Below are positions 1 through 64,000 of a stretch of DNA of 64,000 bases, one piece after another. A program made the translations under genes and the position numbers. The DNA is from Acidaminococcus fermentans DSM 20731 (lineage in GTDB: Bacteria; Bacillota; Negativicutes; Acidaminococcales; Acidaminococcaceae). The notes under the pieces were generated by a model. That model was not told where the DNA came from, ran no database searches, and was given only the letters and a program-made list of their open reading frames with translations. Each line of letters begins with the position of its first letter. Positions within the stretch are counted from its first letter, which is position 1. The DNA lies in the NCBI RefSeq assembly GCF_000025305.1, contig NC_013740.1, forward strand, positions 248,001 through 312,000. The letters run 5' to 3'.

Positions 1-1080
1 CGGCAGGAAGGCACCATCACCCTGCGGCAGGATGTGACCGGCGGTGGGGACCTCCGGTTCGCCACCAACGACGGTTCCATCCGGTTCGAAGGCAATGACT
101 CCCAGAAGGTGGAAGACATCCATGTCACCTCCAAAGACGGGGAGGTGTCCATGACCATCACCGGCAGAGGCAATATGGAAGACAGCCACCGCCAGACTGG
201 CGGCGACCGGGCTGTGGTGGAAGCCGGCAGCGGCAACATCACCCTGAAGCATACGGGCGTGGGCGACGTGGATCTGTATTCCCTGCTGGCCGGAAAGAAG
301 GCCGGCGTGGAAGTGGAAGACGGCAGCCTGTACCTGGATACCATCAACGGGGATCTGATCGCGGTTTATGTGAAGAATCCCCAGAAGACCACGGCCATCG
401 AACATATGGAAGCCGGCAGCCGGCTGTCCCTGTCCGGGTCCACCATCCATGTGGCGGAAATCAGCCAGAGACCGGGCGCCAGCAGCACCCTGACCCTGGA
501 TGTGGACGGGGCCGATCAGGCCGCACCGGTGGAAAGCCTGACCATCGGCGACATCAAGGCGGCCCATGGGGTGCGGATTCCGCACCTGTGGGTCCGCAAC
601 GGTGCCGTGAAGACCAGCCAGGGGACGCTGCAGCTGGATAAGCTGTTCGTACTGGACAAGGCCACCTTCAGCAACGGCACCATGATCACCGATGTTTTCG
701 GGACCACCCCGCGCACCGATGAACGGGTGCACAGTGTGTACTGGATCAACACGAAGCTGGGCCGGCCCCAGGAGAACCTGAGCCAGTGGCTGGCTGAGGC
801 AGGCCGGGGCGACCGGTGGATGTACCTGCTGTTCGACCGGCAGGGTCACACCCAGTTCAGCAACGGCAACCTGGTGGATCTGGATCCTCACAACTACGTG
901 TACAACCAGCGGTACAGCGAGACCAACTGGACCCGTACCATGGAAGACCGGGACTTCAGCAACTTCTGGACTCCCTGCTTCCATCCGGAACTGACTTATT
1001 CCAGCCGGTATGATCTGGTGGATGGGTCCCAGGCGGTATCCCAGCCGGCCAACGGTGAAATCACCGTGGAAGAAGTGTAA
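1..1080 (+). CDS. C-terminal part of a large surface adhesin (filamentous-haemagglutinin-like)
   Basis: The reading frame is open from the first base of the window and ends at a TAA, so the gene begins upstream; an in-frame GTG at 34 is internal and not a start. The visible 360 residues are rich in Gly, Thr, Asp and Val and repeat short strand-turn patterns such as GDLRFATNDGSIRF and GNITLKHTGVGDVDLYS, as in the right-handed beta-helix stalk of filamentous adhesins. The end is more aromatic (MYLLFDRQGHTQFSNG, NYVYNQRYSETNW) and lacks an autotransporter barrel or LPXTG motif. Related long adhesins are common in Negativicutes and Fusobacteria. Secretion route and partner are not visible. The family call is inference from composition and repeat style. 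Confidence 0.6.
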   Translation, partial: RQEGTITLRQDVTGGGDLRFATNDGSIRFEGNDSQKVEDIHVTSKDGEVSMTITGRGNMEDSHRQTGGDRAVVEAGSGNITLKHTGVGDVDLYSLLAGKKAGVEVEDGSLYLDTINGDLIAVYVKNPQKTTAIEHMEAGSRLSLSGSTIHVAEISQRPGASSTLTLDVDGADQAAPVESLTIGDIKAAHGVRIPHLWVRNGAVKTSQGTLQLDKLFVLDKATFSNGTMITDVFGTTPRTDERVHSVYWINTKLGRPQENLSQWLAEAGRGDRWMYLLFDRQGHTQFSNGNLVDLDPHNYVYNQRYSETNWTRTMEDRDFSNFWTPCFHPELTYSSRYDLVDGSQAVSQPANGEITVEEV

Positions 1081-1100
1081 GGAAAAGCAGCGGAAGCAGC

Positions 1101-1142
1101 CCCAGAGGCTTACCGGGCCGTGTCGCCCGGCAAGCCTCTGGG
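1101..1142 (+). terminator. Long stem-loop after the adhesin gene
   Basis: An 11-bp stem, CCCAGAGGCTT with AAGCCTCTGGG, encloses a second 6-bp stem CCGGGC/GCCCGG. No T-tract follows, so it could stabilise the mRNA 3' end or partly terminate before the downstream gene. Confidence 0.5.
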
Positions 1143-1163
1143 GAACTGGAAAAAGGAGAATGC

Positions 1164-1595
1164 ATGAACCCCAAAGCCCAAAGTTTCCAGGACTACCTGG
1201 ACAAGGAAAAACTGAAAGACTTCACCCTGGAGGAAATCTCCGGGGAAGATCTGAAACCTGTGGTGTTCCGGTCCCACCTGGCCCTGAAGGAGGCCCGGCT
1301 GCCGGTAGTGGTGGTCTGGGACCTGAGCATCTACGGCATGGTGCGGATCCTGGTGGTCCAGAAGGCCCTGAAAAAGACCAACGAAACCGCCCTGCTGAAG
1401 CAGATCGATGAAACCAACCGGAAATACAAGGCCTTCAAGTATTATCTGGATGAGGAAGGGAACCTGGTGCTGGATGCCTGCATCCTGTGCCGGGGACAGA
1501 AAGTGGACGGGGAACTGGTCTACATCCTGTTCAACACCCTGGCCCAGCATCTGGAAGAAGCCTACGGACAGTGGATGAAGGTGGTGTGGGGATAA
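1164..1595 (+). CDS. YbjN-like protein of unknown function
   Basis: This 143-residue protein has an AAGGAG ribosome site 7 bases before the ATG. It has no signal peptide or membrane segment. The layout (strand PVVVVWDLSIYGMVRILVV, helix LLKQIDETNRKYKAFKYYLDEE, strand LVLDACILCRG, helix VDGELVYILFNTLAQHLEEAY) resembles the YbjN / type III chaperone-like fold, whose members bind partner proteins and whose role is generally unclear. It lies 83 bp after the adhesin gene and may be co-transcribed, so a chaperone-like link to surface protein production is possible but unproven. Family assignment is by pattern only. Confidence 0.55.
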   Translation: MNPKAQSFQDYLDKEKLKDFTLEEISGEDLKPVVFRSHLALKEARLPVVVVWDLSIYGMVRILVVQKALKKTNETALLKQIDETNRKYKAFKYYLDEEGNLVLDACILCRGQKVDGELVYILFNTLAQHLEEAYGQWMKVVWG

Positions 1596-1598
1596 GAG

Positions 1599-1634
1599 AA
1601 GGGGGGGCTGTTGCAAGTGCAACAGCCCCCCCTT
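1599..1634 (+). terminator. Terminator, CTGTTGCA stem family
   Basis: A perfect 15-bp stem from GGGGGGGCTGTTGCA with a 2-base loop. The stem sequence recurs at other terminators in the window (8242, 14655, 26588, 57406). It closes the YbjN-like gene. Confidence 0.75.
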
Positions 1635-1637
1635 CTG

Positions 1638-1666
1638 GTCACGAGTCGCGAGCCGTGAGTCGCGGG
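1638..1666. repeat. GTC-N4 heptamer array
   Basis: Four 7-bp units in tandem: GTCACGA, GTCGCGA, GCCGTGA, GTCGCGG, followed by G and the motif CTTGTTGGTACAG. The last unit plus that motif is identical at 23877-23893, which marks both as the left end of the same interspersed element. The right end of this copy is not recognisable, so it is probably a decayed or partial copy. Confidence 0.7.
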
Positions 1667-1750
1667 CTTGTTGGTACAGACCGGAAACCCAGTTTTGCAG
1701 TTTCCCGTCGATGAAATGTCCAGATTCCCTGATGAAAACAAGGGCGTATC

Positions 1751-1779
1751 TTGCGTCCAGGGACAGCAATTGTTATAAT
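1751..1779 (+). promoter_or_regulatory. Promoter of the tRNA-Arg gene
   Basis: TTGCGT, 17 bases, TATAAT, ending 11 bases before the tRNA. Confidence 0.65.
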
Positions 1780-1790
1780 AATCTTGTTAT

Positions 1791-1867
1791 GCGGTTGTAG
1801 CTCAGTTGGATAGAGCATCTGCCTCCTAAGCAGAGGGTCGCGCGTTCGACTCGCGCCAATCGCACCA
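1791..1867 (+). tRNA. tRNA-Arg(CCU)
   Basis: A complete 77-base cloverleaf with encoded CCA. The acceptor is GCGGTTG/CAATCGC, the D arm GCTCAGTTGGATAGAGC, the anticodon stem TCTGC/GCAGA with loop CTCCTAA (anticodon CCT), and the T loop TTCGACT. It reads the rare AGG arginine codon. It stands alone with its own promoter and terminator. Confidence 0.95.
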
Positions 1868-1877
1868 CATGGCAATG

Positions 1878-1915
1878 AAAAAGGACTGGGAAGGAAATCC
1901 TTCACAGTCCTTTTT
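1878..1915 (+). terminator. Terminator after tRNA-Arg(CCU)
   Basis: Stem AAAAAGGACTG/CAGTCCTTTTT with an internal GAAGGA/TCCTTC stem. It ends in T residues on the plus strand and in A/T-rich DNA on the other, so it may also serve the opposing aspartase remnant. Confidence 0.7.
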
Positions 1916-1918
1916 GTT

Positions 1919-2745
1919 TTACCGTACTGCCGGTGTGGTCATCTTGTACGGATCCAGCACGGATTCCAGCTGTTTGTCGGACAGGTAGTGGCGCTGTCGG
2001 GCCAGTTCCACCACCGGGATGTTCCTGGCCAGGGATTCCTTGGCCAGCTTGGCGGCTTTCACATAGCCGATGTAGGGGCTCAGGGCCGTGACGATGCCGT
2101 CGCTTTTCTTCAGCAGGTGCTGGCAGTGTTCCTTGTTGGCAGTGATCCCTTCTACATGGGGACTGCATCCTGGAGCTGGGTCCGGCCCATTTTCAGGATG
2201 GAATCGAATTCCACGCCTTTCCGGGCAAAGGCCTCTTTCAGGGAACGGAGACTTTTGTACAGATCTTCCAGCAGGAAGAGTACCGTCAGTTTCCCGGCTG
2301 TGGGGATCACGTCGTTGGTGGACTGTCCCCGGTTTACCTCATCGTTGGGATGGATCAGGGAATAATCCCCTTTTTCCCCGCCCAGGATCTCAATGGCGAT
2401 GTTGGCGATCACCTCATTGGCATTCATGTTGAGAGAGGTGCCGGCGCCTCCCTGGATGGGATCCTGGATGAACTGGTCCAGATATTCTCCTGCCAGGATG
2501 CGGTCGCAGGCGGCCTCGATGGCTTTGGCGGATGCAGGCTTCAGGGCACCGGCCCGACCATTGGCCAGGGCGCAGGCTTTCTTGATGTAAGCCAGGCTGC
2601 GGATCATGGTCGGATGGGTGGTTTGACCGGTAATGTGGAAATTTTCGAAAGCCCGGAGAGACTGCACCCCATAATAGGCGTCCCGGGGGACGGATTTCGT
2701 ACCGATGGAATCACTTTCCGAACGTTCGAGTTTTTGCTGACTCAT
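1919..2745 (-). pseudogene. aspA: Aspartate ammonia-lyase, internal deletion plus frameshift
   Basis: Aspartase reversibly converts aspartate to fumarate and ammonia. The N-terminal part is intact from MSQQ (AGGAGG site upstream): GTKSVPRDAYYGVQSLRAFENF, the GGAGTSLNMNANEVIANIA motif and GRTQLQDAVPM. Directly after AVPM the frame hits TAG. In another frame the DNA resumes with VEGITANKEHCQHLLKKSDGIV and runs to the normal C-terminus LDPYKMTTPAVR. About 210 central residues are missing, including the signature loop GSSxMPxKxN that carries the catalytic serine. The junction lies near 2152-2160. The product cannot be an active aspartase. The clean termini suggest a recent deletion. Fumarate would have to come from elsewhere. 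Confidence 0.88.
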
Positions 2746-2955
2746 GGCCTTTTTCCTCCTTGATAAATGATTTATGGCCTTATTATAAACCATTTTAACG
2801 AACAATTAATAGAAAAAATAAAATAGCGTTCAAACCATTTCGAAACAGTGAAAGCGAAAACCCATTGGATGTTCGAAAAAAAACGAACCGTTTTCATAGA
2901 ATTATCAGTTTTATCCCTTCCTTTCCGGGCCGGGATACTATATACTAATAGTATT

Positions 2956-2967
2956 GTACAATTGTAC
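2956..2967. promoter_or_regulatory. Palindromic operator candidate upstream of lrgA
   Basis: GTACAATTGTAC is a perfect 12-bp palindrome, 43 bp before the lrgA start and just after an A+T-rich stretch containing TATACT (2942-2947). A dimeric regulator could bind here; which one is unknown. Confidence 0.4.
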
Positions 2968-3009
2968 GCATCAGATGGCCTTTCGGCTGCAAGTGATTTA
3001 GGGGGAGTT

Positions 3010-3378
3010 ATGAATATTGTGATGGAATTGGCGCTGATCTTCGGCGTCTGTCTGGTCGGCATCGGAATCGCAGAGTTCCTGCCCTTTACGGTGCCTTACA
3101 GTGTGCTCAGTCTGCTGGTGCTGACTTTTCTGCTGTACCGGAAGATCCTGAAGCCGGAACAGATTCAGGATGCCGGGGGATTCTTCATCCGGAACATGGG
3201 GATCTTCTTTGTGCCGGCAGTGGTGGGGACCCTGGAATATGTGGAGACCTTGAAGAATTACCTGGTTCCCTTCCTGGTGATTACCCTGGTGACCACTCCT
3301 CTGGTGTATTTCATTACCGGCTGGAGCGTCCAGCTCTGCCTGAAGCTGTGGAGAAAGAAAGGAACTGCCCATGTTTGA
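3010..3378 (+). CDS. lrgA: CidA/LrgA family membrane protein
   Basis: This 122-residue protein starts at the ATG behind GGGGGAG. The longer open frame upstream lacks a ribosome site and reads through the promoter region. Four hydrophobic segments are visible (ELALIFGVCLVGIGIAEFLPF, VLSLLVLTFLLY, MGIFFVPAVVGTLEYV, YLVPFLVITLVTTPLVYFI). The FFVPAVVG motif is characteristic of the family. LrgA/CidA are holin-like proteins tied to autolysis control and, in newer work, to pyruvate or overflow-acid transport together with LrgB. The gene overlaps lrgB by 8 bp, so the two are translationally coupled. Confidence 0.85.
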   Translation: MNIVMELALIFGVCLVGIGIAEFLPFTVPYSVLSLLVLTFLLYRKILKPEQIQDAGGFFIRNMGIFFVPAVVGTLEYVETLKNYLVPFLVITLVTTPLVYFITGWSVQLCLKLWRKKGTAHV

Positions 3379-4054
3379 TACTTTTACCCGGACCCCGTTC
3401 TTTGGTCTGACTCTGATCTTCATCTGCTGGGTGCTGGGGGTCAAATTCCAGAAAAAAACCGGCTGGTTGCTGTGCAACCCGGTGCTGACTTCTGCCCTGA
3501 TGATCGTGGTGATCCTGACGGTCACTGGTGTCCCTCTGAAACATTTCAATGCGGGGGGATCCATCATCACCATGCTGCTGGGACCGGCCACGGCGGTGCT
3601 GGCCCTGAATATTTATCAGCAGCGGAAGGTGCTCCAGGAGAATTTCCTGCCCATCCTGGTGGGATGCACCATCGGCAGTCTGGGGAGCATCATAGCGGCC
3701 CTGGCCCTGTGCCATCTGTTCGGGACCAATTCGGTGTTTTCCGCTTCCATGCTGCCCAAAAGCGTCACCACGGCCATTGCCCTGGGGATCTCTGAAAACG
3801 GAGGGGGCATTCCCGGCATCACGGCGGGCGCCGTGGTGATCACCGGCATCGAAGGGGCGGTGCTGGCTCCCTTTCTGGGCAAACTGTTCCACATTACGGA
3901 TCCTGTGGCGGAAGGGGTGGCCATCGGAGCCTGCAGCCATGCGGTGGGGACCAGCAAGGCTCTGGAAATCGGCAAGATCCAGGGAGCCATGAGTTCCATC
4001 TCCCTTTGTGTGTGCGGGATCATCACCACAGGGCTGGCGTTGTTTTTTATGTGA
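3371..4054 (+). CDS. lrgB: LrgB family membrane protein
   Basis: This 227-residue polytopic protein is the LrgB partner. Family hallmarks are LLGPATAVLALNIYQQR, SVTTAIALGISENGGGIPGITAGAVVITGIEGA and GVAIGACSHAVGTSKALEIG. LrgAB is thought to act as a membrane complex that moves pyruvate or modulates murein hydrolase activity. The substrate cannot be told from sequence. The only gene immediately upstream is the opposing aspA remnant. A strong terminator follows the stop codon. Confidence 0.88.
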   Translation: MFDTFTRTPFFGLTLIFICWVLGVKFQKKTGWLLCNPVLTSALMIVVILTVTGVPLKHFNAGGSIITMLLGPATAVLALNIYQQRKVLQENFLPILVGCTIGSLGSIIAALALCHLFGTNSVFSASMLPKSVTTAIALGISENGGGIPGITAGAVVITGIEGAVLAPFLGKLFHITDPVAEGVAIGACSHAVGTSKALEIGKIQGAMSSISLCVCGIITTGLALFFM

Positions 4055-4056
4055 CG

Positions 4057-4106
4057 AAAGGGGCTGTGAAAAAATGAGAAATCATTTTTTTCACAGGCCC
4101 CTTTTT
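4057..4106 (+). terminator. Terminator of lrgAB, CTGTGAA stem family
   Basis: A long stem from AAAGGGGCTGTGAAAAAATGA and its complement, ending in five T residues. The same TGTGAA-A/T-rich stem recurs at 14723, 33967 and 39795. Confidence 0.85.
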
Positions 4107-4207
4107 CTATTGCCAACTCCGAAGATTTTCGATAAAATAAAAATTAATATACACCATCTATGTATAAATTATCGGCTGTGTTGTTTGAGCAGGAAAAGGA
4201 GAATCCC

Positions 4208-5362
4208 ATGGAGCAACAACAGGAAAAAATCCGGGAAGCGGTGGAAAGCTTCCGGCAGGATATGCTGGATTTCTGGAAGGATCTGATCAATTTCCAGGCC
4301 GGCAGCAAGGAAAAAGACCGGATGGAGACCCTGATGGAAAAGGTGTCCGCCTATCTGGAACGGCAGGGAATGGAAAGTGAACTGGTGGAATCCGGTGCGG
4401 CGCCTCTGATCCGGGCCTGGTCCGGAAAGGAACGGGCCGGTCAGCCCATCCTTCTCAGCGGGCACCTGGATACGGTATTCCCCAACGGCAGCTATCCGGC
4501 AGATCCCTTCACCATCTGGGAGGGAAAGGCCTATGGCCCCGGTGTCTGCGACATGAAGGGGGGCATCGTCATGGCGGTCTATCTGGCCAGGGTGCTGGAA
4601 AAGATCGGCTATGACCGCCATCCCATCAAGCTGCTTTTCGTCCCGGACGAGGAAATCACCCACCAGGGTTCCCGGGCTGCCCAGCTGCTGGCGGAAGAAG
4701 CCAGAGGCTGCCTGTGTGCCTTCAACCTGGAAACCGGCCGGATGGACAACTGTCTCACCGTAGGCCGGAAAGGCTGCATGGACGTGTGGATCACCGTCCA
4801 TGGAAAAGCTGGCCACGTGGGCAACGCCTATACCCGCTCCGCCAATGCCATCGAGGAAATGGCCCACAAGATCATTGCTCTCCGGGCCCTGACGGATCTG
4901 GAAAAAGGCCGGATCGTCAGCACGGACATCATTTCCGGAGGCACCGTTTCCAATGCGGTGGCGGACACCTGCCGGATCGAAGTGGACTGCCGGTATGATT
5001 ACAATGAAGACAAGGAAAAGCTCCAGGAAGCCATCCGGGCCATCTGTGCGGAGACCCATGTGCCCGGGACCCGGACGGAAGTGGAATTCCCGGCCTTCAT
5101 GCCCGTCTTTGAGCGGACGGAGGGCAATGACCGGCTGCTGGATCTGGTGAACCAGGAGGCCAGGGCTTTCGGAATCCCGGCTTTCGGAGCTGCCCATCCG
5201 GGAGGCTGTTCCGATGCCTCTTTCATGGCCCAGGCGGGGATCCCCATCCTGGATTCCGTGGGAGTTCAGGGGGACGGCGCCCATACCCTCCAGGAATATG
5301 CCATTGTGGAAACCATGTTTGAACGGACCATGCTGCTGGCTGCGGCCATCTGCCGTCTGTGA
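4208..5362 (+). CDS. M20 family metallopeptidase (carboxypeptidase G2-like)
   Basis: This 384-residue cytoplasmic zinc hydrolase starts at the ATG preceded by AAAGGAG; an upstream in-frame ATG has no ribosome site. Family motifs in order are SGHLDTVF (first metal His and catalytic Asp), GPGVCDMKGG (bridging Asp), PDEEI (catalytic base and metal Glu), NLETG, the HGKAGHVG lid segment, GGCSDAS and a late GAHTLQEY metal His. All metal ligands are present. Relatives remove C-terminal glutamate from folates or cleave dipeptides and N-acyl amino acids. It is 22 bp upstream of a YfcC-type carrier, which suggests that the carrier brings in its substrate. The exact substrate is unknown. Confidence 0.85.
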   Translation: MEQQQEKIREAVESFRQDMLDFWKDLINFQAGSKEKDRMETLMEKVSAYLERQGMESELVESGAAPLIRAWSGKERAGQPILLSGHLDTVFPNGSYPADPFTIWEGKAYGPGVCDMKGGIVMAVYLARVLEKIGYDRHPIKLLFVPDEEITHQGSRAAQLLAEEARGCLCAFNLETGRMDNCLTVGRKGCMDVWITVHGKAGHVGNAYTRSANAIEEMAHKIIALRALTDLEKGRIVSTDIISGGTVSNAVADTCRIEVDCRYDYNEDKEKLQEAIRAICAETHVPGTRTEVEFPAFMPVFERTEGNDRLLDLVNQEARAFGIPAFGAAHPGGCSDASFMAQAGIPILDSVGVQGDGAHTLQEYAIVETMFERTMLLAAAICRL

Positions 5363-5384
5363 TCTGCTGTAAAGGGGAGTTGTC

Positions 5385-6824
5385 ATGACTGAAAACAAAC
5401 AGGACACCGTCCAGAAGCCGGTGAACAAAAAAGTGTCGGTACCCAGTCCGATCATCATTATTTTCTTCATCCTGATCCTCACGGCCATTGCCACCTATCT
5501 GATTCCCGCCGGTGCCTTTGAGCGGGTGAAGGATGCAGCCAGCGGCCGGATGGTGGTGGATCCCAACACCTTTCACTTCATCGCCCGGCATCCGGCCGGT
5601 TTCTTCGATGTGTTCAAGGCCGTGCCCCGGGGGGTCAAGGGGGCCAGCGGCATTGTGGGCTTCCTGATGATCATCGGCGGGGCCCTGAACGTGATGGCGG
5701 AAACCGGCGCCATCAACGGAGCCCTGGGCCATGTGGTGACCAAGGTGAAGGGTCGGGAAATGCTGCTGATCCCGGTGATGCTGACCATTATGACCTGCCT
5801 GAGCACTTTTGCCGGCTGCAGCGAAGAATACATTGCCTTTGTGCCCCTCATCATGGCGGTGAGCTATGCGCTGGGGTTTGACTCCATTGTGGCGGTGGCC
5901 CTGCCTCTGGCGGCTGTAAGCGGGGGCTACGGCGCCGGGGTGACCAATGCCTTTACCGTAGGGGTGGCCCAGAGCATTTCCGGTCTGCCCATGTTTTCCG
6001 GGATTGAGTTCCGGATGGTCATGCTGGCGGTGCTGATTCTCATCAACGTAAGCTATACCATGTGGTATGCCCGGAAAATCAAGAAAAACCCGGAACGGAG
6101 CTACATGTATGATTATGACCAGATTTATCGGCCCCAGATGGATCTCAGTGCCTATGAAGGGGAAAATGCCCTGATGACCGGCCGGCAGAAAGTGATCATG
6201 GCCGGCTTTGTGGTCACTGTGGCCGCCATCCTGGTGGGAGTCATCAAGTTCGGGTTCTACATGGACGAACTGGCTGCCCTGTTCCTGATGATGGCCGTCT
6301 TTGCCGGCATCGTGGGCCGGCTCAGCATCAATACCTTTGCCAACGCCTTCATCGGCGGGGTGAAGAACATGGCCATGCCCTGCATGATGGTTTCCCTGTG
6401 CAAAGGGGTAACCCTGCTCATGGGGGACAGCAAGATCCTGGACACCATCATCTATTACCTGGCAGCCGGGCTCAATGTGTTCCCCCACTCCCTGCTGGGC
6501 TTCGGCATGTTCATCGTCCAGGATGTGTTCAACCTGGTGGTGCCTTCCGGTTCCGGCCAGGCAGCCATCACCATGCCCATCATGGCGCCTCTGGCGGACC
6601 TGGTGGGCCTCACCCGGCAGACTGCGGTACTGGCCTTCCAGATGGGGGATGCCTTCACCAACATGATCACCCCGGCCAGCGGCACCACCATGACCGTGCT
6701 CACCGTAGCCGGTGTGCCGCTCCGGCGCTGGTGGAAGTTCGCCTTCCCGCTGTTGGGGCTGGAATGGATCTTTGCCTTTGTGGTGATGTGGTATGCTTCC
6801 GCCATCCATTTCGGACCCTTCTGA
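5385..6824 (+). CDS. YfcC-type carrier (C4-dicarboxylate anaerobic carrier family)
   Basis: This 479-residue membrane protein has about twelve hydrophobic segments. Typical of the YfcC/DcuC-like (PF03606) group are the N-terminal IPAGAFERV, the motif TCLSTFAGCSEEYIAFVPL, GGYGAGVTNAFTVGVAQ and PSGSGQAAITMPIMAPLADL. Members exchange or import dicarboxylates, arginine/ornithine or peptides depending on subgroup. Pairing with the M20 peptidase (22-bp gap, one operon) favours a peptide or N-acyl amino acid substrate. That is inference from context; the family assignment is firm. Confidence 0.8.
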   Translation: MTENKQDTVQKPVNKKVSVPSPIIIIFFILILTAIATYLIPAGAFERVKDAASGRMVVDPNTFHFIARHPAGFFDVFKAVPRGVKGASGIVGFLMIIGGALNVMAETGAINGALGHVVTKVKGREMLLIPVMLTIMTCLSTFAGCSEEYIAFVPLIMAVSYALGFDSIVAVALPLAAVSGGYGAGVTNAFTVGVAQSISGLPMFSGIEFRMVMLAVLILINVSYTMWYARKIKKNPERSYMYDYDQIYRPQMDLSAYEGENALMTGRQKVIMAGFVVTVAAILVGVIKFGFYMDELAALFLMMAVFAGIVGRLSINTFANAFIGGVKNMAMPCMMVSLCKGVTLLMGDSKILDTIIYYLAAGLNVFPHSLLGFGMFIVQDVFNLVVPSGSGQAAITMPIMAPLADLVGLTRQTAVLAFQMGDAFTNMITPASGTTMTVLTVAGVPLRRWWKFAFPLLGLEWIFAFVVMWYASAIHFGPF

Positions 6825-6867
6825 TGGCGTATCAATGTCTTTGAACTGCGGACTCGAAAAAAACTTG

Positions 6868-6895
6868 TTGACAAATTTTCCTGGAAGCGTATAAT
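6868..6895 (+). promoter_or_regulatory. Promoter of the T-box leader
   Basis: TTGACA, 16 bases, TATAAT. It lies 44 bp after the YfcC-type gene and drives the leader RNA below. Confidence 0.8.
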
Positions 6896-6901
6896 AAAGC
6901 C

Positions 6902-7190
6902 CATAACAAAACATCAGACAGTGTTGAATGGGAAAAGTACTTGTCCAGCCTGACATTCCAGAGAACCTGCCGCATGGTGCGAGGCAGGATGTACAGCGGA
7001 AAAGGAAAATCACCCAGGAGCTGCCCGCTGAAAGGATGCAAGTAAGTGGGGCCGGCTGACAGCCGTTATCCTGTCCGGCATTGGAAGGAAAATCCGGAGA
7101 TGCTTGAACAAAGGGGTCGCACAGGCGACAACAAGAGTGGTACCGCAGAGCACAGCGCTTTGTCTCTTAGAGAGGCAAAGCGCTTTTCTT
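6902..7190 (+). promoter_or_regulatory. T-box riboswitch, specifier probably AUC (Ile)
   Basis: The antiterminator signature AGAGTGGTACCGC lies at 7134-7146. Upstream are stem I features: CAGAGAACC, the apical ATGGTGCGAGGCAGG segment, GCTGAA closing stem I, and the later CCGTTA. In the expected specifier loop position (7009-7011), after GGAAA and before ACCC, the triplet is ATC, so uncharged tRNA-Ile is the likely ligand. A terminator hairpin AGCGCTTTG/CAAAGCGCT (7154-7184) with a T-rich tail lies after the T-box motif. Uncharged tRNA should therefore switch the downstream transporter on. Presence of a T-box is near certain; the Ile reading is moderately certain. Confidence 0.9.
7154..7190 (+). 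terminator. T-box leader terminator
   Basis: A 9-bp stem AGCGCTTTG/CAAAGCGCT plus loop, followed by TTTCTTTTTCT. It competes with the antiterminator of the T-box. Confidence 0.85.
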
Positions 7191-7254
7191 TTTCTCCCAG
7201 GGACGCCATCAGCCGTTTGATTTTTGCAGAAAAACTTTTTGGAGGGAATGGACA

Positions 7255-8238
7255 ATGAATCTGTTGACGAAAGTAAGTGGTTTTGTAGGGAAGAATCTGA
7301 CCTGGCTGGTACTGGCCACCATCGTGGGCGGCTATTTTGTTCCGGGAGCCTTCTCCTGGTCCGTGCACTATACGGTATGGCTCCTGGGAGTGGTGATGTT
7401 CGGTATGGGGATGACCCTTCACGTGTCTGACTTCAAACTGGTGCTCCAGCGGCCCAAAGAAGTGCTGGCCGGTACGGTGTGCCATTACACCATCATGCCC
7501 CTGGTGGCCTTTGCCCTGACCAAAGTTTTCCACCTGAGCCCGGATCTGGCGGTGGGCATGGTGCTCCTGGGCTCCTGCCCCAGCGGCACGGCCTCCAATG
7601 TGATGAGCTTCCTGGCCAAAGGGGATGTGCCCCTGGCCGTATCCGTCACCACCGTTTCCACCCTGCTTGCCCCTGTGATGATGCCCTTCCTGGTGTGGGC
7701 CCTGGCCGGTGAATATGTGAACGTTTCCTTCGTTTCCATGGCGCTCACCGTTATGAAAGTGATCCTGGTGCCCCTGGTGCTGGGGCTCCTGGTCCACAAA
7801 GTGGTGGGGGAAAAATTCCTGGCCCAGGTCCAGAAAGTCCTGGTGCTGCTCTCCGCTTTTGCGGTCCTGTCCATCCTGGGCGGTGTGGTGGCCGTGAACG
7901 GGGCCAAGATCGTGGCCCTGGGAGCCTTTGTGGTGGTGCTGGTGCTGCTCCACAATCTGGCCGGTTTCGGCCTGGGGTACTTTGTTACCGGGAAACTGGG
8001 CATGGGCAAACCCCAGCAGCATTCCGTAACCCTGGAAGTGGGGATGCAGAATGATGCCCTGGCCCTGTCCATCTGCGCCGTGTATTTTGCACCGGCGGTG
8101 GCCATCCCGGCTGCCGTGGGGGCTGCGGTCCATCAGATCACCGGTTCCTTCCTGGCCGGCCTGTTCGCCCGGAACATGGACCGGTACGAAGCCAGACAGA
8201 AAGCCGCCGAAGAAGCATCGGTGGCAGTGGGAGACTGA
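7255..8238 (+). CDS. BASS family transporter (PanS-like), T-box controlled
   Basis: This 327-residue protein has about ten membrane segments, with GGAGGG before the ATG. The bile acid:sodium symporter family motifs GSCPSGTASNVMSFLAKGD and VTLEVGMQNDALAL are present. The C-terminal tail is charged. Bacterial relatives include the ketopantoate transporter PanS, so the family handles small organic anions as well as bile acids. Control by an apparent isoleucine T-box suggests import of an isoleucine precursor, such as a branched-chain 2-oxo acid, rather than bile acids. The gene is a single-cistron unit followed by its own terminator. Confidence 0.82.
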   Translation: MNLLTKVSGFVGKNLTWLVLATIVGGYFVPGAFSWSVHYTVWLLGVVMFGMGMTLHVSDFKLVLQRPKEVLAGTVCHYTIMPLVAFALTKVFHLSPDLAVGMVLLGSCPSGTASNVMSFLAKGDVPLAVSVTTVSTLLAPVMMPFLVWALAGEYVNVSFVSMALTVMKVILVPLVLGLLVHKVVGEKFLAQVQKVLVLLSAFAVLSILGGVVAVNGAKIVALGAFVVVLVLLHNLAGFGLGYFVTGKLGMGKPQQHSVTLEVGMQNDALALSICAVYFAPAVAIPAAVGAAVHQITGSFLAGLFARNMDRYEARQKAAEEASVAVGD

Positions 8239-8241
8239 ATG

Positions 8242-8280
8242 AAAGGGGGGCTGTTGCATGAGCAACAGCCCCTTTCTTTT
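8242..8280 (+). terminator. Terminator, CTGTTGCA stem family
   Basis: Stem GGGGCTGTTGC/GCAACAGCCCC with a TTTCTTTTTT tail, directly after the BASS gene. Confidence 0.85.
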
Positions 8281-8316
8281 TTATGCTATAATAATCCCCG
8301 TAACAGAAAGGCGGGA

Positions 8317-9078
8317 ATGTTCATGCTGAAAAAAATCATGCTTCTTTGCTGCCTGCTGGGCCTTTTGCTGGGGGCCGGCTGCGGCAAAGAGGCCAACAAA
8401 ACGGAAGAGGTCCATGTGGCTTCCTACCCGGGCTGGGTGGAAATCAAAGCCGGGGCCCAGGCTTCTTTCTCCGTGCCTCCGGAAATGATCCTCCAGAGCC
8501 AGGAAACCCGGGACTCCCTGTTGAAAAATCCGGATCTGGATCCCCTGCTGAAAAAGTGGCTGGAGGCGGACCAGCAAGTGGTGAAGAGCCCTGGCTCCGT
8601 GTTCGTCCAGAGCGGAAAGCTGGACCCGGTCCCCTGGAATACCGATGAGCACCTGGTATGGGTAGAGTTCCGGACTGTGGCCAGCCCGGAAAAAATGCCC
8701 CGGTACGGACAGAACATCGGACTGAAGGGAAATGAAATCAAAGAGTTCGGGGACATTACCCGGAAGAGCCTGGAAGGCGTCTACCAAAAGCGGATGCCGG
8801 AAGGTTATGCCCTGAAATTCAGCAACTGGCAGCCCATGGAAAGCACCATCGTCAACGGAGTGGAAAACCTCCATACCAGTTATGATATGGAAATCCTCCG
8901 ACAGGGACAGCATCTGATGACCTTCCATGCGGAACGGTGGACGCTGTTCAACTGGGACCGGGTCCATAACCTGACGGTGGTGTGGAACAAGGCGGATGAC
9001 GGCTACTGGAAAGAAGACAGCCACAAGCTCACCAACATCATCAATACCCTGAAAGTCACGCCCAGCAGGGGGAAGTGA
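8317..9078 (+). CDS. Lipoprotein of unknown function
   Basis: This 253-residue protein starts at the ATG after GAAAGGCGG; the upstream extension of the frame crosses a terminator. The N-terminus MFMLKKIMLLCCLLGLLLGAGC is a lipoprotein signal peptide with lipobox LGAGC. The mature part is soluble and mixed alpha/beta, with no recognised catalytic motif. A TATAAT (8287-8292) stands 25 bases upstream. It is transcribed alone. I do not recognise the family. Confidence 0.65.
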   Translation: MFMLKKIMLLCCLLGLLLGAGCGKEANKTEEVHVASYPGWVEIKAGAQASFSVPPEMILQSQETRDSLLKNPDLDPLLKKWLEADQQVVKSPGSVFVQSGKLDPVPWNTDEHLVWVEFRTVASPEKMPRYGQNIGLKGNEIKEFGDITRKSLEGVYQKRMPEGYALKFSNWQPMESTIVNGVENLHTSYDMEILRQGQHLMTFHAERWTLFNWDRVHNLTVVWNKADDGYWKEDSHKLTNIINTLKVTPSRGK

Positions 9079-9087
9079 GATTCCCCC

Positions 9088-9117
9088 TTGCCATCCTCCA
9101 ATCGGATAAATTATAAT
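9088..9117 (+). promoter_or_regulatory. Promoter of the beta-hydroxyacid dehydrogenase gene
   Basis: TTGCCA, 18 bases, TATAAT, 52 bp before the start codon. Confidence 0.5.
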
Positions 9118-9169
9118 GATTTTAAATGATGTGATTTAATTCTGATTTCTTGGAAAAGAGGGGATTTGT

Positions 9170-10045
9170 ATGACGGAAATCCGTGATATTGGTTTTATCG
9201 GTACGGGCATCATGGGGAAATCCATGTTGCGGAATCTGCAAAAGGCCGGTTATGTCATGCACTGCTATGCCCGGCATCCGGAAAAGGTGGCGGACCTGAA
9301 AGAGAAAGGCGTGGCCGTCCATGATTCCATTGCCGGTCTGGCCAAAACCTGCCAGTGCGTGATCACCATTGTGGGTTTTCCCCGGGATGTGGAGGAAGTC
9401 TATTTTGCTCCCGGTGCTCTGATGGAAAGCGCTGTGCCGGGAAGTTACCTGATTGACATGACCACTACCAGCCCCACCCTGGCCCGGAAACTGTATGAAG
9501 AAGGGACGAAACGGGGCTTCCATGTGATGGATGCACCGGTGACCGGCGGGGATACCGGGGCACGGAACGGGACTCTGTCCATCCTGGCGGGAGGTGACCG
9601 GGAAGATTTCGACACCCTCCAGCCGGTGTTCCAGGGGATGGGCACCAACATCAACTATATGGGGGAAGCCGGCATGGGGCAGCACGCCAAGATGGCCAAC
9701 CAGATTATGATCGCCGGGGCCCTGTCCGGGGTCTGTGAAGCCCTGCGCTATGCCCAGGCCAACGGTCTGGACCTGGAGATCCTGCTGAAGGCTGTATCCA
9801 CCGGAGCCGCCGGCAGCGCCCAGCTGAACGCTTTCGGGCCCAAGATCATCCAGGGAGACTATGCCCCCGGATTCTTCCTGAAGCATTTCATCAAGGATAT
9901 GGGGCTGGCGGAAGAAGAAGCGGAGAAAAAGGATCTGTCCCTTCCGGTACTCCATCAGGTGCTGAAGGAATACCGGGAACTGGCCAAGGAAGGAAAAGGG
10001 GATCTGGGGACCCAGGCCCTGTTCACCTATTATGAAAAAAAGTAA
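9170..10045 (+). CDS. NAD(P)-dependent beta-hydroxyacid dehydrogenase (3-hydroxyisobutyrate / tartronate semialdehyde reductase type)
   Basis: This 291-residue enzyme has an N-terminal Rossmann fold with GFIGTGIMGKSM at residues 7-18, the substrate-binding signature MDAPVTGGDTGARNGTLSILAGG, and the catalytic lysine in HAKMANQIMIAG. The C-terminal helical domain completes the family length. Relatives oxidise or reduce 3-hydroxyisobutyrate, tartronate semialdehyde, succinic semialdehyde or 2-(hydroxymethyl)glutarate. Neighbours give no pathway clue, and it has its own promoter. Fold and chemistry are confident; the substrate is not. Confidence 0.85.
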   Translation: MTEIRDIGFIGTGIMGKSMLRNLQKAGYVMHCYARHPEKVADLKEKGVAVHDSIAGLAKTCQCVITIVGFPRDVEEVYFAPGALMESAVPGSYLIDMTTTSPTLARKLYEEGTKRGFHVMDAPVTGGDTGARNGTLSILAGGDREDFDTLQPVFQGMGTNINYMGEAGMGQHAKMANQIMIAGALSGVCEALRYAQANGLDLEILLKAVSTGAAGSAQLNAFGPKIIQGDYAPGFFLKHFIKDMGLAEEEAEKKDLSLPVLHQVLKEYRELAKEGKGDLGTQALFTYYEKK

Positions 10046-10174
10046 TGGATAAAAACTGATTTTTGACGTTTTTCCGGACTGTTCCGGATATACTGGAGAA
10101 AATCATCCCTGACAGGCATCAGGGCATCCAAAATTATCGGAATAGAGAAAATCATCAGGAAAGGATGGGATCGT

Positions 10175-11218
10175 ATGGGTAGAAAGAAATGGCTGGCCGC
10201 AGCAGCGGCTCTCCTGGCCTGTGGGACACTCCTGCTGACCGGCTGCGGCGGAGGAGACAAAAAAGCGGCCGACGGGAAAAAGGGTGTTTCCGGGAATGTG
10301 ATGGTCTATACTTCCATGTATCCGGATATCGTCAATTCCATGTGTAAACCCAAAGTCCAGAAGGCCTTCCCGGACCTGAAAGTCAGCTGGTTCCAGGGCG
10401 GGACGGAAAAAATCAAGACCAAGATCGCCGGCGAAGTGAAAGCCAACAAAATCAGCGACGATGTGCTGATGGTGGCGGATCCTTCCTACTACATTTATCT
10501 GAAGAACAAGGGGCTGCTGCTGGATTACAAATCTCCGGAAACCAAACATCACATCATGGAAGTGGACAAGGACGGAGCCTGGGCGGCGGTCCGGGTCTGC
10601 AACATGATCATCGCCTACAACAAAGACAAACTGAAACCGGAAGACGTGCCCACCAGCTGGCAGGATCTGACCAATCCCAAGTACAAGGGCCGGATCGCCA
10701 TGCCCAACCCGCTGCTGTCCGGGACCGCCTATGTGGCTGTGGGCTCCCTGGCGGACAAGTTCGGCTGGGAATACTTTGATGCCCTGAAGGCCAACGGTCT
10801 CCGGGTGGAAGAAGGCAACAGCGCCATCCAGAACAAACTGCTCACCGGGGAATACATGGCGGCCATCATCCTGGAAGAAAATATCCTGAAGCTCCAGCAG
10901 ACCAAGAAGGAGCCCCTGGAAGTGGTTTATCCCAAGGAAGGCTGCATCCTGATCTCTTCTCCCATCGGCATCTTCAAGGCCACCAAGAATCCGGAAGGAG
11001 CCAAGGCCCTGACCGACTGGTGGCTGAGCAAGGAAGGCCAGGCGGCGGTGACTGCCGGCTGGATGCATTCTGTGCGGGATGATGTGGAAAAACCCAAAGG
11101 GGCCAAATACAGCCTGAAGGAACTGCTGAAGAATGCCCTGAAAGTGGACTGGGAAAAACTGACCCGGGATGAATCCAAGATCAAAGAAGAATTCCGGTCC
11201 AGAGTCATGGATGCCTGA
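10175..11218 (+). CDS. ABC transporter substrate-binding lipoprotein (Fe3+/Fbp-type)
   Basis: This 347-residue lipoprotein has a signal peptide and the lipobox LLTGC. The mature part begins VMVYTSMYPDIVNSM, close to the YTS-y start of iron(III) and 2-aminoethylphosphonate binding proteins, and later has PTSWQDLTNPKYKGRIAMPNP and the GYxxI-like IGIFKATKNPEGAKALTDW, all typical of cluster D (AfuA/FbpA/PotD) binding proteins. It is the first gene of a three-gene importer operon. Ligand candidates are ferric iron and 2-aminoethylphosphonate. No phosphonate genes are nearby, which leans towards iron. Confidence 0.8.
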   Translation: MGRKKWLAAAAALLACGTLLLTGCGGGDKKAADGKKGVSGNVMVYTSMYPDIVNSMCKPKVQKAFPDLKVSWFQGGTEKIKTKIAGEVKANKISDDVLMVADPSYYIYLKNKGLLLDYKSPETKHHIMEVDKDGAWAAVRVCNMIIAYNKDKLKPEDVPTSWQDLTNPKYKGRIAMPNPLLSGTAYVAVGSLADKFGWEYFDALKANGLRVEEGNSAIQNKLLTGEYMAAIILEENILKLQQTKKEPLEVVYPKEGCILISSPIGIFKATKNPEGAKALTDWWLSKEGQAAVTAGWMHSVRDDVEKPKGAKYSLKELLKNALKVDWEKLTRDESKIKEEFRSRVMDA

Positions 11219-11261
11219 TCCGGCTCTGTAAAGGAACAGGATGCCCATAATGCCTGGAGAC

Positions 11262-11304
11262 AGAAGGGAGCCGGGGACTGGAATCCAGCCCTGGCTCCCT
11301 TTCT
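11262..11304 (+). terminator. Intra-operon stem-loop between binding protein and permease
   Basis: Stem AGAAGGGAGCC with GGCTCCCTTTCT and a second inner stem (CTGGA/TCCAG). Such hairpins after binding-protein genes usually raise the amount of binding-protein mRNA relative to the membrane genes. Confidence 0.6.
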
Positions 11305-11328
11305 GCCTCACTGTATCCAAAGGAGTCT

Positions 11329-13014
11329 ATGGTGAAAAAATGGAATTTGCCTCGCATCGACAGTAAGTCTGCGGTCATTGCCCTTACCGTCCTGGCGCTG
11401 CTGTACTTCATCGTGCTGCCTCTGGCAGTGCTGATCTGGGACAGCGTGATGGTGGACGGAACCTTTGACCTGAGCAGTTATGCAGCAGTGTACAGCCAGA
11501 AGGTGAACCTGAAAGCCCTGCGGAACACCGTGGAGATTTCCCTGCTGGTAATGCTGCTCAGTGTGCTGGTCACCTTTCCCCTGGCCTGGCTCATCGGCCG
11601 GACGGATCTGCCGGGACGGAAAAAGTTCCGGACCATCCTGGTGGCCAGCTACATGATCCCTCCCTATGTGGGGGCCATTGCCTGGACCCAGCTGCTGAAT
11701 CCGGATGTGGGATATCTGAATCAGCTGCTGAAAACCCTGTTTTCCCTGTCCCAGGCACCGTTCAACATCTATACCCGGGGCGGGATGATCTGGGTCCTGA
11801 CCTTATTCTATTCTCCCTTTGCCTTCATCACCATTTCCCGGGCCATGGAAAAGATGGATCCCACCCTGGAGGAGGCCTCCCGGATCGCCGGTGCGTCTCC
11901 CCTCAAAGCCCTGTGGGATGTGACCCTGCCCCTGATGGCTCCCAGTATCCTGGCCGGGGGACTGCTGGTGTTCATCGGATCCGGATCCTGTTTCGGGATC
12001 CCGGCCATTGTGGGGATGCCCGGAAATATCGAAGTGCTCACCACCCGGATCGTGTCCTTTGTCTATATGGGGGATGACCAGGGAATCCGGAATGCCACCA
12101 CCCTGGCGGTTTCCCTGATGTTCCTGGCCAACGGGCTGCTGTTCTTCATGAGCTGGCTCATGGGCCGGAAGGACTACACCACCATCAGCGGGAAAAGCAC
12201 CCGTCCGGTGCTGGTGGAACTGGGCCGGTGGAAAGGGCTGGCCACCTTCTTTGTGGGCCTGTATGCCTTCCTGGCAGTGATCCTGCCCCTGGGGTCCATT
12301 GTGATGACCTCTTTCATGGTCAGTATGTCCAAGGGCATCCGGCTGGACAATTTCGGCATCGATGCCTGGATCCCGGTGCTGGAGAACAGCCAGTATCTGG
12401 ACTGCATCTGGCGGTCCCTGGGCTATGCCTTCCTTTCCGCCTGTATCGGTACGGTACTGGCCCTGTTCGTGGCCTATCTGTCCGTCAAGACCCGGGTGCC
12501 GGGCCGGTCCCTGCCGGATATCCTGGTGATGGTGGGGGGCAGTACCCCCAGCGTGGTCATCGCCCTGGCCCTGATCATCTTCTTTTCCGGCAACTACGGG
12601 CTGAACCTGTATTCCAGCATGTGGATCCTGATCGTCAGCTATCTGGTGAAATACATGACCATGAGTGTCCGGACCATCGCCGCCTCCCTGAGCCAGGTCT
12701 CCAGCAGCCTGGAAGAAGCCGGGCTCAATGCCGGGGCCGACTGGCTGCGGATCTGCAAGGACATCATCATGCCCCTGATCGCTCCCTCCATTGTGGCCGG
12801 CTGGTTCCTGATCTTCATGCCCAGCTTCTATGAACTGACCATGTCCAACCTGCTGTACGGCAGTGATACCCAGACCATCGGGGTGCTGCTGTACGAACTC
12901 CAGACCTATGCGGATACCCAGAACGCCTCGGTGCTGTCCGTAATCATCCTGGTGATCGTCATGGTGGGGAACCTGATCCTGAACAAAGTGTCCAAGGGCA
13001 ATATTGCCATTTAA
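11329..13014 (+). CDS. Fused two-domain ABC importer permease (FbpB-like)
   Basis: This 561-residue permease carries both membrane halves in one chain. Each half has a permease loop for docking to the ATPase: first EEASRIAGASPLKALWDVTLPLMAPS (about residues 183-208), second EEAGLNAGADWLRICKDIIMPLIAPS (about 463-488). About twelve membrane segments are visible. The fused arrangement is normal for FbpB/SfuB-type iron permeases and for some 2-aminoethylphosphonate transporters. It starts at the ATG with AAGGAG upstream and ends touching the ATPase gene. Confidence 0.87.
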   Translation: MVKKWNLPRIDSKSAVIALTVLALLYFIVLPLAVLIWDSVMVDGTFDLSSYAAVYSQKVNLKALRNTVEISLLVMLLSVLVTFPLAWLIGRTDLPGRKKFRTILVASYMIPPYVGAIAWTQLLNPDVGYLNQLLKTLFSLSQAPFNIYTRGGMIWVLTLFYSPFAFITISRAMEKMDPTLEEASRIAGASPLKALWDVTLPLMAPSILAGGLLVFIGSGSCFGIPAIVGMPGNIEVLTTRIVSFVYMGDDQGIRNATTLAVSLMFLANGLLFFMSWLMGRKDYTTISGKSTRPVLVELGRWKGLATFFVGLYAFLAVILPLGSIVMTSFMVSMSKGIRLDNFGIDAWIPVLENSQYLDCIWRSLGYAFLSACIGTVLALFVAYLSVKTRVPGRSLPDILVMVGGSTPSVVIALALIIFFSGNYGLNLYSSMWILIVSYLVKYMTMSVRTIAASLSQVSSSLEEAGLNAGADWLRICKDIIMPLIAPSIVAGWFLIFMPSFYELTMSNLLYGSDTQTIGVLLYELQTYADTQNASVLSVIILVIVMVGNLILNKVSKGNIAI

Positions 13015-13028
13015 TGAGGAGGTTCATT

Positions 13029-14099
13029 GTGTCTCAAGTCAAATTGGAACATCTGTACAAACGGTTCGGCAGCGTTACGGCCGTGGGGGATTTCAATCTG
13101 GATGTGGCGGACGGGGAATTCATTTCCTTCCTGGGGCCATCCGGCTGCGGGAAATCCACCACCCTGCGGATGATTGCCGGCTTTGAACGGCCTACGGAAG
13201 GAAATATCCTGCTGGGGGATACGGTGGTGAGCAGTGCGGAATCCCATGTGTTCGTGCCTCCGGAAAAACGGAACATCGGCATGGTGTTCCAGTCCTATGC
13301 GGTATGGCCCCATATGACGGTGGGGGAAAACGTAGCCTATCCCCTGAAGATCCAGAAAGTCTCCAGAGAGGAACGGAAGAAACGGGTGGAAGAAGCCCTG
13401 GAAATGGTCCATCTGGAACGGTACGGAGAACGGTATCCCAGCCAGCTTTCCGGGGGACAGCAGCAGCGGGTGGCACTGGCCCGGGCCCTGATCGCCCAGC
13501 CGGGGCTCCTGCTGCTGGACGAACCGTTGTCCAACCTGGATGCCAAGCTCCGGGAAAGCATGCGGTTCGAGATTTCTTCCCTCCAGAAACGGCTGGGGAT
13601 CACCGTGATCTACGTGACCCATGACCAGTCGGAAGCCATGACCATGAGCGACCGGATCGTGGTGATGAACGCCGGGGTGGTTCAGCAGGTGGGACGGCCC
13701 TATGATGTCTACACCCATCCGGTGAACAAAATGGTGGCGGATTTCATCGGCCTGGTGAATTTCCTGCCGGCGGAAGTCCGGGGGGACCGGGTCTTTGTCC
13801 AGGGCACTCAGGTCTCCTTCCCCAACAAGGAGAATCTGGCCCAGGGCCCGGCAGTGATCGGGGTACGGCCGGAAAACCTGACCCTGTCCAAAACCGGAGG
13901 CATGCTCCAGGGCACGGTGAAGCACCGGTTCTACATGGGAGATGCGGTGGATTACCGGATCCAGGTGGGGGGCCAGGTGCTCCGGGTCATGACCCATGGC
14001 AGCAGCTACCACCAGTGGGCGGATGGAGAGCCCATCTATCTGGACCTGGCGGATGTGATCCTGCTGGACAATGAGAAGAGCAATTATGTGATTACGTGA
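13029..14099 (+). CDS. ABC importer ATPase (FbpC/PotA type)
   Basis: The start is taken as the GTG at 13029, six bases after AGGAGG; an ATG at 13014 overlaps that ribosome site. Walker A is GPSGCGKST, the signature [15 protein letters not shown], Walker [13 protein letters not shown], and the H-loop [12 protein letters not shown]-terminal TOBE-like domain of about 110 residues follows ([11 protein letters not shown]). It energises the fused permease upstream. In Fbp systems this subunit is the regulatory as well as the catalytic component. Confidence 0.9.
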
Positions 14100-14174
14100 A
14101 AGAAGAGCTGTTGCATGGGCAACCGCCCTGTCAACGTTCGGATGATAAATTTGCAAAATTTGATTTCCCATGGC

Positions 14175-14188
14175 TGTTGACAGTTGAC
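14175..14188. repeat. N4-GAC heptamers, two units
   Basis: TGTTGAC and AGTTGAC in tandem, preceded by an A+T-rich stretch with TTTGATTTCCCATGGC. That layout matches the array at 17284, where TTGATTTCCATCGGC precedes the heptamers. Confidence 0.55.
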
Positions 14189-14195
14189 AAAAAGC

Positions 14196-14225
14196 AAAGG
14201 GCTGCCCATGCAGCACCCCTTTTTC
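14196..14225 (+). terminator. Terminator of the ABC importer operon
   Basis: Stem AAGGGCTGC/GCAGCaCCCCTT with a T5 tail. A weaker, imperfect CTGTTGC stem precedes it at 14105-14130. Confidence 0.65.
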
Positions 14226-14269
14226 CATGGTATAATAACCCTGATAGTATTCTCAAGGAGGTCTTTCCC

Positions 14270-14650
14270 ATGAACAGACAGATTGCAACCCCCAAGGCTC
14301 CCGGAGCCATCGGACCCTATTCCCAGGCCATCGAGGCTTCCGGCAAGACGGTGTACGTATCCGGTCAGATTCCCATCGATCCGGCCACCGGTGAATTTGC
14401 CGGCACGGATATCGTGACCCAGACCCGCCAGTCCCTGACCAATGTGAAGAACATCCTGGAAGCCGCCGGCTATACCCTGGATGATGTGGTGAAGACCACG
14501 GTGCTCCTCAGCGATATTGCGGACTTCGGTCCCATGAATGAAGTGTACGGCACTTTCTTCACCGGCGTGTGCCCGGCCCGGGCCTGTTTCCAGGTGGCCG
14601 CCCTGCCCAAAGGGGCCCTGGTGGAAATCGAAGCGTTTGCATGCAAGTGA
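14270..14650 (+). CDS. ridA: RidA family enamine/imine deaminase
   Basis: This 126-residue protein starts behind AAGGAGG. The motifs PGAIGPYSQAIEASGKTVYVSGQIP, the conserved TRQSLTNVKNILEAAG and the C-terminal PARACFQVAALPKGALVEIEAFA include the active-site Arg (ARACFQVA) and the glutamate of VEIEA. RidA hydrolyses reactive 2-aminoacrylate formed by PLP enzymes such as serine dehydratase, protecting other PLP enzymes. The gene has its own TATAAT (14231-14236) and is monocistronic. Confidence 0.93.
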   Translation: MNRQIATPKAPGAIGPYSQAIEASGKTVYVSGQIPIDPATGEFAGTDIVTQTRQSLTNVKNILEAAGYTLDDVVKTTVLLSDIADFGPMNEVYGTFFTGVCPARACFQVAALPKGALVEIEAFACK

Positions 14651-14654
14651 TAAA

Positions 14655-14682
14655 GGGGTCTGTTGCTATGGGCAACAGACCC
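14655..14682 (+). terminator. Stem-loop after ridA, CTGTTGC family
   Basis: GGGTCTGTTGC/GCAACAGACCC with a four-base loop. There is no T-tract; a heptamer array follows at once. Confidence 0.55.
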
Positions 14683-14720
14683 GTCAACGGTCAGCTGACA
14701 GCTGACTGTTGACCGCTGAC
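14683..14720. repeat. Mixed heptamer array (GTC-N4 then N4-GAC)
   Basis: GTC triplets at 14683 and 14690 and GAC triplets at 14697, 14704, 14711 and 14718 are all exactly 7 bases apart. The units are GTCAACG, GTCAGCTGAC, AGCTGAC, TGTTGAC, CGCTGAC. The two orientations meet in CAGCTG, so the array is a compact palindrome-like block. Confidence 0.7.
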
Positions 14721-14722
14721 AG

Positions 14723-14772
14723 AAAAAGGAGCTGTGAAGAAATGCGGATTTATTTCTTCACAGCTCCTTTTT
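14723..14772. terminator. Bidirectional terminator between ridA and the IclR gene
   Basis: Stem AAAAAGGAGCTGTGAAGAAAT and complement with A- and T-tracts on both sides. It serves converging genes and belongs to the CTGTGAA stem family. Confidence 0.85.
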
Positions 14773-15524
14773 TACTCTTCCACCAGCATACTCTTCCGTT
14801 CCAGCCGGGTTACGGTTTCTGCCAGGCCCTGGCGGAGCACCGGATAGGTCAGGGCACGGAGCCGGTCCACCGGGCCGGAAATGGACAGAACGAAGATATT
14901 GTCTTTCAGACGGAGGGGCATGGCGATGGCGGCCACCCCCTGGTCCACTTCCCCTTCTGAAATACAGTACCCGTCCTGGCGGATTTTCAGCAGCTGGTTC
15001 TTCAGGATCCGCTGCCGGGTCCGGTCCGGTTCCAGTTCCTGGAGCAGCTGCTCCCGCAGGGGTTCCGGCTGGGCGGCCAGCAGGGTCTTGCCGGAGGCCC
15101 CGCTCTGAAGAGGGACGATGTAGCCCCGCTCTCCGGCCACTCCCAGCCGGTGCCGGCTTTTGGCCAGGTCCGCACAGATGCCCGTATGGCCCAGGAGCAC
15201 GGACAGGACCACTGTTTCATTGAATTTTTCTGCCAGCCGGTGCATCTCTTCCGAAAGGAGATCCCGGGAGGTGTTGTGGACGGAAACCGCGGAAGCCACC
15301 AGCAGGATCCCGGTACCCAGGTAGTATTTTCCGGTTTTGGCGGACTGCTCCATCCAGCCGGCCTGCTGGAGGGTGCGCAGGATCCGGTAGACAGTGGTTT
15401 TGTGGAGTCCCAGGGCCTTGCTGATTTCCGTCAGGCTCAGGGATTCCCGGCGCTGGGCCGCATACAGTTCCAGGATCCGGATGGCATGGAGGACGGAATG
15501 GACGGCCGGGGTGGTTTCGGCCAT
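14772..15524 (-). CDS. IclR family transcriptional regulator
   Basis: This 250-residue regulator has an N-terminal winged helix-turn-helix (residues 8-65: ESLSLTEISKALGLHKTTVYRILRTLQQAGW) and a C-terminal IclR effector domain with SGASGKTLLAAQPEP and EGEVDQGVAAIAMPLRL. It is transcribed divergently from a ureohydrolase gene, and the 190-bp gap holds palindromic half-sites overlapping that gene's promoter region. It most likely controls the ureohydrolase operon in response to a small acid or guanidino compound. The ligand is unknown. Confidence 0.88.
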   Translation of the reverse strand: MAETTPAVHSVLHAIRILELYAAQRRESLSLTEISKALGLHKTTVYRILRTLQQAGWMEQSAKTGKYYLGTGILLVASAVSVHNTSRDLLSEEMHRLAEKFNETVVLSVLLGHTGICADLAKSRHRLGVAGERGYIVPLQSGASGKTLLAAQPEPLREQLLQELEPDRTRQRILKNQLLKIRQDGYCISEGEVDQGVAAIAMPLRLKDNIFVLSISGPVDRLRALTYPVLRQGLAETVTRLERKSMLVEE

Positions 15525-15598
15525 GGACAGGACCTCACTTTCCTTGATTTGTTCCCATTATACGGAGAGAAAAGGAAGACCGTCAAGGTAATTTGTTT

Positions 15599-15627
15599 CA
15601 CTATAGTGTCCATATTTCGAAATAGTG
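15599..15627. promoter_or_regulatory. Probable IclR operator region
   Basis: The palindromes CACTATAGTG (15599-15608) and ATTTCGAAAT (15614-15623) and the direct repeat ATAGTGTCC (15602 and 15622) lie immediately upstream of the -35 box of the ureohydrolase promoter. This is a typical position for IclR-type control. Confidence 0.5.
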
Positions 15628-15637
15628 TCCGATTTCG

Positions 15638-15666
15638 TTGACTTCCCTCAGGGGTCTTCCTATAAT
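15638..15666 (+). promoter_or_regulatory. Promoter of the ureohydrolase operon
   Basis: TTGACT, 17 bases, TATAAT: a near-consensus sigma-70 promoter 49 bp before the ATG. Confidence 0.8.
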
Positions 15667-15714
15667 GGACCCATAAGCGGAAACGCAGCAATCAGAAAGA
15701 AGAGGAGAACGCAC

Positions 15715-16683
15715 ATGGATAACTTCAGTCTGCAGAAACCTTTGAATATGGCCCCTACGGGCATTGCAACCTTCGCCAAAACGGATCTGGCTCCGGATAT
15801 CTACAACCTGAACGCGGATATTGCGGTGCTGGGCGCACCTTTCGACCTGGCCATCCAGGGCCGTACCGGCTGCCGGCTGGGGCCCCGGGGCATCCGTCTG
15901 GGCTCCACCCGGTTCACCTACAAAAAAGGCGGAACCTACGATTCGGAACGGAAAGAATTCTACATGGATACGGATAAATGGAAAGTGGTGGACTGCGGGG
16001 ATGCGGACTACATTCCCGGGGATCTGACCGGCACCATGGCCAACCTGCGGGAGGCGGTACGGATTATCCAGAGCCAGGGCACCATGCCCGTGGTCCTGGG
16101 GGGCGACTGTGCCGTGGACTTCCCGGTACTCCAGGGGCTGGAAGGCATCGGGAATTTTGACATCATCCACATCGATGCCCATCTGGACTGGACCAAACCT
16201 CTGGACGGACAGAAATATTTCAACGGATCTCCCATGCGGAATGCGGCGGCTCTGCCCTATGTGGGCCGGATCCTCCATCTGGGGATCCGGGGCATCGGCA
16301 GCAGCGGTCCGGAAGATTTCGCCGAAGCCCGGGAACACGGGGACGGGATCTATTCCGTCCGGGATGTACGGAAAAAGGGGATCGAAGCCATCCTGGAGGA
16401 ATTCAAACCGGCGGAAAAAGCCGTCCTGTGCTTTGACATCGATGCCATGGATGCGGTCTATGCCCCGGCTACCGGATCCCCCATGTTCGGCGGCTTCAAC
16501 TATGATGATGCGGTGGATATCCTGGAAGCCATTGCCCGGCATACGGAACTGGCCGGGATGGTGCTGACGGAAGTGGCTCCTCCCTTCGATGATGTGGGGG
16601 GGACCACCGGGTATCTGGCCGCCCGGCTGATTTCCGACATGCTGGGCTTTGCCACCAAAGCCCGGGAAAAGAAAAAGGGCTGA
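15715..16683 (+). CDS. Ureohydrolase family enzyme (agmatinase-like) with an altered metal motif
   Basis: This 322-residue protein starts at the ATG after AGAGGAG. Ureohydrolases (arginase, agmatinase, guanidinobutyrase, proclavaminate amidinohydrolase) split guanidino groups at a dimanganese site. Seen here are VVLGGDCAVDFP, HIDAHLDWTKP and LCFDIDAMDAVYAPATG. The DAHLD and DID ligands are intact, but the usual GGDH is GGDC, so the first metal-binding His is Cys, and the usual DP after the third motif is DA. The enzyme may use another metal or have changed activity. The operon partner is a FolT-like S component; the regulator is the divergent IclR protein. Confidence 0.8.
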   Translation: MDNFSLQKPLNMAPTGIATFAKTDLAPDIYNLNADIAVLGAPFDLAIQGRTGCRLGPRGIRLGSTRFTYKKGGTYDSERKEFYMDTDKWKVVDCGDADYIPGDLTGTMANLREAVRIIQSQGTMPVVLGGDCAVDFPVLQGLEGIGNFDIIHIDAHLDWTKPLDGQKYFNGSPMRNAAALPYVGRILHLGIRGIGSSGPEDFAEAREHGDGIYSVRDVRKKGIEAILEEFKPAEKAVLCFDIDAMDAVYAPATGSPMFGGFNYDDAVDILEAIARHTELAGMVLTEVAPPFDDVGGTTGYLAARLISDMLGFATKAREKKKG

Positions 16684-16686
16684 GCC

Positions 16687-17205
16687 ATGACGGGCCTGCA
16701 GAAAAGACGGCCCGGCCAGTGGATCACCATGATCGGGTTCTGTGTGGCCATGGAGGTGATCCTGGCCCGGTTCCTGTCCCTCCATACCTGGAATTTGAAA
16801 ATCGGCTTCAGCTTCCTGCCGGTGGTGGCGGCGGCCCTGTGGGGCGGTCCCCTGGCCGGGGGCATCACCGGTGCCCTGGGGGATCTGATCGGGGCCCTGC
16901 TGTTCCCGGTGGGGGCCTATTTCCCCGGGTTCACCCTGTCCAGTTTCCTGGATGGGGCGATTTACGGCTGGTGCTTCCGCAAAGGCACCGGAAAACGGCA
17001 GATCCTCCTGGCGGTTCTTCTGGTCCAGGTGGCCATCAGCCTGCTGCTGAACACCTTCTGGCTGACCGTGCTGTTCCAGGTTTCCCTGGAAAGCCTGCTG
17101 ACCCTGCGGCTGTTCCAGTGTGCCGCAGGGATTGTCATCAAATTCCTGCTGCTGAGCCTGGTGCTGCCGGTGCTCCGGAAAAATCTGGTCCCGCTGGGAA
17201 AATAA
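16687..17205 (+). CDS. ECF transporter S component, FolT-like
   Basis: This 172-residue membrane protein has about five to six hydrophobic segments. KIGFSFLPVVAAALWGGPLAGGITGALGDLIGALLFPVGAYFPGFTLSSFLDGAIYG matches the folate-family S-component pattern (SFLPV, GGxxGALGDLIGxLLFPxGxYFPGFTLS). S components bind a vitamin and share a common energising module (EcfA, EcfA', EcfT), which is not in this window. It follows the ureohydrolase by 3 bp, so the two are co-transcribed. Folate is the expected substrate; the link to the hydrolase is unexplained. Confidence 0.78.
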   Translation: MTGLQKRRPGQWITMIGFCVAMEVILARFLSLHTWNLKIGFSFLPVVAAALWGGPLAGGITGALGDLIGALLFPVGAYFPGFTLSSFLDGAIYGWCFRKGTGKRQILLAVLLVQVAISLLLNTFWLTVLFQVSLESLLTLRLFQCAAGIVIKFLLLSLVLPVLRKNLVPLGK

Positions 17206-17283
17206 ATAAAGGGGTGTGAAAAAAATCCTCCCGGTCTTTCCTTTTTATCTCAAGATCAATTTGTAAAATTGATTTCCATCGGC

Positions 17284-17304
17284 CGCTGACCGCTGACAGC
17301 TGAC
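17284..17304. repeat. N4-GAC heptamer array
   Basis: CGCTGAC, CGCTGAC, AGCTGAC in perfect tandem, preceded by TTGATTTCCATCGGC (17269-17283). The TTCCATCGGC lead-in also precedes the array at 24069. Confidence 0.7.
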
Positions 17305-17345
17305 AAAAAACAGGTGCTGCACGTTCTGTGCAGCACCTGTTTTTT
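17305..17345. terminator. Bidirectional terminator, GTGCTGCAC stem family
   Basis: AAAAAACAGGTGCTGCAC with its exact complement and T6. It separates the FolT-like gene from the converging azlD and shares its stem with terminators at 43007 and 53992. Confidence 0.88.
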
Positions 17346-17676
17346 ACAATACATATTCCAGCAAGGCAAATACGCCACCGCCGGCCAGTACCGCCACTCC
17401 CAGGGATTTGGTCTTCAGCACCAGGGGAGTGATCAGCAGGGTGGTCAGCAGGGGAATGTTGTGGAGGGACAGGTTCAGATGACCTTCCGTGAGGAAAATA
17501 TCCGGAAATACCAGGGCACCGAAAATCGCCGGCGGGACGAAATTCAGCCACACCTTGAACCATTGGGGAATGGGATGTTTCCGTATGATGGCCATGGGGA
17601 TCACCCGGGGCAGAAAGCCCGTCAGGGCCATGATCAAGACAACAGTCAGAATGTAGGTCTGGTTCATAGGGGTCAT
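17344..17676 (-). CDS. azlD: AzlD, small subunit of branched-chain amino acid exporter
   Basis: This 110-residue protein has four membrane segments, with the family motif LTGFLPRVIPMAI near residue 19-31 and VPPAIFGALVFPD. AzlD pairs with AzlC to export branched-chain amino acids or their analogues; in B. subtilis the pair gives azaleucine resistance. Its start overlaps the azlC stop by 4 bp (GTGA-type coupling). Confidence 0.88.
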   Translation of the reverse strand: MTPMNQTYILTVVLIMALTGFLPRVIPMAIIRKHPIPQWFKVWLNFVPPAIFGALVFPDIFLTEGHLNLSLHNIPLLTTLLITPLVLKTKSLGVAVLAGGGVFALLEYVL

Positions 17677-18449
17677 ACGTCGCTTCCTCCTTCCTCCATG
17701 GTTCCATAGACTTCCTCATCATCGGTTTCTGACAGTTTTTCCCCCTCTTCCGAAGGACTGGCTCCTTTTCCCCCATGCTTCATGTACAACCAGGCAGCGA
17801 TTCCGGAGGGAATCAGGGAAGCCAGGACAATGTGGAGCTTGTAAGGCACCACCTGGGACAGCAGGACGGCCAGGACACCGGCAGCAAGGCCGGTGATGAT
17901 CATGGTCCGGTTCTTCAGGTAGTTGGACCAGATCCCCAGGAACATGGCCGTCAGGATGTAGGACACCAGGGACAGATCCAGGTGGACCAGCCGGGAGGCG
18001 TAGCAACCGAAGGCGTTGGCGATGGCCCATACCACCATGCTCAGGAGATCCAGGCCCAGGGCTTCCTCGTGGGTCCAGTGTTCTTCTTCATCCTGGAAGG
18101 AGGACAGATTCAGGGCAAAGGTCTCATCGGTGGTGCCGTAGGAAAAGAGGGTGGTGTACAGGCCGGATTTCCTGGCAACCAGAGGGGCCAGGGTGGACGT
18201 GAACAGGGAGTATCGCAGGTTCACCATCAGGATGGTCAGGGCGATGGAGATATAGGAAGCGCTCTGGAGCATCATGGCAATCCCGATGAACTGGGAACTG
18301 CCGGCAAAGGCCAGGACGCTCATGATGAACATATGGAACGGATTCAGACCGGCTTTTTCGCCCAACATGCCGCAGGCCATGCCCAGGACCCAGTAGCCCA
18401 GGATGATGGGAGCATCTTTCTGCAGTACACGCCGTGTAATATAGCCCAT
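17673..18449 (-). CDS. azlC: AzlC, large subunit of branched-chain amino acid exporter
   Basis: This 258-residue protein has the AzlC/YgaZ core: GYWVLGMACGMLGEKAGLNPFHMFIMSVLAFAGSSQFIGIAMM and LMVNLRYSLFTSTLAPLV. The last 35 residues are a charged cytoplasmic tail (SPSEEGEKLSETDDEEVYG) longer than in most relatives. Upstream, the divergent gap to the DUF1015 gene is A+T-rich and holds TATAAT-like boxes on both strands. Export of valine, leucine or isoleucine would fit a protein-fermenting organism. Confidence 0.88.
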   Translation of the reverse strand: MGYITRRVLQKDAPIILGYWVLGMACGMLGEKAGLNPFHMFIMSVLAFAGSSQFIGIAMMLQSASYISIALTILMVNLRYSLFTSTLAPLVARKSGLYTTLFSYGTTDETFALNLSSFQDEEEHWTHEEALGLDLLSMVVWAIANAFGCYASRLVHLDLSLVSYILTAMFLGIWSNYLKNRTMIITGLAAGVLAVLLSQVVPYKLHIVLASLIPSGIAAWLYMKHGGKGASPSEEGEKLSETDDEEVYGTMEEGGSDV

Positions 18450-18520
18450 AAAAGACCCCTCTTTCTTTGTATATTGGATACAGAATTCTTTGTCCCATAT
18501 TATATACCACTTTACAAATT

Positions 18521-18550
18521 TTTACTATAGAAAGGGAGATATGGTATAAT
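18521..18550 (+). promoter_or_regulatory. Promoter of the DUF1015-serC-gltS group
   Basis: TTTACT, 18 bases, TATAAT, 82 bp before the DUF1015 start. The -35 box is only fair. Confidence 0.5.
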
Positions 18551-18631
18551 GAACATATGTCGCAATATTGCAGGCACTTTTTGTTACGAAAAGCGTCAAA
18601 AAAAACAAGCTGTCATTCGGGAGTGATAATT

Positions 18632-19897
18632 ATGGCTGAAATCAGACCTTTTGCTGCCCTGCGTCCGGTTCCGGAGCTGGTCAGTCAGATCGCTGAATTA
18701 CCTTATGATGTAATGAGCACCCAGGAAGCACGGGATATCCTGAAGAAGGATCCCCTGAGTTTCGTCCGGGTCAGCCGGGCGGAAGCGGATCTGCCGGAAG
18801 GCATTGCAGAATCGGATCCCCGGGTTTATGCCAAAGCCCGGGAAAACCTGGAGGACTACATGGCCAAGGGCCAGATGAGACAGGATCCCCAGCCCTGCTA
18901 CTACATCTACCGGCAGCAGATGGGGGCCTACATCCAGATCGGTCTGGTGGCTGCCGCATCCCTGAAGGAATACAAGGAAGGCATCATCAAACGCCATGAA
19001 CTGACCCGCCAGGTGAAGGAAACGGACCGGGTGAACCACATTATGGCCACCAAAGCCCAGACGGGGCCGGTGTTCCTGGCGTATCGGAGCAAGGGCCTGC
19101 TGACGGCTTTCCTGCTGGAATACATGGGCAGCCATACTCCGGCGTACAATTTTGTAGGGGATGACAAGATCCGCCATACCCTGTATGTGATCAGCGAACC
19201 CCTGAAGGTAAAGGAAGTGACCCGGCTGTTCCAGCAGGTGCCGGAACTGTACATTGCCGATGGCCATCACCGTTGTGCCGCAGCCCTGCGGGTGGCGGAA
19301 GAACTGGCCAAGCGGCCCAACCAGACCGGGAAGGAAGAATACAACTATGTGCTGTCCGTGATCTTCCCTTCCAACATGCTCCACATCCTGCCCTACAACC
19401 GGATTGTCCGGGATCTGGGGGAACTGAGCGAAGAAAAATTCTTGGAAATGGTCCAGGAGAACTTCCTGCTGGAAAAGGACGACCGGCCAGTGGAGCCCCA
19501 GGCTCCCCACACCTTTGGCATGTACATCAGCGGCCAGTGGTACCGTCTCACGGCCAAGCCGGATACCTATCCCACCGATGATCCCATCCATTCCCTGGAT
19601 GTGAGCATCCTTCAGGACAACCTGCTGGCACCGGTGCTGGGCATCGACGATCCCCGGACGGATCCCCGGATCGATTTCGTAGGCGGCGTACGGGGGCTGA
19701 GCGCCCTGGAAGATGCCGTGGATGGGGAAGACGCCACCGTGGCCTTCTCCCTGTATCCCACGTCCATGGATCAGCTGATGACTGTGGCGGACAAGGGGCT
19801 GGTGATGCCGCCCAAATCCACCTGGTTCGAACCGAAACTGCGGGATGCACTGACGGTACATATGATAGGAGATGAACAAGATGGGAAGAATCTTTAA
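18632..19897 (+). CDS. DUF1015 family protein, possible serine kinase
   Basis: This 421-residue protein starts at the ATG after GGGAG (MAEIRPFAALRP is the usual family start). Typical motifs are ELPYDVMSTQEARD, FVRVSRAEADLP, ETDRVNHIMATKAQTGPVFLAY and the central LYIADGHHRCAAAL. The DGHHR motif resembles the DGxHR phosphate-binding motif of ParB/sulfiredoxin-fold proteins, which include free-serine kinases. DUF1015 genes commonly lie beside serC or serA. Here the 3' end overlaps serC by 17 bp, so a role in serine or phosphoserine metabolism is likely but inferred. Confidence 0.8.
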   Translation: MAEIRPFAALRPVPELVSQIAELPYDVMSTQEARDILKKDPLSFVRVSRAEADLPEGIAESDPRVYAKARENLEDYMAKGQMRQDPQPCYYIYRQQMGAYIQIGLVAAASLKEYKEGIIKRHELTRQVKETDRVNHIMATKAQTGPVFLAYRSKGLLTAFLLEYMGSHTPAYNFVGDDKIRHTLYVISEPLKVKEVTRLFQQVPELYIADGHHRCAAALRVAEELAKRPNQTGKEEYNYVLSVIFPSNMLHILPYNRIVRDLGELSEEKFLEMVQENFLLEKDDRPVEPQAPHTFGMYISGQWYRLTAKPDTYPTDDPIHSLDVSILQDNLLAPVLGIDDPRTDPRIDFVGGVRGLSALEDAVDGEDATVAFSLYPTSMDQLMTVADKGLVMPPKSTWFEPKLRDALTVHMIGDEQDGKNL

Positions 19898-20966
19898 TTT
19901 TGGAGCAGGGCCGTCCATGATGCCCCTGCCGGTACTGGAACAGGCCCAGCGGGAACTGCTGGATTACAAGGGAAGCGGCATGTCCATGCTGGAAATCAGC
20001 CACCGGAGCCCCCTGTTTGAGGAAGTGAACGACCAGGCCCAGGCCCATATCAAGGAACTGCTGGGCATGGATGACAGCTGGGCGGTGATGTTCATGGGCG
20101 GCGGGGCCACCCTGCAGTTTTCCATGATTCCCATGAACTTCCTGACTCCCGGGAAAACCGCAGCCTATGCCATTACCAGCACCTTCTCGGAAAAGGCCAT
20201 CAAGGAAGCCCAAAAAGTGGGGAATGCAGTGGAAATCTACAGCAGCAAGGCCACCGGCCTGGACCGGGTACCCCGGCCGGAAGAACTGGTGCTCCCGGAC
20301 AACTGCGCCTATCTCCATCTCACTGGCAACTGCACTGCAGAAGGCCTGGAATACTTTGAATATCCCGATACGGGGGATGTGCCCCTGATCGTGGACATGT
20401 CTTCGGATATCCTGAGCCGTCCCATCCCCCTGGACAAATTCTCCCTGATCTATAATGGCGCCCAGAAAAATATCGGGCCCGCCGGGGTGACGGTGGTCAT
20501 GGCCAAAAAGGATTTCCTGAAAGGCCGGGATCCCCAGCTGCCCATTATGATGAACTATGAAACCTATGCGGACCACGATTCCACCTACAACACCCCGCCG
20601 GTGTTCGGCATCTATCTGGTGGATCTCATGTCCCAGTGGCTGCTGGACCAGGGGGGCCTGGAAAAAGTGGAACAGCGGAACATCGCCAAGGCCAAAATGG
20701 TCTACGATGTGCTGGATGCCCATCCGGATTTCTACAAAGGCCACGCCCAGAAGGACAGCCGTTCTCTCATGAATGTGACCTTCAATCTGCCCACCAAAGA
20801 CATGGAAGCCCAATTTGTGGAAGAAAGCAAAGCCCAGGGTCTGGCGGGACTGAAAGGCCACCGGGCTGTGGGCGGCATCCGGGCTTCCATTTACAATGCC
20901 ATGCCGCTGGAAGGGGTCCAGGCACTGGTGGACTTTATGGAAGACTTCTGGAAGAAGAATCGGTAA
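19881..20966 (+). CDS. serC: Phosphoserine aminotransferase
   Basis: This 361-residue PLP enzyme exchanges amino groups between glutamate and 3-phosphohydroxypyruvate in serine synthesis. Start choice: the ATG at 19881 lies 10 bases after AGGAG and gives MGRIFNFGAGPSMMP, the standard N-terminus; the ATG at 19872 is too close. MEISHRSPLFEEV, FMGGGATLQFSM, VDMSSDIL and YNGAQKNIGPAGV (PLP lysine in QKN) are all present, as is the C-terminal GLKGHRAVGGIRASIYNA. It lies between DUF1015 and gltS in one unit; serA is not in the window. Confidence 0.95.
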   Translation: MGRIFNFGAGPSMMPLPVLEQAQRELLDYKGSGMSMLEISHRSPLFEEVNDQAQAHIKELLGMDDSWAVMFMGGGATLQFSMIPMNFLTPGKTAAYAITSTFSEKAIKEAQKVGNAVEIYSSKATGLDRVPRPEELVLPDNCAYLHLTGNCTAEGLEYFEYPDTGDVPLIVDMSSDILSRPIPLDKFSLIYNGAQKNIGPAGVTVVMAKKDFLKGRDPQLPIMMNYETYADHDSTYNTPPVFGIYLVDLMSQWLLDQGGLEKVEQRNIAKAKMVYDVLDAHPDFYKGHAQKDSRSLMNVTFNLPTKDMEAQFVEESKAQGLAGLKGHRAVGGIRASIYNAMPLEGVQALVDFMEDFWKKNR

Positions 20967-20978
20967 GGACGTGAAAAA

Positions 20979-22235
20979 ATGTTTATTTCCCTGACAGAGG
21001 GAATTCTGACCATCCGGGCGGACGGCATCTGTACCACCGCCCTGGCGGCCGTGATGCTGCTGTTGGGGGTGTGGCTGAAGGCCCACAGCCGGCTGCTGCG
21101 GAAGTACTGTCTTCCGGCACCGGTGGTAGGGGGCACCCTGGCCATGCTCCTGGTGTTCCTGGGCCATGAAACCGGGCTGTTCCAGATCGAATTCGATACC
21201 CAGTTCCAGATCCCCTTTATGATTTCTTTCTTTACGGCCGTGGGGCTGGGGGCCAAACTGTCCGCTTTCAGCAAGGGGGTCAACAAGGGCGGAAAACTGC
21301 TGTTGATCTACTGGCTGATTACCGCCTTCATTTCCCTGTGCCAGAACCTGATCGGGCTCCTGGTGGGCCATCTGATCGGACTGGAACCGGCCTATGCCCT
21401 GCTGTCCTCGGCCATTTCCATGGTGGGGGGCCACGGGGCGGCCGGGGCTTACGGCAGTACCTTTCTGAAGATGGGCTATCCGGCCAGTATGGAAGTGGGA
21501 GCTTCCGCCGCCACCTTCGGGCTGATTGCCGCCGTCATGAGCGGAGGGCCCATGGGCCGCTTCCTTATTGAAAAATACCATCTCCGTCCTGAGGCAGAGA
21601 AAGAGGCACCGGAAGTGCCGGAAAAACCCAAGGATACGGACCTGACCTATCAGCAGCTGGCCAAGCTGGATATCCTGATCAATGTGTCAGCCATCCTGAT
21701 CTGCATGGGATTGGGGGTCTGGCTGGCTCAGGGAGTGGGAAGCCTGCTGAACATGACCTTTCCCAGTTATGTATGTGCCATGTTTGTGGGGGTACTGGTC
21801 CGGAACCTGAATGAGCAGTTCCATTTTTACCAGTTCAGCGAATCCCTGGTGGGGTCCTTTGGGGAAATCATGCTGAATCTGTATCTGGCCATTGTGCTCA
21901 TGTCCCTGAAACTGTGGGAAATGGCCGGGATCCTCAGCGGAGTCATGCTCATAGTACTGGCCCATGTGGCATTCATGCTGCTCATGTGCTATTTTGTGGT
22001 GTTCCGGGTGCTGGGAAGCAATTACGATGCGGCAGTGATGTGCGCCGGGCTCTGCGGCCATGGACTGGGGGCGGTTCCCTCTGCCATGGTGAACATGACG
22101 GTTCTGGCGGACCAGTACGGCGTCAGCCGGAAAGCCTTTTTGATTGTGCCGGTGGTAGGGTCCTGTCTGGCCGATCTGGCCTATCAGCCCCATACCCTGC
22201 TGCTGATCAAGCTGTTTGTGGAGAATCTGAATTAG
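20979..22235 (+). CDS. gltS: Sodium/glutamate symporter
   Basis: This 418-residue membrane protein is built of two homologous halves. The first has PVVGGTLAMLLVF, GLGAKLSAFSKG and SMVGGHGAAGAYG; the second has MCAGLCGHGLGAVPSAMVNM. Together these are the GltS re-entrant loop motifs. It imports glutamate with sodium, a key step for an organism that ferments glutamate, and it can supply the amino donor for SerC, whose gene ends 13 bp upstream. A hairpin follows the stop. Confidence 0.93.
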   Translation: MFISLTEGILTIRADGICTTALAAVMLLLGVWLKAHSRLLRKYCLPAPVVGGTLAMLLVFLGHETGLFQIEFDTQFQIPFMISFFTAVGLGAKLSAFSKGVNKGGKLLLIYWLITAFISLCQNLIGLLVGHLIGLEPAYALLSSAISMVGGHGAAGAYGSTFLKMGYPASMEVGASAATFGLIAAVMSGGPMGRFLIEKYHLRPEAEKEAPEVPEKPKDTDLTYQQLAKLDILINVSAILICMGLGVWLAQGVGSLLNMTFPSYVCAMFVGVLVRNLNEQFHFYQFSESLVGSFGEIMLNLYLAIVLMSLKLWEMAGILSGVMLIVLAHVAFMLLMCYFVVFRVLGSNYDAAVMCAGLCGHGLGAVPSAMVNMTVLADQYGVSRKAFLIVPVVGSCLADLAYQPHTLLLIKLFVENLN

Positions 22236-22236
22236 G

Positions 22237-22266
22237 GGGGTGTGAAAAAATGCTTTTTCACACCCC
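22237..22266 (+). terminator. Stem-loop after gltS, TGTGAA family
   Basis: GGGGTGTGAAAAA/TTTTTCACACCCC, near-perfect and without a T-tract. It is followed immediately by a heptamer array. Confidence 0.65.
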
Positions 22267-22295
22267 GTCACTAGTCACTAGTCTCTAGTCACTAG
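22267..22295. repeat. GTC-N4 heptamer array
   Basis: GTCACTA, GTCACTA, GTCTCTA, GTCACTA, then GCCGATGGAAGCCAGC. Read on the other strand this is TTCCATCGGC plus TAGTGAC units, the same architecture as at 24069. Confidence 0.75.
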
Positions 22296-22326
22296 CCGAT
22301 GGAAGCCAGCTGACGCAAGCGAAATA

Positions 22327-22360
22327 AAGGCGCTGTGGATGATTTTTTCACAGCGCCCTT
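22327..22360 (+). terminator. Stem-loop, GCGCTGTG stem
   Basis: AAGGCGCTGTG/CACAGCGCCCTT. The same stem occurs at 24004-24036. With the array before it, it fills the 233-bp gap after gltS. Confidence 0.6.
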
Positions 22361-22388
22361 AATTCACAATTAATTTGACCTTTTGACA

Positions 22389-22417
22389 TTGACAGGGTTA
22401 CAAAAATCGGATACCAT
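22389..22417 (+). promoter_or_regulatory. Promoter of the lemA-TPM operon
   Basis: TTGACA, 17 bases, TACCAT, 51 bp before the lemA start. A second TTGAC lies 6 bp upstream. Confidence 0.6.
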
Positions 22418-22468
22418 GCAGGAAAGAGAAGAAAATTTTAACGGTTCTTTACAAGGAGGAATAGACTC

Positions 22469-23023
22469 ATGAAAAAAAGTCTGGTTGTTTTCTTTGCGGT
22501 GGTCCTGCTGCTGGCGGGCTGGATCTTCGGGTCCTACAACGGGGTGGTCACCGCCAACGAAAATGTCAACGGCAAATGGAGCCAGGTGGAAACCCAGCTC
22601 CAGCGGCGGAGTGATCTGATCCCCAATCTGGTGAATACGGTGAAGGGTTATTCCGCCCATGAAAGCCAGGTGTTCACCGATGTGGCCAATGCCCGGGCCA
22701 GGCTGGCCGGTGCCCGGAACGTAACGGAAGCAGCCCAGGCCAACGGGGAACTGAGCGGTGCATTGAGCCGTCTCCTGGCCATTTCGGAAAATTATCCCCA
22801 GCTGAAAGCCAACACCAACTTCATCCAGCTTCAGGATGAACTGGCAGGTACGGAAAACCGGCTGGCCGTGGCCCGGAAGGACTACAACGATGCGGCCCAG
22901 GCCTACAACGCCAAGATCAAAAGCTTTCCCACGGTGCTGGTGGCCCGGATGATGGGCTTCCAGGAACGGAGCTATTTCAAGGCGGATCCCCAGGCCCAGA
23001 AGGCTCCCCAGGTGAAGTTTTAA
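22469..23023 (+). CDS. lemA: LemA family protein
   Basis: This 184-residue protein has an N-terminal membrane anchor (LVVFFAVVLLLAGWIFGSY) and a helical coiled-coil body with the family pattern NGKWSQVETQLQRRSDLIPNLVNTVKGYSAHE, NTNFIQLQDELAGTENRLAVARKDYNDAAQAYN and FPTVLVARMMGFQ. Function is poorly known; it is a membrane-anchored scaffold-like protein often paired with TPM-domain proteins, as here. A consensus AAGGAGG precedes the ATG. Confidence 0.92.
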   Translation: MKKSLVVFFAVVLLLAGWIFGSYNGVVTANENVNGKWSQVETQLQRRSDLIPNLVNTVKGYSAHESQVFTDVANARARLAGARNVTEAAQANGELSGALSRLLAISENYPQLKANTNFIQLQDELAGTENRLAVARKDYNDAAQAYNAKIKSFPTVLVARMMGFQERSYFKADPQAQKAPQVKF

Positions 23024-23053
23024 CCGGACGGACTGCAGGAAAGGAGGAGGTCT

Positions 23054-23833
23054 ATGAAACGGCTGCTGCTGTTCCTGGTGCTGGTCTGCCAGATGGTCTT
23101 TGCTCCCCTCCAGGCAGGCGCGGCGGCCCAGGTTCCGCCCCGGCCCACGGCCAGCATCTATGTCCAGGACCAGGCGGGGGTCCTGTCCCGGAACACCCGG
23201 GACACCATCAGTGCCTACAGTACGGCGCTGGCCCGGAAGACCAAGGCCCAGATCGTGGTGCTGACGGTGCCCAGCCTCCGGGGACAGTCCCTGGAGGACT
23301 ATTCCCTGACGGTGCTCCGCCAGTGGGGAATCGGGGACAAAGAGAAAAACAACGGGGTCCTGCTGCTGGTGGCGGTCCAGGACCGGAAAAGCCGGATCGA
23401 AGTGGGGTATGGCCTGGAAGGGGCTCTGCCCGACGGACTCACCGGCCGGATCCAGGATCAGGCCATGTTGCCCTATTTCCGGCAGGGAGATTATGACCGG
23501 GGTATCCTGAATGCCTACTCGGCCATTCTCCAGACGGTGCTGAAAGAGTACAACCTGACCCCCCAGGATCTGCCGGTGCAGAAGGCACTGCCGGCCAAAC
23601 AGGGAGATACGGTGACCATATCACCCCTGATGGCGGGGATCGGGCTCCTGGGGATCCTGATCCTGTTTCTCCTGGACCGGGTGCTTTTGGGAGGTGCCCT
23701 GTTCCGGTTCCTCTTCTATCTGTTCTTCTTCCGGGGCGGCGGCCGTGGAGGCGGTTTCGGAGGAGGGGGCTTCGGCGGCGGAAGCTACGGCGGAGGCTCC
23801 GGAGGCGGGGGAGGCTCCAGCAGGAGCTGGTAA
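23054..23833 (+). CDS. TPM domain membrane protein (YgcG-like)
   Basis: This 259-residue protein has a signal peptide (MKRLLLFLVLVCQMVFAPLQAGA), an extracytoplasmic TPM domain (residues 30-160: VYVQDQAGVLS-type start, RQWGIGDKEKNNGVLLLVAVQDRKSRIEVGYGLEGALPDG) and membrane segments near residues 195-230. It ends in a Gly/Ser-rich tail GGGFGGGGFGGGSYGGGSGGG, typical of this family. TPM proteins form a likely complex with LemA at the membrane; in plants the domain helps photosystem repair, but the bacterial role is unclear. It is 30 bp after lemA with AAGGAGGAGG. Confidence 0.88.
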   Translation: MKRLLLFLVLVCQMVFAPLQAGAAAQVPPRPTASIYVQDQAGVLSRNTRDTISAYSTALARKTKAQIVVLTVPSLRGQSLEDYSLTVLRQWGIGDKEKNNGVLLLVAVQDRKSRIEVGYGLEGALPDGLTGRIQDQAMLPYFRQGDYDRGILNAYSAILQTVLKEYNLTPQDLPVQKALPAKQGDTVTISPLMAGIGLLGILILFLLDRVLLGGALFRFLFYLFFFRGGGRGGGFGGGGFGGGSYGGGSGGGGGSSRSW

Positions 23834-23855
23834 AGGGGGTGAAAAATTCACTCCG

Positions 23856-24000
23856 GTCGCGGGTCGCGAGTCTTGAGTCGCGGGCTTGTTGGTACAGCCC
23901 GAAGATTTGCTTTTCCATATTCATTCGATTTTCTCATGTCATTTTATAGAAAAAGAACAAACGGTTTGAACGTCCAGGCTCGCGACCCGCGACCTGCGAC
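23856..24000. repeat. 145-bp inverted-repeat element bounded by heptamer arrays
   Basis: The left end is GTCGCGG, GTCGCGA, GTCTTGA, GTCGCGG, then GCTTGTTGGTACAG. The right end is TCGCGAC, CCGCGAC, CTGCGAC. GTCGCGGGTCGCGAG (23856-23870) is the exact reverse complement of CTCGCGACCCGCGAC (23979-23993). The core is A+T-rich with TATAGAAAAAG and GAACGTCCAGG. An inverted copy lies at 57256-57402 and a partial one at 1638. There is no open reading frame, so it is a MITE-like or structured-RNA element. With the hairpins below it occupies the 304-bp gap before hydG. Confidence 0.72.
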
Positions 24001-24003
24001 AAA

Positions 24004-24036
24004 AAGGCGCTGTGAAAAAATCATTCACAGCGCCTT
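24004..24036. terminator. Stem-loop, GCGCTGTGAA stem
   Basis: AAGGCGCTGTGAA/TTCACAGCGCCTT with an 7-base loop; related to 22327-22360. Confidence 0.6.
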
Positions 24037-24068
24037 AAATTTGCCAGCGTAAGCTGGCTTCCATCGGC

Positions 24069-24096
24069 TAGAAACTAGTGACTAGAGACTAGTGAC
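24069..24096. repeat. N4-GAC heptamer array
   Basis: TAGAAAC, TAGTGAC, TAGAGAC, TAGTGAC, preceded by the small hairpin GCCAGCGTAAGCTGGC and TTCCATCGGC. It mirrors the array at 22267. Confidence 0.75.
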
Positions 24097-24133
24097 GGGG
24101 ATGTGAAAATCATTTTTTCACATCCCCTTTTTT
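24097..24133. terminator. Terminator-like hairpin between the TPM gene and hydG
   Basis: GGGGATGTGAAAA/TTTTCACATCCCC with T6 on the plus strand. On the hydG strand it ends the converging transcript without a T-tract. Confidence 0.7.
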
Positions 24134-24137
24134 ACAA

Positions 24138-25559
24138 TCAGAACCGGAAATCCCGTTCCCCTCCATCGATTTTCTGGAGATAGGCTTCGCAGGTGGCTCT
24201 TACCTGCGGGTTGGGGATGTGGTTCAGTTCCTTTTTGATGGCTTCCATGCCTTTCTGCCGGGTTTCCGGAGAGGCGTAGTCGTCCAGGTATTCCCGGAGG
24301 GTCAGCAGGGCATTGGGCTGGCAGCAGTTGGAGATCTCTCCCGTCTTGGCCAGGCTCATGAACCGGTCCCCGGTGCGGCCGGCCCGGTAGCAGGCGGTGC
24401 AGAAGCTGGGGATGTATCCATCGGTGAGGAGCCAGTTGATCACCTGGTCCAGGGTCCGGTTGTCGCTGACTTCAAACTGGGCGGAATCTTCTTCTTCCTC
24501 TTCCGCATAGCCCCCCACGCTGGTCCGGGACGCACCGCTGATCTGGGAAACACCCACTTCCAGCACGGCCTTCCGGGTGGCGGCGGATTCCCGGGTGGAG
24601 ATGATGATCCCGGTGTAGGGAACGGTGATCCGCAGGATGGCCACGATCTTCTTGAACATGGCATCGGAAATGGCATTGGGGAAGGACTGGACGGAAATGT
24701 CGTCGGCAGGGCGGATCCGGGGCACGCTGATGGTGTGGGGCCCTACGCCGAACATGGTTTCCAGGTGTTCCTTGTGCATCAGGATGCCGGCAAAGTCATA
24801 CCGGTACATATTGAGGCCGAACAGCACGCCCACGCCCACGTCGTCGATGCCTCCTTCCATGGCCCGGTCCATGGCTTCCGTATGATAGGCATAGTCATGT
24901 TTGGGACCGGTGGGATGGAGCTTTTCGTAGTTTTCCTTGTGGTAGGTTTCCTGGAACAGGATGTAGGTACCGATGCCGGCTTCCTTCAGTTTCCGGTAGT
25001 TTTCCACGGTGGTGGCGGCGATGTTCACGTTCACCCGGCGGATGGCGCCATTTTTGTGTTTGATGCTGTAGATGGTATGGATGCATTCCAGGATATAGTC
25101 AATGGGGTTGTTCACCGGATCTTCCCCGGCTTCCAGGGCCAGCCGCTTGTGGCCCATGTCCTGGAGGGCGATGACTTCTTTCCGGATTTCGTCCTGGGTG
25201 AGCTTCTTCCGGGCAATGTGCTTGTTCTTCATGTGGTAGGGGCAGTACACACAGCCGTTGACGCAGTAGTTGGACAGGTACAGAGGGGCAAAGAGCACGA
25301 TCCGCTGGCCGTAGATCTTGTCCTTGATTTCCCGGGCCAGGTCATAGATCCCTTCCAGGATGGAGGGGTCTTCACAGGCCAGGAGCACGGAGGCTTCCCG
25401 GTGGGTGAGCCCTTTCAGGGTCCGGGCTTTTTCCAGAAGGCTCCGGCAGTAGTCCGGATCTTTGCTCCGCTCGTCCGCAAAGGCCAGGGTATCCAGGATT
25501 TCCTGATGGTTGATGAATTCCTCCGCTTTCGGAGACGCAGGATTGTACGGTATGGTCAT
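24138..25559 (-). CDS. hydG: [FeFe]-hydrogenase maturase HydG (tyrosine lyase)
   Basis: This 473-residue radical SAM enzyme cleaves tyrosine to supply CO and CN ligands for the H-cluster of [FeFe]-hydrogenase. The SAM cluster motif NYCVNGCVYC (CX3CX2C, near residue 97) sits in a TIM-barrel start like ThiH. The C-terminal auxiliary-cluster motif CTAC followed 22 residues later by NCC (about residues 378-405) distinguishes HydG from ThiH. Length is normal. It stands alone: hydE, hydF and the hydrogenase are not in the window. It has its own promoter and an attenuator-like leader. Confidence 0.93.
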   Translation of the reverse strand: MTIPYNPASPKAEEFINHQEILDTLAFADERSKDPDYCRSLLEKARTLKGLTHREASVLLACEDPSILEGIYDLAREIKDKIYGQRIVLFAPLYLSNYCVNGCVYCPYHMKNKHIARKKLTQDEIRKEVIALQDMGHKRLALEAGEDPVNNPIDYILECIHTIYSIKHKNGAIRRVNVNIAATTVENYRKLKEAGIGTYILFQETYHKENYEKLHPTGPKHDYAYHTEAMDRAMEGGIDDVGVGVLFGLNMYRYDFAGILMHKEHLETMFGVGPHTISVPRIRPADDISVQSFPNAISDAMFKKIVAILRITVPYTGIIISTRESAATRKAVLEVGVSQISGASRTSVGGYAEEEEEDSAQFEVSDNRTLDQVINWLLTDGYIPSFCTACYRAGRTGDRFMSLAKTGEISNCCQPNALLTLREYLDDYASPETRQKGMEAIKKELNHIPNPQVRATCEAYLQKIDGGERDFRF

Positions 25560-25587
25560 TTTTTTCCTCCCCTTCGCTCCCTCTGAA

Positions 25588-25683
25588 ATAAAAAAGAGGA
25601 GCCCGGCCTGAAAAAAGGCCCAGCTCCCCCTGTGATTCGTTCCTGTACTGCCTTAGTACTCGGATCACCTTGTACGCAGGGAG
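25588..25683 (-). promoter_or_regulatory. Structured leader of hydG, candidate riboswitch/attenuator
   Basis: On the hydG strand the leader folds into nested stems: P1 from CTCCCTG (25677-25683) with CAGGGGGAG (25624-25632), P2 GTGAT/ATCAC, P3 GTACT/AGTAC. The 3' half of P1 is also the 5' half of an intrinsic terminator (GGAGCTGGGCC / GGCCGGGCTCC, then TCTTTTTT). The two folds exclude each other, which is the hallmark of ligand- or protein-controlled attenuation. I could not match the aptamer-like part to a known riboswitch class. Confidence 0.55.
25598..25627 (-). terminator. Leader terminator in front of hydG
   Basis: An 11-base stem with one mismatch around a TTTTTTCA loop, followed on the minus strand by TCTTTTTTATTT. 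It lies 39 bases before the hydG start. Confidence 0.75.
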
Positions 25684-25695
25684 CAGATTATGGAT

Positions 25696-25724
25696 ATTGT
25701 AACGTATGAAACAGGAAAAAGCAA
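25696..25724 (-). promoter_or_regulatory. Promoter of hydG
   Basis: Minus strand: TTGCTT (25724-25719), 17 bases, TACAAT (25701-25696). Transcription would begin about 130 bases before the hydG start, just ahead of the structured leader. Confidence 0.6.
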
Positions 25725-25731
25725 GAAAAAC

Positions 25732-25770
25732 AATGATCCCAGGAGCCAGCTTACTGCTCCTGGGATCATT
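25732..25770 (-). terminator. Terminator of the PepSY gene
   Basis: A perfect 15-bp stem AATGATCCCAGGAGC and complement with a 9-base loop; on the minus strand it is followed by GTTTTTCTTGCTTTTT. The tail overlaps the hydG -35 box. Confidence 0.85.
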
Positions 25771-25814
25771 CTCTGTATTCAGTTGTCAATGGTTCCTGGT
25801 CTTTCTCACTCAAT

Positions 25815-25886
25815 TGTATTTTGGACTCACCCCAATAATCATTTCTGTTCGTACTTACACGATCCTGTATTTTGGACTCACCCCAA
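25815..25886. repeat. Two 21-bp direct repeats, possible IS21-type end remnant
   Basis: TGTATTTTGGACTCACCCC plus AA occurs at 25815-25835 and 25866-25886, 51 bp apart. Multiple short repeats with a TTTTGGACT-ACCCC core are reminiscent of IS21-family ends. No istA or istB gene is nearby, so at most this is a remnant. Confidence 0.45.
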
Positions 25887-25898
25887 AAGCCAATTGGC

Positions 25899-26426
25899 TT
25901 ACTTGAATTTCAGTTCCTGATAACCGATCAACGCAGTTGCCGGGTTCAAAAGAGCAGTCCCGGTAAGGGTTGCAGTTTCGAAAGTGGCTTTGTAAATCAC
26001 AAACGGTGTACCGCTTTTATCGTCTGTATATTTCGTGACCACAATATTCTTGGCATCCGGATAGTCTGCCAATATGGTTCCTTTTACATCAGCTTCCGTT
26101 TTGCTTACCGTAACGGATCCGGGATAGTTGGACGTCTTGATGACGGCACTCTGTACCTTGCTGGTGGCCCGGTCCACAACGATTTCGTACCGCTGCAGGG
26201 TATCGGGAACCAGGTACTCCAGATCAAACTTTGCATCATCCGTCTTCGCACTTGTCAGCACCGCTTCAGGCGGTACGACCTTCGCTGCAGCATCAATCGC
26301 AGCCTGTTTGCTGGCAATGGTACTTTTCACAGCTGGTGCAGCCATTACGGGAGCAACCATACCAAAAGAGGAAGCAACAACCAATCCGGCAACGATTGCT
26401 TTCGCGATCTTATTCTGATGGCCCAT
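25899..26426 (-). CDS. Secreted PepSY-domain protein
   Basis: This 175-residue protein has AGGAGGGG before the ATG and a clear signal peptide (IAKAIVAGLVVASSFGMVAPVMAA, cleavage after AxA). The mature part carries two PepSY-like units: one around KQAAIDAAAKVVPPEAVLTSAK and YEIVVDRATSKVQSAVIK, a second around KTEADVKGTILADYPDAKN and FVIYKATFET. PepSY domains are often protease-inhibitory or regulatory modules in the cell envelope. Base composition is lower in GC than the neighbours. It has its own promoter and terminator and is monocistronic. Confidence 0.72.
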   Translation of the reverse strand: MGHQNKIAKAIVAGLVVASSFGMVAPVMAAPAVKSTIASKQAAIDAAAKVVPPEAVLTSAKTDDAKFDLEYLVPDTLQRYEIVVDRATSKVQSAVIKTSNYPGSVTVSKTEADVKGTILADYPDAKNIVVTKYTDDKSGTPFVIYKATFETATLTGTALLNPATALIGYQELKFK

Positions 26427-26496
26427 TGGAAACCCCTCCTGTCTTTCGGAACTTCCAACCTACACTGTCTTTGGTTGGATTTCCTTTCTTGGCTTT

Positions 26497-26524
26497 ATCA
26501 TAGCATGTTTTCTGAAATATGCAA
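26497..26524 (-). promoter_or_regulatory. Promoter of the PepSY gene
   Basis: Minus strand TTGCAT, 16 bases, TATGAT, about 70 bp before the start. The 5' leader contains a small CCAACC/GGTTGG hairpin. Confidence 0.55.
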
Positions 26525-26587
26525 GAAAAATCAGAAAGCAGCAAAAAACGTTACAGTTTCTGTATCAAATGGTACGGCACAAAAAAA

Positions 26588-26613
26588 GAAGCTGTTGCAT
26601 CTGCAACAGCTTC
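26588..26613 (-). terminator. Terminator of tRNA-Arg(ACG), CTGTTGCA family
   Basis: GAAGCTGTTGCA with its complement and, on the minus strand, a run of seven T residues. Confidence 0.85.
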
Positions 26614-26626
26614 CTGTACATTCAAT

Positions 26627-26703
<77 letters not shown>

Positions 26704-26720
26704 ATTACCGAACAGTCATT

Positions 26721-26749
26721 ATTATACGGGAATCAGGAAAAATAGTCAA
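26721..26749 (-). promoter_or_regulatory. Promoter of tRNA-Arg(ACG)
   Basis: Minus strand TTGACT, 17 bases, TATAAT. Confidence 0.8.
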
Positions 26750-26840
26750 GCTGTTTTTGGAAAAAAGAAAAGAAAATCGGAGAAATCCAGGAAGCTCCTG
26801 GGGAGCCCCTAGGCATTTCCGCCCTGATATTATATAATAA

Positions 26841-28166
<1,326 letters not shown>

Positions 28167-28226
28167 AAAAATCCCGGAACACAGGGAAAAGCAGGTTCAT
28201 CCAATATGCACAGAGGGGTTGATGCC

Positions 28227-29351
28227 ATGGATCGCAGTAAAATTGCGGAAGTCAAACGCGTGGTGGTAAAAGTCGGGACCAGTACCATTACCTATCCCAA
28301 CGGAAAGATCAACTATGAAAAGATCGAGAAACTGGCCCGGATCATGACGGACCTCCAGAACCAGGGGAAGGAAATGATCCTGGTGTCGTCCGGGGCCGGG
28401 GCTGCCGGGGTGGGCCGGATGGGCCTGGAGGCCAAGCCGGCCTCCATCCCGGGGAAACAGGCCTGTGCCGCCGTGGGCCAGGGCATCCTGATGCATATCT
28501 ATGAACGGCTTTTCGGGGAATACGGCCAGGTGGTGGCCCAGGTGCTGCTGACCAAGTCGGATATGGTGAACCGGCACAGCTATGCCAATGCCCGGAATGC
28601 TCTCCAGGAAATGATTTCCTGGGGGGTGATCCCCATCATCAATGAAAATGATGTGGTGGCCATCGACGAGTTCAAAATCGGGGACAACGACAACCTGTCC
28701 GCCCTGGTGGCCAGCCTGGCGGATGCGGATCTGGACATCCTGCTGTCGGACATCGACGGGCTGTATACCGCCAATCCCAAGACCCATCCGGAGGCCAGGC
28801 TGGTTTCCGTGGTGGAGGAAGTGACCCCGGAAATCGAAGCCACCGCCGGAGGCGCCGGTTCCAAGAACGCCACCGGGGGCATGCTTACCAAGCTCCAGGC
28901 GGCCAAGAACGCCATGAGTGCCGGCATTGCCCTGATCATTGCCAATGGGGAAGATCTGGAGATCCTCCGGAAGATCATGAGGGGCGAACCTGTGGGGACC
29001 CTGTTCGTACCCCGGGAAAGCCATCTCCGGTTCCGGAACCAGTGGCTGGCCTTCGGGTCCAGGATCAGCGGCAAAGTCATTGTGGATGAGGGACTGGCCA
29101 AAGCCCTGCGTCAGAAAGGGGGCTGCAGCATCCTGCCGGTGGGCATCACCGGGGTGGAAGGCAGCTTCGAAAGCGGGGACACGGTGAGCGTCCTGGATCA
29201 GGAGGGCCATGAACTGGCCCGGGGCATGACCAATTACAATGCGGAAGACCTGGACCTGATCAAAGGCTGCCGGACCAGCCAGATCGAAGAAAAAATCGGC
29301 TACAAACATTACGATGAAGCCATCCACCGGGACAACCTGGTGGTACTGTAA
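28227..29351 (+). CDS. proB: Glutamate 5-kinase
   Basis: This 374-residue enzyme phosphorylates glutamate in the first step of proline synthesis. The start is the ATG 9 bases after AGGGG; a more upstream ATG lacks a site. The kinase domain has VVVKVGTSTIT, LVSSGAGAAGVG, INENDVVAIDEFKIGDNDNLSALVA and DIDGLYTANP; a PUA domain fills residues about 280-374 (GKVIVDEGLAKALRQKGGCSILPVGI). Feedback-inhibited enzymes usually carry this PUA domain. Followed by proA with a 13-bp gap. Confidence 0.95.
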   Translation: MDRSKIAEVKRVVVKVGTSTITYPNGKINYEKIEKLARIMTDLQNQGKEMILVSSGAGAAGVGRMGLEAKPASIPGKQACAAVGQGILMHIYERLFGEYGQVVAQVLLTKSDMVNRHSYANARNALQEMISWGVIPIINENDVVAIDEFKIGDNDNLSALVASLADADLDILLSDIDGLYTANPKTHPEARLVSVVEEVTPEIEATAGGAGSKNATGGMLTKLQAAKNAMSAGIALIIANGEDLEILRKIMRGEPVGTLFVPRESHLRFRNQWLAFGSRISGKVIVDEGLAKALRQKGGCSILPVGITGVEGSFESGDTVSVLDQEGHELARGMTNYNAEDLDLIKGCRTSQIEEKIGYKHYDEAIHRDNLVVL

Positions 29352-29364
29352 GGGGGCAGAAACC

Positions 29365-30621
29365 ATGTACGAAGTGGGAATGGTACGGACCCAGGGGGAA
29401 GCGGCAAAACAGGCTTCCCTGGAATTGGGCATCCTGAATACCCGTGTGAAGAATGACATCCTGGAAAGCATGGCAGAGGGGCTGCTGGCAGAAGAAAAAA
29501 ACATCCTGGAAGCCAATGCCGTGGATATGGAAGAAGGCCGGAAGGGAGGGCTGCGGGATTCCCTCCTGGACCGGCTGCTGCTTACCCATGACCGGCTGGC
29601 CCAGATGGCCGAGGGCATCCGTCAGGTGGCCGGGCTCCCGGATCCGGTGGGACGGATCCTCAGCGGGAGCACCCTGGCCAACGGGCTGACCATCACCAAG
29701 GTGTCCGTGCCCCTGGGGGTCATCGGGATCATCTATGAAGCCCGGCCCAATGTAACCGCCGACGCCATCGCCCTGTGCGTGAAAAGCGGCAATGCCGTGA
29801 TCCTGAAGGGGGGCAGGGAAGCCCTCCATTCCAACAAAGCAGTCAGCGATGTGCTGATTGCCTACGGGGAAAAGGCCGGGCTGCCCAAAGGGGCGGTCCA
29901 GTTCGTCAATGTGCCGGACCGGGCTGCGGTGGATGAACTGATCCATCTGGAAGGCCTGGTGGATGTGGTGATCCCCCGGGGCGGGGCCGGACTGATCAAG
30001 AATGTGGTCCACAACGCTTCCGTGCCGGTGATCGAAACGGGAGCCGGAGTGTGTCACACCTATGTGGATGCTTATGCCAATGTGCCCATGGCAGTGGAAA
30101 TCGCCATGAACGCCAAGGTGAACCGGCCTTCCACCTGCAATGCCATGGAAACCCTGCTGGTCCACAAGGACATTGCGGACGCCTTCCTGCCGGCCATGCT
30201 GGAAGCCTACAAAAAGGCCCATGTGACCGTGCTGGGGGATGCCCGGACCCAGGGCTACAGCGGGGATGTGCAGCCTGCCACGGAAGAGGACTGGGCCACG
30301 GAATACGGGGATCTGCGGCTTTCCGTGAAAGTGGTGGACAGTCTGGAAGAAGCGGTGGCCCATATCCGCCGGTACAGCACCGGCCATTCGGAAGCCATTG
30401 TGACGGACGACTACGAAAATGCCCGGAAGTTCCAGCAGCTGGTGGATGCGGCGGCCGTCTATGTAAATGCCTCCACCCGGTTCACGGACGGGTTCGAATT
30501 CGGATTCGGGGCGGAAATCGGCATCAGCACCCAGAAACTCCATGCCAGAGGGCCCATGGGCCTGCCGGAACTGACCACCACCAAATACCTGGTGAACGGC
30601 AATGGCCAGGTGCGGAAGTGA
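29365..30621 (+). CDS. proA: Glutamate-5-semialdehyde dehydrogenase
   Basis: This 418-residue enzyme reduces gamma-glutamyl phosphate to glutamate semialdehyde with NADPH. Motifs are PLGVIGIIYEARPNVTADAIALCVKSGNAVILKGG, IPRGGAGLIKNVV, and the catalytic cysteine in VNRPSTCNAMETLLVH. The start is the ATG after AGGGGGC; the longer frame overlaps proB. ProB and ProA act as a complex that channels the labile intermediate. The 187-bp gap that follows contains a terminator-like hairpin. Confidence 0.95.
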   Translation: MYEVGMVRTQGEAAKQASLELGILNTRVKNDILESMAEGLLAEEKNILEANAVDMEEGRKGGLRDSLLDRLLLTHDRLAQMAEGIRQVAGLPDPVGRILSGSTLANGLTITKVSVPLGVIGIIYEARPNVTADAIALCVKSGNAVILKGGREALHSNKAVSDVLIAYGEKAGLPKGAVQFVNVPDRAAVDELIHLEGLVDVVIPRGGAGLIKNVVHNASVPVIETGAGVCHTYVDAYANVPMAVEIAMNAKVNRPSTCNAMETLLVHKDIADAFLPAMLEAYKKAHVTVLGDARTQGYSGDVQPATEEDWATEYGDLRLSVKVVDSLEEAVAHIRRYSTGHSEAIVTDDYENARKFQQLVDAAAVYVNASTRFTDGFEFGFGAEIGISTQKLHARGPMGLPELTTTKYLVNGNGQVRK

Positions 30622-30730
30622 CAGGGCAGGGACTTTCTGAATGGTACGAATACTGAGTTGTTTCAAAACCATTCATGGGGGCTTCATAAATCTTTTTTAC
30701 AATAACCGTAGATATAAGAGAATGAGGGAG

Positions 30731-30770
30731 CGGATGTATGGAGAGCCATTCTCTGTACATCCGTATTTTT
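30731..30770 (+). terminator. Terminator or leader hairpin between proA and the MacA-like gene
   Basis: CGGATGTA.GGAGAG with CTCTGTACATCCG followed by TATTTTTTCC. It lies 110 bp after proA and 39 bp before the next gene, so it may end proBA or attenuate the exporter operon. Confidence 0.6.
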
Positions 30771-30808
30771 TCCTGCGGAGGCAGGAAAATTGATGGAGGG
30801 AAGACAGC

Positions 30809-31879
30809 GTGAACATCGTGCAGAAGCATAAAGTGCTGCTGATTGTCCTGGCAATCCTGGTTGCCGGCGGGGCCGGCGGCTACAAATACTACCAGGTGAA
30901 AAAGACCCAGGAAGCCGTGGCGGCCACCCGGACCGACGCCGTCCAGCGGGGGGATCTGCGGAAGACCATTTCCGCCACCGGGGCCCTGAAAGCCCTGGAC
31001 AATGTGGACATCAACTCCAAGATCACCGGCCGTATCGTCCAGGTCTATGTAACGGAAAACCAGCATGTGACCGCGGGACAGGCTCTGGTGAAACTGGATG
31101 ATACCTCCCTGAAGGCCACCCAGGAAATGAAGCGGGCGGCCCTGGTGGATAAACAGGCCACCTATGAGCGGGACCAGGCCCTGCTGGAGCAGGGGGCCAT
31201 CGCCCAGAGCGTATTCGATACCGCAGAGGCCAATTACCGGGTGGCCAAGGCGGAATACGAACAGGCCACGTCCAACGTAAACGATACGGTGATCAGCACA
31301 CCCATCGACGGCTATGTGATCGGCAAGCCCACCCCTGTGGGGCAAACCGTATCCTCCGGTATTTCCACGCCCCAGGTACTGATGAGCGTGGCCAACCTGG
31401 ACAAGATGCAGATTTACCTGATGGTGGACGAATCGGATATCGGCCAGATCAAACAGGGCCAGACCGTGGAATTCACCGTGGATACCTATCCCAACGAAAC
31501 CTTCAAGGGGACCATCAGTCTGATCGGCCGCAGCGCCACCACCACCAACAACGTGAACTACTACACCTGCTATGTGGATGTGGAAAACTCCGAAGGGAAA
31601 CTGCTGCCCACCATGACCGCCCGGGCCAATGTGATCGTGGATGAAATCCAGGATGCCCTGACCGTATCCAACAAGTGTATCCATACGGAAAATGGCCAGA
31701 AATACGTACTGGTCTATGACAAGGAGAACAATACCTCCCGGAAAGTCCCTGTGAAAGTCCTGCTGACCGGGGAAGACCGGGTGGCGGTCCAGGGGGATCT
31801 CCAGCCCGGGGACGAACTGGTGGTAAAGACCGCCAAGGCCACCGGCAGCACCAACAGACGGATGGGGCCTCCGATCTAA
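30809..31879 (+). CDS. Periplasmic adaptor of a MacAB-like exporter
   Basis: This 356-residue HlyD/MacA-type membrane fusion protein starts at GTG after GGAGGG. It has one N-terminal membrane segment (VLLIVLAILVAGGAGGYKYY), a split biotinyl-lipoyl domain (VDINSKITGRIVQVYVTENQHVTAGQALVKLDD and later TVISTPIDGYVIGKPTPVGQTVSSG), a coiled-coil hairpin of about 70 residues and a beta-barrel domain. It bridges the ABC permease to an outer-membrane channel. It is the first gene of a four-gene operon; no TolC homologue is present in the window. Confidence 0.87.
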   Translation: MNIVQKHKVLLIVLAILVAGGAGGYKYYQVKKTQEAVAATRTDAVQRGDLRKTISATGALKALDNVDINSKITGRIVQVYVTENQHVTAGQALVKLDDTSLKATQEMKRAALVDKQATYERDQALLEQGAIAQSVFDTAEANYRVAKAEYEQATSNVNDTVISTPIDGYVIGKPTPVGQTVSSGISTPQVLMSVANLDKMQIYLMVDESDIGQIKQGQTVEFTVDTYPNETFKGTISLIGRSATTTNNVNYYTCYVDVENSEGKLLPTMTARANVIVDEIQDALTVSNKCIHTENGQKYVLVYDKENNTSRKVPVKVLLTGEDRVAVQGDLQPGDELVVKTAKATGSTNRRMGPPI

Positions 31880-31898
31880 GGACAGGAGGAACCAGGCC

Positions 31899-32597
31899 AT
31901 GAACGTCATTGAACTGAAAGACATTGTGAAAAGCTACCAGATGGGGGATACCATCGTCTATGCTCTGAACCATGTGACGGTGAATTTCGAAAAGGGCAAA
32001 TTCACTTCCATTGTGGGGCCTTCCGGCAGCGGCAAATCCACCATGATGAATATCCTGGGCTGTCTGGACCGGCCCACCTCCGGGGAATATTATCTGGAAG
32101 GGAAGAACATCGCCAACTATACCGACGATGAACTGGCTCGGACCCGGAACCGGCGGATCGGCTTCGTGTTCCAGAGCTTCAACCTGCTGAGCCGGCTGAC
32201 GGCGGTGGAAAACGTGGCCCTGCCCCTGATTTATGCGGGTGTGAACCTGGAAGAGCGGACCAGAAGGGCGGAACAGGCCCTGACCAATGTGGGGCTGGGG
32301 ACCCGGATGTACCACAAACCCAATGAGATGTCCGGGGGCCAGCGGCAGCGGGTGGCCATTGCCCGGGCGCTCATCAACAATCCGGCCATCATCATGGCCG
32401 ACGAACCCACCGGGAACCTGGACACCAAATCCACCCTGGAAATCATCGACATTTTCGAGAAGCTGAACCAGGAGGGGAAAACGGTGATCATGGTCACCCA
32501 CGAACCGGAACTGGCGGCCATGACCCAGCGGATCCTGGTGATGCGGGACGGCCGGCTGACGGAAGAGAAAGAGGGAGGAGGTCAGGTGGTTGTTTAG
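31899..32597 (+). CDS. MacB/LolD-type ABC exporter ATPase
   Basis: This 232-residue ATPase has Walker A GPSGSGKST, signature MSGGQRQRVAIARAL, Walker B IIMADEPTGNLD, and the H-loop VTHEPELA, in the LolD/MacB/FtsE group that drives mechanotransmission rather than substrate translocation through a tunnel. AGGAGGAACC precedes the ATG. It overlaps the permease gene by 8 bp. Confidence 0.9.
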   Translation: MNVIELKDIVKSYQMGDTIVYALNHVTVNFEKGKFTSIVGPSGSGKSTMMNILGCLDRPTSGEYYLEGKNIANYTDDELARTRNRRIGFVFQSFNLLSRLTAVENVALPLIYAGVNLEERTRRAEQALTNVGLGTRMYHKPNEMSGGQRQRVAIARALINNPAIIMADEPTGNLDTKSTLEIIDIFEKLNQEGKTVIMVTHEPELAAMTQRILVMRDGRLTEEKEGGGQVVV

Positions 32598-33804
32598 AGA
32601 ATGTGTAAAAATGGCCTTTGAAGGGATGCTGGCCAACAAGATCCGGACCTTCCTGACCATGCTGGGCATCATCATCGGGGTGGGCGCCGTGATCGCCATG
32701 GTGTCCCTGGGCCTGGGGATGCAGGAAAAAGTCAAGGAAAACATCACCAGCATGGGCAGCAACCTGCTGATTGTCATGAGCGGCGGCCGGACGGCCAACG
32801 GCCAGCGGATTGCCAGCGGCAGCGGGGCCAAGCTGACCTACGAGGACGCCAAGGCCATCGAAAAGAACGTGGACGGCATCAAATACGTGGCCCCCGGAGT
32901 CCAGAACAGTTACCAGCTGGTAGCCGGGAATCAGAACTGGACCTCCCAGGTCCAGGGGGTCACCCCCAACATCCTGTCCATCCGGAGCTATTCCATCGAA
33001 CAGGGACGGATGTACAGCCAGCGGGACATGAACAGCCGGGAAAGAGTCTGTGTCATCGGGAAAACCGTGGCGGATACCCTGTTCCCGGACGGAAATGCCG
33101 TGGGACAGATCATGCGGATCAACAAGGCTCCCTTTACGGTGATCGGGGTGCTGGCCTCCAAGGGACAGTCCGCCATGGGCCAGGATCAGGATGACATTGT
33201 GTTTGTCCCCCTGACCACGGCCATGCAGCGGCTCATGGGGCTTACCTACATCCGGAACATCACCATCCAGTGTGAAAACGAAAATACCGTGTCCCAGGTC
33301 CAGTCCGATGTGGTGACACTGCTCCGGACCCGGCACAAGATCAAGACCGGGGCGGATGATGACTTTTCCGTCCGGGATCTGACGGAAATCATCAAGACGG
33401 CCCAGGAAACCACCGGATCCATCACCCTGCTGCTGGCCATTGTGGCCGGGATCAGTCTGCTGGTGGGGGGCATCGGCATCATGAACATCATGCTGGTATC
33501 CGTAACGGAACGAACAAGGGAAATCGGTATCCGGAAGGCCCTGGGGGCCACCTATCACGATATCCTGCTCCAGTTCCTGGTGGAATCCATGGTGATCGGG
33601 GTCACCGGGGGTACCACCGGGATGATCCTGGGGACGGTGATCTCCGTGATCGCCGCCAAGATCATTGGCTGGCCCATTGTGATTTCCATTGCGGCCACCA
33701 TCATTTCCGTGGTGTTCTCCGTGGGCATCGGCCTGTTCTTCGGCCTGTATCCGGCCAAGAAAGCGGCGCTGCTGGATCCCATCGATGCCCTGCGTTATGA
33801 ATAA
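32590..33804 (+). CDS. MacB-like ABC exporter permease (FtsX fold)
   Basis: This 404-residue permease starts at TTG, 10 bases after GAGGAGG, giving FRECVKMAFEGMLANKIRTFLTMLGIIIGVGAVIAM, the usual MacB permease start. A large periplasmic domain lies between the first and second membrane segments, and three segments follow near residues 275-395 with the GGIGIMNIMLVSVTERTREIGIRKALGAT signature. Substrates of such systems include macrolides, peptides and toxins; nothing nearby identifies this one. Confidence 0.88.
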   Translation: MFRECVKMAFEGMLANKIRTFLTMLGIIIGVGAVIAMVSLGLGMQEKVKENITSMGSNLLIVMSGGRTANGQRIASGSGAKLTYEDAKAIEKNVDGIKYVAPGVQNSYQLVAGNQNWTSQVQGVTPNILSIRSYSIEQGRMYSQRDMNSRERVCVIGKTVADTLFPDGNAVGQIMRINKAPFTVIGVLASKGQSAMGQDQDDIVFVPLTTAMQRLMGLTYIRNITIQCENENTVSQVQSDVVTLLRTRHKIKTGADDDFSVRDLTEIIKTAQETTGSITLLLAIVAGISLLVGGIGIMNIMLVSVTERTREIGIRKALGATYHDILLQFLVESMVIGVTGGTTGMILGTVISVIAAKIIGWPIVISIAATIISVVFSVGIGLFFGLYPAKKAALLDPIDALRYE

Positions 33805-33964
33805 GGCGGAAAAGCCCACTCTCCGGCAGAAATGGAGGGGGTTCGTGGAATTCCTCCACCGTCCCAAGACCCGGTTCGATATCCGGGACCGGGGCAGGGC
33901 CCTGGTCCTGTTCCTGCTGATCGTGGCAGGACTCATGTGGGTGGTGGAGAAGATAACGGGATAA
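33797..33964 (+). CDS. Small single-pass membrane protein coupled to the MacB-like permease
   Basis: This 55-residue protein has its ATG overlapping the stop of the permease gene by 8 bp. It reads MNKAEKPTLRQKWRGFVEF, a basic stretch, then one membrane helix ALVLFLLIVAGLMWVVEKI. The overlap and the terminator right after it mark it as the last gene of the exporter operon. I do not recognise a family; it may be an accessory subunit. Confidence 0.6.
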   Translation: MNKAEKPTLRQKWRGFVEFLHRPKTRFDIRDRGRALVLFLLIVAGLMWVVEKITG

Positions 33965-33966
33965 TG

Positions 33967-34019
33967 AAAGAGGGGGCTGTGAAAAAATGAGAAATCATTT
34001 TTTCACAGCCCCCCTTTTT
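33967..34019. terminator. Terminator between the exporter operon and hutD, CTGTGAA family
   Basis: GGGGGGCTGTGAAAAAATGA-type stem with a four-base loop and T5. Its inner 40 bases are almost identical to those of the lrgAB terminator at 4057. Confidence 0.88.
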
Positions 34020-34020
34020 C

Positions 34021-34584
34021 CTATTCCACCACAATATACAGCACCGGCGTCCCTTCCGGCAGGGTCAGTCCGCAACTTCCTTCCGGAGGCAGGACGTAGA
34101 GGGTATCCTGCTCCAGGGGCTTCCCGTCCAAAACAGCGCCTTTCAGCTGGGCATCCGTCAGGAAGGGCACGTAGACGAACCGCCGGGAAGCCGGCTGGAG
34201 GAGACGGCTTCCGGTGACTTTTTCACAGGTGCCGGTATGGCCTTTCCGGACCATCACATTGAAATCCACGGCTTTTCCCACGGAATGGGTGTGCCAGGCT
34301 CCGTCAAAAGAAGCCTGCTCCAGGGGCCCCAGGGTCACCTGCCGGTTCCCGTCTTCCGGGAAAGTCAGGGTGAACCCTCCCCGGAGGGGCAGGATGATCC
34401 GGTTGTAATCCGGCAGCAGGGTGAAATCCGATGCCTCCAGATCCACGGTGGCGGAACTGATCCGGATGAGGAAATCTCTCCGGGCATAGGCACTGCCGGG
34501 AGGATCAATGTAAAATTCAGTGGTGGTGCCTCCGGACCAGCGGGTGGTTACCGCCTGGCTCCGGGAGCGTTTCAGGATATCCAT
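34021..34584 (-). CDS. hutD: HutD/Ves family protein
   Basis: This 187-residue cupin-fold protein has the HutD start LKRSRSQAVTTRWSGGTTTEFYIDP followed by YARRDFLIRISSATVDLEASDFTLLPDYNRIILPLRGGFTL and FDGAWHTHSVGKAVDFNVMVRKG. HutD is conserved in histidine-utilisation loci and is thought to bind formiminoglutamate or urocanate and limit pathway flux; its mechanism is not established. It is divergent from ftcD across a 201-bp gap. Confidence 0.88.
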   Translation of the reverse strand: MDILKRSRSQAVTTRWSGGTTTEFYIDPPGSAYARRDFLIRISSATVDLEASDFTLLPDYNRIILPLRGGFTLTFPEDGNRQVTLGPLEQASFDGAWHTHSVGKAVDFNVMVRKGHTGTCEKVTGSRLLQPASRRFVYVPFLTDAQLKGAVLDGKPLEQDTLYVLPPEGSCGLTLPEGTPVLYIVVE

Positions 34585-34710
34585 AGGATCACCTCATTTG
34601 CAAGAGTCTTTTCCAGTTTCATCCTAGGGAAGGAACGTCCAGAAAGTGTCAAAAAATAAAAATATCGGAAAAAATTGATTTCAGACGTTTTTTAGGCGAA
34701 GAATTCATAC

Positions 34711-34716
34711 TATAAT
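34711..34716 (+). promoter_or_regulatory. -10 box upstream of ftcD
   Basis: TATAAT, with only a weak -35 (TTTTTA at 34690-34695), 70 bp before ftcD. A poor -35 box suggests activator dependence. A small GGCATT/AATGCC hairpin follows in the leader. Confidence 0.45.
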
Positions 34717-34785
34717 AGCAAACAGAGGCATTGGAAATGCCTTTCCGTTGTCAACAAACTACAAGTGACTGATGGAGGTGCCATT

Positions 34786-35691
34786 ATGGCGAAAAAATTG
34801 GTTGAATTTGTTCCGAATTTCAGTGAAGGCCGGGATAAGGAAAAGGTTGAAAAGATCGTTGATGAAGCCCGCAAAATCAAAGGACTGAAGATCCTGGATT
34901 ATTCCAGCGATGCCGACCACAACCGTTCTGTTGTAACCATCATCGGCTCTCCTGAAGCGGTTACCGAAGCAGCCATCAATATGGCGAAAGTCGCCATCCA
35001 GCTGATCGACATGCGGACCCACCATGGGGCTCATCCCCGGTTTGGTGCGGTGGACGTGGTTCCCTTCACTCCCGTTATGGGCGTGACAATGGACGAATGC
35101 GTGGCCATTGCCAATGCGGTGGGCAAGGCATACGGTGAAATGGGCATCCCCGTTTATCTGTATGAAGACGCCTGCACTAAGGAAGCCCGCCGGAACCTGG
35201 CTGCCGTGCGGAAAGGCCAGTACGAAGGTTTCTTTGAAAAGATCAAGGATCCGGAATGGAAACCGGATTACGGCCCTGCGGTCATGAATGAAAAATCCGG
35301 CTGCTCTGCCGTGGGCGCCCGGGTTCCCCTGGTGGCCTTCAACGTGAACCTGGACTGCAGCGACAAGGCTGTGGCCGATGCCATTGCCAAAAAGGTCCGG
35401 AACATCGGCGGCGGTCTCCACTATGTCAAGGCCATGGGCGTAAAACTGGAAGAACGGAACCAGGTACAGGTTTCCATGAACCTGGTGAACTACGAAAAAT
35501 CCGCCGTGTACCAGGCTTTTGAAATGATCAAGATGGAAGCCCGCCGGTACGGCGTCAATGTAGTGGGCAGTGAAGTCATCGGGACCGTTCCCATGAAGGC
35601 TCTGCTGATGGCTGCGGAATACTATCTGCAGATCGAAAACTTCAATCTGGACGAAATCCTGGAAAAACGGCTGCTGGAACTGGAAGAATAA
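34786..35691 (+). CDS. ftcD: Glutamate formimidoyltransferase
   Basis: This 301-residue enzyme moves the formimino group from formiminoglutamate to tetrahydrofolate in histidine breakdown. The start is the ATG after GGAGGTG (MAKKLVEFVPNFSEGRD). Family motifs are DADHNRSVVTI-like SSDADHNRSVVTIIGSP, TKVAIQLIDMRTHHGAHPRFGAVDVVPF (catalytic His region) and GARVPLVAFNVNL. It is the stand-alone transferase; the deaminase partner is the separate fchA. Codon use is slightly less GC-biased than in neighbours, as in highly expressed genes. It starts the ftcD-fhs-fchA operon. Confidence 0.95.
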   Translation: MAKKLVEFVPNFSEGRDKEKVEKIVDEARKIKGLKILDYSSDADHNRSVVTIIGSPEAVTEAAINMAKVAIQLIDMRTHHGAHPRFGAVDVVPFTPVMGVTMDECVAIANAVGKAYGEMGIPVYLYEDACTKEARRNLAAVRKGQYEGFFEKIKDPEWKPDYGPAVMNEKSGCSAVGARVPLVAFNVNLDCSDKAVADAIAKKVRNIGGGLHYVKAMGVKLEERNQVQVSMNLVNYEKSAVYQAFEMIKMEARRYGVNVVGSEVIGTVPMKALLMAAEYYLQIENFNLDEILEKRLLELEE

Positions 35692-35718
35692 AAGTCGATC
35701 CACAGAGGAGGAAATTCG

Positions 35719-37389
35719 ATGCTGAGCGATATCGAGATTGCACAAAAAAACGTCATGGAACCCATCAGCAAGATTGCTGACAAAGTGGGGATCCTACCGG
35801 AAGAACTGGAACAGTACGGCCATTACAAAGCCAAGATCTCTCTGGATGTGCTGAAACGTCTGGAAAAGAAACCCGATGGGAAACTGGTCCTGGTGACCGC
35901 CATCACTCCCACCCCTGCCGGGGAAGGGAAATCCACCACCAGCATCGGTCTGGCCCAGGCTCTGAACCGGGTGGGGAAAAAGGCTGTGGTGGCCCTCCGG
36001 GAACCCTCTCTGGGACCTGTGTTCGGGATCAAGGGCGGTGCTGCCGGCGGCGGCTATGCCCAGGTGGTACCCATGGATGACATCAACCTCCATTTCACCG
36101 GAGACATGCACGCCATTACGGCAGCCAACAACCTGCTGTCCGCCATGATCGACAACCACATCCATCACGGGAACGAACTGCGTCTGGATGCCCGGCAGAT
36201 CACCTGGCGCCGGGTCATGGACATGAACGACCGTGCCCTGCGGAACGTGGTGGTGGGCCTGGGGGGCAAAGTCTGCGGCTTCCCCCGTCAGGACGCTTTC
36301 ACCATTACCGTGGCTTCTGAAATCATGGCCATCCTGTGCCTGGCCAAGGATCTGGAAGACCTGAAGGCCCGGTTCGGCCGGATCGTCATCGGCTGTGACC
36401 TGGACGGGAATCCGGTCCATGTGCATCAGCTGGGCTGCGAAGGCGCCATGGCCATGCTGATGAAGGATGCCATCAAACCGAATCTGGTCCAGACCCTGGA
36501 ACATACCCCGGCCATCATCCACGGCGGTCCGTTTGCCAACATCGCCCATGGATGCAACTCCCTGCTGGCCACCAAGATGGCCCTGAAACTGGGAGATATC
36601 GCCATTACGGAAGCCGGCTTCGGTGCGGACCTGGGGGCTGAAAAATTCATGGACATCAAATGCCATTACGGCAATCTGTATCCGGATGCCGTGGTGCTGG
36701 TGGCTACCATCCGTGCCCTGAAGATGCACGGCGGTGTGGCCAAAGCAGACCTGAGCCAGGAAAACGTCCAGGCAGTCAGCGACGGGTTCTCCAACCTGGC
36801 CAAACAGGTGGAAAACATGCGGACCTTCGGTCTGCCGGTACTGGTGGCCATCAACAAATTCGCCACGGATACCCCGGCTGAAATCGACATGCTGCTGCAG
36901 AAATGCGCCAGCTACGGTGTGGAAGTCAGCCTGAACGAATGCTGGGAAAAAGGCGGCGAAGGCGGCATCGACATGGCCAACAAACTGGTGGCCATGCTGG
37001 AAGAACAGAAACCCCAGAAAGTGGAACTGTACGATGTGAACGACACCATTCCCAACAAGCTGAAGGCTATTGTGACCAAGATCTACGGCGGCGACGGCGT
37101 AACCTTTACCCCCAACGCCAAGAAACAGATCAAACAGCTGGAAGACTGGGGTCTGGACAAACTGCCGGTCTGCGTGGCCAAGACCCAGTATTCCCTCAGC
37201 GACAACCCGGCTCTCCTGGGGGCGCCCAAGGGCTTCAAGATCAATGTCCAGGATGTGCGGGTTTCCAATGGGGCAGGGTTCATCGTCTGCCAGACCAGCA
37301 ACATCATGGTGATGCCCGGTCTGCCCAAGAAACCGGCTGCTCTGAAGATGGATATCGACAACAACGGCAAGATTTACGGCCTGTTCTGA
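35719..37389 (+). CDS. fhs: Formate-tetrahydrofolate ligase
   Basis: This 556-residue enzyme interconverts formate, THF and ATP with 10-formyl-THF, ADP and phosphate. [23 protein letters not shown] is the P-loop segment, [26 protein letters not shown] and [22 protein letters not shown] are the family signatures, and length is normal. In amino-acid fermenters it can run towards formate to gain ATP from formyl-THF produced by FtcD and FchA. AGGAGG precedes the ATG; the gap to ftcD is 27 bp. Confidence 0.96.
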
Positions 37390-37408
37390 GCAGGGAGGAA
37401 AAGATCCA

Positions 37409-38029
37409 ATGGAATTGCGCAAACTGACTGTGGAAGGATTCATCAATGAAACGGCGTCTTCTTCTCCGGCTCCCGGAGGGGGCAGCATCGCGGCCCTGAA
37501 CGCATCTTCTTCCGCCGCCCTCATTGCCATGGTGGCCAACCTGACTCTGGGCAAGGAAAAATATGCGGCTGTGGAAGGAGACATGAAGGAAGTGGCTGCC
37601 AAAGCCACTGCCCTGAAGGATGATTTCCTGGCCCTCATCGATGAGGACAGCAATGCCTTCAATAAAATCATGGCTGCCTTTAAAATGCCCAAGGATACGG
37701 ACGAGGCCAAAAAGGCCCGGAGTGCCGCCATCCAGGATGCCACCAAGGGCGCGGCCCTGGTTCCCTTCAAGGTGGGCCAGAAGGCCAACGAACTATTCGC
37801 TCTGGCGGAAACCGTCATCACCAAAGGCAATCAGAATGCCATCACTGATGGGGCAGTAGCCGCCATGAATGCGCGGGCTGCCGTACGGGGAGCCTTCCTC
37901 AATGTGAAGATCAACCTGGGGAGCATCAAGGATGCCCTGTTCGTGGAAGATCTGAAAAAGAGAATGGCGGAAATCGAAAAAGAGGTGGATGCCCGGGAAA
38001 AGGCACTGCTGGATCAGGTGAAGCTGTAA
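37409..38029 (+). CDS. fchA: Formimidoyl-THF cyclodeaminase
   Basis: This 206-residue helical protein releases ammonia from 5-formimino-THF and yields 5,10-methenyl-THF. FINETASSSPAPGGGSIAALNASSSAALIAMVANLT is the diagnostic N-terminal motif, and DEDSNAFNKIMAAFKMPKDTDEAKKAR is the second conserved block. It completes the three-gene one-carbon module. Its expected terminator is represented only by the left half (AAGGGGCTGTGAAATAAT); foreign DNA with a transposase follows. Confidence 0.94.
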   Translation: MELRKLTVEGFINETASSSPAPGGGSIAALNASSSAALIAMVANLTLGKEKYAAVEGDMKEVAAKATALKDDFLALIDEDSNAFNKIMAAFKMPKDTDEAKKARSAAIQDATKGAALVPFKVGQKANELFALAETVITKGNQNAITDGAVAAMNARAAVRGAFLNVKINLGSIKDALFVEDLKKRMAEIEKEVDAREKALLDQVKL

Positions 38030-38061
38030 AAGAAGGGGCTGTGAAATAATAGCTCCATGAA

Positions 38062-38109
38062 AACGAAAGGGACTTTCGATTCTTGTGAATCGAAAGTCCT
38101 TTTTCGTGT
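38062..38109 (+). terminator. Hairpin in front of the transposase gene
   Basis: ACTTTCGATTC/GAATCGAAAGT extended by AACGAAAGG/CCTTTTTCGTGTT. Insertion sequences often carry such a hairpin to block transcription from outside; it could also end the fchA operon. Confidence 0.7.
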
Positions 38110-38124
38110 TAGAATTTAACTGCT

Positions 38125-39702
38125 ATGAAAAACCTAACTGTGTATTATGGTACTCCCAAACAGGGAATTTTACCAGCATTTTTTTCTGAGTGCCTGGATA
38201 TCACAGATCCGGTTTTCACATTTGACAGATTTATGGAGGAAATCGATTTACGCAAATATCTGAGCAAACTTCCTGCTCATGAGTTGGGAAGAATCAGATA
38301 TAATCCCATCAATATGTTGAAAACGGTTCTGTTCGGGTTTATGGATGAAGGATGCATCTCTCTCAGAAAGCTGGAAGACAATTGCAAAGTCAATATCCGC
38401 TATAAATACCTTATGGACGGTAAACACCCGTCCTATCGGACTTTCGGATATTTCATCAATACTGTCCTGATGAATCAAGCTGAATCGCTCTTTTATGAAA
38501 TTACCCAAGAAATCATCACCAAAGAGCATGTGGACCTGGACCACCTCTATATCGATGGCTCCAAATTCGAAGCCAATGCCAACAAATACTCCTGGGTCTG
38601 GAAAAAAGGTACGGAGAAATCGAGATTCCGGCTGTTTGCCAAAATCTCAGCACTCCTGGAAGAAATCAACGAGATGCTGAGCTGTGGTGGACTGAAAGCC
38701 GAAAACAATTCAGAATATGCTCCTGAATATCTGGAGCTCATCCTGAGCAAACTTCACGAAATCTGGGAACTGGACGAGGAAAGATTTGCCCATGGCAAAG
38801 GACACCATAAGAGTCCGGAACAGCGGAATTACGAAAAACTAAAAGTGTATCTGCAGAAACTTAAGGAATATGGAAAGAAATTGAGTATCTGTGGAGAGAA
38901 TCGTAATAGCTATTCTAAAACGGATCATTCAGCTACGTTTATGCGGATTAAGAGAGACTACATGGGAAACGACCAGCTGCTGCCGGCATATAACGTCCAA
39001 GTTGGCATAGCTGATGAATACATAGCGGTCCTTGACGTAAACCAGTACAGATCAGATATGGACTGCTTCGTTCCCCTTCTGGAAAAGTTTTATGAGCACC
39101 ATGGGATCTATCCGAAATATCCAGTAGCTGACGCAGGGTATGGTTCATTCAATAACTATCTGTACTGCAGCGAACATGGGATGGAAGCCTGTATGAAATT
39201 CCCCATGTTCTTCAAAGAAACGACGGACAAGAAGTATCACGAGGACCCATTCCGTGCGGTTAATTTCAAGACGACGGTTGATGGAGCGTTGCTCTGTCCC
39301 AATGGAAAGAAGTTCAAATTCGTCTACAGGAAAAACATTCAAGGCAACCAATATGGCCGTCAGGAAGAAATCTATGAATGTGAGGACTGCAATGGCTGTC
39401 CTTATGCAGAACGTTGCAAGAAAACACCTCATAACAGACGGATCAGCCTGAATCGTGAACTTACAAAGGTCCATGCTGACGTCATCGGACGATTGACAGA
39501 TACCCGCGGATTTCTGCTGAGAAGGAACCGTGCTATCCAGGCAGAAGGTACTTTCGGAGTGATGAAGAACGATCGGGAATATGACCGGATTGTCCGAAGA
39601 GGCATGGATTCAGTGAAAATGGAAGTTTTTCTGGTTTCTATTGGCTTCAACCTGTACAAATACCATAGGAAGCAGCAGGCACATATGGATATGGCAGCTT
39701 AA
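38125..39702 (+). mobile_element. IS1182-type transposase
   Basis: This 525-residue DDE transposase has an N-terminal domain with FDRFMEEIDLRKYLSK and YNPINMLKTVLFGFMDEGCISLRKLEDNCKVNIRYKYLMDGKHPSYRTF, the first catalytic Asp in LDHLYIDGSKFEANANKYSWVWKK, the second in YPVADAGYGSFNNYLYC, a zinc-like cluster CEDCNGCPYAERC, and the Glu in AEGTFGVMKNDREYDR. It looks intact. Codon use and lower GC differ sharply from neighbours, a sign of transfer. I could not define convincing terminal inverted repeats, so the element borders are open. Confidence 0.88.
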
Positions 39703-39794
39703 TTTTAAAAAGCTGAGTTTTGGGGGAAAGGGGGAAAGGGGGAAGTATACCCTTTTTCTCTTGCTTTTTACTGCCAGGAGTAAAAAGAGACAAC

Positions 39795-39846
39795 AAAAAA
39801 GGAGCTGTGAAGAAATGAATCCTCATTTCTTCACAGCCCCTTTTTT
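39795..39846. terminator. Terminator of the sigma-54 regulator remnant, CTGTGAA family
   Basis: AAAAAAGGAGCTGTGAAGAAATGA with complement and T6 on the plus strand, A6 at the other end. The 92 bp between it and the transposase hold only G- and A-rich filler. Confidence 0.85.
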
Positions 39847-40582
39847 ATACTTCAATCCCATACTTCCTTATCCGGTACTGGAGGTTCTGGCGCTGGAGTC
39901 CCAGTTCTTTGGCGGTGCGGGTAATGTTTCCCTGGTTCCGGCGGAGGGCTTCTTCCAGCAGGTACATTTCATAGCTGGCCATTTTTTCTCCCAGGGTCTC
40001 TCCCGGCATGTCCGGGGGCGGATCCTGGGATTTTTTGCGGGACCGGGCCAGGCCCCCCGCTGGGGATTCCTTTGCCGGAGATTCCGTCCAGGGAGCCCGG
40101 ATAAAATCCGGCAGCAGGTCGTCGGTGAGCTCGCTGCCTTCGGACAGGTTCATGGCATGGTCCAGCACATGGAACAATTCCCGGACATTTCCCGGCCAGC
40201 TGTACTGCTGGAGCTGCCACAGGGCTTTGGGGGCGATCCGGGTCAGGGGATAGGCGTACCGGCTGGCACAGCGGCGGAGATAGGCGTGGCACAGGGGCTC
40301 CAGGTCATCGATCCGGTCCCGGAGGGGCGGGAGCTGGAGCACCAGGGTGGCCAGCCGGTAAAACAGGTCTTCCCGGATCTTTCCGGTCCGGACCAGCTGG
40401 AAGGGATCCCGGTTGCAGGTGGAGATCACCCGCACATCCACTTCCCGTTCCCGGGTTTCTCCCACCCGGCGGAAAACCCCTTCCTGGAGGACCCGGAGGA
40501 GTTTGGCCTGCATGGCCGGGCTCATGGAGTTCAGCTCGTCCAAAAACAGGGTTCCTTCATGGGCCGCTTCCAGCAGGGCCCC
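39846..40582 (-). pseudogene. Sigma-54-dependent regulator, N-terminal half deleted
   Basis: The remnant keeps the second half of the AAA+ domain: Walker B GTLFLDELNSMS, LLRVLQEGVFRRVGETREREVDVRVISTCN, the R-finger region REDLFYRLATLVLQLPPLRDR, WPGNVREL, and a Fis-type helix-turn-helix at the C-terminus (NQGNITRTAKELGLQRQNLQYRIRKYGI). The sensor domain, Walker A and the GAFTGA sigma-54 contact are absent. The homology stops at about 40582, where a BCCT transporter fragment begins on the opposite strand. Without these parts it cannot activate transcription. It resembles RocR/BkdR-type activators of amino-acid catabolism and may have controlled the genes to its right. Confidence 0.85.
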
Positions 40583-41473
40583 GGGGTCTGGTTCATCCTG
40601 ACGGCTGTGATTACCGCCACTTTCACTGTGGCTTCCGTACTGGGCATCGACAAGGGCATCAAATGGCTGGCCAACCTGACCACCAAAATCTTCTATGCCC
40701 TGCTGCTCCTGCTGATTGTCATCGGTCCCACAGTCTACATCCTGAACCTCACCAATGTGGGGATGGGGTACTGGCTGGACCGGTTCTGGACCTGGGCCCT
40801 GGACCCCTATCTGGCGGAAGGAAAGGCCCTGGTCACCTGGTGGACCATGTATGACTGGGCCATCTGGATCGCCTATGCCCCTCTTATGGGAATCTTCTTC
40901 GCCATCATCGCCTACGGGCGTACCATCAAACAGTTCCTGCTGATCAACTGGATCCTGCCGGCGGTATTCGGTCTGGTCTGGTTCTCCGTCTGGGGCGGTA
41001 CCGCTCTCCAGTGGCAGATGGATGGCCGGGTGGACATTGTCCAGGCCATCAAGGCCGGGGGCGCCGTGGCCGGTATCTGGACCTTCCTCCAGGCCATTCC
41101 CTTTGGCGGCGTACTGATTCCGGTGATCATCATCACCCTGATCGCGGCATTTTCCACCACGGCGGACACCATGTCCACCACCATTGCAGCCCTGTGCACC
41201 AAAGGGGCCAAACATGATGAAGAACCGGCCCTTTGGCAGAAAGTGGTCTGGGGCGTTTCCATCGGTGCCATTGCGGCCATCATGGTGGCCTTTGGCGGCG
41301 GCGCCCAGGGGGTCGACGGGGTGAAGTTCCTGGCGGCCTGCGGGGGCTTTGTGGTCCTGGCCATCTTCATCCTCCAGGTGGCGGCTGCGGTGAAGGTGTT
41401 CTTTATGGACAAGGAAACCAAAAAGGACATTGTGGACAGTGAAGATCTGATCGAAACACCGGAAGGGAAGTGA
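40583..41473 (+). pseudogene. BCCT family betaine/carnitine-type transporter, N-terminal half deleted
   Basis: Only the C-terminal half remains, beginning at VWFILTAVITATFTVASVLGIDKGIKWLANLT, about residue 235 of a normal BCCT protein of 500-odd residues. Following segments include the BCCT signature area WWTMYDWAIWIAYAPLMGIFFAIIAYGRTIKQF and STTADTMSTTIAAL. BCCT carriers move compounds with a trimethylammonium group, such as betaine, carnitine, choline or ergothioneine-like betaines. The frame upstream stays open only as antisense of the regulator remnant. It ends 4 bp before the lyase gene, so the two were one operon. Confidence 0.87.
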
Positions 41474-41477
41474 GCCC

Positions 41478-43007
41478 ATGGCTGGGACAATTACGCTGGG
41501 ACCAAAGATCGGTCTGGAGGATTTCATGGCGGTGGTCCGTTTCCATGCCCCGGTGGAATTTTCTCCGGAATATTGTGAACGGGTGAACCGTTCCCGGGCG
41601 CTGGTGGAAAAATGGGTGGAAGAGGAAAAAGTCATGTACGGGGTCACCACCGGGTTCGGGGCCCTGTGCACCAAAGCCATCAGTAAGGAAGAAACGGCAA
41701 AACTTCAGGAAAACATCATCCTGTCCCATTCCGTTTCCGTAGGGAAGCCGCTGCCGGAAGAGGCGGTCCGGGGAACGCTGCTGATGATGCTCCAGAACCT
41801 GGGGCAGGGATACAGCGGTGTCCGGCTGGAAGTGCTGGAACAGATCCGGCAGTTCCTGAACCGGGGTATCACCCCCTGGGCTCCGGGGGACGGCAGTGTA
41901 GGGTATCTGAGTCCGGAGGCCCATATGGCCCTGGTGCTGACCGGCCTGGGAAAAGCCTGGTATCAGGGGCAGCTGCTGGAAGGCCGGGAGGCCCTGGAAA
42001 AAGCCGGCCTTGCTCCCCTGGCCCTGGCCTCCAAGGAAGGGCTGGCTCTGGTATCCGGCACCACTTCCCCCACGGCCCTGGGTGCCATCGGGCTCTATGA
42101 CATGCTCCAGGCGGCCCGGTCCGCCGATGTGGTGGGGGCTATGAGCCTGGAGATCCTCCAGGGGGTCATGAATGCCTTCGACCCCCGGGTGATGGCGGTC
42201 CGGCCCCATCCGGATCAGGCCAAAGCGGCGGAAAACGTCCGGAACCTGCTGGCCGATTCCCAGGTGATCGCCGCCGCAAAAGGCAGCCGGGTCCAGGATG
42301 CCCTGTCCCTCCGCTGCATCCCCCAGCTCCATGGAGCGGCCCGGAAGACCCTGGAAGATGCCCGGAAAACCCTGGAAATCGAAATGAATTCCTGCTGCGA
42401 CAACCCCATCCTGTGGCCAGAACCCGGGAATGAAGAGGTGATTTCCGCCTGCAACGCGGATTCCGCCTATGTGGGGATCGCCATGGATGGGTCCTGTATG
42501 GCGGCCACCATGCTGGCCAAAATGTCCGAACGGCGAAACAACCGGCTCATTGACGGAAATCTGTCCGGCTGTCCCTGGTTCCTGATCCAGAACCCGGGGC
42601 TCAATTCCGGGGTGATGATTCCTCAGTACACCCAGGCGGGGCTGCTGAACCAGATGCGGATCCTGTGCACGCCGGCAGTGATCGACAATACCCCCACCTG
42701 CGGGAACCAGGAAGATTATGTGGCCATGGGATACAATGCGGCCAAAAAATCCCTGGCGGTGGCGGAAAAACTGGAATACATCCTGGCCATCGAGCTGCTG
42801 TCCGTCTATGAAGCCCAGCCCTTTGTGGACGGCAGGCTCCGGCGGAGCAGCGCCAGCCGGCAGGTGCTGACGGAAATCAGCAAAGAAGTGCCGGAAATGA
42901 AAGAAGACATGTACCTGTATCCTCACATTGAATTCCTCCGCCGGAAGATCCTTGACGGAAGCCTGGTCCGGTGGGCGGAAACAGGAATGGGAAAAAAACT
43001 GGTGTGA
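41478..43007 (+). CDS. HAL/PAL-fold lyase without MIO cofactor, candidate ergothionase
   Basis: This 509-residue protein is related along its length to histidine ammonia-lyase: YGVTTGFGALCTKAISKEETAKLQENII, LVSGTTSPTALGAIGLYDML, VQDALSLRCIPQLHGAARKTLE, NSCCDNPILWPE and NQEDYVAMGYNAAKKSL. The segment that forms the MIO electrophile differs: true HutH has GSLG-ASG-DLAPLAHM (present in the second copy at 44642), this protein has GSVG-YLSPEAHM, an exact loss of Ala-Ser-Gly plus Asp to Tyr. It cannot form MIO. Known MIO-less members include ergothionase, which eliminates trimethylamine from ergothioneine. The BCCT transporter remnant directly upstream fits a trimethylammonium substrate. Fold and missing triad are seen; substrate is inference. 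Confidence 0.8.
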   Translation: MAGTITLGPKIGLEDFMAVVRFHAPVEFSPEYCERVNRSRALVEKWVEEEKVMYGVTTGFGALCTKAISKEETAKLQENIILSHSVSVGKPLPEEAVRGTLLMMLQNLGQGYSGVRLEVLEQIRQFLNRGITPWAPGDGSVGYLSPEAHMALVLTGLGKAWYQGQLLEGREALEKAGLAPLALASKEGLALVSGTTSPTALGAIGLYDMLQAARSADVVGAMSLEILQGVMNAFDPRVMAVRPHPDQAKAAENVRNLLADSQVIAAAKGSRVQDALSLRCIPQLHGAARKTLEDARKTLEIEMNSCCDNPILWPEPGNEEVISACNADSAYVGIAMDGSCMAATMLAKMSERRNNRLIDGNLSGCPWFLIQNPGLNSGVMIPQYTQAGLLNQMRILCTPAVIDNTPTCGNQEDYVAMGYNAAKKSLAVAEKLEYILAIELLSVYEAQPFVDGRLRRSSASRQVLTEISKEVPEMKEDMYLYPHIEFLRRKILDGSLVRWAETGMGKKLV

Positions 43008-43047
43008 AAAGAGGGGTGCTGCACAGAACGTGCAGCACCTCTTTTTT
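43007..43047 (+). terminator. Terminator, GTGCTGCAC family
   Basis: AGAGGGGTGCTGCAC and complement around AGAAC, T6. Closes the BCCT-lyase operon. Confidence 0.88.
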
Positions 43048-43265
43048 GTCCATAAAACGTCCCCTGCTTTAGTGCAATACTGGAATAAAAAACGACAAAG
43101 TATACTGTATACAATAAAAAGAAAATTCTAAATTATGTCCTGGATGAAAACTTATTTGACATTCTTCTGACATTTTAAGGGTACAATGGACCCGTAAGAC
43201 AAAGGGGATTGCGCAGGAATCCCCGCAAACGGAAAAAAGTGAATAAGAAAAGGAGTGATCAATGT

Positions 43266-44570
43266 ATGGAAATCTTAACCAACCCCATCGTCGTCTCCGT
43301 AATTGTCATGTCCGTCTTGTGCCTGCTCAAGATGAACGTACTGTTTGCCATCCTGGTGGCAGCCATTGTGGCCGGATCTACCGGCGGCCTGGCCATTGAC
43401 AAGACGGTGAGCATCCTCATCGGCGGGATGGGCGGCAACTCAGAAACGGCTCTGAGCTACATCCTGCTGGGGACCCTGGCAGTCGCCATCGGACGGTCCG
43501 GTGTGGCAGACATCGCAGCACGGAAAATCACCAAGGTCGTGGGCACCAAAAAAGCGGCCTTCGTATTCCTGATCGCTTTCGTGTCCTGCTTCTCCCAGAA
43601 CCTGATCCCTGTGCACATCGCATTCATCCCTATCCTGATTCCCCCTCTGCTGGTTGTGATGAACCACATGAAACTGGACCGGAGAGCCGTGGCCTGCGCA
43701 CTGACCTTCGGGCTGAAAGCACCGTATGTTTCCCTTCCTGTTGGGTTCGGGCTGCTGTTCATGACCATCATCAAGGATCAGATGGTGGCCAACAACGTGC
43801 AGGTTTCCATCAGTGACATTTCCTCTGTTATGTGGATCGGCGGCGCCTCCATGCTGGTGGGCCTGATCCTTTCTACCATTTTCTACAGCCGTGACCGGGA
43901 ATACAAGGACCTGCCCATTATGGGCCAGGACGAAAAGGCTGGAGAAACCGAAATGAACGCGGACTGCTGGAAGGCCCTGGCCGGTGCCGTGGCAGCCTTC
44001 GTGGCCCAGCTGTACTTCAAATCCCTGCCCATCGGTGCCATGTGCGGCCTTCTGGTGATGCTGGCCACCGGCGCCATCAAATGGAACAAGATGGATGATA
44101 TGGTGGATGGGGGCGTAAAGATGATGGGCTTCATTGCCTTCGTCATGCTGGTGGCTGCCGGCTACGCCAATGTGCTCCGGGAAACCCACTCTGTGGAAGC
44201 CCTGGTCATGGCCACCACTGCCGTCATTAACACCAAACTCAGCGGGGCTATCCTGATGCTGGCTGTGGGCCTCCTGATCACCATGGGTATCGGGACTTCC
44301 TTCGGGACCATCCCTGTGGTGGCTTCCATTTACATCCCCATGGGCCTGAAACTGGGCTTTGGCATCCCTGCCATCATCCTGCTGATCGGGATTGCCGCAG
44401 CACTGGGCGATGCCGGATCTCCTGCTTCCGACTCCACCCTGGGGCCCACTTCGGGGCTGAATGCGGACGGGCAGCACAACCACATCTGGGATACCTGTGT
44501 ACCCACCTTCATCTTCTTCGATGTGACCCTGTTCATCGGCGGCGTGATCGGCGCCATGATCCTGGGCTAA
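43266..44570 (+). CDS. YuiF-type transporter (Na+/H+ antiporter-like), probable histidine permease
   Basis: This 434-residue membrane protein has about eleven hydrophobic segments. The start is at MEILTNPIVVSV, 11 bases after AAGGAG. LLGTLAVAIGRSGVADIAARKI, SCFSQNLIPVHIAFIPILIPPLL, LGDAGSPASDSTLGPTSGLNADGQHNHIWDTCVPTF are typical of the YuiF / NhaC-related group. Genes of this kind often accompany hutH and are annotated as histidine transporters. Adjacent hutH (72 bp downstream) supports histidine import. A GGGGATT/AATCCCC hairpin lies in the leader at 43204-43224. Confidence 0.75.
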   Translation: MEILTNPIVVSVIVMSVLCLLKMNVLFAILVAAIVAGSTGGLAIDKTVSILIGGMGGNSETALSYILLGTLAVAIGRSGVADIAARKITKVVGTKKAAFVFLIAFVSCFSQNLIPVHIAFIPILIPPLLVVMNHMKLDRRAVACALTFGLKAPYVSLPVGFGLLFMTIIKDQMVANNVQVSISDISSVMWIGGASMLVGLILSTIFYSRDREYKDLPIMGQDEKAGETEMNADCWKALAGAVAAFVAQLYFKSLPIGAMCGLLVMLATGAIKWNKMDDMVDGGVKMMGFIAFVMLVAAGYANVLRETHSVEALVMATTAVINTKLSGAILMLAVGLLITMGIGTSFGTIPVVASIYIPMGLKLGFGIPAIILLIGIAAALGDAGSPASDSTLGPTSGLNADGQHNHIWDTCVPTFIFFDVTLFIGGVIGAMILG

Positions 44571-44582
44571 CTGAACAAAAAC

Positions 44583-44606
44583 AAGGGGCTGTCCAACAGC
44601 CCCTTT
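44583..44606 (+). terminator. Stem-loop between the transporter gene and hutH
   Basis: AAGGGGCTGT/ACAGCCCCTTT with a 3-base loop. A short T run makes it a possible partial terminator within the operon. Confidence 0.55.
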
Positions 44607-44641
44607 CTAGAGAAAACTGATTTTTTAAGGAGGATATTCAA

Positions 44642-46201
44642 ATGCTGAAAGACGTAAAAGCCATCAAAGAAGTTGTCCTGAACGGAAATGACCTGACGCT
44701 GGATCAGCTGATCGCCGTCAGCCGCTATAATGCCAAACTGTCCTTCGACCCGGATGCTGTGGACCGGATCAAGGCTTCCCGGGCTCTCATCGATGACATT
44801 GTGAACAGTGACCGTGTGGTTTACGGGGTCACCACCGGATTCGGGTCCCTGTGCCGGGTCCATATTTCCAAAGAAGACTGTGCCCAGCTCCAGGAAAACC
44901 TGATCCGTACCCATTCCTGCGGCTATGGCAAACCTCTCAGCCGGGAAGTGACCCGGGCTGCCATGACCATCCGGGCCAACGCCCTGGTGAAAGGGTATTC
45001 CGGCATCCGGCTGTCCACCCTGCAGACCCTGGTGGATATGATCAACAAGGGTGTCCATCCCTACATTCCGGAAAAAGGCTCCTTGGGGGCTTCCGGTGAC
45101 CTGGCACCTTTGGCCCATATGGTCCTGCCCATGCTGGGTCTGGGGGATGCGGAATACCAGGGCACGGTAATGCCCGGCAAGGAAGCCATGGAAAGAGCCG
45201 GGATCCCCATTATCCATCTGGAAGCCAAGGAAGGTCTGGCGCTGATCAACGGCACTCCCATCCTGACCGCCATGGGCGTGTTCGCCCTGTGGGAAGGCAT
45301 GTCCCTGCTGAAACAGAGCGATATTGCCGCCGCCCTGTCCATTGAAGCCCAGCGGGGCATCATCGATGCTTTTGATGAACGGCTCCATGTGATCCGTCCT
45401 CACAGAGGCCAGCTGGATACCGCCTACAACCTGCGGAACCTGCTGTCCGGCAGTACCTACGTAACCCATCAGGGCCAGCTGAAAGTGCAGGATGCCTACT
45501 GCCTGCGCTGTGTACCCCAGATCCATGGGGCCAGCAAGGATGCTCTGGGTTTTGTAAAAGACAAAGTGGACATCGAAATCAACGCCGCTACGGACAACCC
45601 CATCGTCCTGCCGGATGGTGACGTGATTTCCGGCGGGAACTTCCACGGCGAACCCATGGCCCTGCCCTTCGACTTCCTGGGCATCGGGATCTCCGAAATC
45701 GCCAACGTTTCCGAACGGCGTCTGGAACGGCTGATCAACAATTCCCTCAGCGGGTTCCCGTCCTTCCTGGTGAAACATTCCGGTCTGAACTCCGGTTTCA
45801 TGATCACCCAATATGCAGCAGCTGCCCTGGTCAGCGAAAACAAGGTGCTGGCCCATCCTGCTTCCGTGGATTCCATTCCTTCCTGCGAAAACCAGGAAGA
45901 CCTGGTCAGCATGGGGGCCCATGCCGCCCGGAAAGCCGGAGAAATCGCCTTCAACGCACGCCGGGTGGTGGCCACGGAAATCCTGGCCGCCTGCCAGGCC
46001 ATCGACCTGCGGGAAGGGGAAGGCTTCAAACTGGGGGCTGGTACCCAGGCTGCCTATGATGCAGTCCGGAAATCCAATGACTTTATCGCTTACGACAAGG
46101 ACATCGAAATGTTCAAGGAACTGGAAAAGATCACCAACCTGGTCCAGGAAGGCGGTATCCTGGATGCCGTAGAAGACAAAGTGGACCTGAAATTCTTCTG
46201 A
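44642..46201 (+). CDS. hutH: Histidine ammonia-lyase
   Basis: This 519-residue enzyme converts histidine to urocanate and ammonia, the first step of histidine fermentation. The MIO-forming triad is intact in GSLGASGDLAPLAHM (residues about 141-155). Also present are YGVTTGFGSLC (catalytic Tyr), the KVQDAYCLRCVPQIHGASKD block, NAATDNPIV, and ENQEDLVSMG with the catalytic Glu. AAGGAGG precedes the ATG. It serves as an internal control for the altered paralog at 41478. Urocanase and imidazolonepropionase must lie elsewhere. Confidence 0.95.
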   Translation: MLKDVKAIKEVVLNGNDLTLDQLIAVSRYNAKLSFDPDAVDRIKASRALIDDIVNSDRVVYGVTTGFGSLCRVHISKEDCAQLQENLIRTHSCGYGKPLSREVTRAAMTIRANALVKGYSGIRLSTLQTLVDMINKGVHPYIPEKGSLGASGDLAPLAHMVLPMLGLGDAEYQGTVMPGKEAMERAGIPIIHLEAKEGLALINGTPILTAMGVFALWEGMSLLKQSDIAAALSIEAQRGIIDAFDERLHVIRPHRGQLDTAYNLRNLLSGSTYVTHQGQLKVQDAYCLRCVPQIHGASKDALGFVKDKVDIEINAATDNPIVLPDGDVISGGNFHGEPMALPFDFLGIGISEIANVSERRLERLINNSLSGFPSFLVKHSGLNSGFMITQYAAAALVSENKVLAHPASVDSIPSCENQEDLVSMGAHAARKAGEIAFNARRVVATEILAACQAIDLREGEGFKLGAGTQAAYDAVRKSNDFIAYDKDIEMFKELEKITNLVQEGGILDAVEDKVDLKFF

Positions 46202-46222
46202 TCCATCCCACAACCATCCCTC

Positions 46223-46257
46223 GGGAGGCTGCCGTACAGACGGCAGCCTCCTTTTTT
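46223..46257 (+). terminator. Terminator of hutH
   Basis: GGGAGGCTGCCGT/ACGGCAGCCTCC with a four-base loop and T6. Confidence 0.92.
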
Positions 46258-46261
46258 ACGC

Positions 46262-46294
46262 AAAAAAAGACTGCCGCAGCCGCGGCAGTCTTTT
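46262..46294 (-). terminator. Terminator of the GlcD-type oxidase gene
   Basis: AAAAGACTGCCGC/GCGGCAGTCTTTTTTT on the minus strand, back to back with the hutH terminator. Confidence 0.88.
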
Positions 46295-46304
46295 GGGAGC
46301 CCAA

Positions 46305-47720
46305 TCAGAAGCAGACTTTGTTGGGGTTCAGGATCAGGTTGGGGTCGAAGACTTCCTTGATACCCTGCATGAGACGGATGGTAGTGTCGCCCAGGTTTTC
46401 CGCCAGGAACTGGACCTTGCCGAAGCCGATGCCGTGTTCCCCGGAAATCTGGCCGCCCAGTTCTGTGCATTTGGCGTACAGCAGATGCATGAACTGTTCC
46501 ACGGATTTCTTGAATTCCATCAGATCCATGTCGTTGGCACAGGTGTAGATGTGCAGGTTGCCGTCCCCGGCATGGCCGAACATCTTCACTTCGAAGGGGA
46601 AGTCTCCCTGGATTTCCTTGATGTACAGGACGAAATCGGGGATCCGGGAAACGGGAACCACCACGTCACATTCGTCCAGCAGGCCGAACTGTTCTTCGAT
46701 GCCTTCCAGGAAGGAGGAACGGGCAGCCCAGGTCTTTTCCAGGAACATGGGGGTATCCGCCACCAGCACGTCCAGGGCACCGGCTTCCAGGAGCATTTCC
46801 GCCGCTTCTTCCACCAGTTTGTCCAGCTGGTCCTGATCATTGGAATCCAGGGTCACCAGCAGATAGGCGCCCACTTCCTGGCCTTCCACTTCTTTGGGGA
46901 AGACGCTTTTGCCCATGTAGGCTTCAGAAGATTCCAGGATTTCCTTTTCAAAGAATTCCAGGGTCTGGGGATCCAGTCCGGAGTGTTTGATGGCCGGTAC
47001 GGCACCGATGCCGTCTGCCAGTTCCGCAAAGGGAACGATCAGGGTCACATGGCATTTGGGAGGAGCAATCAGTTTCAGGGTCAGTTCCGTAATGATCCCC
47101 AGGGTCCCTTCGGAACCAATCATCAGGTTCAGCAGGCTGTAGCCGGAAGAAGTCTTGGAAACCGGAGCCCCCAGGTGGATCACTTCCCCGGTGGGCAGGA
47201 CCACAGTCATGGCCTGGACATAGTCCCGGGTGGTGCCGTATTTCACGGCACGCATGCCCCCGGCGTTGGTGGATACGTTGCCTCCCAGGGTAGCGAATTT
47301 TTCACCCGGATCAGGAGGATAGAACATGCCATGGTCCAGAGCGTCCTTGGACAGGGTATCCAGCAGCACACCGGGCTGTACCCGCACATTCATGTTCTTT
47401 TCGTCATAGCCCAGGATCTGTTTCATCCGGGAGGTGCACAGCACCAGGCCCCGCTGGACCGGAGTGGCGCCTCCGGCCAGACCGGTGCCGGCGCCCCGGA
47501 CGGTAACCGGGATGTGATGCTTGTTGCACAGCTTCATGATGGCAGCGATTTCTTCCGTACTTTCCACATCAATGGTGGCTTCCGGCATGCCGATGCCGTA
47601 AATGGGCATGTCATCATGGGTATAGTCCGGGTTGATGTCTTCCCCGGTAATCACGCGCTTTCCGGAAATCTCCCGCAGAGCTTCCAGAACTTCCGGTGTA
47701 ATAGGCTGGTATTCGATCAT
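46305..47720 (-). CDS. FAD-linked 2-hydroxyacid oxidase (GlcD / D-lactate dehydrogenase type)
   Basis: This 471-residue flavoprotein starts at MIEYQPITPEVLEAL, 11 bases after a GAAGGGGGA site; an upstream ATG has none. The FAD-binding PCMH domain has VTVRGAGTGLAGGATPVQRGLVL, VQPGVLLDTL, YPPDPGEKFATLGGNVSTNAGGMRAVKYG and GSEGTLGIITELTL. The C-terminal FAD-oxidase domain has FGHAGDGNLHIY and GGQISGEHGIGFGK. Relatives oxidise D-lactate, glycolate or D-2-hydroxyglutarate, often with an electron-transfer flavoprotein. In a glutamate fermenter D-lactate or 2-hydroxyglutarate are the likely substrates. Monocistronic. Confidence 0.87.
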   Translation of the reverse strand: MIEYQPITPEVLEALREISGKRVITGEDINPDYTHDDMPIYGIGMPEATIDVESTEEIAAIMKLCNKHHIPVTVRGAGTGLAGGATPVQRGLVLCTSRMKQILGYDEKNMNVRVQPGVLLDTLSKDALDHGMFYPPDPGEKFATLGGNVSTNAGGMRAVKYGTTRDYVQAMTVVLPTGEVIHLGAPVSKTSSGYSLLNLMIGSEGTLGIITELTLKLIAPPKCHVTLIVPFAELADGIGAVPAIKHSGLDPQTLEFFEKEILESSEAYMGKSVFPKEVEGQEVGAYLLVTLDSNDQDQLDKLVEEAAEMLLEAGALDVLVADTPMFLEKTWAARSSFLEGIEEQFGLLDECDVVVPVSRIPDFVLYIKEIQGDFPFEVKMFGHAGDGNLHIYTCANDMDLMEFKKSVEQFMHLLYAKCTELGGQISGEHGIGFGKVQFLAENLGDTTIRLMQGIKEVFDPNLILNPNKVCF

Positions 47721-47763
47721 TTGCAGATAATCCCCCTTCATTCCATAAAAGAAATATGGAGAT

Positions 47764-47792
47764 AGTATAATCAATTTCTTGCAGAATGTAAA
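47764..47792 (-). promoter_or_regulatory. Promoter of the GlcD-type oxidase gene
   Basis: Minus strand TTTACA, 17 bases, TATACT, about 45 bp before the start. Confidence 0.7.
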
Positions 47793-47934
47793 GAAGTTTC
47801 TCAATATTTCGTAAATCGTGAAAATTCATCTCGTGGGGAGAAACAGATTCTTTTTTCAGAAAGCAGACGAAAAAGAAAACCTATAGTATAATGATAAGTA
47901 AAAACTTGCTGGAAAGGATAAGTGTGGGTAGACC

Positions 47935-49566
47935 ATGGAACAACCGATTCGGAAAAAAATCATACTCAGTCTGGCTCTGGCCGGAAGCCTCTGTCTGCCG
48001 GTCCTGGCAGCCGCTGCCCCGGTACAGGATCTGCGGACTTTTGCCCAGACCGCCGGAAGCGGAAAAGGGGAGGGTCCGGCTGCCCAAAAGATGGCGGGAA
48101 AGCCTTCTGCCGTTAAGGAGGCCAGGGACCGGAAAAAAGCGGAGACACCGGCTGCCGGAAAGGACCGGAACCGGCCGGACCAGAAACCAGATGATCTGCA
48201 CCGGACCCGGGAAGTGGATTTCACGGTACAGCGGGGACAGCTGCTCAGTGAGGCCATCGGGGACATTGACGGGGACGGGGTGGACGAAGTGGTGGACCTG
48301 ATGGGGAACCCTGCCGTGGAAAAATCCAGCTTCATGGGGGATCTGTATCTGATTGCCCGGGAATTCGGACCCAGGGGCCAGAACCGGGTGAAATACTACT
48401 ACCGGCCCCAGAACCTGGGAGGATATAATGCCTATCTGACCCTGGCGGATGTTACGGGGGACGGATATCCGGATGTAATCATCGCATCTCCCAGCGGCGG
48501 GTCCGGGGGCATGGTTTCCTATCGGATCCTGGATGTGATCGACGGAAAGTTCCAGGAAATCTTTGGACAGGAAGAAAACCGCGGGGTCTCCATGGCGGGA
48601 ACCTATCTGCCGGGCTGGCGGGCCCGTCTGTCCTTCCCCACCCTGAAACAGGACATTACCCTGGATCTGGCCAATGAGAAGGACGCCTACCGGAACCTGA
48701 ACGTATACAATGAAGACGGCAGCCTGAAAGAATCCGGCCTCCGTCCCTATATCCAGAACCTGAGCCAGCTCAGTGCCCTGGATGTGAATGGGGACGGGGT
48801 GGACGAAGTGGTGACCATCCAGAAGGTGCTGGGGGTGCTGAATGCCGATCCCCTGGGGGTTGTGCGGACTGTGTGGGAATATCGGGCCGGTGGCTGGGAA
48901 CCACGGACTGTGGGGTTCCAGGCGGAACTGTACAGCAAACCCACCTTCAGCAGTTCGGACAAGGTGACCGGGGAGGGGGGCTACGAAATCGTATCCCTGA
49001 AGGTTCCCACGGACAATGGGGCGGTGGAATATCCCCATTTCCAGAAATTGGACGGGAAACTGGCATGGAAACTGAACCATGTGCTGGAATCCTTTGTCCG
49101 GAGCCAGCTGAAAAATGTGACCATCGGAACCCGTCTGAACCTGGATTATGACGTGAAATACAGCGGGCGGCATTATGCCAGCCTGATGGTCCTGGGCCTG
49201 CTGACGGACCGGGACCGGAGCCAGGCCATTACCCGGTGCTGGAATTTCAACATGGATACAGGGGAAGAGGTGCCTTTGAAGGACATGATCCGTCCCTGGG
49301 GCAAGTTCTGGAAAATGGTGGAAAAGGAAACGGCTGCCGGCGGGCAGGCCCTGAAACCGGAAGACGTGACCGGCTATTACTTCGACGGAGAAGTCCTGGG
49401 GCTGCTGTACGGAGACCAGAAGGAAGTGGATCTGGAAGCGGAAAAGGCCCTGCCGTTCCTGACCAAAAACCGGCCCGGGGAAGTATTTTTGACTAGCCAG
49501 TCAAATGAAGGAAACATGAAGAAAGAAGCAAAAACAGAAGAAAAGAACGGAAAAACCTCTAAATAA
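47935..49566 (+). CDS. Secreted FG-GAP/VCBS-type repeat protein
   Basis: This 543-residue protein has a signal peptide (KKIILSLALAGSLCLPVLAAAA), then a 65-residue charged linker rich in Lys, Pro and Glu. Three calcium-binding FG-GAP style loops follow: GDIDGDGVDEVVDL, ADVTGDGYPDVIIA and LDVNGDGVDEVVTI. The C-terminal 200 residues (from DNGAVEYPHFQKLDG) resemble DUF3298/RsiV-like extracellular domains with PLKDMI and a predicted DGE loop. The role is unknown; it may bind surface polymers or ions. A TATAAT lies at 47887-47892. The ribosome site is weak. Confidence 0.68.
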   Translation: MEQPIRKKIILSLALAGSLCLPVLAAAAPVQDLRTFAQTAGSGKGEGPAAQKMAGKPSAVKEARDRKKAETPAAGKDRNRPDQKPDDLHRTREVDFTVQRGQLLSEAIGDIDGDGVDEVVDLMGNPAVEKSSFMGDLYLIAREFGPRGQNRVKYYYRPQNLGGYNAYLTLADVTGDGYPDVIIASPSGGSGGMVSYRILDVIDGKFQEIFGQEENRGVSMAGTYLPGWRARLSFPTLKQDITLDLANEKDAYRNLNVYNEDGSLKESGLRPYIQNLSQLSALDVNGDGVDEVVTIQKVLGVLNADPLGVVRTVWEYRAGGWEPRTVGFQAELYSKPTFSSSDKVTGEGGYEIVSLKVPTDNGAVEYPHFQKLDGKLAWKLNHVLESFVRSQLKNVTIGTRLNLDYDVKYSGRHYASLMVLGLLTDRDRSQAITRCWNFNMDTGEEVPLKDMIRPWGKFWKMVEKETAAGGQALKPEDVTGYYFDGEVLGLLYGDQKEVDLEAEKALPFLTKNRPGEVFLTSQSNEGNMKKEAKTEEKNGKTSK

Positions 49567-49571
49567 CAGGT

Positions 49572-49600
49572 TTGAATCTGGATATCGCATACGATATAAT
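49572..49600 (+). promoter_or_regulatory. Promoter of the RND efflux operon with overlapping operator
   Basis: TTGAAT, 17 bases, TATAAT. The inverted repeat ATATCG-CATA-CGATAT (49582-49597) overlaps the spacer and -10 box, an ideal place for a repressor. No regulator gene adjoins it. Confidence 0.65.
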
Positions 49601-49673
49601 ATACAAGGTTTTCTATAACTGTTTCACGATTGCAGTACATGCCCGGAAGGGCAGGATTTTAGGAGGATTGTCC

Positions 49674-50825
49674 ATGTTAGGAAAGAAAAAAGTGATATCC
49701 ATCGGGATGGCTCTCCTTCTGCTGGTAGGCGTTGCCGGCTGCGGCAAGAAAACGACTCCGGCGGCGGGAGATGTGGCGGTCAAGTCCATGAAGGTCATCA
49801 GACGGGATACCCCCATTACCTATGATTACACCGGGTTCGTGGAAGCGGCCAACGATGTGCAGATCAAGAGCAAGGTAACAGGCACCGTTGTCCAGAAGCT
49901 GGTGAATGGCGGGGATTATGTGGAAGCAGGACAGCTGCTCTATGTGATCGATCCCCGGAACTATCAGAACTCCGTGCTGAATGCCCAGGCCAATCTGGCC
50001 AATGCCCAGGCAACCCTGGCCAATGCCCAGCGGGATGCCTCCCGGTACCAGACCCTGTATGAACAGGGCGCAGTGAGCAAACAGACCGCCGACCAGTACA
50101 ATACCCAGCTGGCCCAGGCCCAGGCTGCGGTGGATGCTCAGTCCGCCATCCTGGCTTCTTCCCAGGTGGATGTAAGCGATACCCAGATCGTGGCACCTTT
50201 CTCCGGGAAGATCGATACCAATCCCCTGGCGGAAGGGTCTTTCGTAACGGCCAATTCCACGGTGCTCACCACCATTTCCGGCAGTGATCCCATGCGGGTG
50301 CGGTTCTCCGTATCCCAGGCGGATTACCTGGATATTATGAAGGGGAACACCAACAACGGCACCAAACTCCAGAATGTGACCATGAAACTCAGCGACGGCA
50401 CCACCTATCCGGAAAAAGGCTCCGTGACCCAGGTGGACCGGGGCGTCAGCGATTCCACCGGTACCCTGACTCTGAAGGCGGAATTCCAGAATCCCAACGG
50501 GGTGCTGCTGCCCGGCATGTTCGCCAATCTGACCGTGGTGGGTTCCCTGGTGCCCAATGCCATCCTGGTTCCTCAGCGGGCGGTCACCGATGTGATGTAC
50601 AAGCATTTCGTCTATGTGATCAACGATGACAATACCGTCAGCATGAAGGAAGTCCAGCTGGGTGCCCGGGTCGGGAAACTGTGGCTGGTGAAGAGCGGCC
50701 TGGACGGCACGGAAACCGTAGTGGTGGAAGGGGTCCAGAAGCTGAAGGAAGGCGCCAAAGTCAACGCTTCTCCCATGACGGAAGCGGATCTGGACACCAC
50801 GGATACAACCACCAGCGGTAAGTAA
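49674..50825 (+). CDS. RND efflux periplasmic adaptor lipoprotein
   Basis: This 383-residue membrane fusion protein starts at the ATG after TAGGAGG. The signal peptide ends in lipobox VGVAGC, so it is anchored by lipid. Adaptor domains: lipoyl halves (DYTGFVEAANDVQIKSKVTGTVVQKLVNGGDYVEAGQLLYVIDPRNY and DTQIVAPFSGKIDTNPLAEGSFV), a coiled coil with the heptad-like stretch NAQANLANAQATLANAQ, then beta-barrel and proximal domains (FANLTVVGSLVPNAILVPQRAV). It partners the RND pump 13 bp downstream. An outer-membrane channel gene is not in the window. Confidence 0.9.
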   Translation: MLGKKKVISIGMALLLLVGVAGCGKKTTPAAGDVAVKSMKVIRRDTPITYDYTGFVEAANDVQIKSKVTGTVVQKLVNGGDYVEAGQLLYVIDPRNYQNSVLNAQANLANAQATLANAQRDASRYQTLYEQGAVSKQTADQYNTQLAQAQAAVDAQSAILASSQVDVSDTQIVAPFSGKIDTNPLAEGSFVTANSTVLTTISGSDPMRVRFSVSQADYLDIMKGNTNNGTKLQNVTMKLSDGTTYPEKGSVTQVDRGVSDSTGTLTLKAEFQNPNGVLLPGMFANLTVVGSLVPNAILVPQRAVTDVMYKHFVYVINDDNTVSMKEVQLGARVGKLWLVKSGLDGTETVVVEGVQKLKEGAKVNASPMTEADLDTTDTTTSGK

Positions 50826-50838
50826 GGAGGTACAGTAA

Positions 50839-53800
50839 GTGGCAAAGTATTTCATTGATCACCCTGTATTTGCCTGCGTCATTGCCATCATCATCACCCT
50901 GGTGGGGATCATTTCGGCCTACAACCTGCCCATTGCCCAGTATCCCCAGATTTCCAATCCCCGGATCAGCGTCTCCGCCAACTATGTGGGCGCCAGTGCT
51001 GAGGTTGTGGAGGAATCTGTGGCCCAGGCCATTGAAAAGCAGGTCAACGGGGTGGACAACATGGTGGATATGAACTCCACCAGTGACAACCAGGGGAATT
51101 ACACCCTGAACGTGAAGTTCGAACTGGGGACGGATCCGGATATGGACTCCGTCAAGGTGCAGAACCGGGTGGCCCAGGCTTCCGCCTCCCTGCCCAGTGA
51201 AGTAAGCACCTATGGGGTCACCACCAAGAAGCAGTCGGCGGAAACCATCATGTATTTCGCCCTGACTTCCCCCAACGGCACCTATGACACCCTGTTCATG
51301 AAGACCTATGGGGCTACCCAGTTCGTGGATGCCCTGAAGCGGGTGAAGGGGGTTTCAGAAGTCAGCGAATACGGACCGGAACTGTCCATGCGGGTATGGC
51401 TGGATCCTATGAAGATGGCCCAGCTGGGGGTAACGGCAGCAGATGTGAAAAACGCCATCGCCAGCCAGAACGTCCAGGCTCCTGCCGGGAGCATCGGGGC
51501 CCGGCCCAATGAGGCGGATCAGGAATTCCAGTATTCCGCCCGGGTCAAAGGCCGTTTGAGCACAGCGGACGAATTCGGCAACATCATCATCAAGAACCAA
51601 AACGGAAATCTGCTCCGGGTGAAGGATGTGGCCCGGGTGGAATTTGGTCCCCGGGATGACAGCGTCACCTCCAAACTGGACGGGAAGAACGCCATGAACT
51701 ACGCCATCAGCCTGAATACCGATGCCAATGCCCTGGAAAGCGTGGCGGAAGTGAAAAAAGTGCTGGCGGAAGCGGAAAAATCCTTCCCTCCGGATCTGAA
51801 ACTGACCATCGTACAGGACAACACCGAATACGTACGGGAATCCCTGAAAGAAGTGGTGGTCACCCTGGTGGAAACCCTGGTGCTGGTGGTACTGATCACC
51901 TGGGTGTTCCTGCAGAGCTGGCGGGCTACCCTGGTGCCCACCCTGGCCATACCGGTTTCGTTGCTGGGGACTTTCGGGGCCTTCATCATCTTTGATTTCA
52001 CCATCAATACATTGACCCTGTTCGCCCTGGTGCTGGCCATCGGGATCGTGGTGGACGACGCCATCGTGGTGGTGGAAGCCGTGGAACACAACGTGGATGC
52101 CCTGGGGATGGATCCCAAGGAAGCCACCTACAACGCCATGCGGGAAGTGTCCGGGGCCATTGTGGCCACCGCCTTCGTGCTGCTGGCCGTGTTCCTGCCC
52201 GTAGCCTTCCTCAGCGGAATCACCGGGGTGCTGTACAAACAGTTCGCTCTGAGTATCGTGGTGGCCCTGAGTATCTCTGCCGTAGTGGCTATGTCTTTGA
52301 GCCCGGCGGTGTGCGCCATGGTGATCAAACCCAAGGATCCCAACGGCAGCAAGGGCTTTCTGGGCAAAATGTTCGGCTACTTCAACCGGTGGCTGGAACG
52401 GACTACGGGAAAATATGTGAAGAACGTGAAACGGCTGCTCCGCCACTTCAAACTGGGGCTGGTGGGCCTGGCCATCGTCTTTGTGCTGATCGGCATGTTC
52501 TTCAAGCTGATTCCTTCCGCTTACCTGCCGGATGAAGACCAGAGCTTTGCCATGATGACGGTTTCCCTGCCGGAATCCGCTTCCACCAACCGGACCACCA
52601 AGGTCACCAATGACATGGTGGCGGAAATCCGGAAAATCCCCGGGGTGAAGCATGTGCTGCAGATCGTGGGCATCGATGTGCTGTCCATGGGCCGGAAGCC
52701 CAACGCGGCCATTCTGCCGGTAAAGCTGGATGACATCCAGAACCGGACTACCGATGATCTGAGTGTATATTCCGTCCTGAAGAAACTGAACATCCTGGGG
52801 AATCAGAATCCGGCTGCTACGGGCATGGCCTTCAACCAGGCCGTACTCCCCGGTCTGTCCAACACCGGGAGCCTGAGTCTGTACATTATGGATACCACCG
52901 GCCATGATACGGCGGTAATGGCCAAGGATGTGCAGGGTGTACTGGCCAAGATCCGGCAGAGACCGGAAGTCGCCACCATCTACACCACCTTTACGGACAA
53001 CACGCCGGCTCTCCAGTTCGATGTGGACCGGGCCAAGGCGGAAAGCCTGAATGTACCGGTATCCAGCGTGTTCACCGCCCTCCAGGCCAACCTGGGCGGC
53101 AGTGAAGTCAACGACTTCAACCTGCTGGGCAAGACCTGGAAAGTGGTCATCCAGGCTGACCCCAAATACAGAGGAGATGTAAAGAGCTTCTCCAATCTGT
53201 ATGTGGCCAGCAACACCGGGGCTCTGGTGCCCCTGAGCGCGCTGGTGACCAGCAAGGAAATCCCGGCCGCACCGGTCATCACCCGGTTCAACGGGGCACG
53301 GGGCGCCAAGATCGCCGGGTCTCCCGCCAGCGGGTATTCCACCGGCCAGGCCATCAGTGCCATCGAAGAGGTGCTGAACAGCCAGCTGCCCAGCGGATAC
53401 ACCTATCAGTGGACGGACCAGAGCCGGGACGAAAAAGCCGCCGGCAGTTCCTCCTTCCTGATGTTCGGGATTTCCCTGGTATTCGTGTACCTGTGTCTGT
53501 CCGCCCTGTATGAAAGCTGGAGCCTGCCGCTGGGCATCATTTTCGCAGTGCCTTCGGCCGTTATGGGGGCTGTGGGCTTCCAGTACCTCCGGGGACTCAC
53601 CAGTGATATCTATCTGCAGATCGGGATGATTGTGCTGATCGGTCTTTCCGCCAAGAACGCCATTCTGATCGTGGAGTATGCCAAGATGAGAGTGGACGAC
53701 GGCTGGGCCGTCATGCCCGCACTGGTGGATACGGTTACCGTCCGTCTCCGCCCGATCCTGATGACCGCCTTCTCCACGGTCATCGGGGCTGTGCCTCTGG

Positions 53801-53988
53801 CCTGGGCCAGCGGCGCAGGTTCCGGCAGCCGGACGTCCATCGGGACCGCTATCATCGGCGGCATGATGGCTTCCACCTTCCTGAGCCTGTTCCTGGTACC
53901 GGTGCTGTTCCTGACCATCGAAAAGGTGTTCCATCCCAAGGTGCCCATCGGCTCCGTGGATGATCCCATTCCGGAAGAACAGAAATAA
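50839..53988 (+). CDS. RND multidrug efflux pump (AcrB/MexF family, HAE1)
   Basis: This 1049-residue proton-driven pump starts at GTG after AAGGAGG, with AKYFIDHPVFACVIAIIITLVGIISAYNLPIAQYP typical of HAE1 pumps. The proton-relay Asp pair lies in GIVVDDAIVVVE; the duplicated architecture shows two large periplasmic loops and twelve membrane segments, with GLSAKNAILIVEYAK in the second half. Length is full. It exports drugs, bile salts or metabolites through the adaptor above. The family is typical of Gram-negative envelopes, which supports a Negativicute host. Confidence 0.95.
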   Translation: MAKYFIDHPVFACVIAIIITLVGIISAYNLPIAQYPQISNPRISVSANYVGASAEVVEESVAQAIEKQVNGVDNMVDMNSTSDNQGNYTLNVKFELGTDPDMDSVKVQNRVAQASASLPSEVSTYGVTTKKQSAETIMYFALTSPNGTYDTLFMKTYGATQFVDALKRVKGVSEVSEYGPELSMRVWLDPMKMAQLGVTAADVKNAIASQNVQAPAGSIGARPNEADQEFQYSARVKGRLSTADEFGNIIIKNQNGNLLRVKDVARVEFGPRDDSVTSKLDGKNAMNYAISLNTDANALESVAEVKKVLAEAEKSFPPDLKLTIVQDNTEYVRESLKEVVVTLVETLVLVVLITWVFLQSWRATLVPTLAIPVSLLGTFGAFIIFDFTINTLTLFALVLAIGIVVDDAIVVVEAVEHNVDALGMDPKEATYNAMREVSGAIVATAFVLLAVFLPVAFLSGITGVLYKQFALSIVVALSISAVVAMSLSPAVCAMVIKPKDPNGSKGFLGKMFGYFNRWLERTTGKYVKNVKRLLRHFKLGLVGLAIVFVLIGMFFKLIPSAYLPDEDQSFAMMTVSLPESASTNRTTKVTNDMVAEIRKIPGVKHVLQIVGIDVLSMGRKPNAAILPVKLDDIQNRTTDDLSVYSVLKKLNILGNQNPAATGMAFNQAVLPGLSNTGSLSLYIMDTTGHDTAVMAKDVQGVLAKIRQRPEVATIYTTFTDNTPALQFDVDRAKAESLNVPVSSVFTALQANLGGSEVNDFNLLGKTWKVVIQADPKYRGDVKSFSNLYVASNTGALVPLSALVTSKEIPAAPVITRFNGARGAKIAGSPASGYSTGQAISAIEEVLNSQLPSGYTYQWTDQSRDEKAAGSSSFLMFGISLVFVYLCLSALYESWSLPLGIIFAVPSAVMGAVGFQYLRGLTSDIYLQIGMIVLIGLSAKNAILIVEYAKMRVDDGWAVMPALVDTVTVRLRPILMTAFSTVIGAVPLAWASGAGSGSRTSIGTAIIGGMMASTFLSLFLVPVLFLTIEKVFHPKVPIGSVDDPIPEEQK

Positions 53989-53991
53989 GAT

Positions 53992-54031
53992 AAAGAGGTG
54001 CTGCACATTAAGGTGCGGCACCTCTTTTTTT
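53992..54031 (+). terminator. Terminator of the RND operon, GTGCTGCAC family
   Basis: AAAGAGGTGCTGCAC/GTGCgGCACCTCTTT with T7. Confidence 0.88.
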
Positions 54032-54043
54032 CTCGAAAAATCT

Positions 54044-54072
54044 TTGCTTTTTTTTAATGAAACAGATATAAT
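54044..54072 (+). promoter_or_regulatory. Promoter of the SbmA/YddA-type gene
   Basis: TTGCTT, 17 bases, TATAAT, 35 bp before the start codon. Confidence 0.65.
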
Positions 54073-54107
54073 AGGTTCTATTCCATTTTATGTAAGGTGA
54101 AGGACAC

Positions 54108-55865
54108 GTGAAACAAACAAATGGTACGAAAAAACTGCTCTCTCAGGTCTGGCGCCTGACCCGCAGTTATTGGAAAAGCGAAGAAAAGAAAAAAGCCTAC
54201 GCCTTACTGGTGGCCATCCTGCTGCTGACACTGGCAGTGGTGGCCATGCTGGTGCTGCTGAACCAGTGGAACAATGCGTTCTATACGGCTCTCCAGAATT
54301 ACCAGACAGAAGAGATCTTCCACCAGCTGAAGCGGTTTACGGTGCTGGCTTTCCTCTACATTATCCTGGCGGTCTATGCCTACTATCTCCAGCAGGTGCT
54401 GGTGCTGAACTGGCGGCGCTGGCTCACCAACCGGTACATCGACCGGTGGCTCCAGCATCAGACCTATTACCGGCTGGAAATGTTCGGGAAGGAGATGGAC
54501 AATCCGGACCAGCGGATCAGTGAGGATGTGAACCTGTTCGTCACCAAGACCCTGGGCTTTTTTGTGGGCATTGTCAAGGCACTGTGCACCCTGGTTTCCT
54601 TTGTGGTGATCCTGTGGCAGCTGTCCGGTCCCTTTTCTTTTGCCCTGCTGGGACGCACCTGGCACATCCCCGGATACATGGTCTGGGTGGCGGTAGCCTA
54701 TGCGGCCCTGGGCACCTGGCTGACCCATCGGGTGGGGCACAAACTGGTGGCCCTGAATTTTTCCCAGCAGCGCCGGGAAGCGGATTTCCGGTTCAGCATG
54801 ATGCGGATGCGGGAAAATGCGGAAAGTGTGGCCTTTTACCAGGGAGAAGGTCTGGAAGGCCGGGTATTCAAGAAACGCTTTGCCCTGCTGCTGGACAATT
54901 TCTGGAAAATCGTCCTGAAGCAGAAACAGCTGGTATGGCTGAGTTCCGGGTATTCCCAGATTGCCATCATCTTTCCCTTTGTGGTGGCCATTCCCCGGTT
55001 CCTGCGCCGGGAACTGACCCTGGGGGGGCTGATGCAGGTGGCCACGGCTTTTGGCCGGGTCCAGGATTCCCTTTCCTATTTTGTGGATGTGTACGCTTCC
55101 CTGGCGGAATGGCAGGCGGTGGTGGACCGGCTTACCGGGTTTGAAGAAGACATGGCCCGGGTCCAGGCAGCCGGCAGCCAGAGCCATGTGGAGCGTCTGG
55201 AAAGTGCCGACGGGACCCTCCGGCTGGAGCCACTGGAAGTGGATCTGCCTGACGGCAGGCCCATCCTGAAGCCTCTGGACCTGAAGCTGGCACCGGGGAC
55301 CAATGTGCTGATCAAAGGGATCAGCGGCAGCGGGAAAAGCACCCTGCTCCGGGCCCTGGCGGGCATCTGGCCCTTTGCCCGGGGTAAGGTGGCCCTGCCG
55401 CCCCAGGAAGATCTCATGTTCATCCCCCAGCGGCCCTACCTGCCCCTGGGAACTCTCCGGGATGCGGTACTGTATCCCGGCAGCCGGGAATTTTCCGACG
55501 AGGTCCTGCAAGAGACCCTGGACCTGTGCCGGATCGGCTATCTGGGAGCTCATCTCCAGGAAGAGGGGGACTGGTCCCATGTGTGCTCCATCGGGGAGCA
55601 GCAGCGGCTGGCCTTTGCCCGGGCCCTGCTCTACAAGCCACGGTGGCTGTTCATGGATGAATCCACTTCCGCCCTGGATGAAGAGACGGAAGAGGCCCTG
55701 TACCAGGTGCTGGCCGCCAAGCTGCCGGGAACCACCCTGGTCAGCGTGGGACACAGAAGCACGCTGCTCCGCTATCACCAGCGGGTGCTGGCTTTAGATA
55801 AAGAAACACATACGGCTTCTCTGGAGAGTCCGGAGAAGTGGGAAGAGCGCCTGCGGGCTCAATGA
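54108..55865 (+). CDS. SbmA/YddA-type ABC transporter (membrane and ATPase domains fused)
   Basis: This 585-residue protein starts at GTG after AAGGTGAAGG. The N-terminal 330 residues carry the SbmA_BacA-like membrane domain (YWKSEEKKKAYALLVAILLLTLAVVAMLVLLNQWNNAFY, LNWRRWLTNRYIDRWLQHQTYYRLEM, DNPDQRISEDVNLF, FRFSMMRMRENAESVAFYQGE). The ATPase has Walker A KGISGSGKSTLLRAL, signature-like SIGEQQRLAFARAL, and Walker B WLFMDESTSALDEETE. Relatives import peptides, cobalamin or other large solutes. The signature reads IGEQQR rather than LSGGQ, as usual for this group. Confidence 0.85.
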   Translation: MKQTNGTKKLLSQVWRLTRSYWKSEEKKKAYALLVAILLLTLAVVAMLVLLNQWNNAFYTALQNYQTEEIFHQLKRFTVLAFLYIILAVYAYYLQQVLVLNWRRWLTNRYIDRWLQHQTYYRLEMFGKEMDNPDQRISEDVNLFVTKTLGFFVGIVKALCTLVSFVVILWQLSGPFSFALLGRTWHIPGYMVWVAVAYAALGTWLTHRVGHKLVALNFSQQRREADFRFSMMRMRENAESVAFYQGEGLEGRVFKKRFALLLDNFWKIVLKQKQLVWLSSGYSQIAIIFPFVVAIPRFLRRELTLGGLMQVATAFGRVQDSLSYFVDVYASLAEWQAVVDRLTGFEEDMARVQAAGSQSHVERLESADGTLRLEPLEVDLPDGRPILKPLDLKLAPGTNVLIKGISGSGKSTLLRALAGIWPFARGKVALPPQEDLMFIPQRPYLPLGTLRDAVLYPGSREFSDEVLQETLDLCRIGYLGAHLQEEGDWSHVCSIGEQQRLAFARALLYKPRWLFMDESTSALDEETEEALYQVLAAKLPGTTLVSVGHRSTLLRYHQRVLALDKETHTASLESPEKWEERLRAQ

Positions 55866-55887
55866 AAAAAGGGGGAAGTTGTTTATT

Positions 55888-57240
55888 ATGAGTATTGCCT
55901 TGCTGAATCAGATCGACAGTTTTGTCTGGGGACCGCCTTTGCTGGTCCTCCTGGTGGGGACCGGGATTTTCCTCAGCTTCCGGCTGGGGTTTCTCCAGGT
56001 GTTCCGGCTGCCCCGGTCTTTGAAACTGATTTTTTCCGCCGAGAACCAGGGGGAAGGGGACATTGATTCCTTCAAAGCCCTGTGCACGGCCCTGGCAGCC
56101 ACGGTGGGCACCGGGAACATCGTGGGGGTGGCTACGGCCATCAAAGCCGGGGGCCCGGGGGCCATCCTGTGGATGTGGATCGCTGCCTTTTTCGGTATGG
56201 CCACCAAATATGCGGAAGGCTGCCTGGCCGTCAAATACCGTACGGTGGACGACAAGGGACAGATTTCCGGCGGCCCCATGTACTACATTGAAAACGGGCT
56301 GGGGAAGGCTTACCGGCCTCTGGCCATTGCCTTTGCCTTCTTTGGGGTGCTGGTGGCCTACTTCGGCATCGGGACCTTCGCCCAGGTGAACTCCATCGTC
56401 CAGATCACCCAGCTGAATGCCGGGATCCCGGTGACCTACACCGCAGTGGTGCTCACCATCCTGGTGGCGGCCATTACCCTGGGAGGCCTCCAGAGCATTG
56501 CCAAGACCGCTTCCAAAGTGGTGCCGGCCATGGCTGTGATTTACATGGCTTCCACCATCGGATTCCTGGTGATCTTTGCGGACAAGGTGCCCGGAGCCGT
56601 TGCGGAAGTATTCTATGATGCCTTCCATCCCACGGCTGCCGTAGGCGGCTTCCTGGGAGCCAGTGTCCTGTTCGCCATGCGGAACGGGGTGGCCCGTGGG
56701 GTATTTTCCAACGAATCCGGTCTGGGGAGCGCCCCTATCGTGGCGGCTGCCGCCAAGACCAAATGGCCGGCGGAACAGGGCCTGGTCTCCATGACCGGTA
56801 CCTTCATCGACACCATCATCATCTGCACCATGACCGGTCTGGTGGTGGTGATCAGCGGTCTGTGGAAGACGGACCTGAACGGGGCGGCCCTGACCAATGC
56901 GGCCTTCCTCCAGGCCTATCCTTCCTTCGGTGGGTACATGCTCATGGTGGGGCTGGTGCTCTTTGCTTTCACCACCATCCTGGGCTGGAACTACTACGGA
57001 GAACGGTGCATGGAATATCTGGTGGGGACCAAAGGGATCATGCCCTACCGGATCGGCTTCATCATCCTGGTGGGCTGCGGGGCCTTCCTGAAACTGGAAT
57101 CCATCTGGATCCTGGCGGATATCGTCAACGGCCTGATGGCCATCCCCAACCTGATTGCCCTGCTGGGTCTGTCCGGCGTAGTGGTGGCCGAAACCCGGAA
57201 ATACATGGAACATGTGAAAGCGGAGAAGAAGGGGGTGTGA
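55888..57240 (+). CDS. Sodium:alanine/glycine symporter (AGCS family)
   Basis: This 450-residue carrier starts at MSIALLNQIDSFVWGPPLLVLLVGTG, with GGGGGAAG nine bases upstream. Hallmarks are ATVGTGNIVGVATAIKAGGPGAILWMWIAAFFGMATKYAEG (the signature), SGGPMYYIENGLG, NESGLGSAPIVAAAAKT and ILGWNYYGERC. It imports alanine or glycine with sodium. It follows the SbmA-type gene by 22 bp and may share its transcript, though the functions look unrelated. Confidence 0.92.
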   Translation: MSIALLNQIDSFVWGPPLLVLLVGTGIFLSFRLGFLQVFRLPRSLKLIFSAENQGEGDIDSFKALCTALAATVGTGNIVGVATAIKAGGPGAILWMWIAAFFGMATKYAEGCLAVKYRTVDDKGQISGGPMYYIENGLGKAYRPLAIAFAFFGVLVAYFGIGTFAQVNSIVQITQLNAGIPVTYTAVVLTILVAAITLGGLQSIAKTASKVVPAMAVIYMASTIGFLVIFADKVPGAVAEVFYDAFHPTAAVGGFLGASVLFAMRNGVARGVFSNESGLGSAPIVAAAAKTKWPAEQGLVSMTGTFIDTIIICTMTGLVVVISGLWKTDLNGAALTNAAFLQAYPSFGGYMLMVGLVLFAFTTILGWNYYGERCMEYLVGTKGIMPYRIGFIILVGCGAFLKLESIWILADIVNGLMAIPNLIALLGLSGVVVAETRKYMEHVKAEKKGV

Positions 57241-57255
57241 ATCATTCACACCCTG

Positions 57256-57402
57256 GTCGCGGGTCACGGGTCGCGAGCCTGGACGTTTAAGCCGGTTGCT
57301 CTTTTTTCTATAGAAGGTTGAGACAAAACCGGTTGGAATATGTCAGAAGGGGTCTTTGGTCTGCATCAACAAGCCCGCAACTCACGACTCACGACTCGAG
57401 AC
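57256..57402. repeat. 147-bp inverted-repeat element bounded by heptamer arrays, inverted copy
   Basis: The left side is GTCGCGG, GTCACGG, GTCGCGA then GCCTGGACGTT; the right side is CCGCAAC, TCACGAC, TCACGAC, TCGAGAC. Read on the other strand it begins with the array, GCGGGCTTGTTG-TGCAG, and ends with TATAGAAAAAAGAGCAACC and CGTCCAGGCTCGCGAC, matching 23856-24000 at both ends. The core differs. It accounts for most of the 279 bp between the symporter and flavodiiron genes. Confidence 0.7.
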
Positions 57403-57405
57403 CTG

Positions 57406-57443
57406 AAAGAGGGGCTGTTGCTTATGCAACACCCCCCTTTTTT
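57406..57443 (+). terminator. Terminator, CTGTTGC family
   Basis: AAAGAGGGGCTGTTGC/GCAACaCCCCCC with T6, right after the repeat element. Confidence 0.8.
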
Positions 57444-57446
57444 AAA

Positions 57447-57475
57447 TTGTCATGGAAAGAAGAAAATAGTATAAT
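57447..57475 (+). promoter_or_regulatory. Promoter of the flavodiiron gene
   Basis: TTGTCA, 17 bases, TATAAT, 45 bp before the ATG. Confidence 0.72.
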
Positions 57476-57519
57476 GATAGGGCGAAAATGGAATTGCCTA
57501 TTTTGAAAGGAGACTCGAC

Positions 57520-58701
57520 ATGAAAGCTCGTACCATTGTCAGCGATATATATGAAGTGGGGATCCGGGACTGGACCCTCCATGACTTCCACGGCTTTGCC
57601 ACTCCCCGGGGGGTTACCTACAACTCCTTCCTGATCATGGATGAAAAAATCTGTCTGATCGATGGGGTAAAAGCTCCCTTTGCCGAGGAACAGCTGTGCA
57701 ATATCCGGACCATCGTGGATCCGGAAAAAATCGACTACATCGTGGTGAACCATGTGGAACCGGACCATTCCGGCAGCCTGCCTGCTCTGGCCAAGGCCTG
57801 CCCCAATGCCACCTTCCTGATCACGGTCCAGGGGGCCAACGAACTGAAGGAACATTACGGGGATATCTTCAAGACCCAGATCGTGAAGAAGGGGGATACG
57901 GTGAGCCTGGGGAAACGGTCCCTGGCCTTCCAGCCCATTCCCATGCTCCACTGGCCGGATTCCATGGTCACCTACTGTCCGGAAGAACAGATCCTGTTCT
58001 CCAGTGACGCCTTCGGTCAGCATTACTGCTGCAGCAAGCTGTTTGATGACGAAACCGAAGTGGAAAACATGCTGTTCGAAGCCCAGAAATACTTTGCCAA
58101 CATCCTGATGCCTTACCGGAAACTGGTGCCCAACACGGTGAAACTGGTCCGGAGCCTGCCCCTCAAGATGATCTGCAGCTGTCACGGCTGCATCTGGCGT
58201 TCCCACATCGACGACATCCTGAACCAGTATGAATCCTGGGGCAAGGGAGAAACCGTGGATCGGGTACTGGTGGTATTCGACACCATGTGGGGCGGTACGG
58301 CTGCCATGGCCCGGGCCATGATCAAAGGCATCGAAAAACAGGGCATGCGGGTAAAACTCTACCGGTATGAAAGCAGCCTGAAGGCGGACATCGTCAGCGA
58401 CCTGCTCACTGCCAAAGGGATCCTGATCGGTTCTCCCACCCAGAATTCCGGCATGATGCCCACCATCGGCGGGTTCCTCACCTATCTGAAGGGGCTGAAA
58501 CCCACCGGCAAGAAAGCTGCAGCATTCGGGACCTACGGCTGGGCCGGCGGTGCCGAAAAAGACATGGAAGCCATGATCAGGGATTCCGGCATGGAACTGC
58601 TGCCCGGTTATAATGTGAAATGGCGTCCGCTGCCCAAGGAACTGGAAGCGGCAGAACAGTACGGCTTTGACTTTGCTGAAAAGGTAAGCAAGGGTGAATA
58701 A
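57520..58701 (+). CDS. Flavodiiron protein (A-type flavoprotein)
   Basis: This 393-residue enzyme reduces oxygen to water or nitric oxide to N2O in anaerobes. The N-terminal metallo-lactamase-like domain holds the diiron ligands: NHVEPDHSGS (His, Glu, Asp), PMLHWPDSM (His), SSDAFGQH (Asp) and CSCHGCIWR (His). The C-terminal flavodoxin domain begins at VLVVFDTMWGGTAAMARAM and has GSPTQNSGMMP and GTYGWAGGAEKDM for FMN. There is no extra rubredoxin domain, so it is class A. It is monocistronic and likely an oxygen-protection system for enzymes such as HydG and hydrogenase. Confidence 0.93.
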   Translation: MKARTIVSDIYEVGIRDWTLHDFHGFATPRGVTYNSFLIMDEKICLIDGVKAPFAEEQLCNIRTIVDPEKIDYIVVNHVEPDHSGSLPALAKACPNATFLITVQGANELKEHYGDIFKTQIVKKGDTVSLGKRSLAFQPIPMLHWPDSMVTYCPEEQILFSSDAFGQHYCCSKLFDDETEVENMLFEAQKYFANILMPYRKLVPNTVKLVRSLPLKMICSCHGCIWRSHIDDILNQYESWGKGETVDRVLVVFDTMWGGTAAMARAMIKGIEKQGMRVKLYRYESSLKADIVSDLLTAKGILIGSPTQNSGMMPTIGGFLTYLKGLKPTGKKAAAFGTYGWAGGAEKDMEAMIRDSGMELLPGYNVKWRPLPKELEAAEQYGFDFAEKVSKGE

Positions 58702-58763
58702 AATCTGACGGCCCGGTCCGCCGATGCCGGAAGGCGGGGGGACTGGCCGGGACAACAGGGAAT

Positions 58764-58789
58764 GGGGTTGTCGCAGAAGCGGCAACCCC
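58764..58789 (+). terminator. Stem-loop before rlmB
   Basis: GGGGTTGTCGC/GCGGCAACCCC with AGAA loop. No T-tract; 21 bp before the rlmB start, so it may affect rlmB expression. Confidence 0.5.
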
Positions 58790-58810
58790 ACCCTCATATC
58801 AGGAGGAAGC

Positions 58811-59563
58811 ATGGAAGAGTTCATTGTGGGACGGAATGCGGTGCGGGAAGCCCTGCGCAGCCGGCGTCCCTTCAACAAGGTCCTGGTCCAGGAAGGTTCC
58901 CACGGAGGCAGCCTCAGTGAGATCCTGGAACTGGCCCAGGAACAGAAAATCCCGGTGGAAAAAGTCTCCCGGGAAGTGCTGGACCGTCTGGCTGACGGAG
59001 TCCGCCATCAGGGCGTGGCGGCCCAGGGGGCTCCCGTGGCCTTCCAGGATCTGGATACGGTGCTGGCCCGGGTGGAAAGCCGGGGAGAAGTGCCGCTGCT
59101 GCTGCTCCTGGACGAGCTCCAGGATCCCCAGAATGTGGGTGCCCTGATCCGGACGGCCAATGCGGCAGGGGTCCACGGGGTGCTGCTGCCCCAGCGCCGG
59201 AGCTGCCCCCTCAATGCGGTGGTGGCCAAGATTTCTGCCGGAGCCATTGAATATGTGCCGGTGATCCAGATCGGCAACATCCCCCAGACCATGAAGCAGC
59301 TGAAGAAACGGGGCTTCTGGATCGCCGGGGCCGATATGGACGGGGAAGACCAGTATTTCGATGCCAACCTTACCGGCCCCATGGTCCTGGTTGTGGGGGC
59401 GGAAGGCAAGGGACTGGGACGGCTGGTGAAGGAAAACTGCGACTTCATCGTCCGGATCCCCATGCTGGGACAGGTATCCAGCCTGAATGCCTCCGTGGCC
59501 GGCGGGATCCTTCTGTACGACATTGTCCGGCAGCGGATCCTGGAAGCACGGAAAAAGGGGTGA
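58811..59563 (+). CDS. rlmB: RlmB-type 23S rRNA 2'-O-methyltransferase
   Basis: This 250-residue SPOUT methyltransferase starts at the ATG after AGGAGGAAGC. EEFIVGRNAVREAL is the substrate-binding domain start, and the knot region has LLLLDELQDPQNVGALIRTANAAGVHGVLLPQRRS, VVGAEGKGLGRLVKENCDFIVRIPMLGQVSSLNASVAGGILLYD. It methylates G2251 of 23S rRNA in E. coli. The rlmB-sigH order is shared with B. subtilis, although the intervening yacP is absent here. Confidence 0.92.
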   Translation: MEEFIVGRNAVREALRSRRPFNKVLVQEGSHGGSLSEILELAQEQKIPVEKVSREVLDRLADGVRHQGVAAQGAPVAFQDLDTVLARVESRGEVPLLLLLDELQDPQNVGALIRTANAAGVHGVLLPQRRSCPLNAVVAKISAGAIEYVPVIQIGNIPQTMKQLKKRGFWIAGADMDGEDQYFDANLTGPMVLVVGAEGKGLGRLVKENCDFIVRIPMLGQVSSLNASVAGGILLYDIVRQRILEARKKG

Positions 59564-59580
59564 AAAGGAGGCAGGATCCA

Positions 59581-60315
59581 TTGCAGGAAGAACTTCGAAA
59601 ACTCTATGATACCCTGTCTGACGAAGAACTGATCCAGCTGATCCAGGACCGGGATGACCGTCAGGCCCAGGATTATCTGCTGGACAAGTACAAGGAATTC
59701 ATCCGTCTCAAAGCCACCCGGTACTTCCTGGTGGGCGCCGAGAAGGAAGACATCATCCAGGAAGGGATGATCGGCCTGTTCAAGGCCATACGGGATTATC
59801 GGCCCGGGAAGCAGGCGTCTTTCAAGGTCTTTGCGGAAATCTGCGTGAACCGCCAGATCATCTCTGCCATCAAAAGCGCCACCCGGCAGAAACACCGTCC
59901 CCTGAACTGTTACGTGTCCCTGGACAAACCAGTCTTCGAGGAAGGCAAGGAACGGACGCTCCTGGACATGCTGGGAGGCAGTCACGGAGTGGATCCGGAA
60001 AACCTGCTGGTGGATCAGGAAGCGTTCAATGACATCGAGCGGAATGTGAGCACCATGCTCAGTGACCTGGAATGGGAGGCCCTGTGCAAATATCTGGAAA
60101 GCAAAAGCTACCAGCAGATTGCCCAGGAACTCCACCGGACCACCAAATCCATCGACAATGCGCTGCAGCGGGTCAAGCGGAAACTGGAAAAATACCTGGC
60201 CAGCCGGAACCATGAACTGGACCTGATGACCCTGAACAAGGGCCTGCTCATCATGGCTGCCAAGGAACATCTCCGGAACCACCGGGACAAGAATGATAGA
60301 ATTGAAACAATCTGA
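59581..60315 (+). CDS. sigH: SigH-type sigma-70 family factor
   Basis: This 244-residue sigma factor starts at TTG, nine bases after AAAGGAGG; a GTG at 59560 lies inside the end of rlmB with no site. Region 2 shows DRDDRQAQDYLLDKYKEFIRLKATRYFLVGAEKEDIIQEGMIGLFKAIRDY, and region 4 ends in KYLESKSYQQIAQELHRTTKSIDNALQRVKRKLEKYL. The match and gene order point to SigH, which in spore formers starts sporulation and controls competence. In a non-sporulating coccus it probably controls competence or stationary-phase genes. Confidence 0.87.
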   Translation: MQEELRKLYDTLSDEELIQLIQDRDDRQAQDYLLDKYKEFIRLKATRYFLVGAEKEDIIQEGMIGLFKAIRDYRPGKQASFKVFAEICVNRQIISAIKSATRQKHRPLNCYVSLDKPVFEEGKERTLLDMLGGSHGVDPENLLVDQEAFNDIERNVSTMLSDLEWEALCKYLESKSYQQIAQELHRTTKSIDNALQRVKRKLEKYLASRNHELDLMTLNKGLLIMAAKEHLRNHRDKNDRIETI

Positions 60316-60435
60316 CAATTTGTTTGCCGCTTCCAAAGAAGAAAAAAGCAGTTTGCAGGAATTCTCTTTTCCGGCGGCGAATAACATTGTATCAAAAGCG
60401 GAAAAATCCATGCGTCACAAGGGAGGGCGATACAC

Positions 60436-60897
60436 ATGAGTCAAATGGAAGAATTTTTGAAACAGGTGGAAGCTGTACAGGGCAAGGAAGAAAAAGTCCT
60501 GATCGTTACCGGGAAACCCGGCAGCGGCAAAAGCAAACTGCTGCGGGAAGCTGCAGAAGCCAAGGGCTGGGATTATGTGGATACCCGGCTGCTGATCACG
60601 GAAGAATTCCTGAAGCTGCTGCCCAGTGAACGGAAGGAACAGGCTCCCGCCATGCTGACGGAAGAACTGGCTGGACACCGGGGAGATGTGATCCTGCTGG
60701 ACCGGGTGCAGACCCTGTTCGTGCCGGTGTTCCACATCGATCCCAAGAGTGTCATCGATGCCCTGGGCAAAGCCTATACCGTGGTGCTGGCCTGGCCCGG
60801 CTATGTGAATGACGGACTGCTGTGCTACGACAAATTCGACGGCACGGAATCTATCCGGATTTCCGCAGCGGATTATACGGTTTGGGAAGTGGAATAA
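60436..60897 (+). CDS. BrxF-like P-loop ATPase, orphan
   Basis: This 153-residue protein has Walker A VTGKPGSGKSKLL at residues 25-37 and a Walker B-like DVILLDRVQTLF at about 84-95. The overall shape and size resemble BrxF, a P-loop protein of type 3 BREX phage-defence systems. No other BREX component (PglX, PglZ, BrxC, BrxHII, BrxL) is in the window; neighbours are housekeeping genes (sigH, pfkA). It is either a stand-alone homologue with a cellular role or a remnant. GGGAGG precedes the ATG. BrxF naming is from pattern memory only. Confidence 0.6.
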   Translation: MSQMEEFLKQVEAVQGKEEKVLIVTGKPGSGKSKLLREAAEAKGWDYVDTRLLITEEFLKLLPSERKEQAPAMLTEELAGHRGDVILLDRVQTLFVPVFHIDPKSVIDALGKAYTVVLAWPGYVNDGLLCYDKFDGTESIRISAADYTVWEVE

Positions 60898-60919
60898 CTG
60901 GCGAAAAGGGGTGTGTCCA

Positions 60920-62038
60920 ATGCAGGAAAAGAAAAGAGGGACCCTGGCGGTCCTCACCGGCGGAGGCGATTGTCCCGGTCTGAACGCTGTGATCCGGGCC
61001 GTGGTCAAGACGGCTCTCCATCACGGGTTCCAGATTTACGGCATTTCCAACGGGTTCCATGGGCTGATCTGCAATGACATGAAGCTTATGAGCCTGTCCG
61101 ATGTGTCCGGGATCCTGCCCCGGGGCGGGACCATCCTGGGGACCACCAACCGGGACAACCCCTTCCATTATGCTGCAGGCGAAGATGAAAAGGGCAATGT
61201 AATCTATGAAGACCGGCGGGATGTGGTGGTCCGGAACCTGAAGGACCACGGCATCGATTGTCTGATTGTCATCGGTGGGGACGGCAGCCTGAAAATCGCC
61301 CATGATCTCCATCGGTTCTGTGATGTGAACGTGGTGGGGGTGCCCAAGACCATCGACAATGATCTGCCCTGTACGGAACGGACCTTCGGCTTTGATACGG
61401 CCATGGCCATGGCCACGGAAGCCCTGGACCGGCTCCATACCACGGCGGAATCCCATCACCGGGTCATGGTGCTGGAGGTCATGGGACGGTATGCAGGCTG
61501 GATCGCCCTCCATTCCGGCATTGCAGGAGGAGCGGACGTGATCCTGATCCCGGAAATTCCCTATGACCTGGATGCGGTGATCCGCAAGATCCACCAGCGC
61601 CAGCAGAATGGGAAGAAGTTCAGCATCATTACCGTGGCGGAAGGGGCCAAGCCCATCGGAGGGCAGCTGACCATCGCCCGGATGGTGAAGGAAAGCTTCG
61701 AACCCATCCGGCTGGGAGGGATCGGTGAAAAACTGGCCCGGGAAATCGAGGAGCGGACAGGGATCGAATCCCGCTGCACCGTGCTGGGGTATCTCCAGCG
61801 GGGCGGTTCTCCCACGGCCTATGACCGGGTCCTGTCCACCCGCTACGGGGCGGCGGCAGTGGAAGCCTGCCTGGATGAGGAATACAATGTGATGGTGTCC
61901 CTCCAGGCCAATGCCATCGTCCGGGTGCCCATCGCCCAGGCAGCGTCCAAACCCCATCAGGTGCCGGTGGATTCGGACATCGTCCGGACCGGCCGGGAAC
62001 TGGGGATTTCTTTCGGAGACGAAAAACCGGAAGACTGA
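60920..62038 (+). CDS. pfkA: 6-phosphofructokinase
   Basis: This 372-residue glycolytic kinase starts at MQEKKRGTLAVLTGGGDCPGLNAVIRAVV; the longer frame overlaps the upstream gene. Motifs are IVIGGDGSLKIAHDL, VGVPKTIDNDLPCTERTFGFDTAM, EVMGRYAGWIAL and VLGYLQRGGSPTAYDR. GGDG (Gly at E. coli position 104) indicates ATP as donor, whereas PKTIDND (Lys at position 124) is found in PPi enzymes and in a separate ATP clade. So it is probably ATP-dependent, non-classical type, and likely lacks classical allostery. Confidence 0.9.
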   Translation: MQEKKRGTLAVLTGGGDCPGLNAVIRAVVKTALHHGFQIYGISNGFHGLICNDMKLMSLSDVSGILPRGGTILGTTNRDNPFHYAAGEDEKGNVIYEDRRDVVVRNLKDHGIDCLIVIGGDGSLKIAHDLHRFCDVNVVGVPKTIDNDLPCTERTFGFDTAMAMATEALDRLHTTAESHHRVMVLEVMGRYAGWIALHSGIAGGADVILIPEIPYDLDAVIRKIHQRQQNGKKFSIITVAEGAKPIGGQLTIARMVKESFEPIRLGGIGEKLAREIEERTGIESRCTVLGYLQRGGSPTAYDRVLSTRYGAAAVEACLDEEYNVMVSLQANAIVRVPIAQAASKPHQVPVDSDIVRTGRELGISFGDEKPED

Positions 62039-62053
62039 ATAATAGAAACAAAG

Positions 62054-62116
62054 AAAAAAGAGAAGGACAATTTTTCTTAAACTCTGAGGAAAAATCCGTG
62101 TCTTCTCTTTTTTTTT
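62054..62116 (+). terminator. Terminator of pfkA
   Basis: AAAAAGAGAAGGACA pairs with TGTCTTCTCTTTTT across a 30-base loop, followed by a long T-tract. Confidence 0.7.
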
Positions 62117-62187
62117 ATGGTATTTGCCATATAATGAACAAGTTCTCTTAACCAAAAAGAATTGCAGAAGAAAAAGGAGTGTATGAC

Positions 62188-62991
62188 GTGAGTGAAAATC
62201 TGATTGCCGTCCTGTTGGGCATTGTGGAAGGCCTGACGGAATTTATCCCTGTATCCTCCACCGGCCATATGATCATTGTAGGGCATATGATCGGCTTTGA
62301 GGGCAACCTGGCCAAGATCTTCGACGTGGTGATCCAGCTGGGGGCCATCCTGGCCGTCCTGGTGATTTACAAGGAACGGTTTGCCCGGTTCCTGACCAAA
62401 GAAGGGTGGCAGATGGGCACCGGACTGACCGGCTGGCACATTGCCGCCGGCTGCGTGCCCACCATGGCCTTTGCTTATCTGGTCCACTCCTTCATCAAAA
62501 AATACCTGTTTTCTCCGGCTACGGTGGCTGTGGGCCTGGTGCTGGGAGCCCTTCTGATGATTGTGGCGGAACGGAAGATCCGGGGCCATGAGGCGGAACT
62601 GGTCCAGGATGTGGATCACATCAGCATCCGCCAGGCGCTGTACATCGGCTTCTTCCAGTTCCTGTCCCTGTGGCCCGGGTTCTCCCGGAGCGGGTCCACC
62701 ATGGGAGGTGCCCTGCTGGTGGGGGTGAACCGGAAAGCCGGGGCGGATTTCACTTTCATCATGGCCCTGCCCGTTATGGTGGTGGCCTGTCTGTATGAAC
62801 TGCTGAAGAACATCTCCGCGCTGACAGGAGGAGATCTGGCGGTACTGACCATCGGTTTCGTCACCGCGTTTGTGGTGGGGTACTTCTCCATTGTCTGGTT
62901 TATGAAGTTCCTCCAGCGGTCCACCCTGACCGCTTTCGGGATCTACCGGATCCTCCTGGCCCTGGTGACTGTGTGGTACTTTTATATGTAA
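62188..62991 (+). CDS. uppP: Undecaprenyl-diphosphatase
   Basis: This 267-residue membrane enzyme recycles undecaprenyl pyrophosphate for cell-wall synthesis; it also gives bacitracin tolerance. The start is GTG at 62188, eight bases after AAGGAG. GIVEGLTEFIPVSSTGHMIIVGHMIGFEG holds the first catalytic motif (Glu and Ser), and SLWPGFSRSGSTMGGALLVGVNRKAGADFTFIMALPVM the second (PGxSRSG). Eight membrane segments. It has its own terminator and is followed by the tRNA cluster. Confidence 0.94.
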   Translation: MSENLIAVLLGIVEGLTEFIPVSSTGHMIIVGHMIGFEGNLAKIFDVVIQLGAILAVLVIYKERFARFLTKEGWQMGTGLTGWHIAAGCVPTMAFAYLVHSFIKKYLFSPATVAVGLVLGALLMIVAERKIRGHEAELVQDVDHISIRQALYIGFFQFLSLWPGFSRSGSTMGGALLVGVNRKAGADFTFIMALPVMVVACLYELLKNISALTGGDLAVLTIGFVTAFVVGYFSIVWFMKFLQRSTLTAFGIYRILLALVTVWYFYM

Positions 62992-62996
62992 GAAAG

Positions 62997-63030
62997 CGGG
63001 GGCTGAGGGAGGGCATCAGCCCCCGTTTTT
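62997..63030 (+). terminator. Terminator of uppP
   Basis: CGGGGGCTGA/TCAGCCCCCG with a 9-base loop and T5. Confidence 0.9.
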
Positions 63031-63070
63031 CTGGTTTATAAAATTTCTTACACTTTTTTTAAAAAAGTTG

Positions 63071-63099
63071 TTGACAAAAACCCCAACATCCTTTATACT
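63071..63099 (+). promoter_or_regulatory. Promoter of the tRNA-tuf operon
   Basis: TTGACA, 17 bases, TATACT, 24 bp before the first tRNA. Confidence 0.88.
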
Positions 63100-63122
63100 T
63101 ACACTTGTTACGAACGAAAAGC

Positions 63123-63198
<76 letters not shown>

Positions 63199-63220
63199 AA
63201 TGTTCCTGACAGACAAATGT

Positions 63221-63305
63221 GGAGAGATTCCCGAGTGGTTAAAGGGAGCAGACTGTAAATCTGCCGCCTCTGGCTTCGAAGGTTCGAATCCTTCTCTCTC
63301 CACCA
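63221..63305 (+). tRNA. tRNA-Tyr(GUA)
   Basis: An 85-base class II tRNA with acceptor GGAGAGA/TCTCTCC, anticodon loop CTGTAAA (GTA), a long variable arm and CCA. Confidence 0.95.
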
Positions 63306-63310
63306 AACAT

Positions 63311-63386
<76 letters not shown>

Positions 63387-63389
63387 AAT

Positions 63390-63465
63390 GCTGATGTAGC
63401 TCAGATGGTAGAGCGTATCCTTGGTAAGGATAAGGTCACCAGTTCGATTCTGGTCATCAGCTCCA
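63390..63465 (+). tRNA. tRNA-Thr(GGU)
   Basis: A 76-base cloverleaf with acceptor GCTGATG/CATCAGC, loop TTGGTAA (anticodon GGT) and CCA. Confidence 0.95.
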
Positions 63466-63471
63466 ATTTAT

Positions 63472-63548
63472 GGCGGCGTAGCTCAGTTGGCTAGAGCAGT
63501 CGGTTCATACCCGGCCTGTCCGCGGTTCAAATCCGTGCGCCGCTACCA
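63472..63548 (+). tRNA. tRNA-Met(CAU), elongator
   Basis: A 77-base cloverleaf with acceptor GGCGGCG/CGCCGCT-type pairing, loop TTCATAC (CAT) and CCA. The paired first position rules out an initiator. A lysidine-modified tRNA-Ile cannot be wholly excluded. Confidence 0.87.
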
Positions 63549-63558
63549 TTACCAACAC

Positions 63559-63580
63559 AGCCCCGTAAAGGGGCTATTTT
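63559..63580 (+). terminator. Hairpin between the tRNA cluster and tuf
   Basis: AGCCCC/GGGGCT with a GTAAA loop and ATTTT. It is weak, so part of the transcripts may read into tuf. Confidence 0.55.
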
Positions 63581-63622
63581 AAAATCCAAAAAAATATTCA
63601 GAAAGCGTTGGGAGGTATTCTA

Positions 63623-64000
63623 ATGGCGAAAGAGAAATTTGAAAGAACAAAACCCCATGTAAACATTGGGACCATTGGTCACGTTGACCATGGCAAGACG
63701 ACCCTGACTGCGGCCATCACCAAGGTCCTGTCCGAAACTCCGGGCTGCAAAGCCACTTTCGAAGCTTACGCTGACATCGATAAGGCTCCGGAAGAAAGAG
63801 AACGTGGTATTACCATTAATACCGCCCACGTTGAATATGAAACCGAAACCAGACACTATGCACACGTTGACTGCCCGGGGCACGCTGACTATGTAAAGAA
63901 TATGATCACCGGTGCTGCTCAGATGGACGGTGCCATCCTGGTTGTTTCCGCTGCTGACGGCCCCATGCCTCAGACCCGTGAACACATCCTGCTGGCCCGC
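63623..64000 (+). CDS. tuf: Elongation factor Tu, N-terminal part (runs off the window)
   Basis: The first 126 codons are present, starting at the ATG after [42 protein letters not shown] holds the P-loop GHVDHGKT, followed by the switch region [14 protein letters not shown] and [44 protein letters not shown]. It delivers aminoacyl-tRNA to the ribosome. Codon use is visibly less GC-biased, as expected for one of the most expressed genes. It lies 75 bp after the tRNA cluster, probably in the same operon. Confidence 0.97.

Follow-up and report, generated by a model that had tools for sequence, protein, structure and literature searches.

The window analysed here is a stretch of 64,000 nucleotides from the genome of the Acidaminococcus fermentans type strain VR4T, which is one contig of 2,329,769 bases; pig gut is given as the source of this strain (PMC3035267). 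As comparison locus for the deletion at this site we used L033 from A. fermentans WCA-389-WT-5B, located on the same contig as L072. The features that matter are, in order of position:

34765..35691, + strand: gene for a putative FtcD-like glutamate formimidoyltransferase, a later step of histidine catabolism
37409..38029, + strand: gene for a presumably FchA-like cyclodeaminase
38042..39831, + strand: insertion not present in L033; it carries a gene for a DDE transposase (38125-39702)
39845..40576, - strand: remnant of a sigma-54-dependent regulator, residues 240-482 of 482, with the N-terminal part of its ATPase domain gone
40574..40576, no strand: deletion junction, at which about 1,690 bp of L033 are gone, among them the stretch between the two genes, which has a sigma-54-type promoter match
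40577..41473, + strand: remnant of a BCCT transporter, residues 238-532 of a 532-aa homolog, with the N-terminal part gone
41478..43007, + strand: gene for P0001, a MIO-less HAL-fold lyase and proposed hercynine trimethylamine-lyase (PF00221, alignment, tree)
41892..41927, + strand: codons of GSVGYLSPEAHM, residues 139-150 of P0001, the motif in place of the MIO loop GSLGASGDLAPLAHM
43209..44570, + strand: gene for a Na+/H+ antiporter family transporter between the lyase and hutH (PF03553 via the L033 homolog)
44642..46201, + strand: canonical hutH with the Ala-Ser-Gly (ASG) of the MIO

P0001 is an intact protein of 509 aa (41478-43007, + strand) in family PF00221, and a genome-wide profile search of A. 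fermentans VR4T found two proteins of this family, P0001 itself and the product of hutH 1.6 kb downstream. The sequence-only reading had taken P0001 for a HutH paralog with conserved YGVTTGFG and NQED blocks, and this holds, with PF00221 membership, 37.5% identity to HutH at 44642-46201 and both blocks retained. It had also stated, correctly, that the downstream hutH keeps the ASG: the loop of that protein is GSLGASGDLAPLAHM and it scores above both curated HutH cut-offs (TIGR01225 and NF006871). Aligned with this loop in P. putida numbering, P0001 reads GSVG-Y---LSPEAHM, three residues shorter and with a single Tyr for Ala-Ser-Gly-Asp, so that the loop, as read from sequence, cannot form MIO. 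The "exact deletion of Ala-Ser-Gly" described earlier is right in that the MIO-forming residues are gone, but as an exact event it is one among several equivalent alignments. The motif GSVGYL was present in 14/14 sequences of an alignment of P0001 with 13 orthologs from two families, which share 54-92% identity with it. Decay of the lyase was also considered as the cause of the ASG loss and was ruled out, the loop being common to all of these. The earlier opinion that the gene is selected and not decaying agrees with this conservation, with the grouping of the loop type in one clade and with a dN/dS of 0.12 relative to the closest relative.

P0001 lacks the ASG of a histidine ammonia-lyase and scores below the curated cut-offs, by 36 bits for TIGR01225 (502.7 versus 539.15) and by 0.6 bits for NF006871 (523.4 versus 524). 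The Pfam and NCBIfam models searched go no further than to call it an aromatic amino acid lyase or a weak HutH, and no ergothionase or hercynine-lyase model was among the NCBIfam matches listed for it. The predicted structure (mean pLDDT 79.9, with low confidence near the active-site loops) found HutH structures as its best Foldseek matches (TM 0.88-0.89), with ergothionase 6s7j as the 16th match (TM 0.84). Predicted structure and alignment together place P0001 among proteins with a HAL fold and no MIO.

Matches to P0001 were found in 53/200 genomes of the class (E 0.001), and the loop motif, together with the score, divides the fetched relatives into three sets: MIO enzymes, a GSVGY type and an ergothionase type. 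For residue comparison in P. putida numbering we used 85 GSVGY sequences, chosen by their loop so that the Tyr there is true by definition, 20 ergothionase-type sequences, chosen by a one-residue gap and including L060 from outside the ergothionase clade, and 49 MIO sequences. Y53, H83, Q277, R283, Q413 and E414 are retained in 85/85 GSVGY sequences; among these HutH residues are the contacts to the carboxylate and the imidazole. Ser195 occurs in 63/85 GSVGY and 15/20 ergothionase-type sequences versus Asn in 48/49 MIO enzymes, and Leu280 in 77/85 and 18/20 versus Tyr in 47/49. Position 330 is acidic in both MIO-less types, being Asp in 85/85 GSVGY sequences and Glu or Asp in 18/20 of the ergothionase type (Glu in 17/20), and is His in 47/49 MIO enzymes. 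The GSVGY proteins further have Ala, Pro or Cys329 (78/85) and Tyr or Phe333 (84/85), and the ergothionase type has Ile413 (17/20). Such a site would suit a substrate that resembles histidine and whose amino group is bulky and cationic. Compared with HutH (TIGR01225; P. putida 1b8f), P0001 has 36-38% identity, the same fold, H83, R283 and E414 and the same downstream pathway; it differs in the absence of ASG and MIO, in N195S, Y280L, F329A, H330D and P333Y, in its scores below the curated HutH cut-offs, and in the betaine carrier genes found near the lyase.

Trees were built from 244 HAL-family ORFs, reduced to 155 by clustering at 90%. In a first tree of 74 representatives with the loop columns excluded, the GSVGY type formed a single clade (support 85, no star, four long rows being included), and L060, a row with the loop gap, was placed outside the ergothionase clade. 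A second tree, with these four long rows removed and 70 left, gave a GSVGY clade of 32 rows containing P0001 (97, starred) and an ergothionase clade of 18 rows (100, starred); the Burkholderia ergothionase BAM63550 was absent from the tree. P0001 thus lies outside the clade of the Treponema denticola enzyme. In an AU test a common MIO-less clade was not rejected, the constrained tree being 13.6 log units better (p 0.81). This p value and the support of 85 with the long rows are the weak points of the split between the clades. The MIO may have been lost once or twice: the free tree parts the clades, but the constrained joint tree is better. The alignment with T. denticola ergothionase and HutH and the HAL tree suggested as a check have yielded a separate MIO-less clade, but not a rejection of its union with the ergothionases. 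Within the GSVGY clade the loop varies (YLSPEAH, YISLEAH, YLGVEGH, YLCAEAH, YLQPGAH). Judged from sequence, these proteins are a separate and broad subfamily of putatively MIO-free HAL-fold enzymes, new within a known type of enzyme.

A contig scan for the lyase gave 370 confirmed stretches, from which the best 80 (57-92%) were kept; these are the top-scoring loci, include near relatives and are not independent. They cover Acidaminococcus, gut Lachnospiraceae and Oscillospiraceae, Clostridium, Geosporobacter, Sporomusa, Bacillaceae and Acinetobacter, and also a Spirochaetes MAG, Deltaproteobacteria and others. In 61 of the best 80 of 370 loci the lyase has a BCCT gene no more than 1.5 kb away, versus 0/45 loci centred on a MIO HutH with about equal flank, and in 58 of the best 80 of 370 this gene is on the same strand, at most 450 bp ahead of the lyase or 900 bp behind it. 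Neither BCCT nor SSF was found in 12 of the best 80 of 370. By this linkage, the reading of P0001 as a HAL-fold lyase that does without MIO, eliminates trimethylamine and is tied to the uptake of betaines, already put forward from the window alone, is well supported for the family; in the window the carrier is a remnant only. BCCT genes adjoin ergothionase-clade genes too, and hence the carrier does not separate the substrates.

A sigma-54 regulator (at least 200 bits) was found in 44 of the best 80 of 370 loci, and a putative rpoN gene in 14 of the best 80 of 370. Among 54 loci with a BCCT gene and enough upstream sequence, sigma-54-type sites (at least 8/10) occur in 27/31 loci with the regulator versus 4/23 without it; at 9/10 they occur in 25/55 loci, with 0.2 expected from shuffles.

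For two ergothionase-type proteins compared with the PDB, 6s7j was the top hit with 476 and 485 bits, the next best being at 204 and 229; identity to 6s7j is 80% for the Acidaminococcus massiliensis protein and 45% for that of Sporomusa sp. KB1. An ergothionase-clade gene occurs together with a GSVGY lyase in both of these, in Clostridium transplantifaecale, in Natroniella acetigena and in others. The pairs are sometimes in tandem. In A. massiliensis, Natroniella and G034 both lyase types are found together, and in C. transplantifaecale, C. peptidivorans and C. pascui they occupy separate loci with a BCCT gene for each. Of the best 80 of 370 lyase loci, 7 contain an ergothionase-type gene, and a Mo hydroxylase large subunit is encoded in 6/7 of these versus 1/73 of those without (p 1.6e-7, for loci that are not independent). 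Beyond the best 80 of 370, Mo hydroxylase lies beside ergothionase-type genes in most further fetched loci; it was not seen in the ergothionase-type loci L036, L196, L203, L215 and L220, and L196 has aconitase X. The presence of Mo hydroxylase in 7 of the best 80 of 370 lyase loci is a point against hercynine, the substrate that we favour below.

The T. denticola ergothionase (6s7j/6s7q) and P0001 have in common the HAL fold, the absence of MIO and Ser195, Leu280 and acidic 330, and for relatives of both a BCCT gene is often near and elimination of trimethylamine is expected. These likenesses, and the Mo hydroxylase genes just mentioned, would fit P0001 being a second, HutH-derived ergothionase that converts ergothioneine to thiourocanate and trimethylamine. 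Against this, P0001 is nearer to HutH (36-38% identity) than to 6s7j (27.4%), its loop is GSVGY--- versus SSIGE-GD, it has Gln413 versus Ile413, and it belongs to a separate clade whose members coexist with ergothionase-clade proteins in the genomes named above; Mo hydroxylase tracks the ergothionase gene and is linked to most ergothionase relatives; VR4T has no ergothionase-clade protein among the two PF00221 proteins found genome-wide; and the linked HutU proteins are urocanases in 8/8 cases tested. On these grounds, membership of P0001 in the ergothionases, the first proposal of the sequence-only reading, was rejected, and ergothioneine as the substrate is unlikely.

Genes hutU and hutI occur within the fetched stretch in 15 of the best 80 of 370 loci, and in 11 of the best 80 of 370 they do so with no MIO hutH in the stretch. 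A script had counted 13 of the latter; L127 and L146, with hutH at or beyond the locus edge, were removed. The 11 loci are:

L088, L092 and L099: Lachnospiraceae
L116 and L117: Sporomusa
L129, L137 and L139: Bacillaceae
L142, L144 and L147: Acinetobacter

L088 additionally carries an ergothionase-type gene, and L092, a locus that lacks an ergothionase gene, has a Mo hydroxylase right after the lyase. Eight HutU proteins were tested, six of them from the 11 loci or from the same locus under another id, and 8/8 were above the urocanate hydratase cut-off of 375 bits (432-451 in anaerobes, 988-1017 in Bacillaceae and Acinetobacter). The models for thiourocanate hydratase (NF058530) and S-methyl-thiourocanate hydratase (NF058531) describe the urocanase fold acting on thio-analogues of urocanate, and their cut-offs were reached by 0/8. 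NF058530 matched in 49 of 369 genomes of the Acinetobacter silvestris class, with 0 above cut-off. Linkage of the lyase to a true urocanase without hutH is thus found in 11 of the best 80 of 370 loci and not at the window locus.

Among all genomes with the lyase that were tested, a urocanase was found in 61/65 (15/15 and 46/50), with none found in 4/50 of the second genome set. These four genomes, and the restriction of hutU and hutI to 15 of the best 80 of 370 loci, are further points against hercynine. PF00221 matches scoring 590 bits or more, the canonical HutH range by a line set after the scores were seen, were present in 61/66 genomes with the lyase. The five without one are Acinetobacter celticus, N. 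acetigena, MAG G257, G243 and G262, and all five have a urocanase; the further PF00221 matches of G243 and G262 are partial. On one contig of N. acetigena lie hutU, ftcD, fchA, hutI, an ergothionase-clade gene and the lyase, with no third PF00221 match.

In A. silvestris the gene order is hutC-hutD-hutU-hutI-hutG-glutamate dehydrogenase (gdh)-lyase-BCCT, with hutC, hutU, hutI and hutG above curated cut-offs and hutD by Pfam match; apart from this row, the region also holds a MIO hutH. A. celticus has a row of genes matching this operon, which contains the sole urocanase found there. Of its proteins, the lyase and the only other PF00221 protein found were run through the model library; no canonical hutH was found in this draft genome, from which contigs <3,000 bases were excluded. 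The second protein has ASG, Gln at the E414 position and its best score with the tyrosine ammonia-lyase model (408 bits), versus 386 bits with the HutH model, whose cut-off is 539. A hut operon that contains the lyase and no hutH, along with the retained H83, R283 and E414, might indicate a MIO-independent histidine ammonia-lyase that substitutes for HutH. We regard this as very improbable, given that ammonia leaves poorly without MIO, that 61/66 lyase genomes also have a PF00221 match in the canonical HutH range, and that a BCCT gene is so near in 61 of the best 80 of 370 loci.

Hercynine is N-alpha-trimethyl-histidine, the histidine betaine and the sulfur-free parent of ergothioneine. In HutH the MIO electrophile is needed to make ammonia leave; trimethylamine is a good leaving group by nature, so that the MIO becomes dispensable. 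We suggest that hercynine would be taken up by the BCCT carrier, that the lyase would convert it to urocanate and trimethylamine, and that the urocanate would then be degraded by HutU, HutI and FtcD or HutG. Hercynine is the simplest substrate because the loci combine a quaternary-amine carrier, the urocanate pathway, HutH-type residues and no MIO. The loss of MIO, these residues, the clade and the linkage to BCCT and hutU/hutI were seen directly, and from them we infer substrate, products, transport and role in vivo. We give the reading of the GSVGY family as a MIO-free hercynine lyase a probability of about 0.68. "A relative acting on hercynine", the second proposal of the sequence-only reading, is accordingly the candidate that fits best. 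The substrate might instead be a different imidazole betaine, such as S-methyl-ergothioneine, ergothioneine sulfonate or hercynine methylated on the ring. Loop variants with differing residues at 195, 280 and 329 suggest several substrates, and two lyases share a locus in 12 of the best 80 of 370; however, the ordinary urocanase and imidazolonepropionase in the operon need unmodified urocanate, in the main subclade at least, and for the family as a whole we think such a substrate improbable, a little more so than ergothioneine.

With hercynine as the substrate of the main subclade, the GSVGY clade could, in a tentative extension that we hold at somewhat less than even odds, be a radiation of MIO-free lyases whose sister subclades use other aromatic or imidazole betaines. 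If true, this radiation would equip gut and soil bacteria with a set of unrecognised pathways that release trimethylamine from betaines in the diet, many of them served by a BCCT or SSF carrier of their own and, in numerous anaerobes, controlled by sigma-54; the lyase would also show how a cofactor is lost when the substrate supplies its own leaving group. Trimethylamine from gut microbes becomes TMAO by oxidation. Which bacteria produce it from ergothioneine-type compounds is debated. Many gut members of the Lachnospiraceae, Oscillospiraceae and Acidaminococcus carry a GSVGY-clade protein, and some of these also have one of the ergothionase clade. A 2026 study using BLAST with the Burkholderia ergothionase reports that the enzyme is not widespread in the gut, and by its own statement leaves divergent homologues out of account (PMC13405746). 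In volunteers given ergothioneine, hercynine is reported to be among the main metabolites (PMC7653990); a pathway dedicated to hercynine would point to one of its fates. By title and start of abstract, no report of a hercynine trimethylamine-lyase was found in the open-licence literature; Maurer 2019, Zhou 2025 and the gut pathway paper in JACS 2025 may describe one.

At the window locus the operon is broken. The gene in front of the lyase had been read as a BCCT transporter, and it turned out to be a remnant: 40583-41473 encodes the C-terminal 295 of ~532 residues, and the BCCT profile covers 220-480 of 485. The missing sequence corresponds to L033 7604-9293, about 1,690 bases that comprise the 5' half of each gene and the sequence between them, and this deletion of ~1.69 kb joined the BCCT remnant to the opposite-strand remnant of the sigma-54 regulator. 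In L033, a sigma-54-type -24/-12 match (8/10) lies inside the missing piece, 77 bp upstream of the BCCT frame. Two sigma-54-like 8/10 matches are left in 40180-41540 (41012, +, and 41210, -; a raw count without shuffle baseline), both within the BCCT remnant. A genome-wide search found no further BCCT in VR4T, and its urocanase gene lies elsewhere, away from the lyase, with hutH near the lyase. Because transporter and regulator are cut down and the promoter region is lost, the lyase gene in VR4T is probably poorly expressed or cryptic. An active pathway in this strain is doubtful, and the link from diet to trimethylamine drawn earlier cannot be claimed as active here, as the adjoining BCCT gene is broken.

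In another Acidaminococcus (G082, locus L050), an in-frame fusion has joined the N-terminal part of the BCCT with the C-terminal part of the lyase. Since this lesion differs from the VR4T deletion, the lyase operon has been damaged at least twice within the genus. The losses in VR4T and the lesion in G082 make it possible, with the balance somewhat against, that the VR4T gene is a non-functional relic of a broken operon; this concerns the strain and is compatible with hercynine as the substrate of the family. The VR4T reading frame is intact, and dN/dS between P0001 and the L033 lyase is 0.121, like that between relatives, although a recent deletion would leave no trace in it. Against L033, dN/dS is 0.027 for the window hutH and 0.035 for the BCCT remnant. 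The lyases of L033 and A. massiliensis gave 0.116, and therefore the lyase evolves faster than its neighbours even where its operon partners are intact.

Two lyases of the GSVGY type, the MIO-less HutH paralogs to which the window's lyase belongs, were found within one locus in 12 of the 80 best lyase loci among 370, and wherever the loops of both partners could be read, they were different variants. The loci concerned are the following:

L070, L073, L090, L093, L095-L098, L110, L115, L118 and L135, each with two GSVGY-type lyases

HutH is a tetramer in which active sites are shared between subunits, and therefore it is possible that the paired lyases form mixed oligomers; a second substrate is also possible. 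In 14 of the same best 80 loci of 370, numbered L068-L147 (for example L076, L077, L091 and L095), a gene that we take to be rpoN, encoding sigma-54 itself, lies close to the lyase, as if the sigma factor had been retained largely for the lyase operon.

Genome G082, also from Acidaminococcus, has a second lesion of the lyase operon besides that in the window: an in-frame fusion (L050:9076-10401) links the N-terminal portion of the BCCT transporter with the C-terminal portion of the lyase. In the window itself, an inserted element that carries a DDE transposase (38042-39831) separates fchA from the truncated regulator; when the two loci were compared, the near relative L033 lacked this element.

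Near the lyase locus of genome G114 we observed three reading frames of 131 aa repeated with a period of 666 bp (L039:5169-6893, minus strand) and a fourth relative at L039:13326-13778; the one tested had no Pfam match.

In the separate ergothionase clade, the lyase at L036:12722-15879 was tested for domains and bears an aconitase-X swivel domain (PF01989) at its N-terminus, and the gene for the aconitase-X large subunit directly precedes it. The gene order is the same at L196:6735-9930, where the lyase is of similar length. This arrangement pairs a MIO-less lyase with part of a dehydratase.

Among other HutH paralogs, a tandem copy adjoining a normal HutH (L188:10085-11677 and L204:4525-6054) has the MIO loop GSLGSSDL, shorter by one residue; in L188 this copy otherwise agrees with HutH at the active-site positions that were compared. 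At L184:1530-10468, Asp replaces H83 (P. putida numbering) in a MIO lyase that is accompanied by a HutI relative and a divergent urocanase, for which the best model was S-methyl-thiourocanate hydratase, at 657 bits and thus below the cut-off of 880. This gene set possibly represents another histidine-analogue pathway.
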